Shown one piece after another: positions 1-64,000 of a stretch of 64,000 nt of DNA (positions are counted from its first letter, which is position 1; every line of letters starts with the position of its first letter). The notes below the pieces were generated by a model that was given only the letters and a program-made list of their open reading frames with translations, made no database searches and was not told where the DNA came from. The position numbers and the translations under genes are program-made. Source of the stretch: Zingiber officinale (lineage: Eukaryota; Streptophyta; Magnoliopsida; Zingiberales; Zingiberaceae); NCBI RefSeq assembly GCF_018446385.1, contig NC_055988.1, forward strand, positions 161,212,209-161,276,208, in the 5' to 3' direction.

Positions 1-478
1 TTATTTATGATGTTGAATTATACACTAGAACCTTTTGTATGGCTGAATGACCGGGTCAGTCCTCTTCAAGATGGAGAGGATTAATCTTTTGAAAGAGAGT
101 TGGATACCTGATCAAAGAAAACTCTTCTTTGACCATATTTATACCACCTTGGATCAGTTTTGAGAAAGCTGTTCTTATAGTATTTTAATCAAAATTGCTC
201 TTTTAAATAGTACGATTTCGATTAAAGTTATTTTAAAATAAAAGTAAAATTTGAATATTTTGGATATCAAATTATAAGTAAAATGTTGTTTTGATATTTT
301 TAAAAGATGAGTGTTTCTTTTACTATATGGATAATAAGAGTATTTTTTTAAAAAAAAATTGATAAATTTGTTTAGGGTTAAGTTCCTTAAGAGTGCTTAC
401 ACTTTTTATTGTTTTGGCTGAAGAGTTAGATACCTAACTATTTTTTTTTTTAACTTAGATATCTATTTTTGCGAACTG
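1..478. other. AT-rich intergenic, nothing recognised
   Basis: This stretch is AT-rich and has no credible reading frame or splice-ready exon. I see no tRNA-like head, LTR end or terminal inverted repeat in it. Confidence 0.4.
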
Positions 479-712
479 ACTATTTTGGGAGGTGATGAAT
501 CTGATCTTATGAAAATTTCTTATTCATCATCAAAGTAAATCAGGAAACGCTTAAGAAGGTACTCATCCAAGCAGTCAACGTTCTTAGGTTTATTGTCTCA
601 CTAGAGAAAAATCCCTATAGTATGCTAAAGTTGGGATAAAACCCTTAGATGTCTGGTAAACCACTTGAAAGGTCTAACCATTGCACCATATCCCTTGGGA
701 CATAGACTTTTT
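479..712 (-). mobile_element. tRNA-derived SINE (family S4), copy 1
   Basis: Read on the minus strand the element opens with a tRNA-like A-box region (TGGTGCAATGGTTAGA) and carries the body shared with copies near 0.8, 7.6, 44.6, 45.1 and 57.2 kb (for example 'TAAATCAGGAA' on the plus strand). A second copy lies 80 bp to the right. Both are followed by a similar 'TGTCACTAGGTT' stretch, so the pair may be a local duplication. The family label S4 is mine. Confidence 0.55.
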
Positions 713-787
713 TGTTTTGTATAAAAGATGTCACTAGGTTTTTAGATTCATTATTTCCTTGAATATCTAGCTTTTCGAATAGACTAA

Positions 788-1135
788 TCCTGAAGGTGAT
801 CGGTTCAGTCCCACAAAATTTTTTTACTGGCTATAAGGTAAATTAGAAAGCGCTCGCAGAAGTATATCTAAACGAACATCATTCTTAGATTTGTTGTCCT
901 ACTTAAAAAAAAACTCTACAGTGTGTTGCAGTTGGAATTCAAATTTTAGATGTCTGATTAACCATTTGGAGAACCTAACCGTTGCACTGTAATCCCAATG
1001 ACAAATACTTAACATTATTTTCTTTTATCGTAATCTCAGGGACACAGATACTTAATATTATTTTCTTTCATCGTAATCCCAGGAGCATATACTTAACATT
1101 TTTGTTTTGCCTAAAAAATGTCACTAGGTTATATT
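788..1135 (-). mobile_element. SINE S4, copy 2, with short tandem repeat at its head
   Basis: The body aligns by eye with the 479-712 copy. At its right end a unit of about 43 bp containing 'ACTTAACATTATTTTCTTT' occurs about three times between about 1000 and 1105. The right flank repeats 'TGTCACTAGGTT', as in copy 1. Confidence 0.5.
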
Positions 1136-1930
1136 AGATTTGATTATTTCCTCTTTTATCTTTTCTTCATAAAGTGACCATCAATGTTTGTGTGCTTCAT
1201 TATACCATGATGCACTAGGTTATTCACAATATTGCTAGTTGATTGATTATTACAAAATAGCTGAATAGGTTCTTCAATAATGAACCTTAACTTCTTTAGA
1301 GTCTTCGTAATCACACACCTTCACATATACCATGCTTCATTGCCCTAAATTCAGCTTATGTATTGTTCCTTGATATAATAGTTTGTTTCTTGTTTTACCA
1401 GGTAATTAAGTTTCTCCAAACATATGTGTAACAGTCGAAAGTTGATCTTAGATCTACTATTGATTTTCCTAATCAATATCACTATAAATATATGAATTTG
1501 CACACAAGCCTTATATTTGTTTTTATCAACTGGTGCATAATTCACTTTGGTTCCTTGGTTGATTGTTGAGTCTATAGAAATGTCTACATATTGGATATTC
1601 CAGTTTCTCTCAAAATGTAAATGTCCTAAACATATTTCGAGATCTCTCGTTAATTAGTAAATTTGTCAAAGCAAACTCTTTGAGATTTTTTTGAGTCCGT
1701 ATAATGATTGTTTTAAACTACAAACTTTGTTGTTGTGGCTTGCAATGCTCATGCATACTTCTTCTGCCAAGTCGAGAAAAACATTCTCGGCATCTAATTG
1801 ATGAAAGGGTCCATCAAGTTTATTGGCGAAAGTTTCTTCATAATTAATTCCATAAAATTGTGTGAACTTCTTGCAATGAATAGAGCCTTGAATTAACCAA
1901 CATTGTAGTATTTTGATCGATTAGTGCCTT
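1130..1930 (-). pseudogene. Ty1/copia reverse transcriptase-RNase H relic
   Basis: On the minus strand, conceptual fragments read FYGINYEETFA, then QLDAENVFL, KVCSLKQSLYGLK and finally LVHHGIMKHTNIDGHF. These match, in order, the Copia RT start (YGIDYxETFAPV), RT core (QLDVKNAFLHG), the SLYGLKQ motif and the RNase H tail (NPVxHxRTKHxxIDxHF). Stops and frameshifts break it throughout, and the RT core YVDD box is not seen. No LTRs can be paired with it. It is a decayed internal fragment, not a gene. Confidence 0.75.
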
Positions 1931-4900
1931 GGGAACAAAGATTAACAATTGGAGAAGAGAACCGATAACAAGCTAGATTTCGGAAGCTCCCAACTGAGCA
2001 ATTTTAGGACGTTGGTGGCCAAGCGCTCCTTGTCTTCCCCATATTTAATAAAAGGGTTTTCCTATCTAAGGTCAACACATGATCAGAGGTGTCGGTCTTG
2101 TCCTAGTAACCTCCCTCCGATTCTTAAGTGAGAATTTGAAAGAGGAGAGTAAAATGAAAAAAAAAAAAAAATGATTATACGAGTGGGCCTACCTTCTCCT
2201 AAATTATGACATTTCATTTATAACTATTATTATGTAATGATGCTTTTATCATATTAATATTCTCCTTCTATAATGGTCATCGACCATCATTAATATCTTT
2301 TAGTTTAGCAATAATCATCTGAAGTCTCCACTAATAATGATAATTATCAATAGCTTTTATTCACCCCGAAACAAATCAAACCTATGTTTCTCTTTCTAAA
2401 ATACTATTCGGCTTTGCGTCCACCTCCCGAATACTTTTTAGGTCTAAACATGCTTCTTGAACACCTCATGGGTTCAAACACATTTACGAGCACCTCATGA
2501 TTTTGTCTTCGACATTTTAGTATCTTCAAATTCTGAATCCAATTCCGGAGCACCTTATAATTTTGAACCTGATTTCTCAAACATTGTACGACTCCGATTC
2601 CACTCCACAAGTACTACCTTACAAGACCCCAATACCAAATTCAACCTCCTTCCTTACGGGCTTAACCTGGTCCATCCATGACAATCGTAGATTATTACGA
2701 AGTATCAAGAACAATAACTATTCTGCATTAGTGTCTTAGTCACATGTGGATTTCATGATCTATATCTAGATATTGTGTTCAATTGACTCTTTGGCAATCT
2801 AGTCGATTATAATTCATTCAAGTCGACCAGATGCAACATCTATTAATTTCTTTGATAAGAACATCTTCAATTAATATATGCTTTTTTTCAAGTTCGAATA
2901 GTAAGTTTGTCAAAAGCTTATTGATTGATTGAAGACTAGACAAAAAAGTAAATATTACTCTACTCTCACACTTCATTTAAGAGTTATCATCTATCGTTTG
3001 TGTTTGCCACCAAAGCTATCTCCTATAGTCCTATTAGGTTACTCGTCCCTTTGATACTCCAAGCCTATAACTCATTCTCTATGTCATCTTTCACACTTTA
3101 CCTATATAGTTTGTCTCCTTCTAACTATCCTTTATACTACAACCTTGATGCTCCTCATCCTGCATTCCCTCAAATATCTCATTTCATCATTCTCCAATCT
3201 CCTACAGACCTCATGTCATTGAGCCAACTAAATATTGCGTGCATCTTGCTAGCTAAGTCCTGCACAACTACGTGCACATCAAAAATATAGACAAATCTAA
3301 CTTAAATCCTTAGGTAATCACATCAAAATAGCACATTTGAATCTTCCACTTTGGGCATAATTGCAGTAACAAGAGTTGGATTTTGAACCATATAAATTTC
3401 TTTGGCATGTACCCAACATGCATGAGCTAATGAGATAACAAAATTTTAACTTGTAGGAGTCAAGCTATTCACCCTAAATGGAGTTTCGACTAGTTGGGAG
3501 GAGATATATTAGTATCTATGTTTTAGGTTAAGTGGTAGTTTAGTAAGGGATTTAAGATTTTTTGTCTTCATTAAATTTAAGTGGGAATTTTTCAAAAGAT
3601 TATGGGAAATTCCAATTAGCTGGTTGTTCATTCATTAAATTAAGATTACCCAAAAGAAGAAAAAAAAATAAAAACAAAAAATCAATGAAAAAAGGGAAAA
3701 CTCTCATGTTGAATTTAATTTCTCAATTGATGGACTTACATGCTAATTTAATAATACATTGGAGCACATCCCATAAAGAGATCTGATTAAAGTATTCGCG
3801 GGTTTGAATTTTTAGATATGAGTTTACATGTATAGAATATGTTAATTCGTTATGTTATTAATGATGAGATGCTAACATAATTGAGTCCACCATTATATAT
3901 AGGGCATGGTCCCATAGGATTAGGATTCCTAACAATTTTCACGTTTTTATTGGTGAATAGAATACGACGTTGTCATCTTAACACCCTCCAGAAGATTTGC
4001 TCATGTTTTTCTACCGAATCTCTAAATTTTGGAGAAAAATAACACAATAACACTTCTGTTGTATTCAGGTTCTATTTATTTTGTATCATCATTCACTTTA
4101 TATTTATTTTATTATAAAATTCGATGGAATTAAATCTGTTGCATAAATCTGATTTTTCCTATTCATATGAATTAGATTCCTAATTCCATCATCTCATAGT
4201 AAAATAATTATTAGCTAAAACCTAGAGAATCCATGCTAAATAATTAAGCATGCATAGTGTGTGAATCATATAAATCTGATGAAGTCATTGAAATGTGTAA
4301 GAAATGAATGGAGAGAAGATTTTTCATGAAGTTGTTGCCTCAAATATTATTTAAAGAGTTGGAGCTAAATTTTTACCACTGGTCCAATGTGGCAAAGAAG
4401 TGAACTCCTGACAATTAAATTAACATCCATGGTGAAATTTTGTGATACAGCCATTTAAATATCAATAATACAACTATTAATGAAATAATCTGTGGACAAG
4501 TGTTTTATCAATAATAAATACATTTAGAGATGAAATTCTCATCGTGTGGTTGATCATATTACTTTAATATTTGATAATAATTTTAAATTTGTTTTAATTG
4601 ATGATTTTGTTAGGGTTTATTATTGTAGCATTTATTATAGATCATTGGACAATGTTAAGCTTGGATGAATAAATTAGAGAGAAGTATGTAGCCAGTAACA
4701 GTTTGATCTCTTGAAGTTACTTTGAGAATATGTGTGGATTGTATGTTTGGTTAATAGGGAAAAAAATGATTAATAGGAAGATTTCATAGGAATAGGAATT
4801 GTTCTTATTGCTTTCATACCAATTGAAAGTTATTTTGGTCTAGTTCTTTGTTTTCCATGCTATATACTAAGCATTATTTATGTTCAATTTAGTAAGTTCA

Positions 4901-5064
4901 AAATTAGTAGTAGAGATTTGAACTAATATATTGTTACAAGTCTTGAACTATTCTAAATTGGTGTTTAGAGTTTTGGGGTTTAGGGTTAACCTATTTAACA
5001 AAATTAACCAAGTGTATAACAATTTGCATCTTGACACATGAACTTTCACAAAAGAATATTCTAG
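1931..5064. other. Intergenic, no gene recognised
   Basis: The region has only short open frames without recognisable domains. About 1950-2130 and 2400-2680 are somewhat less AT-rich and could be remnants of unidentified transposon coding sequence. Nothing resembling a promoter, LTR end or tRNA can be asserted. The last several hundred bases lie downstream of the PPR gene. Confidence 0.35.
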
Positions 5065-7419
5065 TTACCAATAATCTTTACAAGAACATGATCCGTCAGA
5101 GAACCGATGGAAACGGTTCCGATCCCGTACAACAATTACTCTGCCATATATCTGAGAGAGAAGCTTGCTAGCAGCATGGCAGTCATCACAAACCCGTAGG
5201 TTCTTTACGATTCTTAATGGAGTATTCGGAGGTGTACTGATAAGACCAAATGCCATTGCCAATTTCTCACTATGATAGTTAAGCACGGTCTCCTTCTCTT
5301 CATCATCTATGTTAAGAAACACGCCCGACGTATCAACAACATGCCCTGCCCGTTTAAGCTTCTCTAGCATCTCCGCAACCATTGCTTGAATCTGATCATG
5401 TAGAGGGTGTGAAGCATCATCCATCACAAACTCATGGACTACTCCATTTACCTCAATTGAGCTAATCCCAGGCACCTTCTTGATTCCTGTATCCTTCATA
5501 TTTTTCCTTACTTGTGCGACATCGTTCCATCTCCGGTCAATTGCATAAATATTCGAGAGAAGTATATTGTACCCACTGTTTAGGGGTTCCAGCTTAAGAA
5601 GTTCCTTTGCCGCCACTTCCCCTAATTTTGGGTTCTTATGAACCTTACACGCAGCAAGAAGTGCTCCCCATATGATCGTATTTGGTTCGGTAGGCATTCT
5701 ACATATCAATTCATGTGCTTCATCAAGGTTTCCAGCTCTACCAAGAAGATCAACCATGCACCCGTAATGTTCAACCTTGGGAATCAATCCATATGCATGC
5801 TCCATGCGATTGAAGAACTGCTTACCCTCTTCAACTAGCCCCGAATGGCTACATGCACGGAGCACTCCAATGAATGTGACATCGTTCGGTTTGACATCAT
5901 GCTTCTTCATCTCAAGGAAAAGGCTGATTGTTTCATTTCCATACCCATTCATAGCTAGCCCATTGATCATAGCATTCCACATGCATACATCTTTATCAGT
6001 TGTCTGATTGAATACTGCATAAGCAGCATTAACATCTCCACATTTGGCGAACATGTCTACCAATGAAGTGGCGAGCACCACATTCATTTCTATTCCTTGC
6101 TTATCAATACACGAATGAATCCATCTTCCTCGATCGAGAGCTCCAGCCTCAGAACATAGAGAAAGGAGGTTTACCATGGTTATTTCATTAGGCTTTAGGT
6201 TCAAACTTTTCATCTGGCTGAAGAGATCAAAGGCTTGATTGATGCAATTGGTGTGTGAGTAGCCCGCAATCATAGCAGACCAGACCATGATATCCTTCTC
6301 GTCCATGCAATCAAACAATGCTCTTGCACTCCTTAAATCGCGGCACTTACAATACATATCAACCAATGCAGTGCCCAAAACCACAGATATCTTGAAGCCA
6401 TACCGAAGTATGTAGCTATGAAGCCATTTGCCCAATTGCAACATTCCAGTTGATCCACACTCAATCACTAAGCTCAGCATTGTGATCTCATTGGGGAACA
6501 CATTGTTATCTCGCATCTTCGCGAATAGCTCCATTGCAGCACTCAAATCCTTGAAGCGAACGCAACCGGCAACCATAGCAGCCCATGATGCAGTGCTCTT
6601 TTCATTCATCCTGTCAAAGACTCTCCGAGCCACAGAAAGACTTCCACACTTGACATACATATCAATCAGGGCAGTGGTAGCATTGACACTTGGGGATTCC
6701 TTAACACTGTTCTTGATCAGATATGTATGCACTGGTCGGCCCTTTTTGATGTCTCCGGCGTCGGCAAAAAGATTGAGCATGTTGATAATGGTCACGTCAC
6801 TAGGTCGAATACCCGACAGAAGCATGTCTCTGACAAGATCCATGGCTTTGCCGAACAACTTACACCATGAATAATTCCTAATCATGGTGCTCCAAGAGAC
6901 CACATCTCTCTCGGGCATTTCATCGAACAGCTTCACAGCGCAGCCCAAGGCATCGCAGTCGGAATACATCTGCATTAAGGAATTGGACACGAAGACATCC
7001 CAATCCAGTCCGGCCTTGACGACGAACCCATGGACCTCCATGCCGTGGCGGATGCTCGACAGCTGCGCGCAGGCCTTGAGGACGGAGGGGACGGTGAAGT
7101 TATCGAGTCGGGCACCGGTCTTTCGCGTGTGGGCGTAGAGCTTCAGCGCGGAGAAGGGCGAGCTGTTCTTGATGTAGGAAGTGATGAGGTGGTTGATTTG
7201 GGCTTGAGGTGAGAGAAGGGGAGCAGCAGCAGCAGTTTGATACTGCGTGCGGATGATGTGAGCGTGGAGTTGTTTGGTTTGCTGCAGCGTTGTCGCAGCG
7301 AGCTCCTTAGGAGGTGGCGGTGGCGGTGGCTTGCGAGAGGAGACGGGGAGGGTTTTGAAGCGGGAGGAGAGGAGTGGGGAGACGGGGCGTTTGGCTGGGG
7401 TGGCCATGGCGGCGTCCAT
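5065..7419 (-). CDS. PPR protein, PLS class with E and DYW domains (organelle RNA editing factor)
   Basis: A single uninterrupted frame encodes 784 aa. After a Ser/Pro/Ala-rich N-terminus (about residues 1-50, with a run of seven prolines) that fits an organelle transit peptide, PLS-type PPR repeats run from about residue 70 to 600. They show the usual LIDMYVKCG, ARRVFDRM and PNEITM-type motifs. An E/E+ region follows, then a DYW domain with the deaminase-like signature HSE (716-718) and CxxC (744-747), a second CxC (778, 780) and the terminal tripeptide DYW. In this family such proteins bind organellar transcripts, and the DYW domain performs C-to-U editing. All metal ligands are present, so an active enzyme is likely. 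There are two possible starts (Met1 and Met5); I kept the longer. The intronless structure is usual for the family. The target site and the choice of plastid or mitochondrion cannot be read from sequence. Confidence 0.97.
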   Translation of the reverse strand: MDAAMATPAKRPVSPLLSSRFKTLPVSSRKPPPPPPPKELAATTLQQTKQLHAHIIRTQYQTAAAAPLLSPQAQINHLITSYIKNSSPFSALKLYAHTRKTGARLDNFTVPSVLKACAQLSSIRHGMEVHGFVVKAGLDWDVFVSNSLMQMYSDCDALGCAVKLFDEMPERDVVSWSTMIRNYSWCKLFGKAMDLVRDMLLSGIRPSDVTIINMLNLFADAGDIKKGRPVHTYLIKNSVKESPSVNATTALIDMYVKCGSLSVARRVFDRMNEKSTASWAAMVAGCVRFKDLSAAMELFAKMRDNNVFPNEITMLSLVIECGSTGMLQLGKWLHSYILRYGFKISVVLGTALVDMYCKCRDLRSARALFDCMDEKDIMVWSAMIAGYSHTNCINQAFDLFSQMKSLNLKPNEITMVNLLSLCSEAGALDRGRWIHSCIDKQGIEMNVVLATSLVDMFAKCGDVNAAYAVFNQTTDKDVCMWNAMINGLAMNGYGNETISLFLEMKKHDVKPNDVTFIGVLRACSHSGLVEEGKQFFNRMEHAYGLIPKVEHYGCMVDLLGRAGNLDEAHELICRMPTEPNTIIWGALLAACKVHKNPKLGEVAAKELLKLEPLNSGYNILLSNIYAIDRRWNDVAQVRKNMKDTGIKKVPGISSIEVNGVVHEFVMDDASHPLHDQIQAMVAEMLEKLKRAGHVVDTSGVFLNIDDEEKETVLNYHSEKLAMAFGLISTPPNTPLRIVKNLRVCDDCHAASKLLSQIYGRVIVVRDRNRFHRFSDGSCSCKDYW

Positions 7420-7619
7420 GGCGGATGCTGATGGAGTGCAAGGAGGAGGAGAGGATTTGATCCGTAGATGCTAAATCATAGCGTAGATCTCGAAGAACCG
7501 TGGGCCCGGGGATCCTCGTTGGGACATTATAAAATAATAATAGTAATAATAAATAAATAAATTTTATATTTTATTTTTAAAAAAAATTGATAAATTCAAT
7601 TACTCTCATTGTCTAATTT
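7420..7619. promoter_or_regulatory. 5' flank of the PPR gene
   Basis: About 100 bp of GC-richer leader (7420-7525) precede the PPR start codon on the minus strand. An abrupt change to AT-rich sequence follows near 7530, where 'TTATTATAAAATG' on the minus strand could act as a TATA element. The call rests on composition and position only. Confidence 0.3.
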
Positions 7620-7770
7620 TATGATAATTGATCTAATCTCATGAAAATTTTTCACCAATTATTAGAATAAATCAGGAAGTGCACACAACGAGTAGCCTAG
7701 AAATCTAATATTATTTGATTATGCACTCCATTTAGAAGAAATTTTTTTACAAATGTGCTACTATGAGTAG
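7620..7770 (-). mobile_element. SINE S4, partial copy
   Basis: It contains the family body 'ATAAATCAGGAAGTGCA' and the 'CATTTAGAAGAAATTTTTT' stretch seen in the 44.6- and 57.2-kb copies. The tRNA-like head is missing, so it is truncated. Confidence 0.45.
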
Positions 7771-8097
7771 GGAAAAAAAAACAAAAGAGAAGAACCCACA
7801 TATACAGGTTTGAGCATTCCCATTACACCCTACTCATTTCGCTGTTCTCAAAATTTTATCTCGCTTTTTCAAATTTAAGGTCCCGTTTGATACATGGGAT
7901 TCGGTACTAGATGCTATAGGAAAAGTTATAATCCAACTCAATTTATTATATCTTCGGGGGTAGTGATTGTTTATCATATTAATTATTACATACTTTATGA
8001 TTCCTATCCCACTAAAAAATAGAACATAAGATAATATTTAATTCATAAAATATCACTTATTCTATCTCCTCTACCAAATGAAGTAGATAAAAAATTT
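7771..8097. other. Intergenic, nothing recognised
   Basis: AT-rich DNA without an open frame. 'CCCGTTTGATACATGGGAT' near 7883 resembles the terminus of a PIF/Harbinger MITE, but no partner terminus was found. Confidence 0.3.
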
Positions 8098-8317
8098 AAA
8101 GTGTGTTTTGTTTGCAATTTTTTATTTTCATTTTTTGAAAATATATGTTTCTTACAAATGATGTTTGGTTTATATTTTTTTTTATCTGTTTTGTAAAAAA
8201 ATATATATCATTTTTTGGAAAAATAGAAAATGACTAAAAGCTATTTTCTATTTCTTAAAAAATACTCGTTTTTTGGAAAAATAAAAATAAAAAACATGCA
8301 AACTAAACATACTCTTA
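8098..8317. mobile_element. MITE with about 37-bp terminal inverted repeats
   Basis: The left end AAGTGTGTTTTGTTTGCA and the reverse complement of the right end (AGAGTATGTTTAGTTTGCA) match closely and continue into shared TTTTTATTTT sequence. The element is about 220 bp, non-coding and very AT-rich. The flanks show TTAA on the left and TTA on the right, compatible with a 3-bp TTA/TAA duplication of the PIF/Harbinger type, but the exact edge is uncertain. Confidence 0.55.
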
Positions 8318-9014
8318 CTTCTCAATTTGCACTTTCCAATTCATATCAAGAGATTTCAAAGAGTATATTAATTTTGATTTGAAATAATTTAAAATTTTCT
8401 AAGTCCATAAATAAATTTTTGACAAAATCGATTGTGAACCTATACTATTTAAAAATTCAAAAGTTTTATATTTTTTGAATCAAGAAAATCCTAGAAACCT
8501 ATTGTTGGTGTTAGTTAGTAAGTATTATTATCATATACCTTATAATGAGTTGTGATAAATTTTATTAAGTTTTTATAAGTTAAAAAATTTATTATTCTCG
8601 CCGGAGGACATAGATATATTAAGGAGGCTTTCAAAAATAGGTTGATTTGATTTAGAGTAATCTAAAATTTTCTAGACCCATTAACAAACTTATAAAGATG
8701 AAACTTATTGATGAACACCACAAAATTCAGAATTTTAATATTTTTTTAATCAAAAGAGTTCTATAAACCAGGGTGTTATTTAGTATCATTGTATTCTACA
8801 TTATAATGAGTTTGTTAGAGGTGAAGCCGGGTAGTCAATGATATATAATTTTAAAATAGTCAATAAATATACCTCAACAAAATTTTATACTAAAATTACA
8901 ATTTTCATGACGAAAAGTCATGATGTGAAATCATTGCATAATAACTTCATTGTCAATTCCATTAAAAATATTTTTCACAATGTACAAAACATATAAATAT
9001 TAAGCCAATCATTC
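8318..9014. other. Intergenic, nothing recognised
   Basis: AT-rich. Two similar stretches near 8360-8420 and 8640-8700 share 'AAAATTTTCTA' and neighbouring words, suggesting an old duplicated repeat. No coding signal. Confidence 0.3.
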
Positions 9015-9740
9015 CCATCAAAGTGATTTATCCCAAGTGGTAAGTATGGAGACATATGTTATCTAGGATTCTAGGTTTGAGCCCCCTTAATTAGTACCAA
9101 ATAATTCCCTCTTTGATGGGACCTTGATTAAGGTGCTGTCTTGGCAGTGGGACCTCTTATTAACATAATGCTACTATGTCTCCGGAGGTGGGGTTAATCA
9201 CTATAAAAAGTTTACTTGGAAAATTTTCTATCGAAGTGACTTATCCCAAATGGTAAGCATGAAGACATGTGTTGCCTAGGGTCTCGGGTTCGAGTCCCCT
9301 TAGCAATAAATAAATCCTCCTTTGAGGGGTCTATTAACTGAAGATAAAATCCCCCTTTGAGGGGTCTATTAACTGAAGTGCTATCTCGGGTATTGTGCTT
9401 TCAAAAAATTCCTTAAGGAGGTTTTTTGATATGGGGTCATCTTGGCGGTGGGGCCGATCACTATAAAAAATTTATTCGAATAATTTTTTTTGTCAAAGTG
9501 ACTTATCCCAAGTGGTAAGCATGGAGATATATGTTGCCTGGGGTTCCAGGTTCGAGTCCCCTTAACAACAAATAAATCTCCCTTTGAGGGGTCTGTTGAC
9601 TGAGGTGTTGTCTTGGTAGTGGGACCTCTTATCAACACAATGGTATCGTACCTCCAAAAAATCCCTTAGGGGGTTTTCTGATATGAGGTCATTTCGGCGG
9701 TGGGGTCGATAACTATAAAAAGTTTACCCGGACAGTTTTT
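9015..9740 (+). mobile_element. Head-to-tail array of three SINE-like copies
   Basis: Three copies start near 9018, 9231 and 9492. Each begins with 'AAGTGACTTATCCCAA' and GTGGTAAG-type A-box sequence, carries a B box (GGTTCGAGTCC in copies 2 and 3, GGTTTGAGCCC in copy 1), shares 'CCTTTGAGGGGTCT' and ends in 'ACTATAAAAAGTTTAC' plus a T-rich run. Copy 2 has an internal duplication of about 37 bp near 9315-9375. The internal Pol III-like boxes mark a tRNA-derived SINE. No clean target duplications are visible at the junctions. Confidence 0.6.
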
Positions 9741-11582
9741 TTTTGTCCCCAAGGCGTAGCACTGTTAGTTAGAGCCCTAAAGCTAATCATTTGATGATTG
9801 TTGTATGAACTCATTGTATCATATTCTTGTATATAAATAAAGGCATTTATTTTTTGTTATTATACTTACTTGTATTGGTTCCAAATAACTAAGTATAATA
9901 GCGTCCTTGAGTAGAAGATTCTTACCTATATCAATCGGTTAGTTGAATCGATAGTGAGATGATATAGGGAACACTACTCTTAATCATTCCTAGTCAAGTA
10001 TTAGCATTCAAGGACAATGTTAATGCGACGAGACTAGCATGTAGGTCAACTCGATGGCTTGATCTCACAAGTCATGGATATGGAGATATCAAGTTGACAC
10101 ATGGGTATGCATTGGAGAATGTATACAGAATGACCCGCCATGAGAAAGTATCATGGATCGTTATATGAGTGTCATATACTTTCTCATGTGGCTATTAGAA
10201 TGACTACTAGTCCTTGTTGGACCTGAAATCACCATGGTTCCCTACATAAGGAGTTACGTACTTTGGCTTCGTCAAACGTCACCCATAACTGGGTGGACTA
10301 TAAAGACGATTACTGGGTATGTAACAAATTATGCGGAGGGATGTGAGTGATGTAGATGAGATCTATCCCTCCTATATGACGAGAGTGACATCGATATTCT
10401 TGATAGAGTGAGACCACTAAATGCATGGTCATGCCCAAATGAGTCAATATGAGATGTTGAACTCATTTGATTGAGTGAGTCTACTTGGGATTCAAGATTT
10501 AGATTGATTAGAGGATGACACAGTCTATGCCTCACATTGATCAATCTAGATGTCAAGGATAGAAGGGCACTTGTCATATATTGTGAAGAGTCACAATTAG
10601 TAGTCACAAGGTGATGTTGGATCTCAACATTCTTATAACTTGAGTAGTAATAATGTGTTGCTAGATACCATTTATTACTTATGCTTCTAAATAGGTTTAG
10701 GAGCATTGCCAACGTTATAAAAACCTATAGGGTCATACGCAAAGGGCAATTAGATGGAGATTAGGTTCATTTGATGAACCTAAAGGATTAGGTTCATGTG
10801 ATGAACCAAATTGGATTAAGAGTAATCCAAATTGAGCTAATTGAGTTGGACTCAATTTGGTTCATGTGTAAGTGAGTCTAATTTGGACTTAGACTCATTT
10901 AATTAATTTAATTCAATGAATAGAGATTCATTAAATTAAAATTGACTTAAACCAATGGTTAGATTAGATCAACCAAGGGAGAGAAGTGGTCAAGTTTGAC
11001 TTGACTTGAGAGGAAGATGAAGGGTCAAGTTTGACTTGACCATTTGCCACCTCATTGGTGAGTTGGCATTAAGTGGCTAATGGTGATATGACACATCATC
11101 AAGGTTGCTTAAGTGGAGTGCCACCTCATGTGGGAAATCAAGAGCCTTGACTCTTGATATTCCATGGGGATTACAAGCCATTAAGTGGTCGACCACTTAA
11201 AGATGTGAATTAGTGCATTTTGTGTGCTAATTGATTTTCATCTTCTTCACTTTGTTTTTCTTCTTCTCCCTCTCCTCCTCCTTACCGAGACCATCAAGGG
11301 TGTTAGCACATCCTAGTGGTTTCTCTCCATCTCTTGCTACATAGAGGAGTATATACTTTGATACTCTCAAGATTCGGCGAACCGTGGACGAGCGAGATTA
11401 AGCGAAGGACTTCGTATCAAGGGTAAATTGTTATCTTGTAGGTCTAAAGTAGATCTAGGCTTAGAAAACTCGTACGTGAAAGTTTTACGAAATTTTATTT
11501 CTTCGCACGAATCTGTGGCATGGGAATTTCGGGGTTTCCGCAACACAAAAAGTGATTTTTACGGCCCGAAAAACCCAACAAG
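9741..11582 (+). mobile_element. Probable LTR-retrotransposon LTR/leader remnant
   Basis: A 1.8-kb stretch without coding capacity has LTR-like features: 'TATATAAATAAAGGC' near 9831, a pyrimidine-rich tract near 11240-11290, and an end around 'AAAAACCCAACA' at 11569-11580. 'GATGAACC' and 'GACTCAATTTGG'-type words recur near 10790-10880. No partner LTR or primer-binding site is visible, so a solo or truncated LTR is inferred. Confidence 0.4.
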
Positions 11583-11745
11583 CACAGCTATGGGTGCATG
11601 GTTTCGTGGCCAAGAGGTTCAGGGTTCGATCCTTGGGGGTTAGCATCCCAGCCATGCGCTTTTAACTGTGTACCTATATTTACCTCCCTCCATATCCGTG
11701 TGACCGATTCTAGGAGGCCGTTGATGTGACGGTTCCATTTTTTTT
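11583..11745 (+). mobile_element. SINE (family S2), copy 1
   Basis: The copy holds an A-box-like 'TGGTTTCGTGGCCAAG', a B box GGTTCGATCC near 11610, and the body 'CTCCATATCCGTGTGACC' followed by 'GATTCTAGGAGG'. The 47115-47259 copy shares this body. It ends in a T-run at about 11730. A target duplication was not identified. Confidence 0.55.
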
Positions 11746-11819
11746 ATTAAGCCAATCATCTTCCATTCAGTTGCACAACTGATTTCTTATCATCTTCTCA
11801 TTGTAGAAAATGTTCTCTT

Positions 11820-13640
11820 TACACTCATAATAGTGTAACAAGCATATAAATCAAAGGATAGACCACATGTCTTCTTGTTTCTACCATTTTCATAGCAAGA
11901 TTTGTAATCCCATCAACCGCTAAAAAATTCACTGCATGTATGCACATCAATAATATAATTCTCAAGTTGATTATCAAATAACACAATATCATATGCAAAA
12001 AAATCCTTAGAATATAATCTAGCAAAACTAATGAGATTTTCCTTATTGAAAGCAGAGAATGAGTTTTTAGGATTAAGACATCCCACACAATGAAGTAATT
12101 CAATATTTGTCTAAAAGAAATGACTATTAAACTTCATAAGTTGTTTATCTAAAACAACACAAACAACTCATAGCAGTAATAAACCAAGTTAATCTTTTCT
12201 TGAGTTCTTCGTCTTGGATGGTAAAGAACTATGAACTTTTTATCCATATTTAGGATCATAACTTTATGTGTAGAACAAAATAAAGAAACTTCATTCAATA
12301 GAGAATCACATTCATCGTCTCTCATAGATTGTAATATTTGTTTTGATATATGAACTAATCTCATAGCATCTCAATCTCCTGTTCTTTTCTTTGCAATGCC
12401 AATGATAAATAATTAGTAATCCCTAATATATTTTTCATTAAATGCATAGTGAATATAAACTCAAATGATTACATTGCATCAAACAATATGTGTGCTTCAA
12501 TTTTCTACTTTGTGCTTACCCCATTCTCAATAATAAGTTCAAGCACTTCAATTATGAATGAAAATATGGAAATGAACCTAACTAAAGTACCATAATGTGA
12601 ACCCCAACGAATATCATCGGCTCGTTGCAAGTTAATTTCTTGATTCAATCCACGTCCATTAGAATATGTCCTCTCCTTAGTGTTTATGTAACATTTTCAT
12701 ATTGTTTGGCTCTAAAAATATCTTGCCTGTTCAAGATGCTCTAACAATATTCATAACCTTTTGATGTGATCTCAAAAAGATATTGAACTTGAAAATGATA
12801 CTTTGCGACAACTACTAAACTCAATTGGAGTTGATGAGCAAAACAATTAAGAAAAAACACACATGGATTTTCTTATAAAATAAGAGTTTTCAAGCCTTTA
12901 AGCACACCTTGCATATTGTTTGCCCCATTGTAACCTTGACCACGCAAACTTGATATGCTTGAACCATGATAAGAGAATAACCGATCAATGACATCCTTAA
13001 GTGAAGATGCAGTTGTATTAGGAAGATGTTCAATACCAAGAAAATGTTCTAATATCTTTTCCTCTTTGTTCACGTATCTTAAAACAATTGTTATTTCATC
13101 TTTCATTAATACATCATGAGACTTGTCAACCAAGATAGTAAAATATGTCTCACAAATATCTTTGATAATAGCACAAGTAGTTTCAGCAGCAATAGCAATA
13201 CAAATATCCTTCTGTATACTAGATGATGTCAATTGACAATTTTGAGGAGCATTTTGAAATGAAACTTTATGTACAAGTTCATTGTGTTCAGCAAGTTAAT
13301 GAAAAAGTTTCAAATAATTGTCTCTATTTGTTGATAATTAGATTCATTATGACCTTAAAATGTTAATCCCTGTCTCAATATAAAATAAACACAATCAACA
13401 GATGCATTCAATTGAGTTCGATATTTCGCTCTATCTTTATTTAGCTTTCCAGTAAATAAAGAAGAAATACTCTCGGTAAGATTTTGATTTGTTAGATCAT
13501 TGCATTTTAATTTTTCTATGATGTGAAAACTATTATGCTTGCCAACATGTTGATCAAACTTCTTCAGCTTTCTTCAATTTTTAAATCCTTCACCAACAAA
13601 TGAACCTCCCCCGCCGTGGTTACTTCGAGTTCTAAAAAGA
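11820..13640 (-). pseudogene. hAT-superfamily transposase relic (DUF4371 / zinc finger MYM-like)
   Basis: The best-preserved block, 12873-13232, encodes 119 aa including FTILVDKSHDVLMKDEITIVLRY in pieces, FLGIEHLPNTTA and LRGQGYNGANNMQG. These are diagnostic of the DUF4371 domain of TTF-type hAT transposases in plants. Farther down the minus strand, 12149-12364 carries the MRDDECDSLLNEVSLFC block and 11825-12103 the C-terminal dimerisation-like part. Upstream, 13270-13620 has fragments of the N-terminal region. Multiple frame breaks separate the blocks and no terminal inverted repeats were found. It is dead coding sequence of a DNA transposon. Confidence 0.75.
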
Positions 13641-14439
13641 TAATAATATAAACAATATGTACTATTTTTGAATATACTATACTCCAACCAATCCGGATAT
13701 TTTTAAAACTAATTTGCAACAAACCTTCTTTTTACATTTCCTATTTAAGTTTGTTGAAAGTCGTGAATAGGCTAACAAAGTCTCATTAATAAATACACTC
13801 TTCAGACTTGATCCCTGTCATTAGCATCATAACATCGTATTATTGGTCGTCATGAAGGTTTTCAAATTCAATAACCCTATTTGTTGTTGTTTCTATGCAC
13901 GTACAAAAGTATATTTTTTAAAAAATACTTAGCAGAAGTATAATAATTTTTTAAATTATTAAAACACGTATCCACAAAAACATACATGTGTAGACATAAT
14001 CATAAAATAAAATTTTGTTTAGAAGTTATACTTGTCGAATAACGTGTAATGGAAATGACATCAACTAGTAAATCTGACTAGATTTGCCTCTATCGGTATC
14101 CACATCAAGATACCTTTAAGATGACTTCACAAAGCCACAAGTCACATCTCCGTTTCAGTACTAGATGAAGGAAGGGGACCATGTGATACGAGAGAAGAGC
14201 CCACGACCTGATTTGTGCCCTATAGCTAGTGCAACCTGGTGGTACAAATTGGGGCAACAACTCAAGTTGTTGTCCTGAGTTGTTGCCCGGCGCTGTGTGG
14301 ACGGTGACGGGGGTTGTCCGGCATTTGGTGCTAGTGACACGGTGGTCAATTGGAAGGTCCGATAGTGAGCTAGAGGTTGTGACATAAAAGGAGGCAACCC
14401 CTGTTGATTGTCGGCGACACGAGCGAGGGAGAGGGATGA
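13641..14439. other. Intergenic with a 13-bp-stem inverted repeat
   Basis: No gene is recognised. A 78-codon open frame at 14161-14397 on the minus strand has no recognisable domain. A near-perfect hairpin lies at 14252-14288 (arms GGGCAACAACTCA and TGAGTTGTTGCCC around an 11-base loop). Confidence 0.35.
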
Positions 14440-15189
14440 ATAAAGAAAAACCTAAAAGTTAAATATTTTATTCTCTTCTCCCATGAAGATGTATTTATAC
14501 ATCTCCATCTGGGTTTGATAAACAAAATCAAGCTCATACCCAATAAGTCATCCCTATCTATTAGTAATAGATTTGGTTCACAACCAAACCAACTTGGTTT
14601 AAAAGCAAACTAAATTTTGGTTTATTATTAAACCAAACTAATTTTAGTTCAAAATTAAACCAAAATAGATTCAACTCACCTAAAAGAAGTGTGGTGCACT
14701 AATGCTTCCATCCAATAAATATTTTCCATATTTGCCCTTCGTCTGGTCCTACCAGACTTAATATATCTCAATCTAAGAATCACATTCTTAAACTTGTTTT
14801 ACATCTTTCGGATATTCTCATAGTGTGTGTGACCCAATAGATTCCTGATTTGTTGGTCATTTATAATTATTTATTAATTATGAATTGATCATAAGTGACA
14901 CCTACTAGTACATCATGATCTTCAATTGACCGAAAAATTATAGTTGATACCAAAACAAATTCTAAACCCTTAAACAACTATAGTTATCATTATATCTATT
15001 TCTTTCACGCATCTTATACCCACTTGGTTGAGGACATGGTCTATGTGTCAGTCTCCATTAGGCTGAGTACACCACACCTAGCTCAAGTAATAATTTCTTG
15101 TCTTGTGGAGTTAAATTATTCAAACACGTGTACAAGAAAATCATCCCTTGACAATTATTGCTTAAAGACTTACAAGTAATATGTAAGTA

Positions 15190-16725
15190 CCCCAAGTGAG
15201 TTTTGATGTGATCATCTGAGTTGAGTTAGGCTCTACGATTTTGATGTCTTATGTCTAAGTGTGCAAAAACCTAGGAACATAAGAAGTTGATCGAAAAATA
15301 CAACGAACGAGAATGATAGACATGAGAAGCAAGTCGATGGACTCAGTGCATCCGAGAGATGAGGAGCTACGAAAGAGTACACCGGTGGATGAAAAGGACT
15401 CATGCGATGCTTCCAAGGGACGAGAAGTCAGGGAGTAGGGCTATAAACAAGCCGAGCCGAGCCGAGTTTTGGGGTGTTTAAGTTTATTTGATAAGGTAAT
15501 CAAGCCGAGCCGAGTCGAGCTTAAAATGAACCAAGCTTTTGAAATGAGTGTTCAAGCTTGGCTTGGTTTATTTTTTACGAGCTTGAGCTTGTTTAAAGGC
15601 TTGAGCTTGGTTCGTTTAGATGTTATCAAACTCTCAATTCAAGCTTGGCTTGAGCTTGGTTCATTTAGATGTTATCAAGCTCTCAATTCAAGGTTGTTTA
15701 AAACTTTTAGTTGTTTGATTGGTTATTGAGCTTGATAATTTAAATTTATTTATTTATTTTATTATTTATTTAGCATATTGAAAAGAGTTTTATTAATGAA
15801 TATGATTCGTGAACATTGTTCATGAACGTTGTTCACGAACATTGCTCACGAATGTTGTTCACAAACGTTAACGAGCCGAACACATATGTGTTCAAACTTG
15901 TTTGTTTAGCTTAACGAGTTGTTCAAACTTGTTTGTTTAATTAATCTTATGTGTATTGAACGAACATAAACAAGCTCTTACCAAGCCGAACACCAAGCTT
16001 GTTCACGAACGCTTGGTTCATTTACAGCCCTATCGGGGAGGAAGACTGCTCAGGGAGAAGGTCGGCACTGGGTTCGGGTGAACTCAACTCTGGGCGATCG
16101 GAAGACCACCCAAGCGACTGGATAAGTCAACCTGAGTTGATTGTGTCCAGGCGCCCTAGATGTCCAGCCACATCATCAGCCCATTGCGAAGATGATCAGT
16201 GCTAGAGTCCACGTCAGCCAACTCCAAGTGTCCGAACTAGGTCCAAGTGCCCGGAAAGTGAAAACTTCATTGACGAAGAGTCGTTGTAGAGTGGATCAAA
16301 ATGACCACATCCAAGTGCCCTAACTGAGTCTAGGCGCTTGGAATGTGTCACGTTAGCAAACGGCTAGTTTCGATAAGTGAGCTATAAATAGAGCTCTAGT
16401 TCTTGAAATTCAACACAACACATTCTGTATTCTTTTCTGTCTTATGTTTTAAGCTTCTGTACTCTCAACATTATAAGGGGCTTCTCTTCCTCTGGCACTT
16501 GTCAAAGAAGGAGCTTTGGTAGTGCACTATTTTACATCTTTGGATTAATAATCACCTAGATTGTAATCGAGTAACTTCTCAAGTCTCTTTACTTTTTTTG
16601 TTATTTTTATTGCTTAACTTGTGTTTTTGTCCTTGCTAAGTTAAGAAATAAGAGAAGTGCTAACTTTAATTGCAAGTTATATATTCACCCCCCTCTAGCC
16701 GGTCTACTGGGACCTATATAATAAT
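15190..16725 (+). mobile_element. Copia-type LTR with TATA box, interrupted by a hAT element
   Basis: After removing the 597-bp insertion at 15436-16032, about 940 bp remain with a clear TATA box (CTATAAATAGAGCTC, 16381-16395). A transcribed R/U5-like part follows and ends in 'TTCACCCCCCTCTAGCCGG' (about 16686-16704), a terminus I associate with SIRE-like Copia LTRs in monocots. There is no adjacent primer-binding site or coding region, so it reads as a solo or orphan LTR. Confidence 0.55.
15436..16032. mobile_element. Non-autonomous hAT element with Ds-like ends
   Basis: The left terminus TAGGGCTATAAACAAGCC and the reverse complement of the right terminus (TAGGGCTGTAAATGAACC) form imperfect inverted repeats starting TAGGG, as in Ac/Ds. 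The flanks give an 8-bp duplication with one mismatch: TCAGGGAG (15428-15435) and TCGGGGAG (16033-16040). The inside is rich in AGCC/AAGCTTG-type subterminal repeats, typical of hAT transposase binding regions. It has no coding capacity. Confidence 0.75.
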
Positions 16726-17452
16726 CCTAATAAGAGGTCGTAGGTTATACGTCCCCATTATCAAATGAGTGGTGAATCGTTTGTGGGTTATTCAAACATC
16801 TTCAGACATATTGACTTATACCAATCATCCCAGACTTACACCTCCAAGGAGATGTTTGCCAAGATGCTAAAGTATAAACTTTCATGACTAAGATGACTTG
16901 AATATCTCAAGTCTAAGAAAACTTGCACTCAAGTCACAATAAAATTTTCATAGACATATAAAGAGCAATATGAAATCACATAGTAGGTCGCATCCGATGA
17001 ACTAGTTACTCTTAACTAGCATCCACATGTTAACTTTCAACATCTCAATATTTTCAAACAGTGAGGATCGGTTGATAGGTTAAACAAAGGAATATAACAT
17101 GTGCTAGTCTCACAGAAATGACGATTTCTAGTCTTATCAATTCATCGATTAGGGAAGATTTCAATATATACATACTTACACATGATGAAATACTCACTAA
17201 TTGTGATCTAATCATAATTTCTCTTATGCTATGCATTATATTGTGGACTTTAATAATTGAGTTTAGGATCAAATCACATACATATAGAATGTATATATAA
17301 ATAGTAAATTTTATTTATCAAATAAATAATACAATATCTTAGGTGATTATCTGAGAACACTCTCAAATATAACACTATTTTGATTAGGGGGTGTGAAGAT
17401 TCAATCACTGTAGATTTTTTTTTTTTTGAGAAATTTCTCCATATATAATACT

Positions 17453-17668
17453 TGTTGGGAATATAATCAAAGTCTCATATTAAAAATACATGTAAAAATA
17501 TCAAGTTTAAAAGATAAAAGATATCTCCATTGGTATTAGACTTTTTGGGTAGAGGCAAAAAATAAATCCATGAGGGTTTAGGTCCAAAAATAAATCTATG
17601 AGGGCTTAGACCCAAAATAAATAATATCATACAATTATGAAGATATGTGAATTCTTTTGGCCTTAACA
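17453..17668 (+). repeat. Short (216-bp) LTR of a TRIM-like Copia element
   Basis: It begins TGTTGGGAATATAATCAAAG and ends CCTTAACA, giving TG...CA ends, and is followed directly by a primer-binding site. The length and terminal sequence match small plant TRIM/LARD LTRs. The partner LTR is not present; sequence to the right runs into another element by about 17880. Confidence 0.7.
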
Positions 17669-17686
17669 AGTGGTATCAAAGTCATG
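17669..17686 (+). promoter_or_regulatory. Primer-binding site (initiator tRNA-Met type)
   Basis: AGTGGTATCAAAGTCATGG immediately after the LTR is the usual plant Copia/TRIM site complementary to the 3' end of initiator tRNA-Met (consensus TGGTATCAGAGC). It fixes the plus-strand orientation of this fragment. Confidence 0.7.
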
Positions 17687-17879
17687 GTCCAGACTGGATG
17701 TGATGTGAGTGACCTTGAACAAAGTTGGCGAGAGGCCCAGAGCGGGTTAACAGTGATCGAATGCTTGTGGAGAGGGTTAAAATAGGTAAAGAGTAATCAG
17801 ATACTTGTAGGTAGGCCCGAAATATGTCAAGAGTGATCGGATGCTTGCGGGATACCTTGAGAAGATTAATAATGATAGG

Positions 17880-18658
17880 ATGCTTGGGAGGAGACCTCCA
17901 ATACGCTCTGAGGAGCCTCCAACATGCTATGAGGTGCCTCCAATGCACTCTAGGGCACCTTCGCTCAACGAACTTCTATCCTCCAAGTTTATCCACACGA
18001 AGGCACTTCTACCATGTACAGGATGCCTCCACTAAACTTTGAGGCACCTTCCTACAACTTCGAGACGCCTCGAGCACTATTCATATGAGGTTGAGTTATG
18101 TATTTTAGTTCATGCAAAATCCGTTAGTCCAAATAGCAAATGTACACTACAAAACAAGGTTAGCAAAATAGAAATAAGATAATATTATTAATTAGATCTT
18201 GTCTTACCAAGACCAAGATCTAGTCATGATCTCAGTTTAGAATTTCAAAATAGATCTAAGTTAGACCAGCGCCTACAGTTTTACTGGGACTCGTCCTTAC
18301 TATATCACTCTCCTCCGTTGCTTATCTCAGTTACCATTGTAAACTTACTTGACCTTGATCACTAGACCCACTAGGTCTTTCTACCAGATATCCCATCTGG
18401 ACTTCAGGTAATCGTCCGGTCCTCCCTGACCTTACTGGACTTCCTGCCAATTGTCTAGTCCTCTCTGACTCAGCTAGACTTCCTGTCAATCGTCTGATCC
18501 TCCTTGACCCAACTAGACTTCAGTCTGGTGTATGCTCCCTATTAAGTCTTTAACTCATGCACACTTAGTAAAAGGATTAGAACACACAACATCTAACTTT
18601 AAATCATTTGTTATTCATTAAAACCCAAGTTTGACAATTGGTGTTGACTGCACCAACA
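17880..18658 (-). repeat. 3' LTR (truncated) of a minus-strand SIRE-like element
   Basis: Read on the minus strand it starts TGTTGGTGCAGTCAACACC at 18658 and matches the LTRs at 23.6-24.5 kb (minus) and 48.85-50.17 kb (plus). Shared sequence includes the block of GGACCAGAC-type repeats of about 45 bp and 'CAAGATCTAATTAATAATAT'. Its U5 end is missing at about 17880, where it abuts the TRIM fragment. Confidence 0.7.
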
Positions 18659-18673
18659 ATCTTCCTCTTTTTT
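18659..18673 (-). promoter_or_regulatory. Polypurine tract
   Basis: AAAAAAGAGGAAGAT on the minus strand lies directly before the LTR start at 18658, exactly where plus-strand priming occurs in LTR elements. It supports the element's orientation. Confidence 0.65.
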
Positions 18674-20454
18674 ATGCAATGACAATCTGGGTTAAAGTTA
18701 GTAAAATAAAACCCTTTCTGGCTAAGTAAAAAATTATGCATTAAGTCCTAAACCCTAAGTAAAAGAGATTTTTATTAAGTTCAAAAATATGTAATATGTA
18801 TTATTGTGATTAGGAGGTTTTGAGGTTTTGATTTTCTTAACTTAATTTATGTTCTCCCCTTTGTCATATATATCAAAAATATGTAAGTGAAGTTCAAGCA
18901 TAACATGCAAAAAATCAATAAGAGCATTTAAATAACATCTGCAAACAGAATTGAAATTTTAACAAACAAGTTTGCAAATAAAGTATTTTTTTACTATAAT
19001 AGTTAAAAAATATATATTTTTAACAATTTTCAAGAATTAGGAACACTTGTTTTTTTTAAAAAACAATCAAACATATTTTTCAAAGATTTCCCACCTAATT
19101 GATTTTCAACCCTAGTTTGATCCATAATTCTAAACCATAATTTTGATAAAGTTGAGAATAGAACAACTTTATATATATATTCTCCCCCTTATATTGACAC
19201 TCTTCTTTTGACACACATAAAAAATGTGAATTATGATCATAATTTTTAAAGTAATATTGGAAATAGATTGGGTATGATTTTAAGTTAATAATGTATTTCC
19301 AAAGATAAGGGTGTAAAATGTTTTCATGAAAAATGTATTATAAACATATTCAAGATAATAATACATTTTCAAAAAGCTTTGCAAAATTTTTTATCAAGAA
19401 ACATTATTTCAAAATTTTTGTGTTGCATAGTAATTTTTCAAAAGAGTTTTCATTGTATTTTTGAAAACTATGCTAAGTAAAACTTTATTTGTTCCAAAGA
19501 AATATTTTGGGGGAAAAATAATTTTTAAAACAAACACATTTTGAAAAGAGTGTTTTTTTAAAAGTATTTTCCAAAAGATTTTGTAACATCATTTTTCATA
19601 AAATATTTATTTTCAAAATGATTATTATTTTTTAAAAATATTTCTTTCAAAATACTTTCTAAAAATACTATCTTTTTTGTAATAAGGTTTCAAAGATAAT
19701 TTTTAATTCATTTTGAAGATTAAGTTTTGTTAAATATACCTTTTAAAATATTTGATTTTTAATACAAAATCTCCTTTAATCTAACATTCTCCCTTATTAA
19801 AAAGTGTTTAAGCTAAATATACTAGTGTCTAGACAAGCATATATCTATCAAAATATTTTCAATTAGTTTATTTCTCATCTAAATTTTCAACGCATAGTAA
19901 TTTTATGAGTTTTCATATATGCTAAATTTAATGATTTAGCTAAGGTTGAATTTTGATTTCGGATTAAATCAGATTTTTCAAGTTAATTTTATCTAAGGAT
20001 TCTTGTTAATTAATTGCATTAAAATTAAAAGAATTTATTTTGAATTATTTATGTTAGAATTTAAATGTAAATTATTTCGAATTAGTTAAGTTAAAATTAA
20101 TTGAGTTAATTATTGATTAATAAATAAAAATTAATTTGATTAGTTAATTTAGGATTAATTATATTGATTGATAACTTCAGATTAATTAATAATGATTAAT
20201 TATTAATTTAATTAAGATTAAGTTAATTGATTTATGTTTTGAATTATTAAATTGATTAATTTGAATTGAATAATTCGTATTTAATTAATTAAATTTTACA
20301 TTTTTTATTTGAATTAAGATTGATTAATTAATTATTAAATTTAATTCAGTCTATGTTTTAAGTTTATGAATTTTGGTTTAAGTTTTTTATTTTGAATTTC
20401 AGTTTTTGATTTTGAGTTTTTAATTTATATTTAATTTTAATTTCAGTTTTAAAT

Positions 20455-21578
20455 AGGGTTTTAATTTAGGTTTAATTTTAATTCAATTTGGATTTGAGTT
20501 AAGTTGTTTTTTTTTAAAGATTTTTAAAATAATTTTTAAAAGACTTTTACAAGATCTTAAATTAATTTTAATTTGGTTTTTAAATAATTTTAGATTTTAA
20601 ATTAATTTTAATTAAGTTTTTAGAATAATTTTAAATTAATTTTAATTAATGTTTTAAAATAATTTTAAATTTCAGTTTTATTAAAGCCTTTTATTTTCGT
20701 CAAAGTTTATTTAAATTTAATCAATTTTTTTAATTTATGTTTGAAATTAAAGTTTTACTTAAGCTTAATTAGTTTAAATTAAGTTTAATTGAATATTAAT
20801 TAAAATTTGACTTTAATTAAATTTTATTTTAAAGTTTTAATCTTTTATTATCTCACCCAGTCTAAATTTTCAACTTAAGGTAATTTTATAATTTTGTGAG
20901 ATGAATTAGTTTATTTTTTATTTTGAAGATAGTTCAACCTTATGTTAAATTTAAGTTTAGTCATCAATTAATTAAATATACATTTCAAAAAGTAGTTTTC
21001 TGACTGTGGTGAGACATAGGGTTTTAATTTAGGTTTAGTTTTAATTCAATTTGGATTTTAGTTAAGTTGTTTTTTTAAAAGATTTTTGAAATAATTTTTA
21101 AAATATTTTTACAATATTTTAAATTAAATTTAATTTGGTTTTAAAATAATTTTAAATTTTAAATTAATTTTAATTAAGTTCTTAGAATAATTTTAAATTA
21201 ATTTTAATTAATGTTTTAAATAATTTTTAATTTCAGTTTTATTAAAGCCTTTTATTTTCGTCAAAGTTTATTTAAATTTAATCAATTTTTTTAATTTATG
21301 TTTGAAATTAAAGTTTTACTTAAGCTTAATTAGTTTAAATTAAGTTTAATTGAATATTAATTAAAATTTGACTTTAATTAAATTTTATTTTAAAGTTTTA
21401 ATATTTTATTATTTCACCTAGTCTAAATTTTCAACTTAAGGTACGTAATTTTATAATTTTGTGAGATGAATTAGTTTATTTTTTATTTTGAAGATAGTTC
21501 AACCTTATGTTAAATTTAAGTTTAGTCATCAATTAATTAAATATACATTTTAAAAATTAGTTTTCTAACTGTGGTGAG
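20455..21578. repeat. Direct tandem duplication, two units of about 562 bp
   Basis: Unit 1 runs 20455-21016 and unit 2 from 21017 to about 21578. Both open with 'AGGGTTTTAATTTAGGTTTA' and end with 'CTGTGGTGAGA' plus 'ATAGGGT'. Internal order is identical, with a few small indels (unit 2 has an extra ACGT near 21443) and scattered substitutions, so the event is older than very recent. Confidence 0.85.
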
Positions 21579-22179
21579 ATATAGGGTCTTCTTGAGTATT
21601 AGAACAAAAATCACTTTTAGACAAAAAAAAATTTAAAAAAAATTACATTTAACCTTCCTATTAAAAAATCTTGATCTAACTAGTCTAAAATGTGATGAGA
21701 TAGATTTAGTTAGTTTCACTTAGTTAGGTAGACCAAGTAGGGTACACATTACCCTACTTTACTTTCTAGACCAAACTTACCTAATGTACTATCATGTCAC
21801 CCCACCTTAATACTATATTAGACAAGAGTTAAGTTATCTTTTTTCAAATCTAATCTTAATTACCAAAACAGGTTGATATGTTTTTAAGGTAACGACTAAT
21901 TTGGAGACTCTCACTGAATCATAAATTTTTTATTTTGTATTTATATAATCAACTTCATTTTTAGGTACATAATATTAATTTTATCCTACTTACTTTGGTT
22001 AGTAAGCTTTCATAACTCAATATTTATTTTAAGTTTAATTAAGTTTAATTAAATTAAATTTAGATTTCATTAAGTTTAATTAAGTGTTCAAGTTTTTAAT
22101 TTTGAATTAATTAAGTTGGTTAGATTATCTCTTTTTTTTAAAAAAAAATGTACATTAGATTTATTTTTTTTATTTTAAA

Positions 22180-22413
22180 TTGGTTGAATTTGTTAAGTTA
22201 TCTTTATTGGAAATATTATTTTTAATATTTAAATTTTTATTAATTCTTAATTTTGAATTATCTTTATTTAAAATATTTTCTTTAGTATTTAAATTTTTAT
22301 TGGTTTTTAATTTTAAATTTATTAAATTATCTTTGTTTAAGATGTTATCTTTAGTATTTAGATTTTTATTAATTTTTAATTTCAAATTTATTAAATTATC
22401 ATTGTTTAGATAA
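22180..22413 (-). repeat. 60-69-bp tandem repeats inside the SIRE-like element
   Basis: About three and a half units occur, each holding 'TTATCTTT', 'TTAGTATTTA' and 'TTTTTATT' blocks. On the minus strand, the sense strand of the surrounding element, a 71-codon frame reads as a periodic Asn/Lys-rich repeat (KNLNTK, NILNKDN). Open frames on both strands here are a by-product of stop-poor repeat sequence, so I do not call a gene. Confidence 0.6.
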
Positions 22414-22984
22414 TTATCTTAATTGAATTTTAAAATTTTATTTTGGATAGAATTTCTAAATTGATTTTAACTAAATCATCTAATTAAATATTTTATCAAG
22501 AAATATATTAATTTTATTTAGATCTATATCTTGTCATTTTTAAGTTTTAACTTTGAATTTATCTTAATATTTGAATTAATTAAATTAATATTTATTTTTG
22601 AATTTTAAAAATTTTGATCATTTAATTTATTTAAATTTAAATTTGTTGAGTTAATTAAATCTGAATTTTTAGAATTTTCTAAATTAATTAAATTCTTAGA
22701 ATTAATAAATTTTTCAAAATTAATAATTTTATTTTTCTGATTTATTAATTGAATTTTTATAATTATTAATTAGATTTTGAGAATTATTCAAAATTTTCAA
22801 AATTGATTTGTCATACAAAATATTAAATTTACTACAAGAAGTCATTAGCCATTTCTAATTTATCATGCATACGGACATTTACATAATTAGATATGCTAAC
22901 CATAAGCACTTCCCTTAATTCTGTTGACTTTTCTATTGGTTCAGACTTGTGTCTTAATTCGACTCTGATTTGATCCTCTAGCTT

Positions 22985-23335
22985 CAATGGCTCCTCTTAA
23001 AACTTAATCAATTGGTCCAAAGCTCGTATGTATTCTTATATTTTTCTAATTTACATATAATACTGTTAGGCAAAATATTACAAATTAACTTAGTTACCTT
23101 TTTATTCGAACTCTGAGTCCCAAGAAGATTTTTTCAATATCAATAAATTATCAAAATTTACACTTCCTAAGAATCATTCCATTGCTCATCTCCAGTAATT
23201 GAAATATTCTTGATCGTATAGTGGTGGATCGTAGATGCTTTGTCCTTCTTGATGAACCTTGATATACTTGCAAGAGATATATATATATAAGAAGTAATTT
23301 TCAGAACCGGAAATAAATGTAAAAAATGGCTCTAA
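22985..23335 (-). pseudogene. Copia gag relic (N-terminal part)
   Basis: On the minus strand this matches by eye the gag start at 50400-50700 on the plus strand. Shared order: AAAGCATC near the start codon, the CGATCAAGAATATTTCAA block, GGAGATGAGCAATGGAATGA, and the GAAAAAATCTTC region. Frame breaks are frequent. It establishes the 5' side of the minus-strand element. Confidence 0.55.
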
Positions 23336-23369
23336 TGGTGTTGCATCAATTTTGAGAAAAATATTTTTT

Positions 23370-23380
23370 GCTCAAAAATA

Positions 23381-23412
<32 letters not shown>

Positions 23413-23413
23413 G
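23370..23413. repeat. (AT)n(AG)n microsatellite replacing the primer-binding site
   Basis: An AT run followed by an AG run (about 23380-23412) sits exactly where the 5' LTR end and primer-binding site should be, judging from the plus-strand sister LTR. Expansion here has erased that site. Confidence 0.6.
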
Positions 23414-24465
23414 TGAATCACGTGTATTTAAAAATAAGTCTTTTTCGACTTTTCAAAATTAAGTGCGCAACGAAATAAAACTAAATATGAAAGTGAAAAA
23501 TAGAACGCAATTGATTTACTTGGTTCAGAGTATTCGACGACTCCTACTCTAAGACCTAAGTCCTTTGGATCGATCGACAGATAATCCACTAAATTTGAAA
23601 CAAATACAAAATATGTAGAACGTGTAACACCCTACACTTCCTTTAAGCAATAATGTAAAGGACTTAAAAATTAAATCATTATCCAACACAATGACATCGA
23701 AGTGTGGAAGCTCAGGTGTTGATGTTGGTCTGCTGGCAATGTTTGAACGTAAACGAGTAGTAGAACAGCAGCAGCGCTAGAACGTAGCAGCAGAACATTC
23801 AAGGAGTTGTGTAGGAGATGTATGTCAAGTGTTGCCGCTATCCTCCTTTTAAACAGTGTTGGAGGCGCCTCCAAAGCTTCAGGGCACCTCTAATAGCGCT
23901 TATTCGATCCGCAAAATTCGATTTTTATCCGTACAAAGGCACCTCCAATGGCTCTTTGGCATCTCCAATGCGCTATGAGGCACCTCCAATGGGCTCCAAG
24001 GCATCTTCGCTCAGCAAACTTTCTATTCCTAAAGTTTATCTGCGCAAGGGCGCCTCTGTCATGTCTAGAGTGCTTCCACTGAGCTTTGAGGCACCTTCCC
24101 GCAATTCTCAGGCGCCTTAAGTACTGTTCATCCGAGACTGAGTTATGTATTTTAGCTCATGCAAAACTCATTAGTCCAAATAACAAATGCACACTACAAA
24201 ACATGGTTAACATAATAGAAATAAGACAATATTATTAATTAGATCTTGTCTTACCAAGACCAAGATCTAGTCATGGTCTCAATTTAGACTTCCAAAATGA
24301 ATTTAACTTGAACTAACGTCTACAATCCCACTGGAGCTCGTCCTCACTAAATCACTTTCCTCCACCAGTGCTTACCTCACTTACTATTGTAGATTTACTT
24401 ATCTTTGATCTCTTAATCCACCAGATCTTCTTGCCAGATACCCTATCTGGACTTTAGCTACATCA
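23414..24465 (-). repeat. 5' LTR (truncated) of the minus-strand SIRE-like element
   Basis: On the minus strand it contains the sister sequences of the 48.85-50.17-kb LTR: GGAGGCGCCTCCAACACTG upstream of a TATA-like ACTGTTTAAAAGGAGG, the 'AACACCTGAGCTTCCACACTTCG' region in shortened form, and CACGTGATTCACC at the U5 end. Its U3 side stops at about 24465, within the GGACTTTAGCTA stretch, where unrelated sequence begins. Confidence 0.65.
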
Positions 24466-24799
24466 CTACCATATCAAAAATTAAAAACATCACTCCTTTT
24501 AAAAATCTCTCTATTATCATAAATCTCTCCAGCAAATTTTTTTATGACTCCACTGTCAATTTATTTTTTTTATTTATATTTTTCACTTATCTTTATTTAT
24601 AATTTCATTTACTATATATAATATTAATTAATATTTTAATTTAATATTTATAATTATATTAGTATTTTAAATTTTATACATTTAATAAATGTAAAAAAAT
24701 AATAATTCTATAAAAATAAACAAATGTTTAACAAAAATATAAATAAACTAAAAATTAAAAAAAAACATTAAATAGGGTTGTGGCCTTACTGGCCCTTGC

Positions 24800-24859
<60 letters not shown>

Positions 24860-25886
24860 CAGTCTCTATTTTGGAACGGATTTATAAAAAAAATTTTAAA
24901 CTCCACCCATATAATGGGGATGGAGTTTATAATGGAGAGTTTATAACATAAATCTCATGCTATAAATGTCTCATTGCAGGTGCCCTAAGTCATTAGCTAG
25001 TTTTGTAAGATGATAATGTCAAGTATCTAATTTCATTCTTGCACTTAAGGAATCCTTAATGAGGAGCTAATACTAGTTCGATAAATTTACTATCGACATT
25101 GTGTAATGTCCTCTTAATGCAAATGTTTCAACCCACTTTTCCTTCTCTGATTAATTAACCCAAGCATAACCTAAAGTTTTCTTAGATGTTAATTGGCTAT
25201 CGAACCAAATTTTCAAAGTATACATGATTGTATATATTTCCGATTGAATATGACCGTATACAAGTGAACCACTGGTATCGTTATTTAACTTGTAATAGCA
25301 AATATTCATGTGTAACGAGATGTGTGTAATAAGAAATATGAATGTTTAGTCATTTGCATGAGTTTATTCGATGAAACAATTCGATCATTTTGTGGTTAAC
25401 TTCACGAAATGTTGAATGCTTGTTTTGGAACGACTATAGAAATTGTCTAGTATCTCGAATTGAAGCTAGATGACTTGGAAAGGTTAGAAATGACTCCAAT
25501 TGTCTTAATTTATTATCATATGATTAATAGTTAATTATTTTAATAAATTAATAAAATATAATTGGAATTGATTAAGAATTACTTTATTTAATTAAATTGA
25601 AGAATTTAATTACTAAATTAAAAGTTAAGTTGTGTAATTGACATTTGGAGGAGAAAATTAAAATTAATTAAAAGTTTGTTATTAAAATTTTGAATATAAT
25701 ATTACGAGAGTAATAAAATTCTAAAAGGTTTAAAATCAATAAAATTTTAAATTAAAGTTTGTTGAGAAAAAAAGGTAGAAATTAGTTCCTGATTTATTTA
25801 AAAGTCTTATTTTGATTGACAATTTAAGTCAAAAGATTAAATTATTCGAAAATGTAATAAGTAGAGCATTCTCTCTTTCTTCTATG
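24466..25886. other. Intergenic, AT-rich, with a long (AT)n microsatellite
   Basis: A pure AT dinucleotide run of about 52 bp lies near 24803-24855. Around it, 24470-24990 resembles a MITE family in style (paired 'ATCTCTC' and 'GGAGAGTTTATA' words), but its ends were not resolved. 25000-25886 contains no recognised feature. Confidence 0.35.
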
Positions 25887-26351
25887 CAGGCCGGCCCTAG
25901 AAAAAGGTGGCGCTGGCCAATGACTCTGGGCCTAGAATTTGAGATGGCCTAATTTTTTTTTTTTAATATTATGTATTATAAGCATACAATTGGAGTCTTG
26001 GATAATTGAGTCCAAATTCATATTTCAAAATTTTTTAATATTATCTTTTACTTTTATCTTTTTAGACATGTAATTGAGATCTTGGATAGTTAGACCCAAA
26101 TTCATATTTCAGAATATTTTGATATTATCTTTTACTTTTATCCTTTTATGTTGCAATTTGTAAAATGATAAATAAATGAAAAATGTATTAAGAAAAATAT
26201 TTTGAAAAATTTTGAAACTGATAATATTATAGACGATTTTACAAATAGAAATGTCAGAAGAAATCGTTTAAATGAAATGTATATTATTAAAAAATTATTT
26301 TAGATTTTTTTTTTCACCCTGAGCCTCCTCTGAGTCGAAGAACCGGGGCTG
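25887..26351. mobile_element. Non-autonomous hAT element, 465 bp, with perfect 8-bp target duplication
   Basis: The left end CAGGCCGGCCCTAG and the reverse complement of the right end CAGCCCCGGTTCTT are short imperfect inverted repeats of the CAGGGCCGG hAT type. CTTCTATG occurs immediately on both sides (25879-25886 and 26352-26359), an exact 8-bp duplication as expected for hAT. The interior is non-coding. It lies about 0.4 kb downstream of the kinase gene stop codon. Confidence 0.85.
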
Positions 26352-26359
26352 CTTCTATG

Positions 26360-26775
26360 CACTGACACCTTCCTACTACGAGGGACATAATCATGTAAAC
26401 AAAGTAAAGGTCAAGTAAAATTTTTATACAACTTTCGTGAAGGTACATATCAAAGACTTTTTTTTTTTTATAATCTAAATATCTAGCCACCATACAAAAA
26501 TTATCATCAACCACCAAAATAAATTCAAAAATACAAAATTATTGTATATATGTAGGAAAAAAATGGGAAAAAAAAACTTAACACTAGCATTTCTGGAGAT
26601 TGTATATATTAATATATATACATAAAAATATATATGTAGGAAAAAAAGGGGAAAAAAAAACTTAACACAAATTTATGATTACAGATAAATGCAATCAACA
26701 CACAGGAAATTTTGACAGAAATTCCTATCATATTTGGTTTATTTTATTGTGATAAATACATAAAAAAAACTTGCA
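26360..26775 (-). other. 3' flank of the kinase gene
   Basis: AT-rich sequence after the stop codon on the minus strand. It includes a pair of near-identical stretches around 26551-26580 and 26637-26665 ('TATGTAGGAAAAAAATGGG' and its sister), a small local duplication. It probably contains the 3' UTR; no convincing poly(A) signal can be singled out. Confidence 0.35.
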
Positions 26776-27910
26776 TCAGAAATCCACTGACCTTATTATA
26801 AGATCTGCATTTTTCTTTGATCGCATTATGAGCTCTGCATTTGGCCGATCATTATACTCAATCTGATTTAAACAGAATAAGAAGATGGAAAGGTCAATGA
26901 CAGCAAATAGAGACAAATGTTCATAAAATTGTTGGCGGTGGTAGTTGATAGGTAGACAATATCGACAAGATTATGCAAAACATCATATAAAGCTGATGAA
27001 AGCAACAAGATTAGAATAGTTGCTACAAACTAATTAAATATTTGAACTGCATCACAATTTATCCAATCTAAATGGCACACCAACTATTTAGTTTGCTTAG
27101 GACAACAGTTTGTTTTCTTCTTGTGGGGGGTACAAATATTGTCAATGGATTTGAACTAAACACCCACTGTTACCTTTTTCAATGTATCAATGACAACCTT
27201 AAAGTAAACTGGGCATTATATTAAACCAACCTTGCCTTGTGAAGTTACAGGTATGATCTTGTACGCTGCTGGGTCTAGTTTACAAAATGGGATATCGATA
27301 AATCATCAAACAAAAGCCATCTTGAACACGGGTCTAATAAACCATTTTGCCATCAAGTTATACCTTTATCAACTAATAGATAATCATGAGCATAGAAATC
27401 CATTATATAATAAAAGCAAAATGCAGTACACCTTGCTGAGAGATGTGCAATTTGACATCATCTCCTTGTAGCTTGAAAGTTTTCTTGTGTCACTTGGTTC
27501 ACCTAAGTTTTAACTTCAACTGACCTCTCTATTACCCACATGCACTGCACTTTTGTCATTATCTTCTCTTAAAAATATCTAAATTTGCTTCTTACCTCAC
27601 CCTCTATTAGATCCTAAATTGTGTATTTAAAATTGTCACATTTTGAATTAATTTTGCACATATTTAAACAACTAATTAAGGTGAACTGAACCACTATTTT
27701 GAGTTTTAGGGTCGAACTGAAGTTGGTATAGGTTTAGGTGGAGCTCATCAAGTAAATATGGTGGTTAGAATCATGTGAGTTCAAGGTGGGTTCTATTGGG
27801 ACTCAATTTGGACACTTTAAGGCTCAATCAAATTTACATTTGGGATAGTTCGGTTTAATCATATTTGATTGAGTGAGTGGAGTTTTTAAGAATTAAGGGA
27901 TTATTTATAC

Positions 27911-27954
<44 letters not shown>

Positions 27955-30900
27955 CGTTATCTCTTTCCTCCTCTCTCATGAAATGTTGTTGCCTTCAAAT
28001 TTATGACTAAACTCAGATCACATATTAAATTCTATTCCCATTATTGTTCATCTCAAAGTAAACTTATCATCCACTTATGGACCCTTAGAATTAAAAGATA
28101 ATTTTACCTGCATCATCTAAAAAATCTTTTAACAACCTGTTCGCACTCACAGACTTATTTCGAACATCAGGTACAAAGATTTCAAATGAGAAGAGGAATG
28201 GATACCAATTTCTCATGTAAAGATCTATAAAGAGCTGGATTGATGAGAAGACTATAAAAGCCAGCCTCTTAGTTACATCATCATTAAGCTGTATTTGTCC
28301 CAAGTATTTAAAATGACTGCATGAATCTCAGACCTCTATAGAGATTTATGCAACAATATCACTAATAAGTTCAAATTATTCAAACTATTTTTATTGCATT
28401 GAATTTTTTTTTTATCTCCTCAGTACATCCTGCATAAAAATTGAGAATCGGCACCAACATCTCTCTAGCTAATTTAAGTTGCTTAAGTGTCATATGGTCA
28501 TGCATCTAAAAAGAAGATGGGTCTGTTCTTGCCCCTTAAATTGCTTTCACAAGCTCCTCAAGTTTTCAATCAACAAACTAGATGAAAAGATTAAAAACAA
28601 TATCTGAAGAACTATATTCTTACCCGCCATTTAGCAACATCTGGCTCTTTTCCTGGACAAAATATAAGCAAACATGAAAGATATGTATCACTATCACTGA
28701 ATAAAGAATGAATTCATCCAAATAACTAACCTGTAGAGATATGCCTTTTAAGGACCCGTTTCATAGATACATCAATGTCAATGTCAATAAACCTTGCAGA
28801 AAAAAGAATCATGTCAGTAAGCTTATTTTGAAGTTATTCAACAAAGAATTTAGCTAGTATAATAACAAGGCTAAGGTTGTGCTGTGACCGTGGTTGTTCA
28901 AAGATAGACTTTACATTTAAGCAATGCTTTTGCTGATATAGGAAGTAAATGGAAGTTCTAGGTCCATCTATCAGAGAAGTTAGCTGAATAAAAAAATGGT
29001 ATATGTTTATTTCCAGTGTGGCTCCATAAGCAGTAAAGAATTGTATTATTATTATTATATGGATTTTAATTATATTTCAAAGAATCATAATTAATTCTAA
29101 CATCAATTCAAGATCCCATGAACCAAGGAATTAGAAAGAGTTATTTTACGATAGGTCAAATTTTATTACAAGGGCATATATAGGTATTCTTTAAATTTTA
29201 AATACCAATAATCAAGCAAGTTTTATCTCAAAATAGTTTTATTCTCTCGATCCCACTTCTAGGAATTCCCCGCCTGCATTCATTAAAATTATCATCCAAC
29301 TTTGAACTCACACAATAGTTCCATTCAAAAGTGCATCACTTCATAATCAATTTCCTTCATATTATCAATATGCTTGTAGCACCCCATGTTAAGATTGTGA
29401 ATCACGTTGCCTCCAAAAAAAATTGAAGCTTTTCTGATTTCATGCTACAGGACAAGCAAGAAAGCCTTTCAAGAGAGAGGAATATTATATGCTTATTTGC
29501 AGCATCAGCAGCAAAGGAAAATAAATAATTATATTCAACAAGAACTGACTATATAATGTTTGCTTAAGTAATAATTAAGTTTAATCTCAAAAGAATTCTC
29601 TTCTATGTATGTCCTCTTAAAAGACATGTGTTCTGTTGTTCTGATATCTGCATCCGTGGTTCCAATTTGAAGTGTCTCCAACAAAATTAGCTTCAGCATT
29701 ATGTGAGAAACAAGAAAATCACAAATTGAAATAACTGATTCATCAACTTATTTATGCAATTAATATGCATGTGAAATCCATCCATTTCACAGCTTTTCTG
29801 GACAAGCATACCATTTCTCATCAAATATGGAACAAATATCCTGCCACATTCCTTCTTCCAAGAATAAGTAATTCCCTTCAACGATCACTATTTTGTGTCT
29901 GTGAAACCAAAATCAAATGTTGAGAAAATACAGGTTATACTGACATCCCATTCTTACATGTACCAAAAAACAGCTAAATATATATCATGTGTGTGATAGA
30001 CAAGTTTTATTACTTAACATAGTGCCAATGCACAGGGAAATAAGCAGGGTAATCAAGGTGAACAAGAAACTCAAATGTTCAACAATGATTCAGGAGAATT
30101 ATCACTACCTAGTAAATCAAAGAAACACTCCTCATAGAACAAATCAGATAGTTATGCCATGTCTATTATGTAACACGCTTTCAGTGGTTTGCTTTAACAA
30201 AATGATACCCAATAGTTCAAGTGTATACTACTGCTTACTCGGGTCTTACGAATACATCGTCTTCTACCGGATCACCAACTCCATGATCAAATGAAGGAGC
30301 ATATGTTTGTCCCTGAAAATTCATTCTACATCTTCAAAATATTCATGTAAAGCATCACAAAACTATATGTTTAGCTACAACGGACCCTATCTAATGAATC
30401 ACACAGGGGTACTACATTTATTTTAAAGGAGCATATTGGTTAACTTTAGAGTGTTGTGATACAAGAATAAGGGTGCATAAGTACCTCCTTCCGTAAAGCA
30501 TGAAGGCATTTAAAAAGCAGCTCTGGGTTGAATGTCCATGGTGCTTATTTGTATCAAATTCAAGGTCAATGTTTCAGTAATCAGAACTTTGAAATTGATT
30601 TTTAAAAATTGGATACCTAACCTCCTCTTCGTGCATGCGCTTCCTTAGGATTCTACCAGCGCAATAAATAAATCATTTTAATGTTAAAATTTTCTATGCA
30701 ATAACACCAGAAAGAAACAAAAATTTGGATCAAACACACAAAACCTTACGTCCATAGCATCCAGCTGGGAGCGATAGAGATGAAATCCATCCATAGGAAG
30801 AACAACAGCAACTTCATGAGGTGAAGCCTCACATATTTCAACACTCTTGGACCAAAGTTTGTTTAAGCGGCAAGCTACTTCTGAGGCCAGAGTGGTCTTA

Positions 30901-33900
30901 CCAGCACCAGGAGGACCAGCTAAACCAACAATATACCTACAACGTGAGAAGTTATAAAGGAAATTCAGTACAACCTTGAATGCAATTATGAAAGTATAAT
31001 GATAATTCCTTTCCCAACAACTCTTGCAGCCTTGACTAGGTGTGACAATTTGGAACTCCAATTGGAACCAAGAAAATTTTACTTGTATAAATTCATAATG
31101 CAACTAAATAGTGAATGTGAAATATAAAAAGAATAAAATGAAACTTACAGCATGAAATTTGAAGCAATATACATATGTCAACAGCACCTTAAGATTCTGA
31201 TTCTTTGCATATGACCTAGAAAGATTTGTGCTATGCAAACCAAATATTTTATGTGAGATAAACTAGCCAAGGTTTAAAGTATCATTTGTGTCAAAGTTTC
31301 AATTCCAAGAAGAATGAAACAGTTTTGGTACCATACTATGCCAAGACATGTCTTGGTATGCTTCAAAGCAATCCAAAGATGAATTCAAGTTAGTTATAAT
31401 CTCATCCGCTTAGTGTTGATCTTTGACACCTTTTCTCTCATGACCAATGACCAGCATTATTTCAATTTAACTTATTCTCACCTTAAAGTTGTCTAATAAT
31501 ATTAGGTTCTTCATCACATTGGAATTAAGAATTTCTTCTTTTATGGTACTATCGCTGACCATATGGAGCCATCTCAAAGATTTTCTGCTCAAGGAGAGAC
31601 AGCCTTCAGAAATTTATGGTACTTTAAGAATGATTCAAATTCTACAGTAACTTAAGAATGATTCAAGGAAAGGTCTCTTGTTTCATAATATAGATTATAT
31701 TCTAATTATTAGGTACACTAATGTTGATTTGATACACTCTTCCTTGAATAAATTGTCCATATCAAATTATGATGCTCTTATAGGAAGTAATTTATCCTCT
31801 TAGAAAAGCAAGTATTTGTCATAGTTGAGTCAAGTACAAAAGCAGAAGATAATGGACTTAGCAACATGTACACTCTTTGGGATCAAATAACTTGATTATC
31901 ACATTACAATTTTATAAGGTTTATGGGAGCATATTATAATTCAATATTGTCCCCAAAATTAACAATTTATATAGGGTGACTATGTTCAACTAGAAGCTAA
32001 TCTAATCTCTTAGTAGTGCAAGAATCAAATTGTTGTAAGCTACCATGCATATAACTAATCTGGTGTTTCAGGAGGGAACAAAAAACATAGATATTAATTA
32101 CTACTTCGTTAGAGAGCAAGTGCAGTCAAATAAAATTGTCAACTTGTTTCATAACTCTAATGATTAATTAGCAATCCTTAAAAAGTCCTAGAATTGAATA
32201 TATTTGCAAGCTCAAAGTTTCAATAATATTTTAAAATTAGTACAAGGATGAATGTTATAGATTTAAGAACCTAAATCTAAATACCATATAATACTAATAC
32301 TAAGGATCTAATTGTAATTTTACATTAATGATTAATAAACATAGGTAGAACGCACTACCCGGAGGCATTAATCTTTCTCCATTTCAATAATAACCACAAT
32401 CAATCAATTTGTTACTTGTTACATTATGTCACCCAAGAAATCAAGGTCACTAACTGAGATGGAGCAGCAGTTGATTCCTTTGTTGGTAAAATAATACCTT
32501 TAGATTTGTTGTGCATCATGCTGATCATTATGATTAATGAAAATTCAACTAATTTTTTACAATAACCAACACTATATTGGTTCTTAGCACTCATCACATT
32601 TTTTTTAGCACAATTATGCTTGCTGTTTAGTGATTACATATATCGAGATTTTTCCCAAAATAATTATTGTCAATAGTCATATTTAACTTTATGAGGTCCA
32701 GACAAAATCCTAGATAGCATAATGAATCAAATCTGAATTACCAAATATTGCTGGTGTTATTAAATGAGGAATCTTGGTGGTAGTTCCAGAAGTAATATGG
32801 TGATTTCAATTTTCAGGCACTCAAACCCTGCCTCATGTTGCTTGGGTAAGCAAATTTCAATGAAATCACTTCCTAAGGCAAGTTAAGGCGAAAATCGAAA
32901 ATGAAACAGGTTTCTTGCAAGATTGAAATTCATGCATCGATTTGTCAGCAGAACAAAAGATCGTACAAAATTTATCACAATGTCAAAATTCTAGGCTTGA
33001 TTTGTATGGACTAAGACCTATTTGATATACAGCAAAACTGTGTGTATATCGTACAGTCATTCAACAAACTGAATTAACACCAAGCAATAATTGATTAATA
33101 ACACAAGAATAAATAACCTACTTTGAATTTAGCCCTTGAACCTTTCCAAGAGATGAACTAAGTCTTTCGGCCAAGGATTCATATACCTTTTCAATGGACC
33201 TGCTGGTGTCAACAAAAGCAACAGTCAAATTGTAAGGGATCTTCTTGTAGAAGAATTAATATCCTTGCCTTTACTTCCATTGTATAGTGACAATCCAAAC
33301 TTACTAAAGAAATAGCAACTTTATGTCAAATATAGCAATGGCAGAGAGTTAATCTTTAAAAAACAAAGTGCATTTGACACAAAAGAAAGTAAATTATTTA
33401 TACACACTTGACATAAAAAAAAAGAACAACAATCACCGCCAAGCTTTATCCCACTGGGTGGAATCGGCTATACGGATCCTTCTATGTCATTGGACTCTAT
33501 CACCAACTATATCATCATTTATATTTAAATAAATTTTATCTTGTTTTATTGTTGTTAACCAAGTTTTTTTTTATCTTCCTCTTCCTGATTGGATATCCAC
33601 ATTTGTCATAGTTTCATATCACCTAACTGGAGTATTTATTAGTCGTCTAAGTACATATTCGTACCATCTTAAACGTATCTCTCAGAGTTTTTCCTAGATG
33701 CAACCCCGACTTACTCTCTAATATTTTCATTTCTTATCCTGTCCATCCTTGTATATCCGTACATCCACTTTAACATCCTCATCTCTGCAACTCTCATCTT
33801 CTTCTTATGTGCTCAAATCATAACCCAACATTCAACTCCATATAATATAGCAGGTCTAACCGCCGTTTTGTAAATCTTTCCTTTAAATCTCAGAGGTACT

Positions 33901-36900
33901 CTACTATTACAAAGAATACTTGACGCTCTCCTTTATTTCAACCATCTCGCTTGTATTTTACGTAAGACATCTCTCAATCCCTCTATCCTTTTACAAAAAT
34001 GATCCCAAATACGTAAAACTCTCAATTACAACAACTCGTTATCTTTTATTTTAACAATTATCTCATTGCATCTAATATTACTAAACTTAAATTTCATATA
34101 TTCTGTTTTTACTCTACTAAGTCTAAAACCTTTAACTTTTAGTGTTTTACGCAGTTTAGCATTTACTTATTCACTAATTTTATCTACCAAAATAATATCA
34201 TTTGCAAACAACATGCACCGTAGTACTATATTTTGGATGTGTCTAATGAATTCGTCCATAATTAGTATAAAAAAATAGGGACTTAGAACCGATCTTGATA
34301 TAACCCTATCTTTATAAGAAACGTTTCAGTTAATCCGCATAAAGTTTTCACTCTTATCATTACATCCCTATATGTATCCTTAATAGTTTAATATATGTTA
34401 TGCTAACACTTCTCTTTTCTAGAATTCTCCATATATTTCCTTGGACTTTATCATAAATTTTTTCTAGGTCAACAAATATCATATGTAAGTCTTGCTTTTG
34501 TTCCTGATACTTTTCAATCAGTTGCGTGAAATGATGTATAGCTTCTATTATCGATCTTCTAGGCATAAATTTAAATTGTTTTTTTGTCACTGTTGTCTCC
34601 TTAGTCTTTTTTTTATTACTCTTTCTCAAAGTTTCATGTATGGCTCATTAGTTTAAGACCCCTATAGTTTGCATAATTTTGTACTTCTCTTTTATTCTTA
34701 TATAAAGAAACTAAAGTACTTACCCTCTACTTATCAAATATTTTTTTAGTTTTCAATATTAAGTTGAATAACTTCGTAAGTCATTAAATAGCTTCTCTCC
34801 CTAGGCACTTTCATACCTCTATCGAAATATCACCTGGTCTAATTTTTTTCCCATTTTGTATCACATTTAAAGCTTATTCTACTTTTGAAGTTTGAATTAT
34901 AAAAATTTAAATTTCTATACTCATATGTCCAACTTAAATTACCTAAGGTAAGTTGGTCATCTAAACCTTTATTAAAAAATTGATAGAAATACCTCTCATA
35001 CTGCTCTTTTCTTTCCTCATCATTTATTAGCACCCTATTATATTCATCTTTAATACATATTATTTGGATAAAATCTCTGGTCTTACTCTCTCTCGCTTTA
35101 GCTATTCTGTAAATGTCTCTTTCCCCTTCTTTTGTATCCAATTTTCAATATAAACATTTAAAAGTTTCATTATTAGTCTCTTTATTGGCTATTTTATTTT
35201 TTTATGTTTCCCTCGTTCTTACAAGTATATAATACCTTATACGCTATTTGTTTTTCCTTCACTTTTTTATATACTTTCTCATTCCACCACCAAGATTCTT
35301 TACTTGGCAGTGCATGCCCCTTTGACTCACCGAGTACACTCTTGGTTGCTATTTTTAATTTTGATACTATCTTATTCCATGTCCTATTCAAGTCGCTGTA
35401 TATTTCTTCTAATACTTGTACTCCTACCCTCTCTTTAAATATATTTTACTTCCCATCTTTTAACTTCCACCACTTAATTCTAAGAGTCGTGCATATTTTT
35501 CTTCTATTGATATTATGTTTGAAGCGTATATCTAGCACTACCTATTGATATTATGTTTGAGGCATATATCTAGCCCTACTAACCTATGTTAGGTAGTTAA
35601 GCTTTCTAGATAAGCTTGTAATCTTTACAAATCTTTTTATCCTTCTTCGTAACCCTAAGAAAGAATTTTCGATTTATTATTCTTACTTTTAAATGTGACC
35701 AAGTGTTCTTCTCTTTTCTTAAAAAAACGTATTAGCTAGTATAAGGTCATATGATATCGCAAAATTTAATATAGTTTTTCCTTCTTCATTTCTTGCTCTA
35801 AACCCATAACCTCCATGCAGTCTATCATATTCGTCATTTTTTACTCTTACATGCGCATTTAAATCTCCTCCTATTAAAATCATTTCGATTTGTGGAATGT
35901 TTTGTAATACCTCATCTAAGTCGTCCCAAAATCTAGATTTAGTGTGTTCATCTAATTACATTAATAGTTTCTTTTGCCACCACTATTTTAAAAGTTATAA
36001 TTCTATCCCCCTTTCTAACTACTCCTACTACTTAATCTTTTAGCGAACTATTGACAACAATACCAACTTCATTTTTTGTTTTACTCCTCGTGTACCATAA
36101 CTTAAAACTCAAATTCTCTATCATCTTTATATTCTCTCCTACCCATTTTGTTTCTTGTACCCACAAAATATTAATTCTTCTCCTAATCATCATATCCACT
36201 ACCTCGATTGCTTTATTAGTGAACGTTCTTAAATTTTATATGTCAAATATTAGACAATTAGTTTTCCTATAATATTTGTTTTTACTCAACCTATGGTGTG
36301 AGAACTCTTGTATATTTAGTATTATATCCAAGTTCTTATGGAAAAGTAGCGGTCCTTGCCGAGATGTTATAGTTAGACCTTGTAACAAGTTCCTTTCGGA
36401 GAACATCCTAATATTATCATAATAGTTTGATAGATTCATTCATCGAATATTTGTCTGAAAGTCCAAGTTGGCTAGCTGGCAACCTAATGTGCAACCCTCA
36501 CACTTGACATAAAAGAAAGTAAATTATAAATATATAGAAACATAACCAAAAAGGTGAAATTTGAACTGCAATGATTGGCATAGATAATTGAACACTTTAT
36601 CTACCATCTTCATGCTCTTATCAATGTAGCAAAAGGTGATTCGCTCGCCCAAGCACCCCAGCCAACCCATCCCTAGCCAACGCGGAGGAGGTAAATCACG
36701 AGTAGCTACTAGCTATTGGTGCAGTGACCAAGGCATGGGGGACTCCATGCTCTTATCAAGTGGCAAAAGGCGATTCACTCGCCCCCAACGCCCCCGTCAA
36801 CCTGTCCCTAGGCCAACACAGAGGAGGTAAATCACGGGTGGCTACTAGTCATTAGTGCAAGTGGCCAAGGCACGAGGGAAGGTATGCTCGGACGCGCCAA

Positions 36901-39900
36901 GTTTTGACCCCAAGACCTCATGTGGCAACACCTCATGCCTCAACCACCGCACCGCCCCGAGGGGGCAATCCATGCTCTTATCAAGGTGGTAAAAGGCGAA
37001 TACGCTCGCCCCCAGCGCCCCCGCCAACCGATCCCAAGGCCAACAAGGAGGAGGTAAATCACGGGCGACTACTAGCCTTTAGAATAATGACTAGCACATA
37101 AGGGAGGCATTTACTTCGGCTATGCCGAGATTCGAACCCCAGACATCATGATGGTAATACCTCATGCGCTAGCCACTAGACCATCCCAAGGGGACCTCCA
37201 TGGTCTTATTAAGGTAGCAAAAGGCGAATACGCTCGCCCCCAGCGCCTCCGCCAACCCGTCCCAGGGCCAACACAGAGGAGGTAAATCACGGGTGACTAC
37301 TAGCCTTAGGAATAGTGACTAGCACATAAGAGAGACATTTACCTCGACTTTGCCGAGATTCGAACCCCAGACCTCATGGTGGCAACACCTCATGCGCTAG
37401 CCACTAAACCCATCCGAGGGGACCTCCATGGTCTTATCAATTGTGGCAAAAAAAGGCGGAACGCTCGCCCCCAGCGCTCCCGCCGTACCCGACCCAAGGC
37501 CATCACGAGGGAGGTAAATCGCAGCATCCGAGCGAGCATGTGACGGACAGGGTGTAATACGGGGATAGGAGATTTATTCCCCAGCTGCCCCGAGGATCGA
37601 CCTTGCGACCTCATTGTGGCAACACCCGCCACATACTAACTCAGATGACCCGCGGGGTCCCTCCATGTTCTTATCAATGTGGCAAAAGGCGAAATCGCTC
37701 GCCCCCAGCGCCCCCGCCGCACCCGACCCAAGGCCATCACGAGGGAGGTAAATCATAGCATCCTGAGCGAGCATGTGGCAGGTGGGGTGAGTTGCACAGG
37801 GACCGGGGATTTACGCCCCGACTACCCCGAGTTTCGACCCCGCGACCTCATGTGGCAAGCATCCCACCACATACCAACTCGGATGACCTATGGGATCCCC
37901 TCCATGTTCTTATCAAGCACTTACTCCAAGTGGATAATTGATATTTCAAATAGTCATATTAAGACAGTTGAGTTTAGTTTAGAAAATTTAGTTGAATTAA
38001 TTAATTTTTTAAAAAAATATTTAAATTTATTTGGAGAATGTGTTGGAATTTTTTTTGGGTAACCAAGACATATTTTTACATAGAATTAATCTCATTGTTG
38101 ACATATAAAAGGGCTTAGGATCTCTTGTATTGAATCATTTTTCAATTAATAACATTTTTCTCTTTCAATGGGTTGAGTTGTTCATGTTGTTGCATCACAC
38201 AATTACAAGTTTTTAAAAATAATCATGTCGCATTTATATCGCCACTCACATTGAATACTAGTATCCAAGTCTGAGTCAAAACACCTGTATCGAATACTAG
38301 TACTGAAATGACTTGCTCAAAATATCATACCTTTCAGCTAGAATTGGAGCTTCTTTCTTTTGATACAATAGAACCTAAGACAGATATAAAAGGTTAATTG
38401 AAGTGAGATTAAAAAAATTACAGAATATTGTGGATATACCTTCTGATTCTTTTGTTTCTGGGTAAAGATGGATGTTTGACCTAAAATCAGTTTCATGTTC
38501 CCTCTAGAGGCCAAACCAGTTGAGTTGTGAAAATGATGACACGTGACATGGTTTCTATAAACTATCACAGAACCTAGAAGAAAGAATATCATTTTGTTAA
38601 GTTAGTAAGAAACCCAAGTTAGTAAGAAAACTTTATAAATGTTGGCCCTTATATATTTCAGTAAGGAATACTAAATAGTGTTAAATGCAAAAAATAAACA
38701 ATTCAAATTTAGCACCAAGAGAACTAGCGATCTTGAAGTGAGTTACTTATTGATTGAGCTTTACATTTAATATTTGATTTCCCAACATAGACATATATTT
38801 CTGGAATCATAGTCTTCAATGTTCCAAGAGAAGACATCGAGCTTTATATTTGAACCCACTACTGAGAACTCCTGGATAATGACTGCAGAATTTTTATAAA
38901 CAATTTTAACAGTTCTTAAAAATTAATTTTCAAGAGGATCGATACACTTTAATCTTGATGGTGCACTTTGATTTAGGAAATGACAGAAGGCATGTAAGAG
39001 CCATAATTAGCTCACATGGTATGCACTCATACCCAAGACAAAAAATGAAGATGAGGATCGGTTGAAGAATATTATATTGCTGAGATCTCTGCAACATTTG
39101 TTTTTCATCACAAAGGTGTGAAGTTCACAACTATGAAGATAATATGGGGTGATTCATTCACAGAAAATATTAGATATTGAGAAAGACGAGGTGTTTGGAA
39201 AAGAAGCAAGTTCTCACTAGCATTTTCTTCTCTTTGGAGACAACAGTTTGAAAGTGACAACTATTTATTGATTTTCACACATTATGTCAGATATGAGAAA
39301 CACTAGTTTAACCTAGCTTATGCCCAAATCTTTTTTTCTATTCTTAAATCGGACAATGTTTACGCAAATGTTCGCTTATTTGCTACATTAGCCACTCAAA
39401 CCATTGTTGAATTCCAATTATAACACTAGGATACATTAACACTGAATGATTTACCAGCTCAATCATTATCACCGCACCACCATCATCATGATCATCAAGT
39501 TGCATATCACCTCAACTATTTAAGATTAGTTCCAATTTATCACTCCATTATCCTCTATGAAAAGCTATATCACTATCAGTATTCAAAATAGTTACATTAG
39601 TATTTTATTACTCCAGCTAGAGTTTCTAAATGCTCCACTTATATCTCCAATTCAACTTGTGTGATCATAGAAACTATCGATTATCTTTGAGCATGCCCAA
39701 ACATCTAAACCTATTTTTCCCATTTCATGATAAATTAAAGATATACCTAATCGTTCCCAAAAAAGTATCTTTGTCTAACTATTTCTGCCAACTCACACAT
39801 TATTATCATCAATGCTAGAATAACTTTTGTATGAATTGTTATCTAATTGCTCAACAGTTTAATCCATAAAGGCTGGCTAGTAAAAAAACTTCTTTCTAGC

Positions 39901-40461
39901 CTAACTGGCAGAGGACAAGAACACAACTCCCAAGATATCTCAATTTCAACCATTCACTCTTTATTCTATTATGATATTCTCATCAATTATCTTACTCTTG
40001 TTGACTAAGAGATGGCTGCAAACTTATCTTCAATTCAGCCACAGAATGGTGAATAGCAAAGACTTTATACCTAATGGTGAATAGCAATTCAGCCACAGGA
40101 TAGTTTGAAGAATGATCTCCTCAGTGCTGGCCTGTTTGCTAAAATTTTATTATTGTAGACTCAAAATTTAAGTCCTTAACGTTTTTAATCCTTATGGGAT
40201 TCAATTAAACAAAGTGAACAATGAAAAGCAAATAAAATCACAGTTTTATTAGGCTTCTTGAGCAAAGTGCATCGCTCCCAAAAAAATGTTTTGCATAATA
40301 ATAAATGGCTTGTTCTTGAAGATGTATAATGATTACAACAACAACAACCAAGTCTTATCCCACTAGATGAGATCGGCTACTGAAGAAGCATAATGATTAG
40401 TCGAAAATATTGAAATGGAATCAAAATCACAATCATCCTAGTAGCAATTAAAATAAAATAA

Positions 40462-40492
<31 letters not shown>

Positions 40493-42744
40493 CGGTTAGA
40501 TGCTACATAATCGAACAATATCCTATCATATATGTAATGATCTTCTCTCCTTGTACCCTAGACCTAGACCATATATATATAACTAAACTCACATGATCCA
40601 CATACTAATTTGGAACTTTACTATCGTCCAGCCATCAAAAGAAATCTAGTGTTGCTTTAGCTTTTTAGCACCTTGAAGACTGGGACTGCCTGCTATCTAC
40701 TGCTCGAAGCAGAACAAAATAACTTATTATTAATCTAATCTAATGATCTAGTCTGAAAGCTAGAGAGATGGCGCGCTGGACAGGTGGCTTAGATGTTGAC
40801 TGGAGGAAGACTTTTAATCAGAGAAAAGGCTGCGAACGGGAGTGAAGATTCTCTCTACACACACTCAAATGAGCAGACAAAAAGTCAGTACCCAAAAATC
40901 AGGGAAGGGGTCCCTCGCAAAGGCCCTCCGACGCTCAAGTCAATGTAGTGACCGAGCGGAAAAAACGAAGAGATGAACAGTGAAGGCTTGCGCGTAAATG
41001 ACACTGTTGTAAAAAGCGTACCTAGCCAAAGGAGAGGATCCCTTTATATAACACCTCTCATAACCTCCGCAATCATGAGGTGATAGATGCAATGTCGGCT
41101 GTCAGAAGCTGTCGAGTAAGGGAATATGTACCGCCTGGGAGACATACAGTCGTCGTCCAAGGAATCTTCCATTACTTGTGTGCACCCTTTTCGTAATTTA
41201 CATCATTAATGCAGCAGTTGAAGGAATATGTTGTCCCAATGTGTCAATTGATAAAAAGTGTAGAGTCACCTTTGAGGAAGCTTCCATTAAATGCTCATGT
41301 AACAATAAAAGAATATTCTCTGACAAACAGTTGGTATTCTCCGACAGACTGTTATGATACTCTAACCATGTGGTCCCCCAAAGATGTCCTGGCCAGATAT
41401 TTAGTCGACCAGGTGTATATATAAAAGCAGAGTACTAAGTATGGTAGGGCGCTCAACCCTTAGAGTTGCTCGGATATATGTCGTGTGATGATGGAGATTG
41501 ATTATGAAATAATAGAGAACCAAGTCCCCTAGGTCCGGACAACTTCATGACTGACCGATCATATGTGGGGATACTTGCTTCTGAATGGACAACTAAGCCC
41601 CAAGAGACCCGATTGGTACTTTCAGCCGATCGACCTTGTACTTGGAGGTTTGTCCCTGAAGTGATAGCTTGAGCTTTAGAAATTCGATCGAGTTTTTTCT
41701 AAGGTTTACCTTGTATGTTGATTCTTCAGAGATAGATACTGAGCTCTGTAACTCTAGTTAACTCTATGCCCAGCCACCTATATGCAAGAGGACGATGGAA
41801 TGAACAGTAAAGGCTCATATGTTTGACCGGCTATCAGATCGACCCACTGTATATTAGGCACTCAGAGTGGAAGGCTAGATTCCTTGGACCTGCCCGAATA
41901 TTACTCACGGCCGGCCTTGTGGTCGTCGAGCCTCTCTTGAACCCAAACGACTGTATGCCATAATACAGGGCAGGAGCACTAGGCCCCTTTAGTCCGACCG
42001 GCCTCTTGGATAGTCGTCCTTGTACTGAGGGTCTTAACACTGGGCGAGGAACCAAGTCCTATTGAGAGTGACTCTTTGACTGTCACCTCCTCTTGACTTG
42101 ACCGCCACCTCACTTTCATACCTAAGACCATTCGTAACATTTCGTATCATCTAACAAACCCTAAATTTCATTATTTGAAGGTTTTCTTCTGCAGTAAACA
42201 GTTGCTATTAATTTCTAATTCTTTTATCACGCGCAAACTTTGTGTGTGCGTTTTAGCTGTGCAAAAAGAGATTCGCTCGCCCCCACCCCAAGACAATCAC
42301 TAGACTGAGGGCCAGTTTTCCAGGGTGCAGGGATTTATGCCCTGCCAGTCCGAGGTTCGACTCCGTGTGCTCAATGTGCAAACCACCCTCCACTGACCAT
42401 CTCAGCTAGCCCGTGGAGGCATGTATGTGTGTGTTTTTGCGTTTAGCTACAAGTATGATGGAGCCGGATCGACCATCCCCCACCTGATCGAGACCAATTT
42501 CCTCACCAGGTAGCTTCATTGCGTAGTCACCAATACCTAAAGTGGGATCACCTGAAATTGGTGATCGAATCGGGTTATCCCAATGGCCAGCGGCAATGGG
42601 AGAGAGGGAGAGATTATCTTGTGTGCTGCCCTATTTCCTGGATCCGGCAGATTCCAACAAAAAGGAGGAGGAGGAGGAAATCGTACCTGGACGAGCGCAG
42701 CGAAGACCGGGGGAGGAAGAGCAGGAGAAGAACGAGGATTCCAT
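26776..42744 (-). CDS. P-loop kinase, uridine kinase-like (12 exons), probably plastid-targeted
   Basis: Exons on the minus strand: 42744-42687, 38573-38440, 38374-38331, 33199-33122, 30936-30750, 30652-30622, 30543-30485, 30312-30239, 29898-29812, 28792-28731, 28652-28624, 26862-26776. All introns are GT-AG, all phases join, and the total is 930 nt, 309 aa. Residues 1-65 are Ser/Arg/His-rich with few acidic residues, fitting a transit peptide. The kinase core has a Walker A loop GPPGAGKTT (112-120), PMDGFH (152-157), AHARRGAPWTFNP (172-184), SFDHGVGDPVEDD (204-216), IVIVEGNYLFLEE (225-237) and DVAKWR-IEYNDRPNAE near the end. These match the plant P-loop protein represented by Arabidopsis At1g03030, annotated as a putative uridine kinase; the true substrate is unproved. 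The 16-kb span comes from transposon-filled introns 1 (4.1 kb) and 3 (5.0 kb). Exons of 29, 31 and 44 nt occur. No inactivating change is seen. Confidence 0.93.
26863..28623 (-). other. Intron 11 of the kinase gene
   Basis: This 1.76-kb intron has no recognised transposon. It contains a (CT)n microsatellite at about 27911-27952. Short open frames in it (for example near 27232 and 28091) have no recognisable domains. Confidence 0.6.
27911..27952. repeat. (CT)n microsatellite
   Basis: A run of about twenty uninterrupted CT dinucleotides inside intron 11 of the kinase gene. Confidence 0.95.
30937..33121 (-). other. Intron 4 of the kinase gene
   Basis: About 2.2 kb between the exon ending in the codon part AA (33122) and the Walker A exon. 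I recognise no repeat or coding sequence in it. The acceptor side ends in TTGTAG just before 30936. Confidence 0.6.
33403..36514 (-). mobile_element. RTE-clade LINE, near full length, with 16-bp target duplication
   Basis: CACACTTGACATAAAA occurs at 33403-33418 and again at 36499-36514, bounding a 3080-bp insertion. On the minus strand the 5' part (about 36250-35750) gives conceptual fragments of the AP endonuclease (NILWVQETKW-like in broken frame). The centre (35400-34360) gives RT pieces such as FMPRRSIIEAIH and DLHMIFVDLEKIYDKV, matching the RTE RT motif FxPGRSTxEAIH...DLEKAYDRV. The 3' end is GGGATAAAGCTTGG followed by a TTG-rich tail, the usual end of plant RTE elements. Many stops make it inactive. 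It lies in intron 3, in the same orientation as the host gene. Confidence 0.9.
36611..37916 (-). mobile_element. Six-unit SINE array separated by seven copies of one target-site sequence
   Basis: Units lie at 36625-36742 (5'-truncated), 36760-36970, 36985-37195, 37213-37423, 37441-37660 and 37678-37899. On the minus strand complete units start with tRNA-like A and B boxes (GGTTCGAATCTCGGC in units 3 and 4) and end in CGCCTTTTGC. Between units and at both outer edges sits a 14-17-bp word like CTCCATGCTCTTATCAA, at 36611, 36743, 36971, 37196, 37424, 37661 and 37900. Units 1-4 belong to one subfamily (about 211 bp) and units 5-6 to another (220-222 bp). The array lies in intron 3 of the kinase gene. 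The open frames inside it are repeats, not genes. Confidence 0.85.
37917..38330 (-). other. Intron 3 sequence next to exon 3
   Basis: AT-rich intron sequence between the SINE array and the donor GTATGA at 38330. Nothing else is recognised. Confidence 0.5.
40335..40380 (-). mobile_element. 46-bp 5'-truncated RTE LINE stub
   Basis: On the minus strand it ends GTGGGATAAGACTTGG then (TTG)n, the same terminus as the LINE at 33.4-36.5 kb. It is flanked by 18-bp duplications TGAAGATGTATAATGATT (40317-40334) and TGAAGAAGCATAATGATT (40381-40398), three mismatches. It lies in intron 1 of the kinase gene. Confidence 0.75.
40459..40488. repeat. (ATA)n microsatellite
   Basis: A run of about nine ATA/AAT trinucleotides in intron 1 of the kinase gene, after an AAAT-rich stretch. 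Confidence 0.85.
40690..42150 (-). repeat. Gypsy-type LTR, probably solo, in intron 1 of the kinase gene
   Basis: Read on the minus strand it begins near TGTTACGAATGGTC (about 42140). It has a TATA box TTATATAAAGGGATCC (about 41050-41035) and, about 100 bp further, GACTTGAGCGTCGGAGGG, a motif common in U5 of monocot Gypsy LTRs; it then ends near 40690. The 60.5-62.3-kb LTR has the same TATA and U5 order. No internal region or second LTR follows. Exact ends and target duplication were not resolved. Confidence 0.5.
42259..42426 (-). mobile_element. SINE related to array units 5-6
   Basis: It shares GCAAAAAGAGATTCGCTCGC, the 'GGGATTTATGCCCTG' block and the B box on the minus strand (GAGTCGAACCTCGGAC) with the second subfamily of the 36.6-37.9-kb array. 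The left flank TGTGTGTGCGTTTTAGCT (42241-42258) recurs imperfectly on the right (about 42427-42448). It lies 240 bp from the donor of exon 1, in intron 1. Confidence 0.7.
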
Positions 42745-44609
42745 GATACTGAAATGGGCAGGGATTTCTGTTCTTATTATCTTATACTAGTGGGCTTTTG
42801 ATATTTATAGTAGAATTTTTATTTTCTCCGAAGATATTTATTCCTTAATTTATCTTTAAAATTAATTATTTTATTTATAATCACTAAATGTTCCTAAACA
42901 AATTAATAAATTTAAATAATTTAAATTATGAATTAGTAATATTCATTAATAAATTTTATGATATTAACCAAATTTAAATTAAAAATTAAAGAAATGCAGA
43001 TGGATAGTATCACCTATAAACTATGAACATTAACATTATTATTTCAACACTTTGGGATTCATACATGTATTTAAGGATGGTACGATGATTAAAATATAAG
43101 ATGTTATCATATGAAATTTTAGGGTTGAAATTAATTTATCTTCTCCATATTATTTGGAGAACGGATCAAGATGAATACTAGGAATGAATGAATCGTCTTT
43201 TGGTGCGTAAGTCGTGAAGAAGGTTGGAATTATAATATAAGTTGATTGTAATAAATTTTAGTCAATTGGCACTTAATCTTATAAATTGAAATAGAATGTT
43301 ATCCAAATTCATAATGTTGTGTTTTTTTGGGTATTTTATATTTTGTTTAACTATCTATATGGATTTTCATGCTTAATTTTTACAAATAGAATTTATGTCA
43401 GGGTAGCTTAACAAATACTATAGTAAAAAGTGATTATATTTATAGTTTATCGAAAATTGATCTCATACCCTAATGTAATAAATTTGTCATCCTCTGATCA
43501 ATTAGACAAGTTTTTCCTATTAAAAAAATATATCTATTAATTCATCAAAACTAATTAAGATTAAATTCTTAAATATTTAAAAAATTAAGAAGATATCGTA
43601 CCATTACACTATTACCTAAGGGCGCGCTTACTTTATTATACTTGGGTCGGTTGCACGTAATTATGTTTTACAATATTACATATGCTTGGTTGTTAAAGAG
43701 GGAGGAGTGTATAAGCTTAAGTTAGTAAATTTATCCGCCCAATTACAAGATAAAGGATCACCTTAATTATAACTCACTTGATATTGGAAGTTTATGGAAG
43801 CGCAACTTAAGTTCAAGGGAGTTTTGAGTTTCCAATTGTTATCAAAATGGGTGTTAAAGTTCTAAATTTGCTAGATGCGAGTCGGACGTTAGATTAGTGC
43901 CTAGTACCTAGGCCGTCTAGGTGGAGACTAGACATCGTTAAATAAATTTCATGATATCAATATAAATTACATAATAAATTACATTCTATAACTCAAACAC
44001 AATAATATCAAATTTAAAATTACACGAATAATAGAATATCACAAATTTATTCTACTTCTTCTTTTACATAATTTTTAACTACTTATTTTTCATCGGACAC
44101 GAACTCTATGTCATCATCGGACACAAACTTAAGGTTACATTTTATTTTTTTAATTGAGCTTTAAATTTAAAAGTTCAAATTTAAAAAATTATAGAAACCC
44201 TGTATTATTTCTACGGCGCCTAGGCAATTCTATTGATTAATCGGTACCTAGGATTGTCTAATTCGATATATAGGCGCCAAGACTGCCTATGTTGGCTGAC
44301 TAACATATTTTTAATATGACTCATTAGCATCTAAAGCTTAGGCGGCCACTAAAATGCTGATGATTGGTGCAACGATTTAAAGTGGTTGATTTGGCTAACA
44401 AACAATTTAAATTAGAGTTATCTTATGTTTCTGATATGTGCATCAATTGCGTAAGGACTTAGTTGAGTGTTGACATGGTGGAGTGTATAATCGGTGACTT
44501 GATACGGTTAAGTTAAATGGATTAACGATGATAATACTCATCTCAAATAGTCTAATATCGTCAACTCATTTCCTGATTAGATATAGGTAGATAAATCATA
44601 AATTCAATT
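42745..44609. other. Upstream of the kinase gene, AT-rich, with a small unknown repeat
   Basis: 42745-42830 should hold the kinase gene's 5' UTR and promoter: a CA/CT-poor leader with 'TAGTATAAGATAATAAG' on the minus strand near 42775-42790, a weak TATA candidate. At 43880-44340 the words CCTAGGCCGTCTAGG, GGCGCCTAGGCAATTC and AGGCGCCAAGACTGCC form an imperfect GGCGCCTAGG-rich pair suggestive of a small DNA transposon; its ends are not defined. Confidence 0.35.
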
Positions 44610-44850
44610 ATTTTATTGGCTATTTTTGGGATGACTGGCATAGTCTTATAGAAGTTTTCCATTGACTATTAGGATAAATCAGGAAGTGTATGTGGTGGTC
44701 AGTGCAGAAGTTCAGCATCCTTTAATTACGTATCTCATTTGGAGGAAAAATTTCTATAAATATATCATAGTTGAGAATCGAACTGTGATTATTTAGATGA
44801 TAATTTTAATATCCTATCGTAGTACTATAGTACCGGGACTATAAACCATA
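44610..44850 (-). mobile_element. SINE S4, full-length-like copy
   Basis: The minus strand begins AGTCCCGGTACTATAGTACT, with a B-box-like GTTCGATTCTC (about 44770-44780) and a body that includes AATTTTTCCTCCAAATGAG and CACTTCCTGATTTATCC. Sister copies are near 57.2, 7.6, 0.5 and 0.8 kb. Confidence 0.6.
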
Positions 44851-45089
44851 TATTTAAAAGGTCTATAACGAGGTGGACTTAGAGATGATTGAGACATTTA
44901 AGGATTTTTTTTTTAGGGGGACTCTAAGTTGAGGAGTATAAAACTATTGTTGGTTTGATCTCTTAATGACATGTAACAAGGTGAACTCGTAGATGATCGA
45001 TGATGAACGATGATACGAAGCATCTAAAAGATCAAAAATTCATTGAGAATGTACTATGTGAAAGCTAAATAAAAAAAAAAATTACTTAG

Positions 45090-45770
45090 ACAAGGTGACG
45101 TCAAGCCTAAAGTTATTAGTTTCGTTCTATAAAAATTTTCTACTAATCATTAAGACTACGTTTGGTAGGGATAATTTGTCTTGTAATGTAATCCAGATTA
45201 TATTACAAGGCTGATTATTTAGCTTCATTTTTAACTTGTAATGTAATGTAATCTTGATTATAAAATGTAATGAAATTTTGTAATCTGAATTACAAAATGT
45301 AATGAAATTTTGTAATCTGTATTACAAAATAAACACATTGTAATCAGATTACATTATAAGGTCATCGTTTAACAAAAATTTAAATGTCAAATATACCCTT
45401 AATCTGTCGCCGCCTACATTCCTTATAAAAAATAATGAACACCAAACAAAATAATGTAATCACCCTTGTAATTAAATATTACGTACATTACATTACCAAA
45501 TCTAGTAATGTAATCAGGATTACATTACATTACAAATTTAATTATATTACAAGCTCAATTATATTACATCGAACCAAACGTAACTTAAGATAAATCAAAA
45601 AATATTTACTATAGACGATCCAAAAATTCAACATCTCTTATAAATTGAAGTCATATTTGAAAAAAAAAATTATAAATATATGAAATTAAATTATAAATAT
45701 CTGAGAGATAATTAAACATCTTACTACTGCATCATAACCTCAGGATAAATGAAAGCTAAACAAAATTAGA
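45090..45770 (-). mobile_element. SINE S4 copy split by a Tourist-like MITE
   Basis: The left part 'TCTACTAATCATTAA' and the right part 'GATAAATCAAAAAATAT' rejoin to the order found in the 44.6-kb copy ('GACTATTAGGATAAATCAGG') once 45154-45585 plus one TAA is removed. The right part continues with 'ATCTGAGAGATAATTAAACA' and head-like sequence up to about 45770. Confidence 0.6.
45154..45585. mobile_element. Tourist/PIF-Harbinger-type MITE, 432 bp, TAA target duplication
   Basis: The left end GACTACGTTTGGTAGGGAT and the reverse complement of the right end AGTTACGTTTGGTTCGATG form inverted repeats. Most of the interior is a series of GTAATGTAATC / GATTACATTAC words in both orientations, allowing a long hairpin. 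TAA is present at both borders (45151-45153 and 45586-45588), the standard 3-bp duplication of this superfamily. It has no coding capacity. Confidence 0.8.
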
Positions 45771-47096
45771 TTTTGTAGGTGAACAATAAAGATGACACAT
45801 TTGATTAAGCGTATAGGCCTTCGTGCTTCGGAACACATTGGCCCACTCGCAATCTGTTAATATAATACATTTTGGGGATTTAATCGGTGCCGACCTAAGG
45901 TATAGGCCCCATTATTTTATTAAATAATACTAAAAGGTCGTTTCTATCTTTCAATTTAGCTGTAAGCACTCGTTTGATTTTGTTCCCACTCAAAATGGAA
46001 TACAAAGATTAAGTTTAATTGATTAATTTTATATTTTAAAAAATAGATTTGGATAAAATATAACAAAAATTAAAACGTTTTAGCGTGCACTTAATTTTTT
46101 ATATTTTTCAAATGGCTCACTATATATACTTTTTTAAAAACAAAAATTACCAAAAGGACACACTTAATTGCTACAATATTTTTTCATGTCCTAAATTTAA
46201 ATGCAAATTATTTTTTAAATTTAAATCGAATTAAACTGAACCAAGCAGAATCAAATAAAAAAACTTAATTATTTAATTTCATATAACAATCATTCATAAC
46301 TTTTAAAAGTCTACTTTTTTAAAAAAAAATTATGTTATTAAATTTATAATCTCCTTAATTTATCCATATTTTTTTAGAAAGTTCAAAAATAATAAAAATT
46401 TTAAAAATACAAAAAGTTAATAAAAATTATAAAATTAAAAGAACATTAATAATAAAATAATTTTTATTTTTAATAGCTAATTATAAGAGAGAGAAAATAA
46501 ACAAAAAATTAATATTTTTATTTTCAGCATTTTACTGAAGCCGCACAAATTTTGGAATTTCTCATTTCGTGTAAGTTTCATAATACTCATATCACTCAAT
46601 ACATTCTCATTATACCCCACATTTCACAACTCTTGAAAGTTTCTCTCGCTTATTCAAAATTTCTGCCCTACCCATAGAAAAATCATCATTCTCAATTTAC
46701 ACTTTCGAATTCAAATTTAAGGATATTAATACCTTAGGGAGATTTGTAAGAGTGCATTGATTTTGAAATGACTTGAAGTTCTTTAGGTCCATTACGTAGT
46801 TTCAGACAAAACTTGTTGATGAACTTAGAAAATTCTGAATCATTTCAAACTAAAATCAATGCACTCCTAGAAATCTCTTTAATGTATGCATGCCCTCAGA
46901 TCTAAATTTGATAGCATAAATTGAGAACAGTGAAATTTTAAACTTGTAAACATTTGATAAAATTTGTTACAAACTCAAGGGTGAATCCACAAACATCTAG
47001 GCCCCCGCACCTCCTCTCAATTTTTTTATTAGTGTCGTTGTAGTTTATAATTCCGCCCCCCTTATTTGCACATTTTGCCCCTCATAACATAAGTTC
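45771..47096. other. Intergenic, nothing recognised
   Basis: AT-rich DNA without recognisable coding sequence. A pair of near-inverted stretches at 46755-46800 and 46830-46870 ('GTGCATTGATTTTGAAATGA' and its complement-like sister) suggests an old inverted repeat. Confidence 0.3.
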
Positions 47097-47114
47097 TATA
47101 GTTAGTGCAATTTA

Positions 47115-47259
47115 TGGCGTAATGGTCATGGATCAATTCTCAGGAACTGATGATCTGAGGTTCACCTCACAATGCGTCTGACGCCTGGTACTTGCATGTA
47201 CCTCTCTCCATATCCGTGGGGCCGATACTAGGAGAGTCGTTAATGTAGCGGATCTACAT
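47115..47259 (+). mobile_element. SINE (family S2), copy 2, with 18-bp target duplication
   Basis: The 145-bp element holds 'TGGCGTAATGGTCATGG' (A-box-like), a GGTTCACCTC B-box-like element and the body 'CTCTCCATATCCGTGGGGCC' shared with the 11.6-kb copy. It is flanked by TATAGTTAGTGCAATTTA (47097-47114) and TATAGTTAGTACAATTTA (47260-47277), one mismatch. Confidence 0.8.
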
Positions 47260-47391
47260 TATAGTTAGTACAATTTAATTTTTAAATAAAATTTAATTTT
47301 TTAGATTTATTTTAATTTTAAAGTGAAATTTAATTGATTTTTAATATTTAATCACAGAAAGACTCATTTTTGTAAAAAAGAGAGTTTTTAT

Positions 47392-47512
47392 CGTTCTTGC
47401 ATCGAGCTATATTTTCTAGGACCTCCCCTATAGTATCATCACCACAGTAGAGTTTAACCATCAAGTTCGGGATAGATTGGTGTGGTTCCTCTACGCCTAG
47501 GACACCAAAATA
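47392..47512 (-). pseudogene. rrn5: Plastid 5S rRNA copy in a nuclear plastid insertion
   Basis: Read on the minus strand it begins TATTTTGGTGTCCTAGGCG and follows the plastid 5S rRNA through AGAGGAACCACACCAATC, GAACTTGATGGTTAAACTC and GGGGAGGTCCT to the end near 47392, about 121 nt. Several differences from the usual plastid sequence are C-to-T or G-to-A, as expected for decaying methylated nuclear DNA. It is not expected to be functional in the nucleus. Confidence 0.9.
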
Positions 47513-47740
47513 TCGAACCAAACCATGAACAAAAAAAGACATGAGAGAAAAGCATATTGACTAGTGATTGTGAGCCCCCAATTCTTAACTGGAAGGGACA
47601 CCAAACATCTCTGACCTTCCATCTTTTGGACAGATAGAGAGGGTGGACAAAGCTTTTGGTTTTTCATGTTGTTAAATAATTGAACAATGAAAATAGATAG
47701 CGAATGTCTGATCGAATTGATTAGGTTATGTAGGAACAAG
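47513..47740 (-). other. Plastid 4.5S-5S spacer in the nuclear insertion
   Basis: It contains 'GAGCCCCCAATTCTTAACTG', 'GGAAGGGACACC' and the 'GGTTTTTCATGTTGT' segment in the arrangement of the plastid rrn4.5-rrn5 spacer, continuing without a break from the 5S copy to the 4.5S copy. This co-linearity shows that one DNA segment was transferred. Confidence 0.8.
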
Positions 47741-47842
47741 GTTCAAATCTCTCAGTATATTAGGATGTCTTGGCTGCATATATCACTGTACTTCCACTTG
47801 ACACTTATCGTAATGATAAATGGTTCGTCTCGCCTTGACCTT
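47741..47842 (-). pseudogene. rrn4.5: Plastid 4.5S rRNA copy
   Basis: On the minus strand it reads AAGGTCAAGGCGAGACGAAC, then CATTTATCATTACGATAAG, GTCAAGTGGAAGTACAGTGA and ends near TTTGAAC, about 102 nt, matching plastid 4.5S rRNA in length and order with scattered transitions. Confidence 0.9.
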
Positions 47843-48050
47843 ATCTTGGATTCTCAATACTTCTATCGCTCCATCCCCGGATAGATAGAGAATCCGTCAT
47901 TGTCTCGGCTATGCTACCGGGGACTCTGGGGAAGTCAGAATAAGAGAGCACTCATCTTGAGGTGGGCTTGCTGCTTAAATGTTTTCAGCAGTTATCCACT
48001 ACGCACTTGGACTACCCAGCGTTTATCTTGGGCACAATAATTGGTACACA
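47843..48050 (-). pseudogene. rrn23: Plastid 23S rRNA 3' end and 23S-4.5S spacer copy
   Basis: On the minus strand this contains the end of plastid 23S rRNA: CCAATTATTGTGCCCAAGAT, AGCGGATAACTGCTGAAA-type sequence, AGATGAGTGCTCTCTTATTC and CCGAGACAATGACGGATTCTC. The short spacer to the 4.5S copy follows. Only the last 200 bp or so of 23S are present. At about 48048-48054 the plastid order breaks and trnS sequence begins. Confidence 0.85.
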
Positions 48051-48051
48051 A

Positions 48052-48075
48052 GAGGGTTAGAATCCCTCTTTCTTT
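48052..48075 (+). pseudogene. trnS-GCU: Plastid trnS-GCU 3' fragment
   Basis: GAGGGTTAGAATCCCTC then TTTCTTTG corresponds to the T-arm and acceptor strand of plastid trnS-GCU (GAGGGTTCGAATCCCTC in the functional gene). Only about 24 nt remain. Its orientation, opposite to psbI next to it, is the plastome arrangement. Confidence 0.75.
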
Positions 48076-48221
48076 GCTCACTCTAATTACTCCACCTGCT
48101 TGATACTTTCGATTTCAAAATTTCAAAAGGAATTGAAATTCCTTGAATTTATCATAGATAAATTTATAGAATAGATAACATAATAAGAAATGTTTAGTAA
48201 GAAAAGTTTAGAAAAAAATGT

Positions 48222-48329
48222 TTCCTCACGCCCAAGATTACGCCCTGGATCATTAGATAAGAAACCAAAGATGAAGAGAGAAACAAAGAATATTACTACC
48301 GTGTAAATAAAGAGTTTAAGACTAAGCAT
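48222..48329 (-). pseudogene. psbI: Plastid psbI copy (photosystem II subunit), stop codon lost
   Basis: The 36 codons give [20 protein letters not shown] and continue [16 protein letters not shown], almost identical to PsbI, a small one-helix subunit of photosystem II. After the normal last residue the frame runs on to residue 68 (48123) because the native stop is missing. With no plastid promoter context in the nucleus and no transit peptide, it is a transferred copy and not a working gene. Confidence 0.9.
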
Positions 48330-48565
48330 TACATAACCTCTAAAATAATCTTATTTCCGAAAAAGGGAATAGATTACCTATTTTTTCTTTCCAGCACATC
48401 TACTATTTTGTTTAATTTTACACGATCCCTGTAAAAAATCAATTTTGGAAAAAAGTCATTTTTACAAATTGATTTGTATTGTATGCAATAAGATTTTTCT
48501 ATCTTACTTACAACTTACAAAAAAAACTTCTTGTCATATCGACAATTAAGTATTGTACGGGACCT
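48330..48565 (-). other. Probable plastid psbK-psbI spacer
   Basis: The sequence upstream of the psbI copy (for example CAATAAGATTTTTCTATCTT and the 'ACTTCTTGTC' stretch) has the character of plastid intergenic DNA and probably continues the transferred segment to about 48560. The right edge cannot be fixed by eye. Confidence 0.5.
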
Positions 48566-48852
48566 AGATCCAGACCCATAATAACAAAAATGAAAAGATA
48601 AAAAAAAAAAAACTCAATTAAATGAGAGGAGGTTTGCATGAGAAGTTGCATTTGTCTTCTTTTTTAATGAAAGATACACACATGACAAAAAGTTGGGGAA
48701 GGGGAAGCCAATGGAAAATGGAAAAAGGGGAAGATTTCCTTCTTTTTGTATGAAACTGCCCTCCCAACTCTCCGTCGGTAAGATTTTATTTTATTTTTCT
48801 TGACTCTTCTAAATTCTGTTGAAGTTTTTATCTATTTACATTGAGTTCTAAA
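48566..48852. other. Intergenic, nothing recognised
   Basis: Purine-rich and T-rich stretches between the plastid insertion and the next LTR. No feature is supported. Confidence 0.3.
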
Positions 48853-50167
48853 TGTTGGCATAGTCAGCACCAATAGCCAAACTTAAATTTTGATTAATGA
48901 CGGATGATTTAAAGTTAGATGTTGTGTGTTTTAATCCATTTACCAAGTATGCAGGATTAAAAGATTTGATAAGGACCAGACATCAAACTAAAGTCCAGTC
49001 AGGTCAGGGAGGACCAGACAATTGGTAGGAAGTTTAGCTGAGTCATAGAGAACTAGACAGTTAGCAGAAAGTCCAGTCGGGTCAGGGAGGACCAGATGAT
49101 TGGCTGAAGTTCGCATGAGACATCTAGTAGGAAGACCTGGTGGGTTAAGAGATTAAGGTCATGTAAGTCTATAATAGTAAGTGAGGTAAGCATAAGAGGA
49201 AAGTGATCCAGTTAGGACGGGCTGTAAGCGCTGGTCTCAGATTGGATCCATTTTAGAAGTCTAAATTGAGAATATTACTAAATTCTGATCTTGATAAGAC
49301 AATATATAATTAATAATATTATTTTATTTCTATTATGCTAATCTTGTTTTACAAGGTACATTTGTTATTTGGACTAACGAGTTTTGCAGAAGCTAAAATG
49401 CATAACTCAGCCTTAGATGAACAGTGCTTGAGGCATCTTGGAGCTGCAGGGAGGTGCCTTAAAGCTCAATGGAGACGCCCTATAGACATGGAGGAGGCAC
49501 CCTCACGCGGATAAACTTTGGGGATAGAAGCTCGTTGAGTGAAGGCGCCCCAGAGCGCATTGGAGGTGCCTCAGTGCGCATTAGAGGCACCTTGGAGCCA
49601 TTGGAGGCTCCCATGCATGATAAAAATCAAACTCTACGAATCGAATAAGCGCTATTGGAGGCGCCTTGAAGATTTGGAGGCGCCTCCAACACTGTATAAA
49701 AGGAGGTCAGCAGCAACATTCAACACACACATCTCCTACATGACTCCTTAAGTGTTCTGCTACTACGTTCTCACGCTGCTGTTGTTCTACTATTCGTCTA
49801 CGTCCGAATGCTGCCAACAGACCAACACCAACACCTGAGCTTCCACACTTCGACATCATTATGTTGGGTAATGGTTTAATTTTTAAGTAATTTGCATTAT
49901 TGCTTAAAAGAAGTGTACGGTGTTACACATTTCTCATATTTTGTATTTATTTTGAATTTAGTGGATTACCTATTGATAGGTCCAAAAGATCTGAGTCTTG
50001 AAGTAGGGGTCGTCGAAGACTCCGAACCAAGTAAATCAACTGTGTTCTATTTTCCACTTTCATATTTAGTTTTATTTCGCTACGCACTTGCTTTTTAAAA
50101 ACTGAAAAAGACTCGTTTTTAAATACACGTGATTCATCCCCCCCCCCCACGTGTTGACGGCCCCACA
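48853..50167 (+). repeat. 5' LTR of a SIRE-like Copia element
   Basis: It begins TGTTGGCATAGTCAGCACC and ends near GGCCCCACA, about 1315 bp. It holds repeats of about 45 bp around AGTCAGGTCAGGGAGGACCA (48990-49110) and GGAGGCGCC-type words. A TATA box TGTATAAAAGG (49693-49703) is followed by a transcribed R/U5 that ends after a C-run (50139-50148). Its sisters on the minus strand are at 17.9-18.7 and 23.4-24.5 kb. Confidence 0.75.
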
Positions 50168-50169
50168 AG

Positions 50170-50185
50170 TGGTATCAGAGTGTGG
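50170..50185 (+). promoter_or_regulatory. Primer-binding site (initiator tRNA-Met type)
   Basis: TGGTATCAGAGTGTGG follows the LTR by two bases, matching the Copia consensus TGGTATCAGAGC. It confirms that the LTR at 48853-50167 is a 5' LTR on the plus strand. Confidence 0.85.
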
Positions 50186-50389
50186 TCGCTCTAAATTGGT
50201 GAAACTATCATAAGAGTATTTTGTTTCTTTTTCAAAAATATATATTTTGTTTTTGAGTACAAAATATTTTTCTCAAAATTAGTGCAACATCATTAGAGGT
50301 TTTTTTTTACATTTATTCTCTCACACTACTAATCCCAAGATAAAGTCTTGGAAATTGCTTCTTGTATATATCTCTTGCAAGTATATCAA

Positions 50390-50720
50390 GGTCTCATCGA
50401 GAATGACAAAGCATCCACGATCCACCACCATACGATCAAGAATATTTCAACTATTGGAGGCGAGCAATGGAATGACTTTAAGGAAGTGTAAATTTTGATA
50501 ATTTATTGATATTGAAAAAGCCTTCTCGAATTAGTTGAACCAAATGGTAACTAAGTTGATTTATAATATTTTACCTAACAATGTTATATGTAGATTAGAA
50601 AAATACAAGAATTCATACGAGTTTTGGACCCAGTTGATCAAGCTTCACAAGGAACCGTTGAAGCTGGAAGATTAAGTCAGAATTATATTAGGGGTTATGA
50701 TTCAGATTAATATATCCAAT
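50390..50720 (+). pseudogene. Copia gag relic (N-terminal)
   Basis: Broken frames give TKHPRSTT, then EYFNYWRR-like and KYKNSYEFWTQLIKLHKEPL, matching the start and middle of SIRE-type gag (FDGxxFxYWKxRM ... LWxxLxxLHEG). Stops and shifts interrupt it, and the element ends or is cut at about 50720. No pol follows. Confidence 0.65.
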
Positions 50721-51240
50721 TGCCTATGAATTCTTTATTACGATGCATGGAAAGAGAACAAAGAACGGAAGTAAAGATTGGTGGTGTTTGAGTGAACTGA
50801 ATTCTCTTTTCCTCACTTCCATTCATTGGCCTTTTTTGCAAACAAGGAAGCAAGAACATTTTTGTATATTTTTTTCATCTTACTTCTTTCTTATCCCAAC
50901 ATGCTTTAGTGGAATAAAACTGATTCTTATGTCTTAGCTTGAGTCAAAATAAGTGCACTTAATACTTTGAAGAGTTTTTCTCATTTAGATGAAGTTATTT
51001 GTGTCTTGTGTTTCTTTTGCTCATATTTCTAGCTTGCTTGCACATGTATCCTACTTTTCCATTATGAGAATATTAAAAAGTCTCATTTGAATTTGTCCCA
51101 ATAGATTTGTTTATTAAATTGGATGTTCTCCTTAATTTATTGAGAAATATTTCATTTCTATAAGTAGGTTGGAATTTCATTTGCATTAAGTTCCTAACAA
51201 AAAGTACGTAAATTCAATAGATCCCTCTTTTCTGTTTGCT
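50721..51240. other. Intergenic, nothing recognised
   Basis: T-rich sequence with a short open frame at 50743-50937 lacking recognisable domains. It may be transposon remnant. Confidence 0.3.
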
Positions 51241-52889
51241 TCGAATTTTGAGGTGACTAATCCAAAGATCCATTTTCCTCGCTCATAGTATACTATAAAA
51301 TCCTCCTTCTACGAGGCGGAGAAGCCTCTTACAAGCAAATACACAAACGAGTACTAAATACAACGAGAAATACAACAATAATAAGGAAATAAATACAATA
51401 ATGAAGGACCTTTGCTCTTGATCTCTTATTGTTGTGGATCGCCTCTTGATGCTTGGAAATACAGTAGCACTTTACTCCAAGAGCCTTTAAGAACTAACGG
51501 AAAGAATCAGAGAAGAAGTGTTCGTTTGAATCTTCACAAACGTCTTTACACCTCACGATTTAGGATTTCCAATTGATTGACCTTACCCCTAATTGATGCC
51601 ACATAAGATTGGAGAACATCCTGTCATCCAAACCTCGCAACGACTCTTTTCTTCGTCTCCTAATTGATCAGCTGATCGATTAAGCTCCTCTTGATTGATC
51701 ACCCAATCAATCTTGCTCTCACGAGGAAGCTACTGTGCTTCATGACAAAAACACGTCCAATCGATCACCTGATGTAGCTCAATCGATCTAGAAGATCTTT
51801 ATTTGTCATGAGCTTTTCCCAATCGATTACCTAATCGATTGGGTTAAGGGTGAATCGATCACTTTATTGATTCACCATGCTTTTGTGCATTGTGAAGAAA
51901 ACACGCTCAATCAATCCATTGATCAATTGGGGCAACTCTTAATCGATCAGTGGATATATTGAGAATGCCTTTGCATTATAGAGAAGTGTTGTCAATCGAT
52001 CCGCTGATCGATTGACACATCACTCAATCGATCACTTGATCGAATGTCCAACCCTAACTTGGTTAATCCAAGTTTAAGGTTCCATTGCCTAATCTTTGGT
52101 CAATCATGACCTGTTAGGACTTCTCTACCAAGTGTCCGGTCAACCTTTTGACTCACTTGGACTTTGTCAACTTCTTGTTAGATTTCTGATCACCAAGTAT
52201 GGTTCTCCTTGACTCACTTGGATTTTTCTCTTATCTAATCGTAGTTAGGACTTAACCTTGCTAACATGCGGTCTCCCTTGACCCACTTGGAGTTCCCTTT
52301 ACCTAACTACAGTTAGGACTTTCCTTTACCAACGTACGATCCTCCTTGATCTACTTGGACTTTACTTTCCTAACCACAGTTAAGACTTTCCTTGTCAACA
52401 TATGGTCCTCCTTGACCCACTTGGACTTTCCTTGGCAACGTGCGGTCCTTCTTGACCCACTTGGATTTTCCTTTGCTTAACCACAATTAAGACTTTCCTT
52501 ACCAACGTGTAATTCTCCTTGATCCACTTGCACTTTCCTTTGCCTAACTATAGTTAAGATTTTCCTTGCCAACGTGCGGTCCTCTTTGACCCACTTGGAC
52601 TTTTCTTGTTAATGTACGGTCCTCCTTGACCCACTTGAATTTTTCTTACCAATGTGTAGTCTTCCCTGATCCACTTGGACTTTCCCTTTGCTTAACCCTC
52701 GAGTTAGAACTTGTCTTGCATAACCTCTAGTTAGGACTTTCCCAATCAAGTACTGGTTCTCCTTGACCTACTTGACCTTTCTCATATATTGTCCAACAAC
52801 ATATTATTCAAACATCAAAATTCAAGCTCGAATCCACTCTAGCTTGGTCAAATTGGTCAACATTGACCCGGGGGCCGATTGCACTAACA
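51241..52889 (-). repeat. 3' LTR of a second minus-strand SIRE-like element, with internal tandem repeats
   Basis: On the minus strand it starts TGTTAGTGCAATCGGCCCC at 52889, directly after a polypurine tract. Between about 52100 and 52780 the word CTTGACCCACTTGGACTTT and its variants recur about a dozen times at irregular 50-80-bp steps together with CTAACCACAGTTAGGACTT. 51650-52050 has many AATCGATC / GATCGATT palindromic words. The lower end was not resolved. Confidence 0.6.
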
Positions 52890-52904
52890 ATCTCTCACTT
52901 TTTG
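52890..52904 (-). promoter_or_regulatory. Polypurine tract
   Basis: CAAAAAGTGAGAGAT on the minus strand immediately precedes the LTR start at 52889. Confidence 0.6.
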
Positions 52905-55758
52905 ATATTTGACAATATATTTAAGTTAGGGTAACCCATATTAATCCAACTCCAACTGCATCCCATGCTCGAAGTATGAATGTGAATTTCTAACTTAAAC
53001 CACACATTTTCTCTCCCTTTGACATACATCAAAAACTCTTCTCCTTAAGAGTCAATTTGTCAAAGGAACGCAATGAAAGTCCTATACTTTTCATTGTATC
53101 CTATGCTCACCCTTGAGCATATATCGCATGCTCAACCTTGAGCCTATATCATATGCTCACCCTAGAGCACCCTTATATTTACAATGAAGATTTCCAATCT
53201 TTCATTGTTTTCAATGCTCATCTTTGAGCACTCATAACAATGAAGGTTCTCAACCTTCCATTGTTTCCTTATCCCCTAAAAGATAAATCATGTCTTTTAA
53301 GGAGAAACTCCTTTCAAAATATGCACCAAACTTCTATTATTGCACCAACATGACCTGAAATTCCTAAACCTTTTAAGAAACAAAAAATTTAAAGTTTTGA
53401 GGTTCAAAATTTAACTTTGAACTAAACCTCCTCCTACACTCCAAGTTAATCTTCTTTAACCATTCATTTCTTGTTAACATCACAAAAACCTACCCTTAAA
53501 TACTAATAAATACATTCCTTAGGGTTAAGGATGGTTAACATGACTAAACAAGGCTTAATGAACTGAAATCATATTATTTCAGTCAAAACCAGCCTTTTCA
53601 ATCAATTGAAGTTGGGTTTCAATCGATTGAAGACACCTTAGCTCATCGAGTCAGGGGGTTCTTAATCAATCACTTGATGATTCTGTGAGCTTTTGTGCTC
53701 ACGGAAATTACTTTTAATCGATTGACCAATTAATTTACGCATCAATTGACATTTTAAATTTTTTTTTGATTTTGTATTCAGACTGAATTTCAGAAATTTT
53801 TAAATAATTCTATGATTTTTTAAAAATTATAAAATTTTATGTAGACATTATTTATGTCATATACTATCAAGAAAAAATATTTTTTTTTTATAAAAATAGT
53901 TCTCATTTTCAAAGATTTGAGACAATTGAAAAACTTCAATGTTTCACTCTATTTTGTATTTAACTAATCAATGGTGATTCTTATCAAAAGATGGACTTCA
54001 CCAAGGTTTTTCAAAGTGATTTTAAAATGTTTTTCAAAATAAATTTCTAACTATGTTCTTTGGGCTAAATGCATATGACTTGTAGATTCGCTTTTCCAAT
54101 AATTGGATTTCACATAGACTATTGGTTAGATGATAATAAAACTCCAAAAAATAAGATAAATCAACACCTTGAATTTTATTCATCTTTCTAACATCTTATT
54201 TGTATCTAATTGTCTCAAAAACATATACAAGTCAAATCTATAGTTCTTGTGAGATGTACAATAAATTTTTCCTAAACTAAGGGATCATGCATATCTATCT
54301 AGACATTTAAACTTTGATCATCCAAGCTAGGATGTCAATTGATGTCATTGTCCTTAATTACAAGGAATTTAAAATAATACATAAAAATAATTATGACATA
54401 CTTGAATGCATATTTTTTTAAAAGAAAAATAATCATGAATAATGATGTATATATGTGGTAAAAGGCGAAATCGCTCACCTCCAGCGCTCCCGCCGCACCC
54501 GACCCCAGACCATCACGAGGGAGATAAATCACGGCAGCCGAGAGGGCAAGTGGTGGTGGGGTGAGTTGCACAGGGTCCGGAGATTTATGCCTCGACAGCC
54601 CTGCGGTTCGACCCTGCGACCTCATGTGGCAATCATGCCACCACTTACCATCTCGGATGACCTGCGGGGTCGAATAATGATGTATGTATGATGTGATATA
54701 TGAAAATTTTCATAAACTTATATGAATATTAAATATGATGTCATAGCATATGATGGACATATAATCATGGAAGTTTTACTATAAAGGAAATACCTAAATT
54801 ATCTATCTAAGTATCACTAACTAATCGCTAAATTTAAGAATAAACCTAAGTTTCCCTATCTTCGAAAGAACTTGCCAAAATCTCAACTTGACATTTATTT
54901 GCCTTCTAACCTAATTGTAATTTAATTAAGTTCAAATCTTCAAATTTTGACACATCTTACTCTTCTAAGGAGTGAACTTTAAACCTTCATTTTCAAGGTG
55001 TAGCAATACCTTGAAAATGTCTTAAAGTGTCAACTTTATCAAGGTTGGGTTAACTATTCCTCCAATTAGAGTTGACACTCTCTAAACTCATATAGGGTGT
55101 AGAGAACACACTCTTAGAAACCCAAAATCTGTTAGTGTTCCTTGGGTGTTCTAAGTATTCATTAGTGATAATTTTCCTTAATACCTTCCTAATGACCTTC
55201 TTAGGCTTCTTAGAAACTTTGGTCACACTAGATTCCTCACGATCAACTCTAGGGATAACCTCCCTTGTGACCTTCTTAATGACTTTCTTAGGCTTAGGGT
55301 TAGTTCCATAGTTATATAAAATTCTATGGTATGAGGGCACACATTCTCCTTGGCTTTTGGTTAGTATCCCAGATCTCTCTTGCCATTTGATAACCCATGT
55401 TTTCCTAAACCTAGGTTTGACTTCTCTGACCCTTTGACATTATTTGTTATTTTCTTTAGGGTCCTCGATAATTTTTCAAGTCTTGACCTCAAGACTTGAT
55501 TTTCTAGTCTTAAGTCCTCAAATTTTGAATTTACTTGATTTCCTTAAGCATTTTTATTTTTAAGCATATACCTAAATTCTTAGAATTCTTGCACAAATTG
55601 TTATCTACCTTTCTAACCTTAGATGAGGTAGTCGTAGCATGAAATAACTTGAAATTATCCTTAGATTTTTCATGTTTTTTTATTTTCATAAAAATAACAT
55701 TAAAATGATAGATTTTTTTCTAGTCTGCTTTTTATTATTATTAAAAAAATACCATTAA
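52905..55758 (-). mobile_element. Non-coding interior of the second SIRE-like element
   Basis: 2.9 kb with no integrase, RT or RNase H motif. Near the 3' LTR it has the 'AAAGGGAGAGAAAATG' block typical of these elements and a set of 'CTCACCCTTGAGCA' repeats near 53105-53230. A SINE is inserted at 54456-54671. At 55050-55340 the minus strand has a Lys-rich open frame (KKVIRKVLRK, KPKKVIRKV repeats) that resembles the linker region of SIRE polyproteins. Confidence 0.5.
54456..54671 (-). mobile_element. SINE of the array subfamily 2, with 19-bp target duplication
   Basis: The 216-bp element has the same body as array units 5-6 (GGCGAAATCGCTC, GCACCCGACCCCAGACCATC, GGGAGATAAATCACGGCAG) and a minus-strand B box GGGTCGAACCGCAGGG. 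It is flanked by GAATAATGATGTATATATG (54437-54455) and GAATAATGATGTATGTATG (54672-54690), one mismatch. This single copy defines the length of a complete unit of the subfamily. Confidence 0.9.
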
Positions 55759-56109
55759 CTAATTATACATTAGTTTTGTTCTCGGAGGCTCTTCTTGACT
55801 TGAGTTTTCAATTCTCTTCTTGGTCGAATCTCTTTCCCTTGAATATTGGTTCCGATAATGTCTTTTTTGATTGCATATGAAGCACACAATGCGCTCCTTA
55901 CATTTGCATATCATGGTTAAGGCCTCCTTTGACTTCTCCTTTTCCTTGGGTGTCATTTGGATCTTCTTATTCCTCAATTTAGAATACTTGCTCTTGTAAT
56001 GTCCTCTTTCTCTACATTCAAAACAAATAATATGATCTTTATTTTTAATGCACGAAATTAATATACACAATCTGTGCTTTCTTGATTTATACACCATCTT
56101 CTTTCTCAT
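55759..56109 (-). pseudogene. Copia gag fragment with two damaged zinc knuckles
   Basis: A 116-codon open frame carries two CCHC-like knuckles: C29-x2-C32-x4-H37-x4-Y42 and C76-x2-C79-x4-H84-x4-Y89. Nucleocapsid knuckles of this family need Cys at the last position; both are Tyr here. The Lys/Glu-rich linker is as in SIRE gag. It belongs to the element whose 3' LTR starts at 52889. Only this gag part survives as coding-like sequence. Confidence 0.7.
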
Positions 56110-57149
56110 TGACTCTGGATAATGAAACTTCTTCTTATTCCGATGTCAAAGATTGACTCTCATCCTCAATCCTTAAGGTAAATGCTTTTTCTTTATCCTC
56201 GAATATTATGCATCTCTCAACTTTTGAACCCTCGCATATATGATATAAAGAGTTTTCTTCTTTACATTTTACTCCACTTTATCCAGAGATTGGATCTCAC
56301 ATCACATAATTGAGAGGCCAACAAATGGTTTAAAATGCCTAAGGCAAGTATGTTAGTTCACTTTTTATATGCCCCATAAACCCCCTCATGAGCCCCAAGT
56401 TCTCTCGTGCGATTAGAATGAGGTGTCTCAATTTCTCATTTAAGACATCACTTGATTTTCATGGTATTGTCAACAGTTACACGTGGGACCGAACCAATGA
56501 TTTCCTTGGACATCGTTTCTTATTGGAACACCTCAGCCAGTCTAGAATTAGTTATTCTCTAATATAATGACAAATAGGTAAATTTCTAGTTAATAATACT
56601 TTACTCTCAAACTGTTATAAATTTCTCTTGTTAGTCTCTGACTTTTCATTTTGGATCAAACCAGTCTGCCCTAGGTTTCTAATTGATTGCTAGAAGCCAC
56701 CTATTTAGAAAAGGCAATTAATTAACGATTGACTGTAATTGTTTCGTCATCAATTATTAATGTTTATAATAATGCTGTAATACTTGATTTTGGCTATGTT
56801 TGTTATGAATCTCAAGTTTTAGGTTATTTCTAGTAATTAACCATTTCTAAAGGAATACATAATTTACATGGGATTCCCCTCACATTCAAGGAAGGTTGTT
56901 GCCTTTGATCACATCGCAGGTATTTGTTCTTTCTACTGATGAAAACCTCAACTGGCTAATCAAGTCCTCCCGTAATCTCTTTAGAAACTGTCTACAGGGT
57001 GTGATATGACTGCATCACCTTTTTAAGACCGCTATTGGTTCTTCCTTACACCGTTAGTTTGTTGTTGCTATTATGATGATTCATATATTCGATGGAAAAT
57101 GATAATTTCAATTCATTGATTATTTCTATAATGATTGATTTGGCTCCAT
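56110..57149. other. Probable upstream part of the second SIRE-like element, then unknown
   Basis: 56110-56480 probably continues gag toward the 5' LTR, but no LTR end or primer-binding site is visible. 56480-57149 shows nothing recognisable. Confidence 0.3.
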
Positions 57150-57350
57150 AAAATTTTTTTATTAGTAATCAGAGTAAATCGAGAAGTGCACGTGATGGTC
57201 AGTCCATAAACGTAGCATCATTTGATTACGCCCCGCCTCTCATTTGAAGAAAAAATTCCTATAAATACATCGTAACTGAGATTCAAACTATAGATACTTA
57301 GATGATAACCTGAATATCTTACCGCACAACATGATCCCGAGATTTTATAT
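57150..57350 (-). mobile_element. SINE S4, another copy
   Basis: It shares 'TAAATCGAGAAGTGCACGTG', 'GATGGTCAGTCCATAAACG', 'TTTGAAGAAAAAATTCCTA' and the head 'GAGATTCAAACTATAGATAC' with the 44.6-kb copy. Confidence 0.6.
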
Positions 57351-57675
57351 ATACGATGGAAGCAAATGCAGATGGTAGCATTTGCTTGGACATTTTACAG
57401 AATCAGTGGAGTCCTATGTACGATGTTGCAGCCATCCTCACTTCGATACGGGCAAGTCATAGTTTAAAGAAAATAGCTTTTTTTTTTTAGTAAATAAGCA
57501 ATACATTTTGAGATATCATATTTCTTGATTCAAAGCTAACCAATTACCCATTGTTATGTAGAAAAAATTGCAAATTGATAAAAGAAAATATATTGTCTTA
57601 TCGGAATTTGTTTTCTTCCTTGATGCTTTCATTAGTCGCTAGTCAATGTAATAGGAGATTCACCTTAAATTATAT

Positions 57676-57836
57676 AGTTATTGGCTAAGATAGCGAACAT
57701 CAATATCGAGCCTTTTACATTTGAATTATAAGTTATTGGCTAAGATAGCGAACATCAATATCGAGCCTTTCACATTTGAATTATAAGTTATTGGCTAAGA
57801 TAACAACTATATCGAGCCTTTTACATTTGAATTATA
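57676..57836. repeat. Three tandem repeats of about 55 bp
   Basis: Units begin AGTTATTGGCTAAGATAGCG at 57677 and 57732, with a third near 57787 (a few-base deletion: GATAACAACTATATCGAG). Each unit ends 'CATTTGAATTATA'. Very low divergence between the first two units implies recent duplication. Confidence 0.95.
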
Positions 57837-57849
57837 AATGTACCAAATC

Positions 57850-58512
57850 ATCATGAATAAACTTAGTATATGTCTTGGTAGAAGTTATTATGTTTGTTCA
57901 ATTCATATAAAGTCAATTAAATGAACAAATTTAAACAATTCATTAAATTAAATAAGTAAGTTTGAACACATGTGTTTAGCTTATTAATATTAGTGCACAA
58001 TGTTTACAAACAAAACTCGTAAATCATATTCATCAATATGATAAATAAATAAAGAAACTTGTGAATGAGCAAACAAATTTGTATTATCAAAACTTAATAA
58101 CTTTAAAACTATAAAATTTTTAAACAATTAAACAAGCTTGAACCGGGAAGGGAAGCCTTGATGCAATGGTAAAGTTGTTATCCTGTGATGACCAAAAGGT
58201 TACGGGTTTGAATCCTAGAAACAACCTCTTGTAAAAAGTAGGGTAAGGTTGCGTACAATAGATCCTTCCCCGGGATCCTGTATGACGAGAGCTTCGTGCA
58301 CCGGACTGCCTTTTAAACAAGCTTGAACTAAGAGTTGGATAACATCTAAACAACCAAGTTTGATCAAGCTCAAGCTCGTAAAAAAAAAAATCAAACTAAG
58401 TTTGAATAACTATTTTAATAATTTGATTCATTTTAGACTCAACTTAACTCTATTATCTTATCAAACAAGTTTGGGCATCATAAAAATTGACTTGAGGTTT
58501 AAAGCCCTATTT
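57850..58512 (-). mobile_element. Decayed relative of the 15.4-kb hAT element, split by an Au SINE
   Basis: The right end TTTAAAGCCCTA (58501-58512) and the subterminal 'AAACAAGCTTGAA', 'AACACATGTGTTTAGCTTA' and 'CTCAAGCTCG' words are the counterparts, in opposite orientation, of the element at 15436-16032. The left terminus was not found. An Au SINE at 58143-58312 is inserted in it. Confidence 0.5.
58143..58312 (+). mobile_element. Au SINE with perfect 15-bp target duplication
   Basis: 170 bp begin CCGGGAAGGGAAGCCTTGAT, with A-box GCAATGGTAAAGTTG, B-box GGGTTTGAATCC, the TAGGGTAAGGTTGCGTACA block, TCCTTCCCCGGGATCCTG and the end GCACCGGACTGCCTTTT. This is the canonical Au SINE of angiosperms. 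TTAAACAAGCTTGAA is repeated exactly at 58128-58142 and 58313-58327. Confidence 0.95.
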
Positions 58513-58810
58513 TACATATTCTCATATGGGCATTTTTTTCCCCCTCTCATTTAGCGGTCAGTGTTTTCCAACTTCCCTGCTTCAATCTTGCAAATGTTTA
58601 AAGTAATAAACCATTTGACAACCAAAGATTTACAGTAATCTCTCTTTGCAGTCACTTCTTTGCGATCCAAATCCGAACTCGCCTGCAAATTCTGAGGTTG
58701 CTCGGACGTCCAGCGAGAACAAGCACGAATACAACCAGTAAGTTCGTGATATTGTGGAGCAGGCTGGCCAGCCGATTGATCATAGGAATCGGTCTTGTTT
58801 AGCAAGCCAC
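58513..58810. other. Intergenic, unrecognised open frame
   Basis: An 84-codon frame on the minus strand (58551-58805) has mixed composition and no domain I can name. It might be a fragment of a gene or transposon; I see no reason to call it functional. Confidence 0.3.
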
Positions 58811-58825
58811 ATGTTTATACCAGGG

Positions 58826-59038
58826 AAGTCCCCTCGGATGAGTCTAGTGGTTAGTGCATGAGGTGTTGTCACAATGAGGTTTAGGGTTCGAATATCGGCA
58901 AAGCCGAGGTAAATACCTCCCTTATGTGCTAGTCACTATTCCAAAAGCTAGTAGCCGCCCGTGATTTATCTCCTCCGTGTTGACCTTGGGACGGATTGAC
59001 GGGGGCGCTGGAGAGGAGCGTATTCATCTTTTACCACA
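58826..59038 (+). mobile_element. SINE of the array subfamily 1, with target duplication
   Basis: A plus-strand full copy: head GAGTCTAGTGGTTAGTGCAT (A box), B box GGGTTCGAATATCGGC, body through GTGATTTATCTCC and the end CATCTTTTACC. It is flanked by ATGTTTATACCAGG (58811 onward) and ATGTTTGTACCAGG (59039 onward). It shows that array units 1-4 at 36.6-37.4 kb belong to an independently mobile family. Confidence 0.85.
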
Positions 59039-59053
59039 ATGTTTGTACCAGGA

Positions 59054-59552
59054 AACTCTTATACCATGATTTGTATCGAATAGTTGCCCATGTATTGATA
59101 TTCTGAAGCCCTTTGAGATGTTCTTCTATGGATATATAGCTGAACCAGAATTCTCATGCTCTTGTTTTCTAGTTTTTTTTTTTTATTTCCAAGCCTACTG
59201 CAAGTACAGCTTGTTTTTGTTATATTAACAGAAGCTCAATATTTTCATCACTTATCCAAAAAATAATACCGAACTGCCTCATCATTCTTTATTAAGCATG
59301 TTCATCGGTGGTTCGACGCCTTTGGCTCTTTATTAAGCTTGTTCTTGATTAAGGATGCAAAAGAATCGAGCTGATTCGACACCTTTAAATCACGATACTC
59401 TCCCCAAATCCCCAACAAAAGGTCTTATTACTTTGGATAGAAACAAACATGGCACATCAGCTAATGAAACAATCATAACAATTCAATGGACAGCAAAATT
59501 TCAAAGAAACAAATTAAAGAGATAGGCAACGATCCACAGCTCGATCGTATCA
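59054..59552 (-). other. 3' flank of the LTP gene
   Basis: Contains no recognised gene or repeat. Its right part (about 59430-59552) probably includes the 3' UTR of the LTP gene on the minus strand. Confidence 0.35.
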
Positions 59553-59572
59553 GTCAACTGGCCTCTGCATCA

Positions 59573-60176
59573 TTAGAGTCCGGCAAGGAAGATGAAGAAG
59601 AAGAAGATCGAAAGCATGAGAGTTGCGGGTGATTTATTAGCGACAGCATCTGAGGCTGTGGCCGGAGTTGCCGGAGTAGCCTTCGACCCGCCCTCTGTTC
59701 TCGGAGGTGATATTGTAGATGGGGTCGCCGGAGCGGGATCGGCGGGGGCCTCTGGTGTCGCCGGCGAAGGGGTCGGAGATTTTGCTCCAGCTGCCATAGG
59801 CTAGTTAGTACGCAACTCATGACACGACAGAAACGGAAAGAGATCGCTTACCGTTGCACTCGCTCACTGGCGGAGTTTGGACCTTGCAGGCGCCGGGCAT
59901 CGCCAACGCCCGCGTCTGGTTGACGGTGACGCCGAACGAGGATCCGCCGCCGTTGAGAACCGAGCAGAGGCACTCCGGCTGCGACTGGACGACGGTGGCC
60001 AGCTGCGAGCAGCAGGCGGGGGAGGGCGCGGTGGCGTTGCCGGTGATGTAGTTGAGGCAAGGCGCGAGGCCGATGATGGCACTGGTGCAGCCGGCCGAAG
60101 ACTGCGCGGCCGCAGTCCCTAAGAGCACGGCCACGATGAAGCCGGCGACGGCTACGAGCTCGTGCGTGTGATCCAT
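59573..60176 (-). CDS. GPI-anchored non-specific lipid transfer protein (LTPG type), two exons
   Basis: Exon 1 is 60176-59852 and exon 2 is 59790-59573; the intron of 61 nt starts GTAAGC and ends GGCAG, with a CTAAC branch-like site 19-20 nt before the acceptor. The product is 180 aa. Residues 1-24 are a signal peptide ending AAA|Q. The eight-cysteine motif is complete: C30, C40, C55-C56, C69-x-C71, C97, C107. It builds the four-disulfide lipid-binding fold. A Pro/Ala/Thr/Ser-rich linker (about 112-158) is likely O-glycosylated, and the hydrophobic tail SPATLMLSIFFFFIFLAGL is a GPI-attachment signal. Such proteins sit on the outer face of the plasma membrane and help export or shuttle lipids for cuticle and wall. 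N-glycosylation sequons NAT (47) and NQT (86) are present. The frame without splicing ends 11 codons after the donor, so the join is required for the anchor. Confidence 0.95.
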
Positions 60177-60232
60177 GTCGTCGGAGTTCAGGTTAATATG
60201 TTTGGAGTGAGATTGGAGGATCAGAACTAGTG

Positions 60233-60242
60233 AATTTAAATA
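60233..60242 (-). promoter_or_regulatory. TATA-like element of the LTP gene
   Basis: TATTTAAATT on the minus strand lies 57-66 bases before the start codon, a plausible core promoter position with a leader of about 30 nt. It is the only TATA-like word in that interval. Confidence 0.45.
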
Positions 60243-60499
60243 GTGTTCTTGTGGTTGATGTGGGTGACCAACTCTTGTTCCTAATTTGTTTGCTTGCCAC
60301 TTTGAACAGCAATCAGTTTTGAGTTGTTATAGAAATATGCATATATTATTTGTTGACTCATGATTGAAGTATCTATGTGGGTGGATGGTTAGCTAACTCC
60401 AACAACTTAGATTCTCAAATTTTATATATGTGATATAAAATTTGAGAAACCGTTAACGAGGAATCACCCACTGTGATCTTTTTCTCAATCTGAAGTTGT

Positions 60500-62280
60500 C
60501 ACGAAGCTAAAAATATTGTGAAATTCAAACAAGCTAAAAAATATGACGGTGAGTGATCCCGTCTGGAAGCTGAGTCGGACAAAGACGGACTGCGCTGTCC
60601 TCGAGGTTGACTGAAAGTTGTTGTGAAGCCGGGTCGATCTGACACCTGCCGGGAGGGCTTACACGCGCGAATGACGGGGGATGATGATGCAGATGATGAC
60701 GCGAAGGCCCTGCGCACACTCAGGCAAGCTGCCTCTGCGTTAGAGATCAAGAACCAGGGAAAAACTCCCCAGGTCAAGCCCTCCGATGCTCAAGTAAGGT
60801 ACTTTTTCTCTAGAAGCACAGTGAAAGAACGAAAAGTAAAAGACGAGAGTGAAATGATGAGTGAATGTACCTGCGTAAGGGACAAAGCTTCCCTTTTTAT
60901 ACTGCAATGGATGCTTTTGGAATCTGACGGGTGTAAGGGAATGTCGGATGTTGGACTTTGTCTAGCGGTGAATGACACGTGGTGTTCTCCTATAGGTTTA
61001 GAAAGGAATCAGCGGGTGGTGAGCGCTAGACCTTTAGCATATTCTCTGACAGGCAATGATTATTCCCTGACAGGCTGTTACGATTCCCTGACTTACTTGT
61101 CGTGTAGTGTATGCTTGCCCCGATCTATTAACCCTGGACTGGGTCCTTATGCTTATCGGCCTCGCTCTGTGGAGTGTAAACCTATATTTCTTAACTTGCG
61201 TTTGCCGCTTCACAAATCCAGATCTGTACACCCAGTCCTGCCCTGCGTGTCTTGTCTTGTGAACTCCTGACCTACCTTACCTTGTATCGTGACTTGTGTG
61301 CCTTGGTTTGGTTCTGCTTATCCTGCGTCCCGAGCTGTATGTCTCCGTCCGATTCTGTCTGTCTCGACCTGTACGCCTTAGTCCGATTTCGTCTGTCCCG
61401 ACTTGTACGTCTTAGCCCGATTTCGTCCATTCCGACCTGTACGCTTCCGTCCGATTCTGTTTGTCTCGACCTGTATGCCTTAATCCATGTGTCCTATGTT
61501 AGAAATCCTGACCTGTATCCTTAGCTAGCCCATCTTGACCTACACGTTTTGGTTCCTGTGTTCTGTGCCAAAAGTCCTGACCTATATCCTTAGCTTGCAC
61601 CTCCCGACCTGCACGCTTTGATCTAGGTATCCTGTGTCATAAGGCTATAAATTCTGACCTGTATCCTTGGTTTGCACATCCCGACCTATACGTTTCGGTC
61701 CCTGTGTTCTGTGCCGCAAGACTATAAATCCTGATCTGTATCCTTGGTTTGTGCATCCCGACCTGTACGTTTCGGTCCCTATGTTATGTGTCGCAAGACT
61801 ATAAGTCCTGACCGATATCGGTTTGCACATCCTGACCTGTGCATTTCGGTCCCTGTGTTCTGTGTCGCAAGGCTATAAGTTCTGACCTGTATCCTTGGTT
61901 TACACATCCCGTCCTGTACGCTTTGGTCCAGGTATCCTATGCCACAATGCTATAAATTCTGACATGTATCCTTGCTTCCGAGTTCCTACTTGACGCGTAG
62001 GTCTAACCTCGGATTGACACTTGTGCCTGACCAGGACCATCTTGTAATTTGACCCTTTGATCTCCACGTAGGCCAGATTCTTGACCTCCATGTAGGCAGA
62101 CTCTTGACTACTACATAGGTCTGACTTCTGACCACGACGTGAGCTCGACTTCTGACCGCCACGCGGGCTCGACTTCTGACCACTCCGAGGGCTTGATTTC
62201 TGACCACGTTCACTGTTCGACCCCACTATCATGCACTGTATCAGTGAGGAACAAACCAGCGCAAATATTCTCATCTCCAA
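60500..62280 (-). repeat. Gypsy-type LTR with internal tandem repeats
   Basis: On the minus strand it shows a TATA box (AGTATAAAAGGG, about 60890-60901), then GACTTGAGCATCGGAGGG-like U5 sequence (about 60775-60795, here as CTTGAGCATCGGAGGG), the same order as the 40.7-42.1-kb LTR. Its U3 contains about six 75-bp repeats (61506-61985, built on 'CTGACCTGTATCCTTGG' and 'GTTTCGGTCCCTGTG') and shorter GACTTCTGACC repeats (62085-62215). Open frames of 215 and 192 codons here arise from the repeats. It ends about 300 bp upstream of the LTP start codon. Exact edges were not resolved. Confidence 0.5.
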
Positions 62281-62500
62281 GAGGCCGTGTTTCTGTGTGG
62301 CATTACATCGAACACCTTGCGGGAGATTGACAGGACGCCACTTTAGGAGTATGCGTGTAGGATAGAACTGGATGACGAGGAGGTAGTTAGGATGTCGACA
62401 ACGACAACGAGGTTGATGGACCCAATGAGTGGGAGCTGGGCAGCAACGAAGGCCGTTGAGGAGAGGTGACGCAGGCAACGGAGGAGAAGAGGGTGGATAT
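62281..62500 (-). pseudogene. PPR gene relic
   Basis: A GC-richer block on the minus strand reads ILHAYS-stop-SGVLSISRKVF and then DVMPHRNTASW, which is a PPR repeat (consensus LLHxYxKxGxxxxARKVFDxMPxRNxxSW) with the expected Lys codon changed to TAA. Upstream codons (62400-62490) read as a hydrophobic/Ser-rich lead-in. It has no start codon or downstream repeats; sequence to the left turns into the LTR U3. It is an orphan piece, unrelated in position to the intact PPR gene at 5-7 kb. Confidence 0.6.
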
Positions 62501-63860
62501 TATTTTAATAAAATTTATTATGAAATACAATATTTTTTAAATAAAAACTAAAAAGAACATTCTAAATTATATATATATTCAAAAACAATTTTTTTTAAGT
62601 AAAAAAACGTCAAGGGAGTCTTTGGGAGAGATTTTACTTATTTAAAAAAAAAAAATTATAGAAATTATTTTAAAGTTAGTAAAAAGCTAAAGTATAAAAT
62701 GTTTAAAAATACAAGTCAAAATTAATACAAGGTAAAGTTAGAGTGTTTGATGAATAATTACTTCCAAATTTATTTTTTAGTTAAATGACAATAATATTTT
62801 TAAACTATATAAATTAATCTTTTTTAATTATCTAAATATAATTTTAATACACTATTTATTTATATAATTATTATTATGTTTTAAATATTGTATCAAAATT
62901 ATTATCTTTTTATAATGAAAAAATATATAAAATTAATAAAAAAAAACAAATGACAAAATTTATATAAATACACACAAATATGTATAAAAAAAAGTCTAGA
63001 AATACAAATTATATAAAAATATAAAATATTATTTAAAAAATAAATATCTCAAAGTGTGGTGTCAATTATGTAAATAATAAATTTATTAATATCATAAATA
63101 TGATGATAATTAATTATGTAAAATGATAAATTTATTAAGGACATAAATACCAACTTTTAATTTTAACTTTTAAGTAAAAGATATATAAAATTTGACATTC
63201 ACATATACTCAAAAGTATTTCTATGTAATTAGAATCTATAAAACGTTCCTAGAAACTCTACCAAATACTCTCTAATAGTCATGGAGTAGTAGTTACAATA
63301 TTATAATTTATTTCAATATTATTGTAGCTATAGACATAACGTGTAATATGTAATATAATATTATTTTAGTAGCTACTTAATAACCATTACATTTATAGGA
63401 GTAGCCGTTATAATTATATGAGAGTGGTTTTCATTTAAAATATTTTAATAAAATTTAAATAATTTTTACTAAGTTAATAAAAAGTATTTTAATAAAATAA
63501 TATTTGATATTTAAATTTTGAAGTTCAATATTTAAGATTTAATGTTTAGCTTAGCAGATAATATTTATTTTTAAAGAAATTTTGATTAACTTAAAATGAT
63601 TTTAATAAAATTTAAATAGTTTTAATTAAGTTAACAAAAAGTATTTTAATATAAAATATTTTATGTATAATAATCTTATTTAAAATGGAATAGTTGATTT
63701 TTTATGTTGAAATAAAGAGTATTTTTGAAATAAAATAGTATTTTTTTAAAAAATAATCATTTACATAATGTTTTTTTTAAAATTTTTTTGTGTTTTTTAT
63801 CAAAATATATAGGAAATGATATAATAGATATTTTTAGTAAATGGCGTATATTTGTTTCAC
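62501..63860. other. AT-rich intergenic, nothing recognised
   Basis: Extremely AT-rich, with many TTTAAAAT and AATATTTT words. No open frame, LTR end or tRNA-like region. Confidence 0.4.
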
Positions 63861-63869
63861 TTTGAACCA

Positions 63870-64000
63870 TCAGCTTAGATCAGTGAAGTAAACGCGTCTT
63901 CGCCGGATCCGACCCGATACGTCTGCGAACCGGTCGACGACTCCAAGGCGGTAAAAAGGCGTGAGGGGGGAGAAGTCGAGCTACAGCAAGAGGGGGAAAA
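63870..64000. other. GC-rich edge, possible 5' end of a gene beyond the window
   Basis: Composition changes sharply to GC-rich (CGGATCCGACCCGATACG, GAACCGGTCGACGACTCC) and then to a purine-rich GA stretch, as seen in the leaders of the kinase and PPR genes in this window. No start codon with a long frame is visible, so it is only a candidate 5' UTR or promoter. Confidence 0.3.

Follow-up and report, generated by a model that had tools for sequence, protein, structure and literature searches.

In the genome of ginger (Zingiber officinale), DNA that resembles the plastid rRNA operon is directly fused to DNA that resembles the trnS-GCU/psbI region of the plastome, and the question arises whether this fusion is real, where its two parts originate and how and when they came together in a nuclear chromosome. 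The locus lies in a stretch of 64,000 nucleotides (contig C3, positions 161212209-161276208), here termed the window, to which all coordinates refer if not stated differently; the genome searched comprised 3,090,333,446 bases in 211 contigs. The locus is very probably a complex two-fragment nuclear plastid insertion that was end-joined at a nuclear break before the haplotypes diverged and has decayed since.

Extent and composition of the insert

The plastid-derived stretch was located at 47385-48573, where an rRNA-operon fragment of 671 bp (rRNA half) is fused to a trnS-GCU/psbI fragment of 522 bp (psbI half); the two overlap in GAGG and are separated by zero other bases. The following features were assigned:

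47385-48055, minus strand: plastid inverted-repeat fragment with the 3′ part of rrn23, rrn4.5 and rrn5 (Rfam 5S; genome matches restricted to one half; the nuclear copy L007 continues beyond 48055)
47394-47509, minus strand: plastid-derived 5S rRNA copy and presumed pseudogene (Rfam RF00001, 46.6 bits, gathering score 38)
48052-48055, no strand: GAGG common to both fragments, the join (comparison with L007 and the plastome piece L018)
48052-48573, plus strand: plastid large-single-copy fragment that begins with the final 26 bases of trnS-GCU and extends through psbI (corresponds to C211 8560-8020 in reverse; blastn, 89% identity over 543 columns)
48219-48329, minus strand: psbI copy with the stop codon lost (translation)

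The preliminary description had read this DNA as a chimera of rrn23-4.5S-5S and trnS-GCU-psbI, and this was borne out by the Rfam 5S match, by genome matches covering one half only and by the match of the psbI half to C211, a plastome-like contig of 157,500 bases whose first 10 kb carry the psbA 3′-UTR, trnQ and trnS-GCU. The names 23S and 4.5S for the left half, which had no family match, were assumed from plastid gene order, and the rRNA section of the plastome is presumably located in the inverted repeat. Since trnS-GCU was found with ARAGORN at 8535-8623 on the minus strand of C211 (piece L018), the insert holds the final 26 bases of the gene only; a complete trnS in the insert was rejected, and ARAGORN detected no tRNA genes in the window. 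An unchanged psbI was likewise rejected, as the stop is lost and the predicted frame is thereby lengthened to 68 aa in each haplotype vs 36 aa in C211.

In order to delimit the insert, the adjoining sequence was compared with the plastid continuation by means of shuffled sequences. The 40 bases outside 47385 did not resemble the way in which the plastid sequence continues in two nuclear copies (of 500 shuffles, 138 and 421 scored as high), the same was true for 125 bases (472 and 417 of 500 shuffles), and no similarity to the plastid continuation was found for the stretch beyond 48573 (195 of 500 shuffles). The chimeric insert first proposed at 47345-48565 therefore stands with corrected ends: by the shuffle test 47345-47384 is not plastid-like, and the right end is at 48573. 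When the whole window was compared with 21.5 kb of readable plastome, the psbI half was the one match; as the search of the flanks covered this 21.5 kb, more plastid fragments in the flanks are possible.

Several other elements were noted in the window. An inverted repeat is situated at 46678-46938, about 450 bases to the left of the insertion; its two arms of 87 bases are 75% complementary and separated by 87 bases, and it may be a small inverted-repeat transposon. A dispersed repeat at 48853-49598 recurs inverted at 17905-18658 and partially at 23963-24439 (77-78% identity). At 5065-7419 the minus strand carries a single long frame (784 aa), whose product, judged by eye, resembles a pentatricopeptide-repeat protein ending in DYW.

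The join and the distribution of its two halves

The overlap between the fragments is exactly four bases long (GAGG, 48052-48055), since the plastome and L007, a nuclear copy of the 23S type, differ in the base on each side of it: after GAGG, L007 continues with T and the plastome trnS with G (GAGGG), and the two also disagree at the preceding base. The earlier placement of the break at 48048-48054 with a GAGG overlap was essentially right. In 200,000 random joins of L007 (2.1 kb) with plastome sequence (4 kb), at least four bases were shared by chance in 1.7% of the cases; the 4-bp overlap is suggestive of microhomology-mediated joining, which from one join cannot be separated from chance.

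A genome search with 47345-48565 yielded 75 candidate places, 40 of which were scored. Both halves were spanned by two of these 40, the window itself and C4:139632658-139633883, which lies at the matching place on C4 and has 94% identity. Matches inside 47385-48055 only were found at 23 places and matches at or after 48052 only at 15, C211 among the latter, so that 38 of the 40 scored places, plastome contig included, hold a single half only. The origin of the two pieces from different places in the plastome, as initially suggested, is supported by this distribution and by C211: its psbI piece (8020-8560) is adjoined by trnS and trnQ, and no rRNA was found within the first 10 kb of this contig.

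This distribution also bears on the possibility that the pieces were fused first in the mitochondrial genome and then moved to the nucleus as a block. Plastid DNA is reported to be common in mitochondria of the family, with 156 pieces in Curcuma longa (PMC12940290), a study whose main text mentions neither psbI nor rrn23. Against such a transfer stands the presence of the fusion in C3 and C4 only among the 40 scored of 75 candidates, an argument of little weight as no contig was identified as mitochondrial; overall, a mitochondrial detour is improbable. Equally improbable is the more general case of a fusion inside an organelle, in which recombinant DNA from a rearranged plastid or mitochondrial molecule, rather than free fragments, would have been captured by the nucleus.

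Other plastid-type DNA was observed on C22. One block (C22:28932000-28941999, positions 298-10000 of this piece) comprises 9.7 kb with 99.8% identity to C211 and either was inserted into the nuclear genome very recently or was included during assembly. A second block (C22:38650000-38659999, positions 4277-9700) shows 97.8% identity to C211 over 5,483 columns.

The second haplotype and the relative age of the insertion

The insert is located in contigs of chromosome size, C3 (178 Mb) and C4 (157 Mb); in each of them it is some 17 Mb away from the end with the higher coordinates. Among the matches listed, at least 14 collinear blocks with 90-99% identity connect the two contigs and span at least some 49 kb of the 64-kb window. 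The two contigs most likely represent two haplotypes, because the assembly fits the published haplotype-resolved ginger assembly, for which 3.09 Gb before scaffolding, 22 superscaffolds in 11 pairs and pseudochromosomes of 88.69-194.39 Mb are reported (PMC8342452). The insertion site is filled in both haplotypes. Between them, 39/670 sites differ in the rRNA half and 21/521 in the psbI half (60/1191 for the insert), compared to 23/656 in the left flank, where the comparison is limited to 656 columns because the C4 piece (L010) begins inside this flank, and 62/1195 in the right flank (85/1851 for both flanks). The divergence of insert and flanks is equal (p = 0.60), and the insertion therefore predates the haplotype split.

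For the polarisation of changes, the rRNA half, whose counterpart in C211 reads N, was compared with three other nuclear copies, and a base on which two or more of them agreed served as reference; one of these copies (L008) covers this half up to 47898 only. The reference for the psbI half was C211, where changes in the plastome lineage would count among the shared ones. In the rRNA half, columns without two agreeing copies, with gaps in C3 or C4, or with three-way differences were dropped; GAGG was counted in both halves. Of the 1152 sites that could be polarised, 68 carried a change common to C3 and C4, namely 44/632 in the rRNA half and 24/520 in the psbI half. The one-sided changes amounted to 13 and 20 in the rRNA half and to 14 and 5, plus 2 three-way sites, in the psbI half. 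With 68 of 1152 sites changed before the split, the insertion would be about 3.5 times as old as the split (rRNA half 3.7, psbI half 3.5), an estimate from sequence divergence in which the one-sided changes of C3 and C4 were averaged and three-way sites were left out.

The comparison of the halves is relevant for the notion that two separate insertions took place at one site, or that the pieces became neighbours by a later deletion within an insertion that was larger or clustered. Shared changes are somewhat more frequent in the rRNA half (p = 0.10), and C>T/G>A changes account for 32 of the 44 shared changes there vs 10 of the 24 in the psbI half (p = 0.018, uncorrected), and both points speak for two events. 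The latter contrast may result from base composition together with the different references, as the GC content (278/671 in the rRNA half vs 152/522 in the psbI half) would push in the same direction. Opposed to two events are the lack of extra bases at the join, the identical join in both haplotypes and the rates of shared and later changes, which do not differ significantly between the halves (p = 0.40 for later changes), and this course of events is very unlikely. An assembly join, for which no supporting point was seen, is hardly conceivable: the same fusion at the matching place on C4, in a copy that differs at the 60 insert sites mentioned above, rules out a single assembly join.

Proposed mechanism and relation to known insertions

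In the scenario of a complex nuclear plastid insertion, linear plastid fragments would have filled a double-strand break in the nuclear DNA and been end-joined in doing so, probably via microhomology, and this capture would date to the time before the two haplotypes diverged. Afterwards the insert would have decayed in the same way as the adjoining DNA, C-to-T and G-to-A changes prevailing in the rRNA half. The nuclear break, the joining pathway and the single event are what we infer from the structure of the locus. Joining of plastid fragment ends at nuclear breaks is generally accepted as the way in which such insertions arise. For the present locus, end joining of plastid fragments had been proposed at the outset; the fusion with its 4-bp microhomology holds, and its timing before or during integration is a point that we infer, helped by the lack of additional bases at the join and by the similar decay of the halves. 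With regard to the pathway, sequence analyses are described as suggesting that NHEJ and MMEJ both take part, and break repair is reported to suppress plastid-to-nucleus transfer (PMC12181080), so that the pathway does not simply follow from the structure of the join.

In the titles and abstract beginnings of the papers listed for Zingiber and NUPTs, this locus was not named, and among these papers, by titles, organelle DNA transfer was covered only by the one on the Curcuma longa mitogenome. The locus adds a new example to a well described class, and the event is ordinary in plants; the rarity originally ascribed to it was overstated, as complex NUPTs are presented as a regular class (PMC6215612, PMC7037861). 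No general view is changed by this locus. Its value is that of a clean two-fragment insertion in both haplotypes, which records a plastid-to-nucleus transfer on a small scale and with a relative date; the fusion could serve as a marker to look for in related Zingiber species.

Complex nupts have been counted in nine plant genomes, with inner joins described as microhomologous or blunt (PMC6215612), and integrated fragments are reported to consist, as a rule, of mixed chloroplast segments linked via microhomology (PMC7037861). The ginger locus resembles these complex plant NUPTs, in which fragments originating from separate parts of the plastome are described to lie together at one nuclear locus, their joins being blunt or having short microhomology (PMC6215612, PMC7037861, PMC3989485). 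Its plastid-derived DNA is situated in nuclear chromosomes (C3 and C4) without plastid continuation outside the insert, its two fragments are of non-adjacent plastome origin, and its inner join (GAGG, 4 bp) falls within the 1-7 bp range of microhomology applied to complex NUPTs. There is no difference in kind; at the ginger locus the join can be dated relative to the haplotype split. Numins, mosaics of mitochondrial and plastid DNA, are similar in that their fragments carry end-joining signatures (PMC6215612), but they need at least one mitochondrial fragment, whereas both identified pieces of the ginger insert are plastid.
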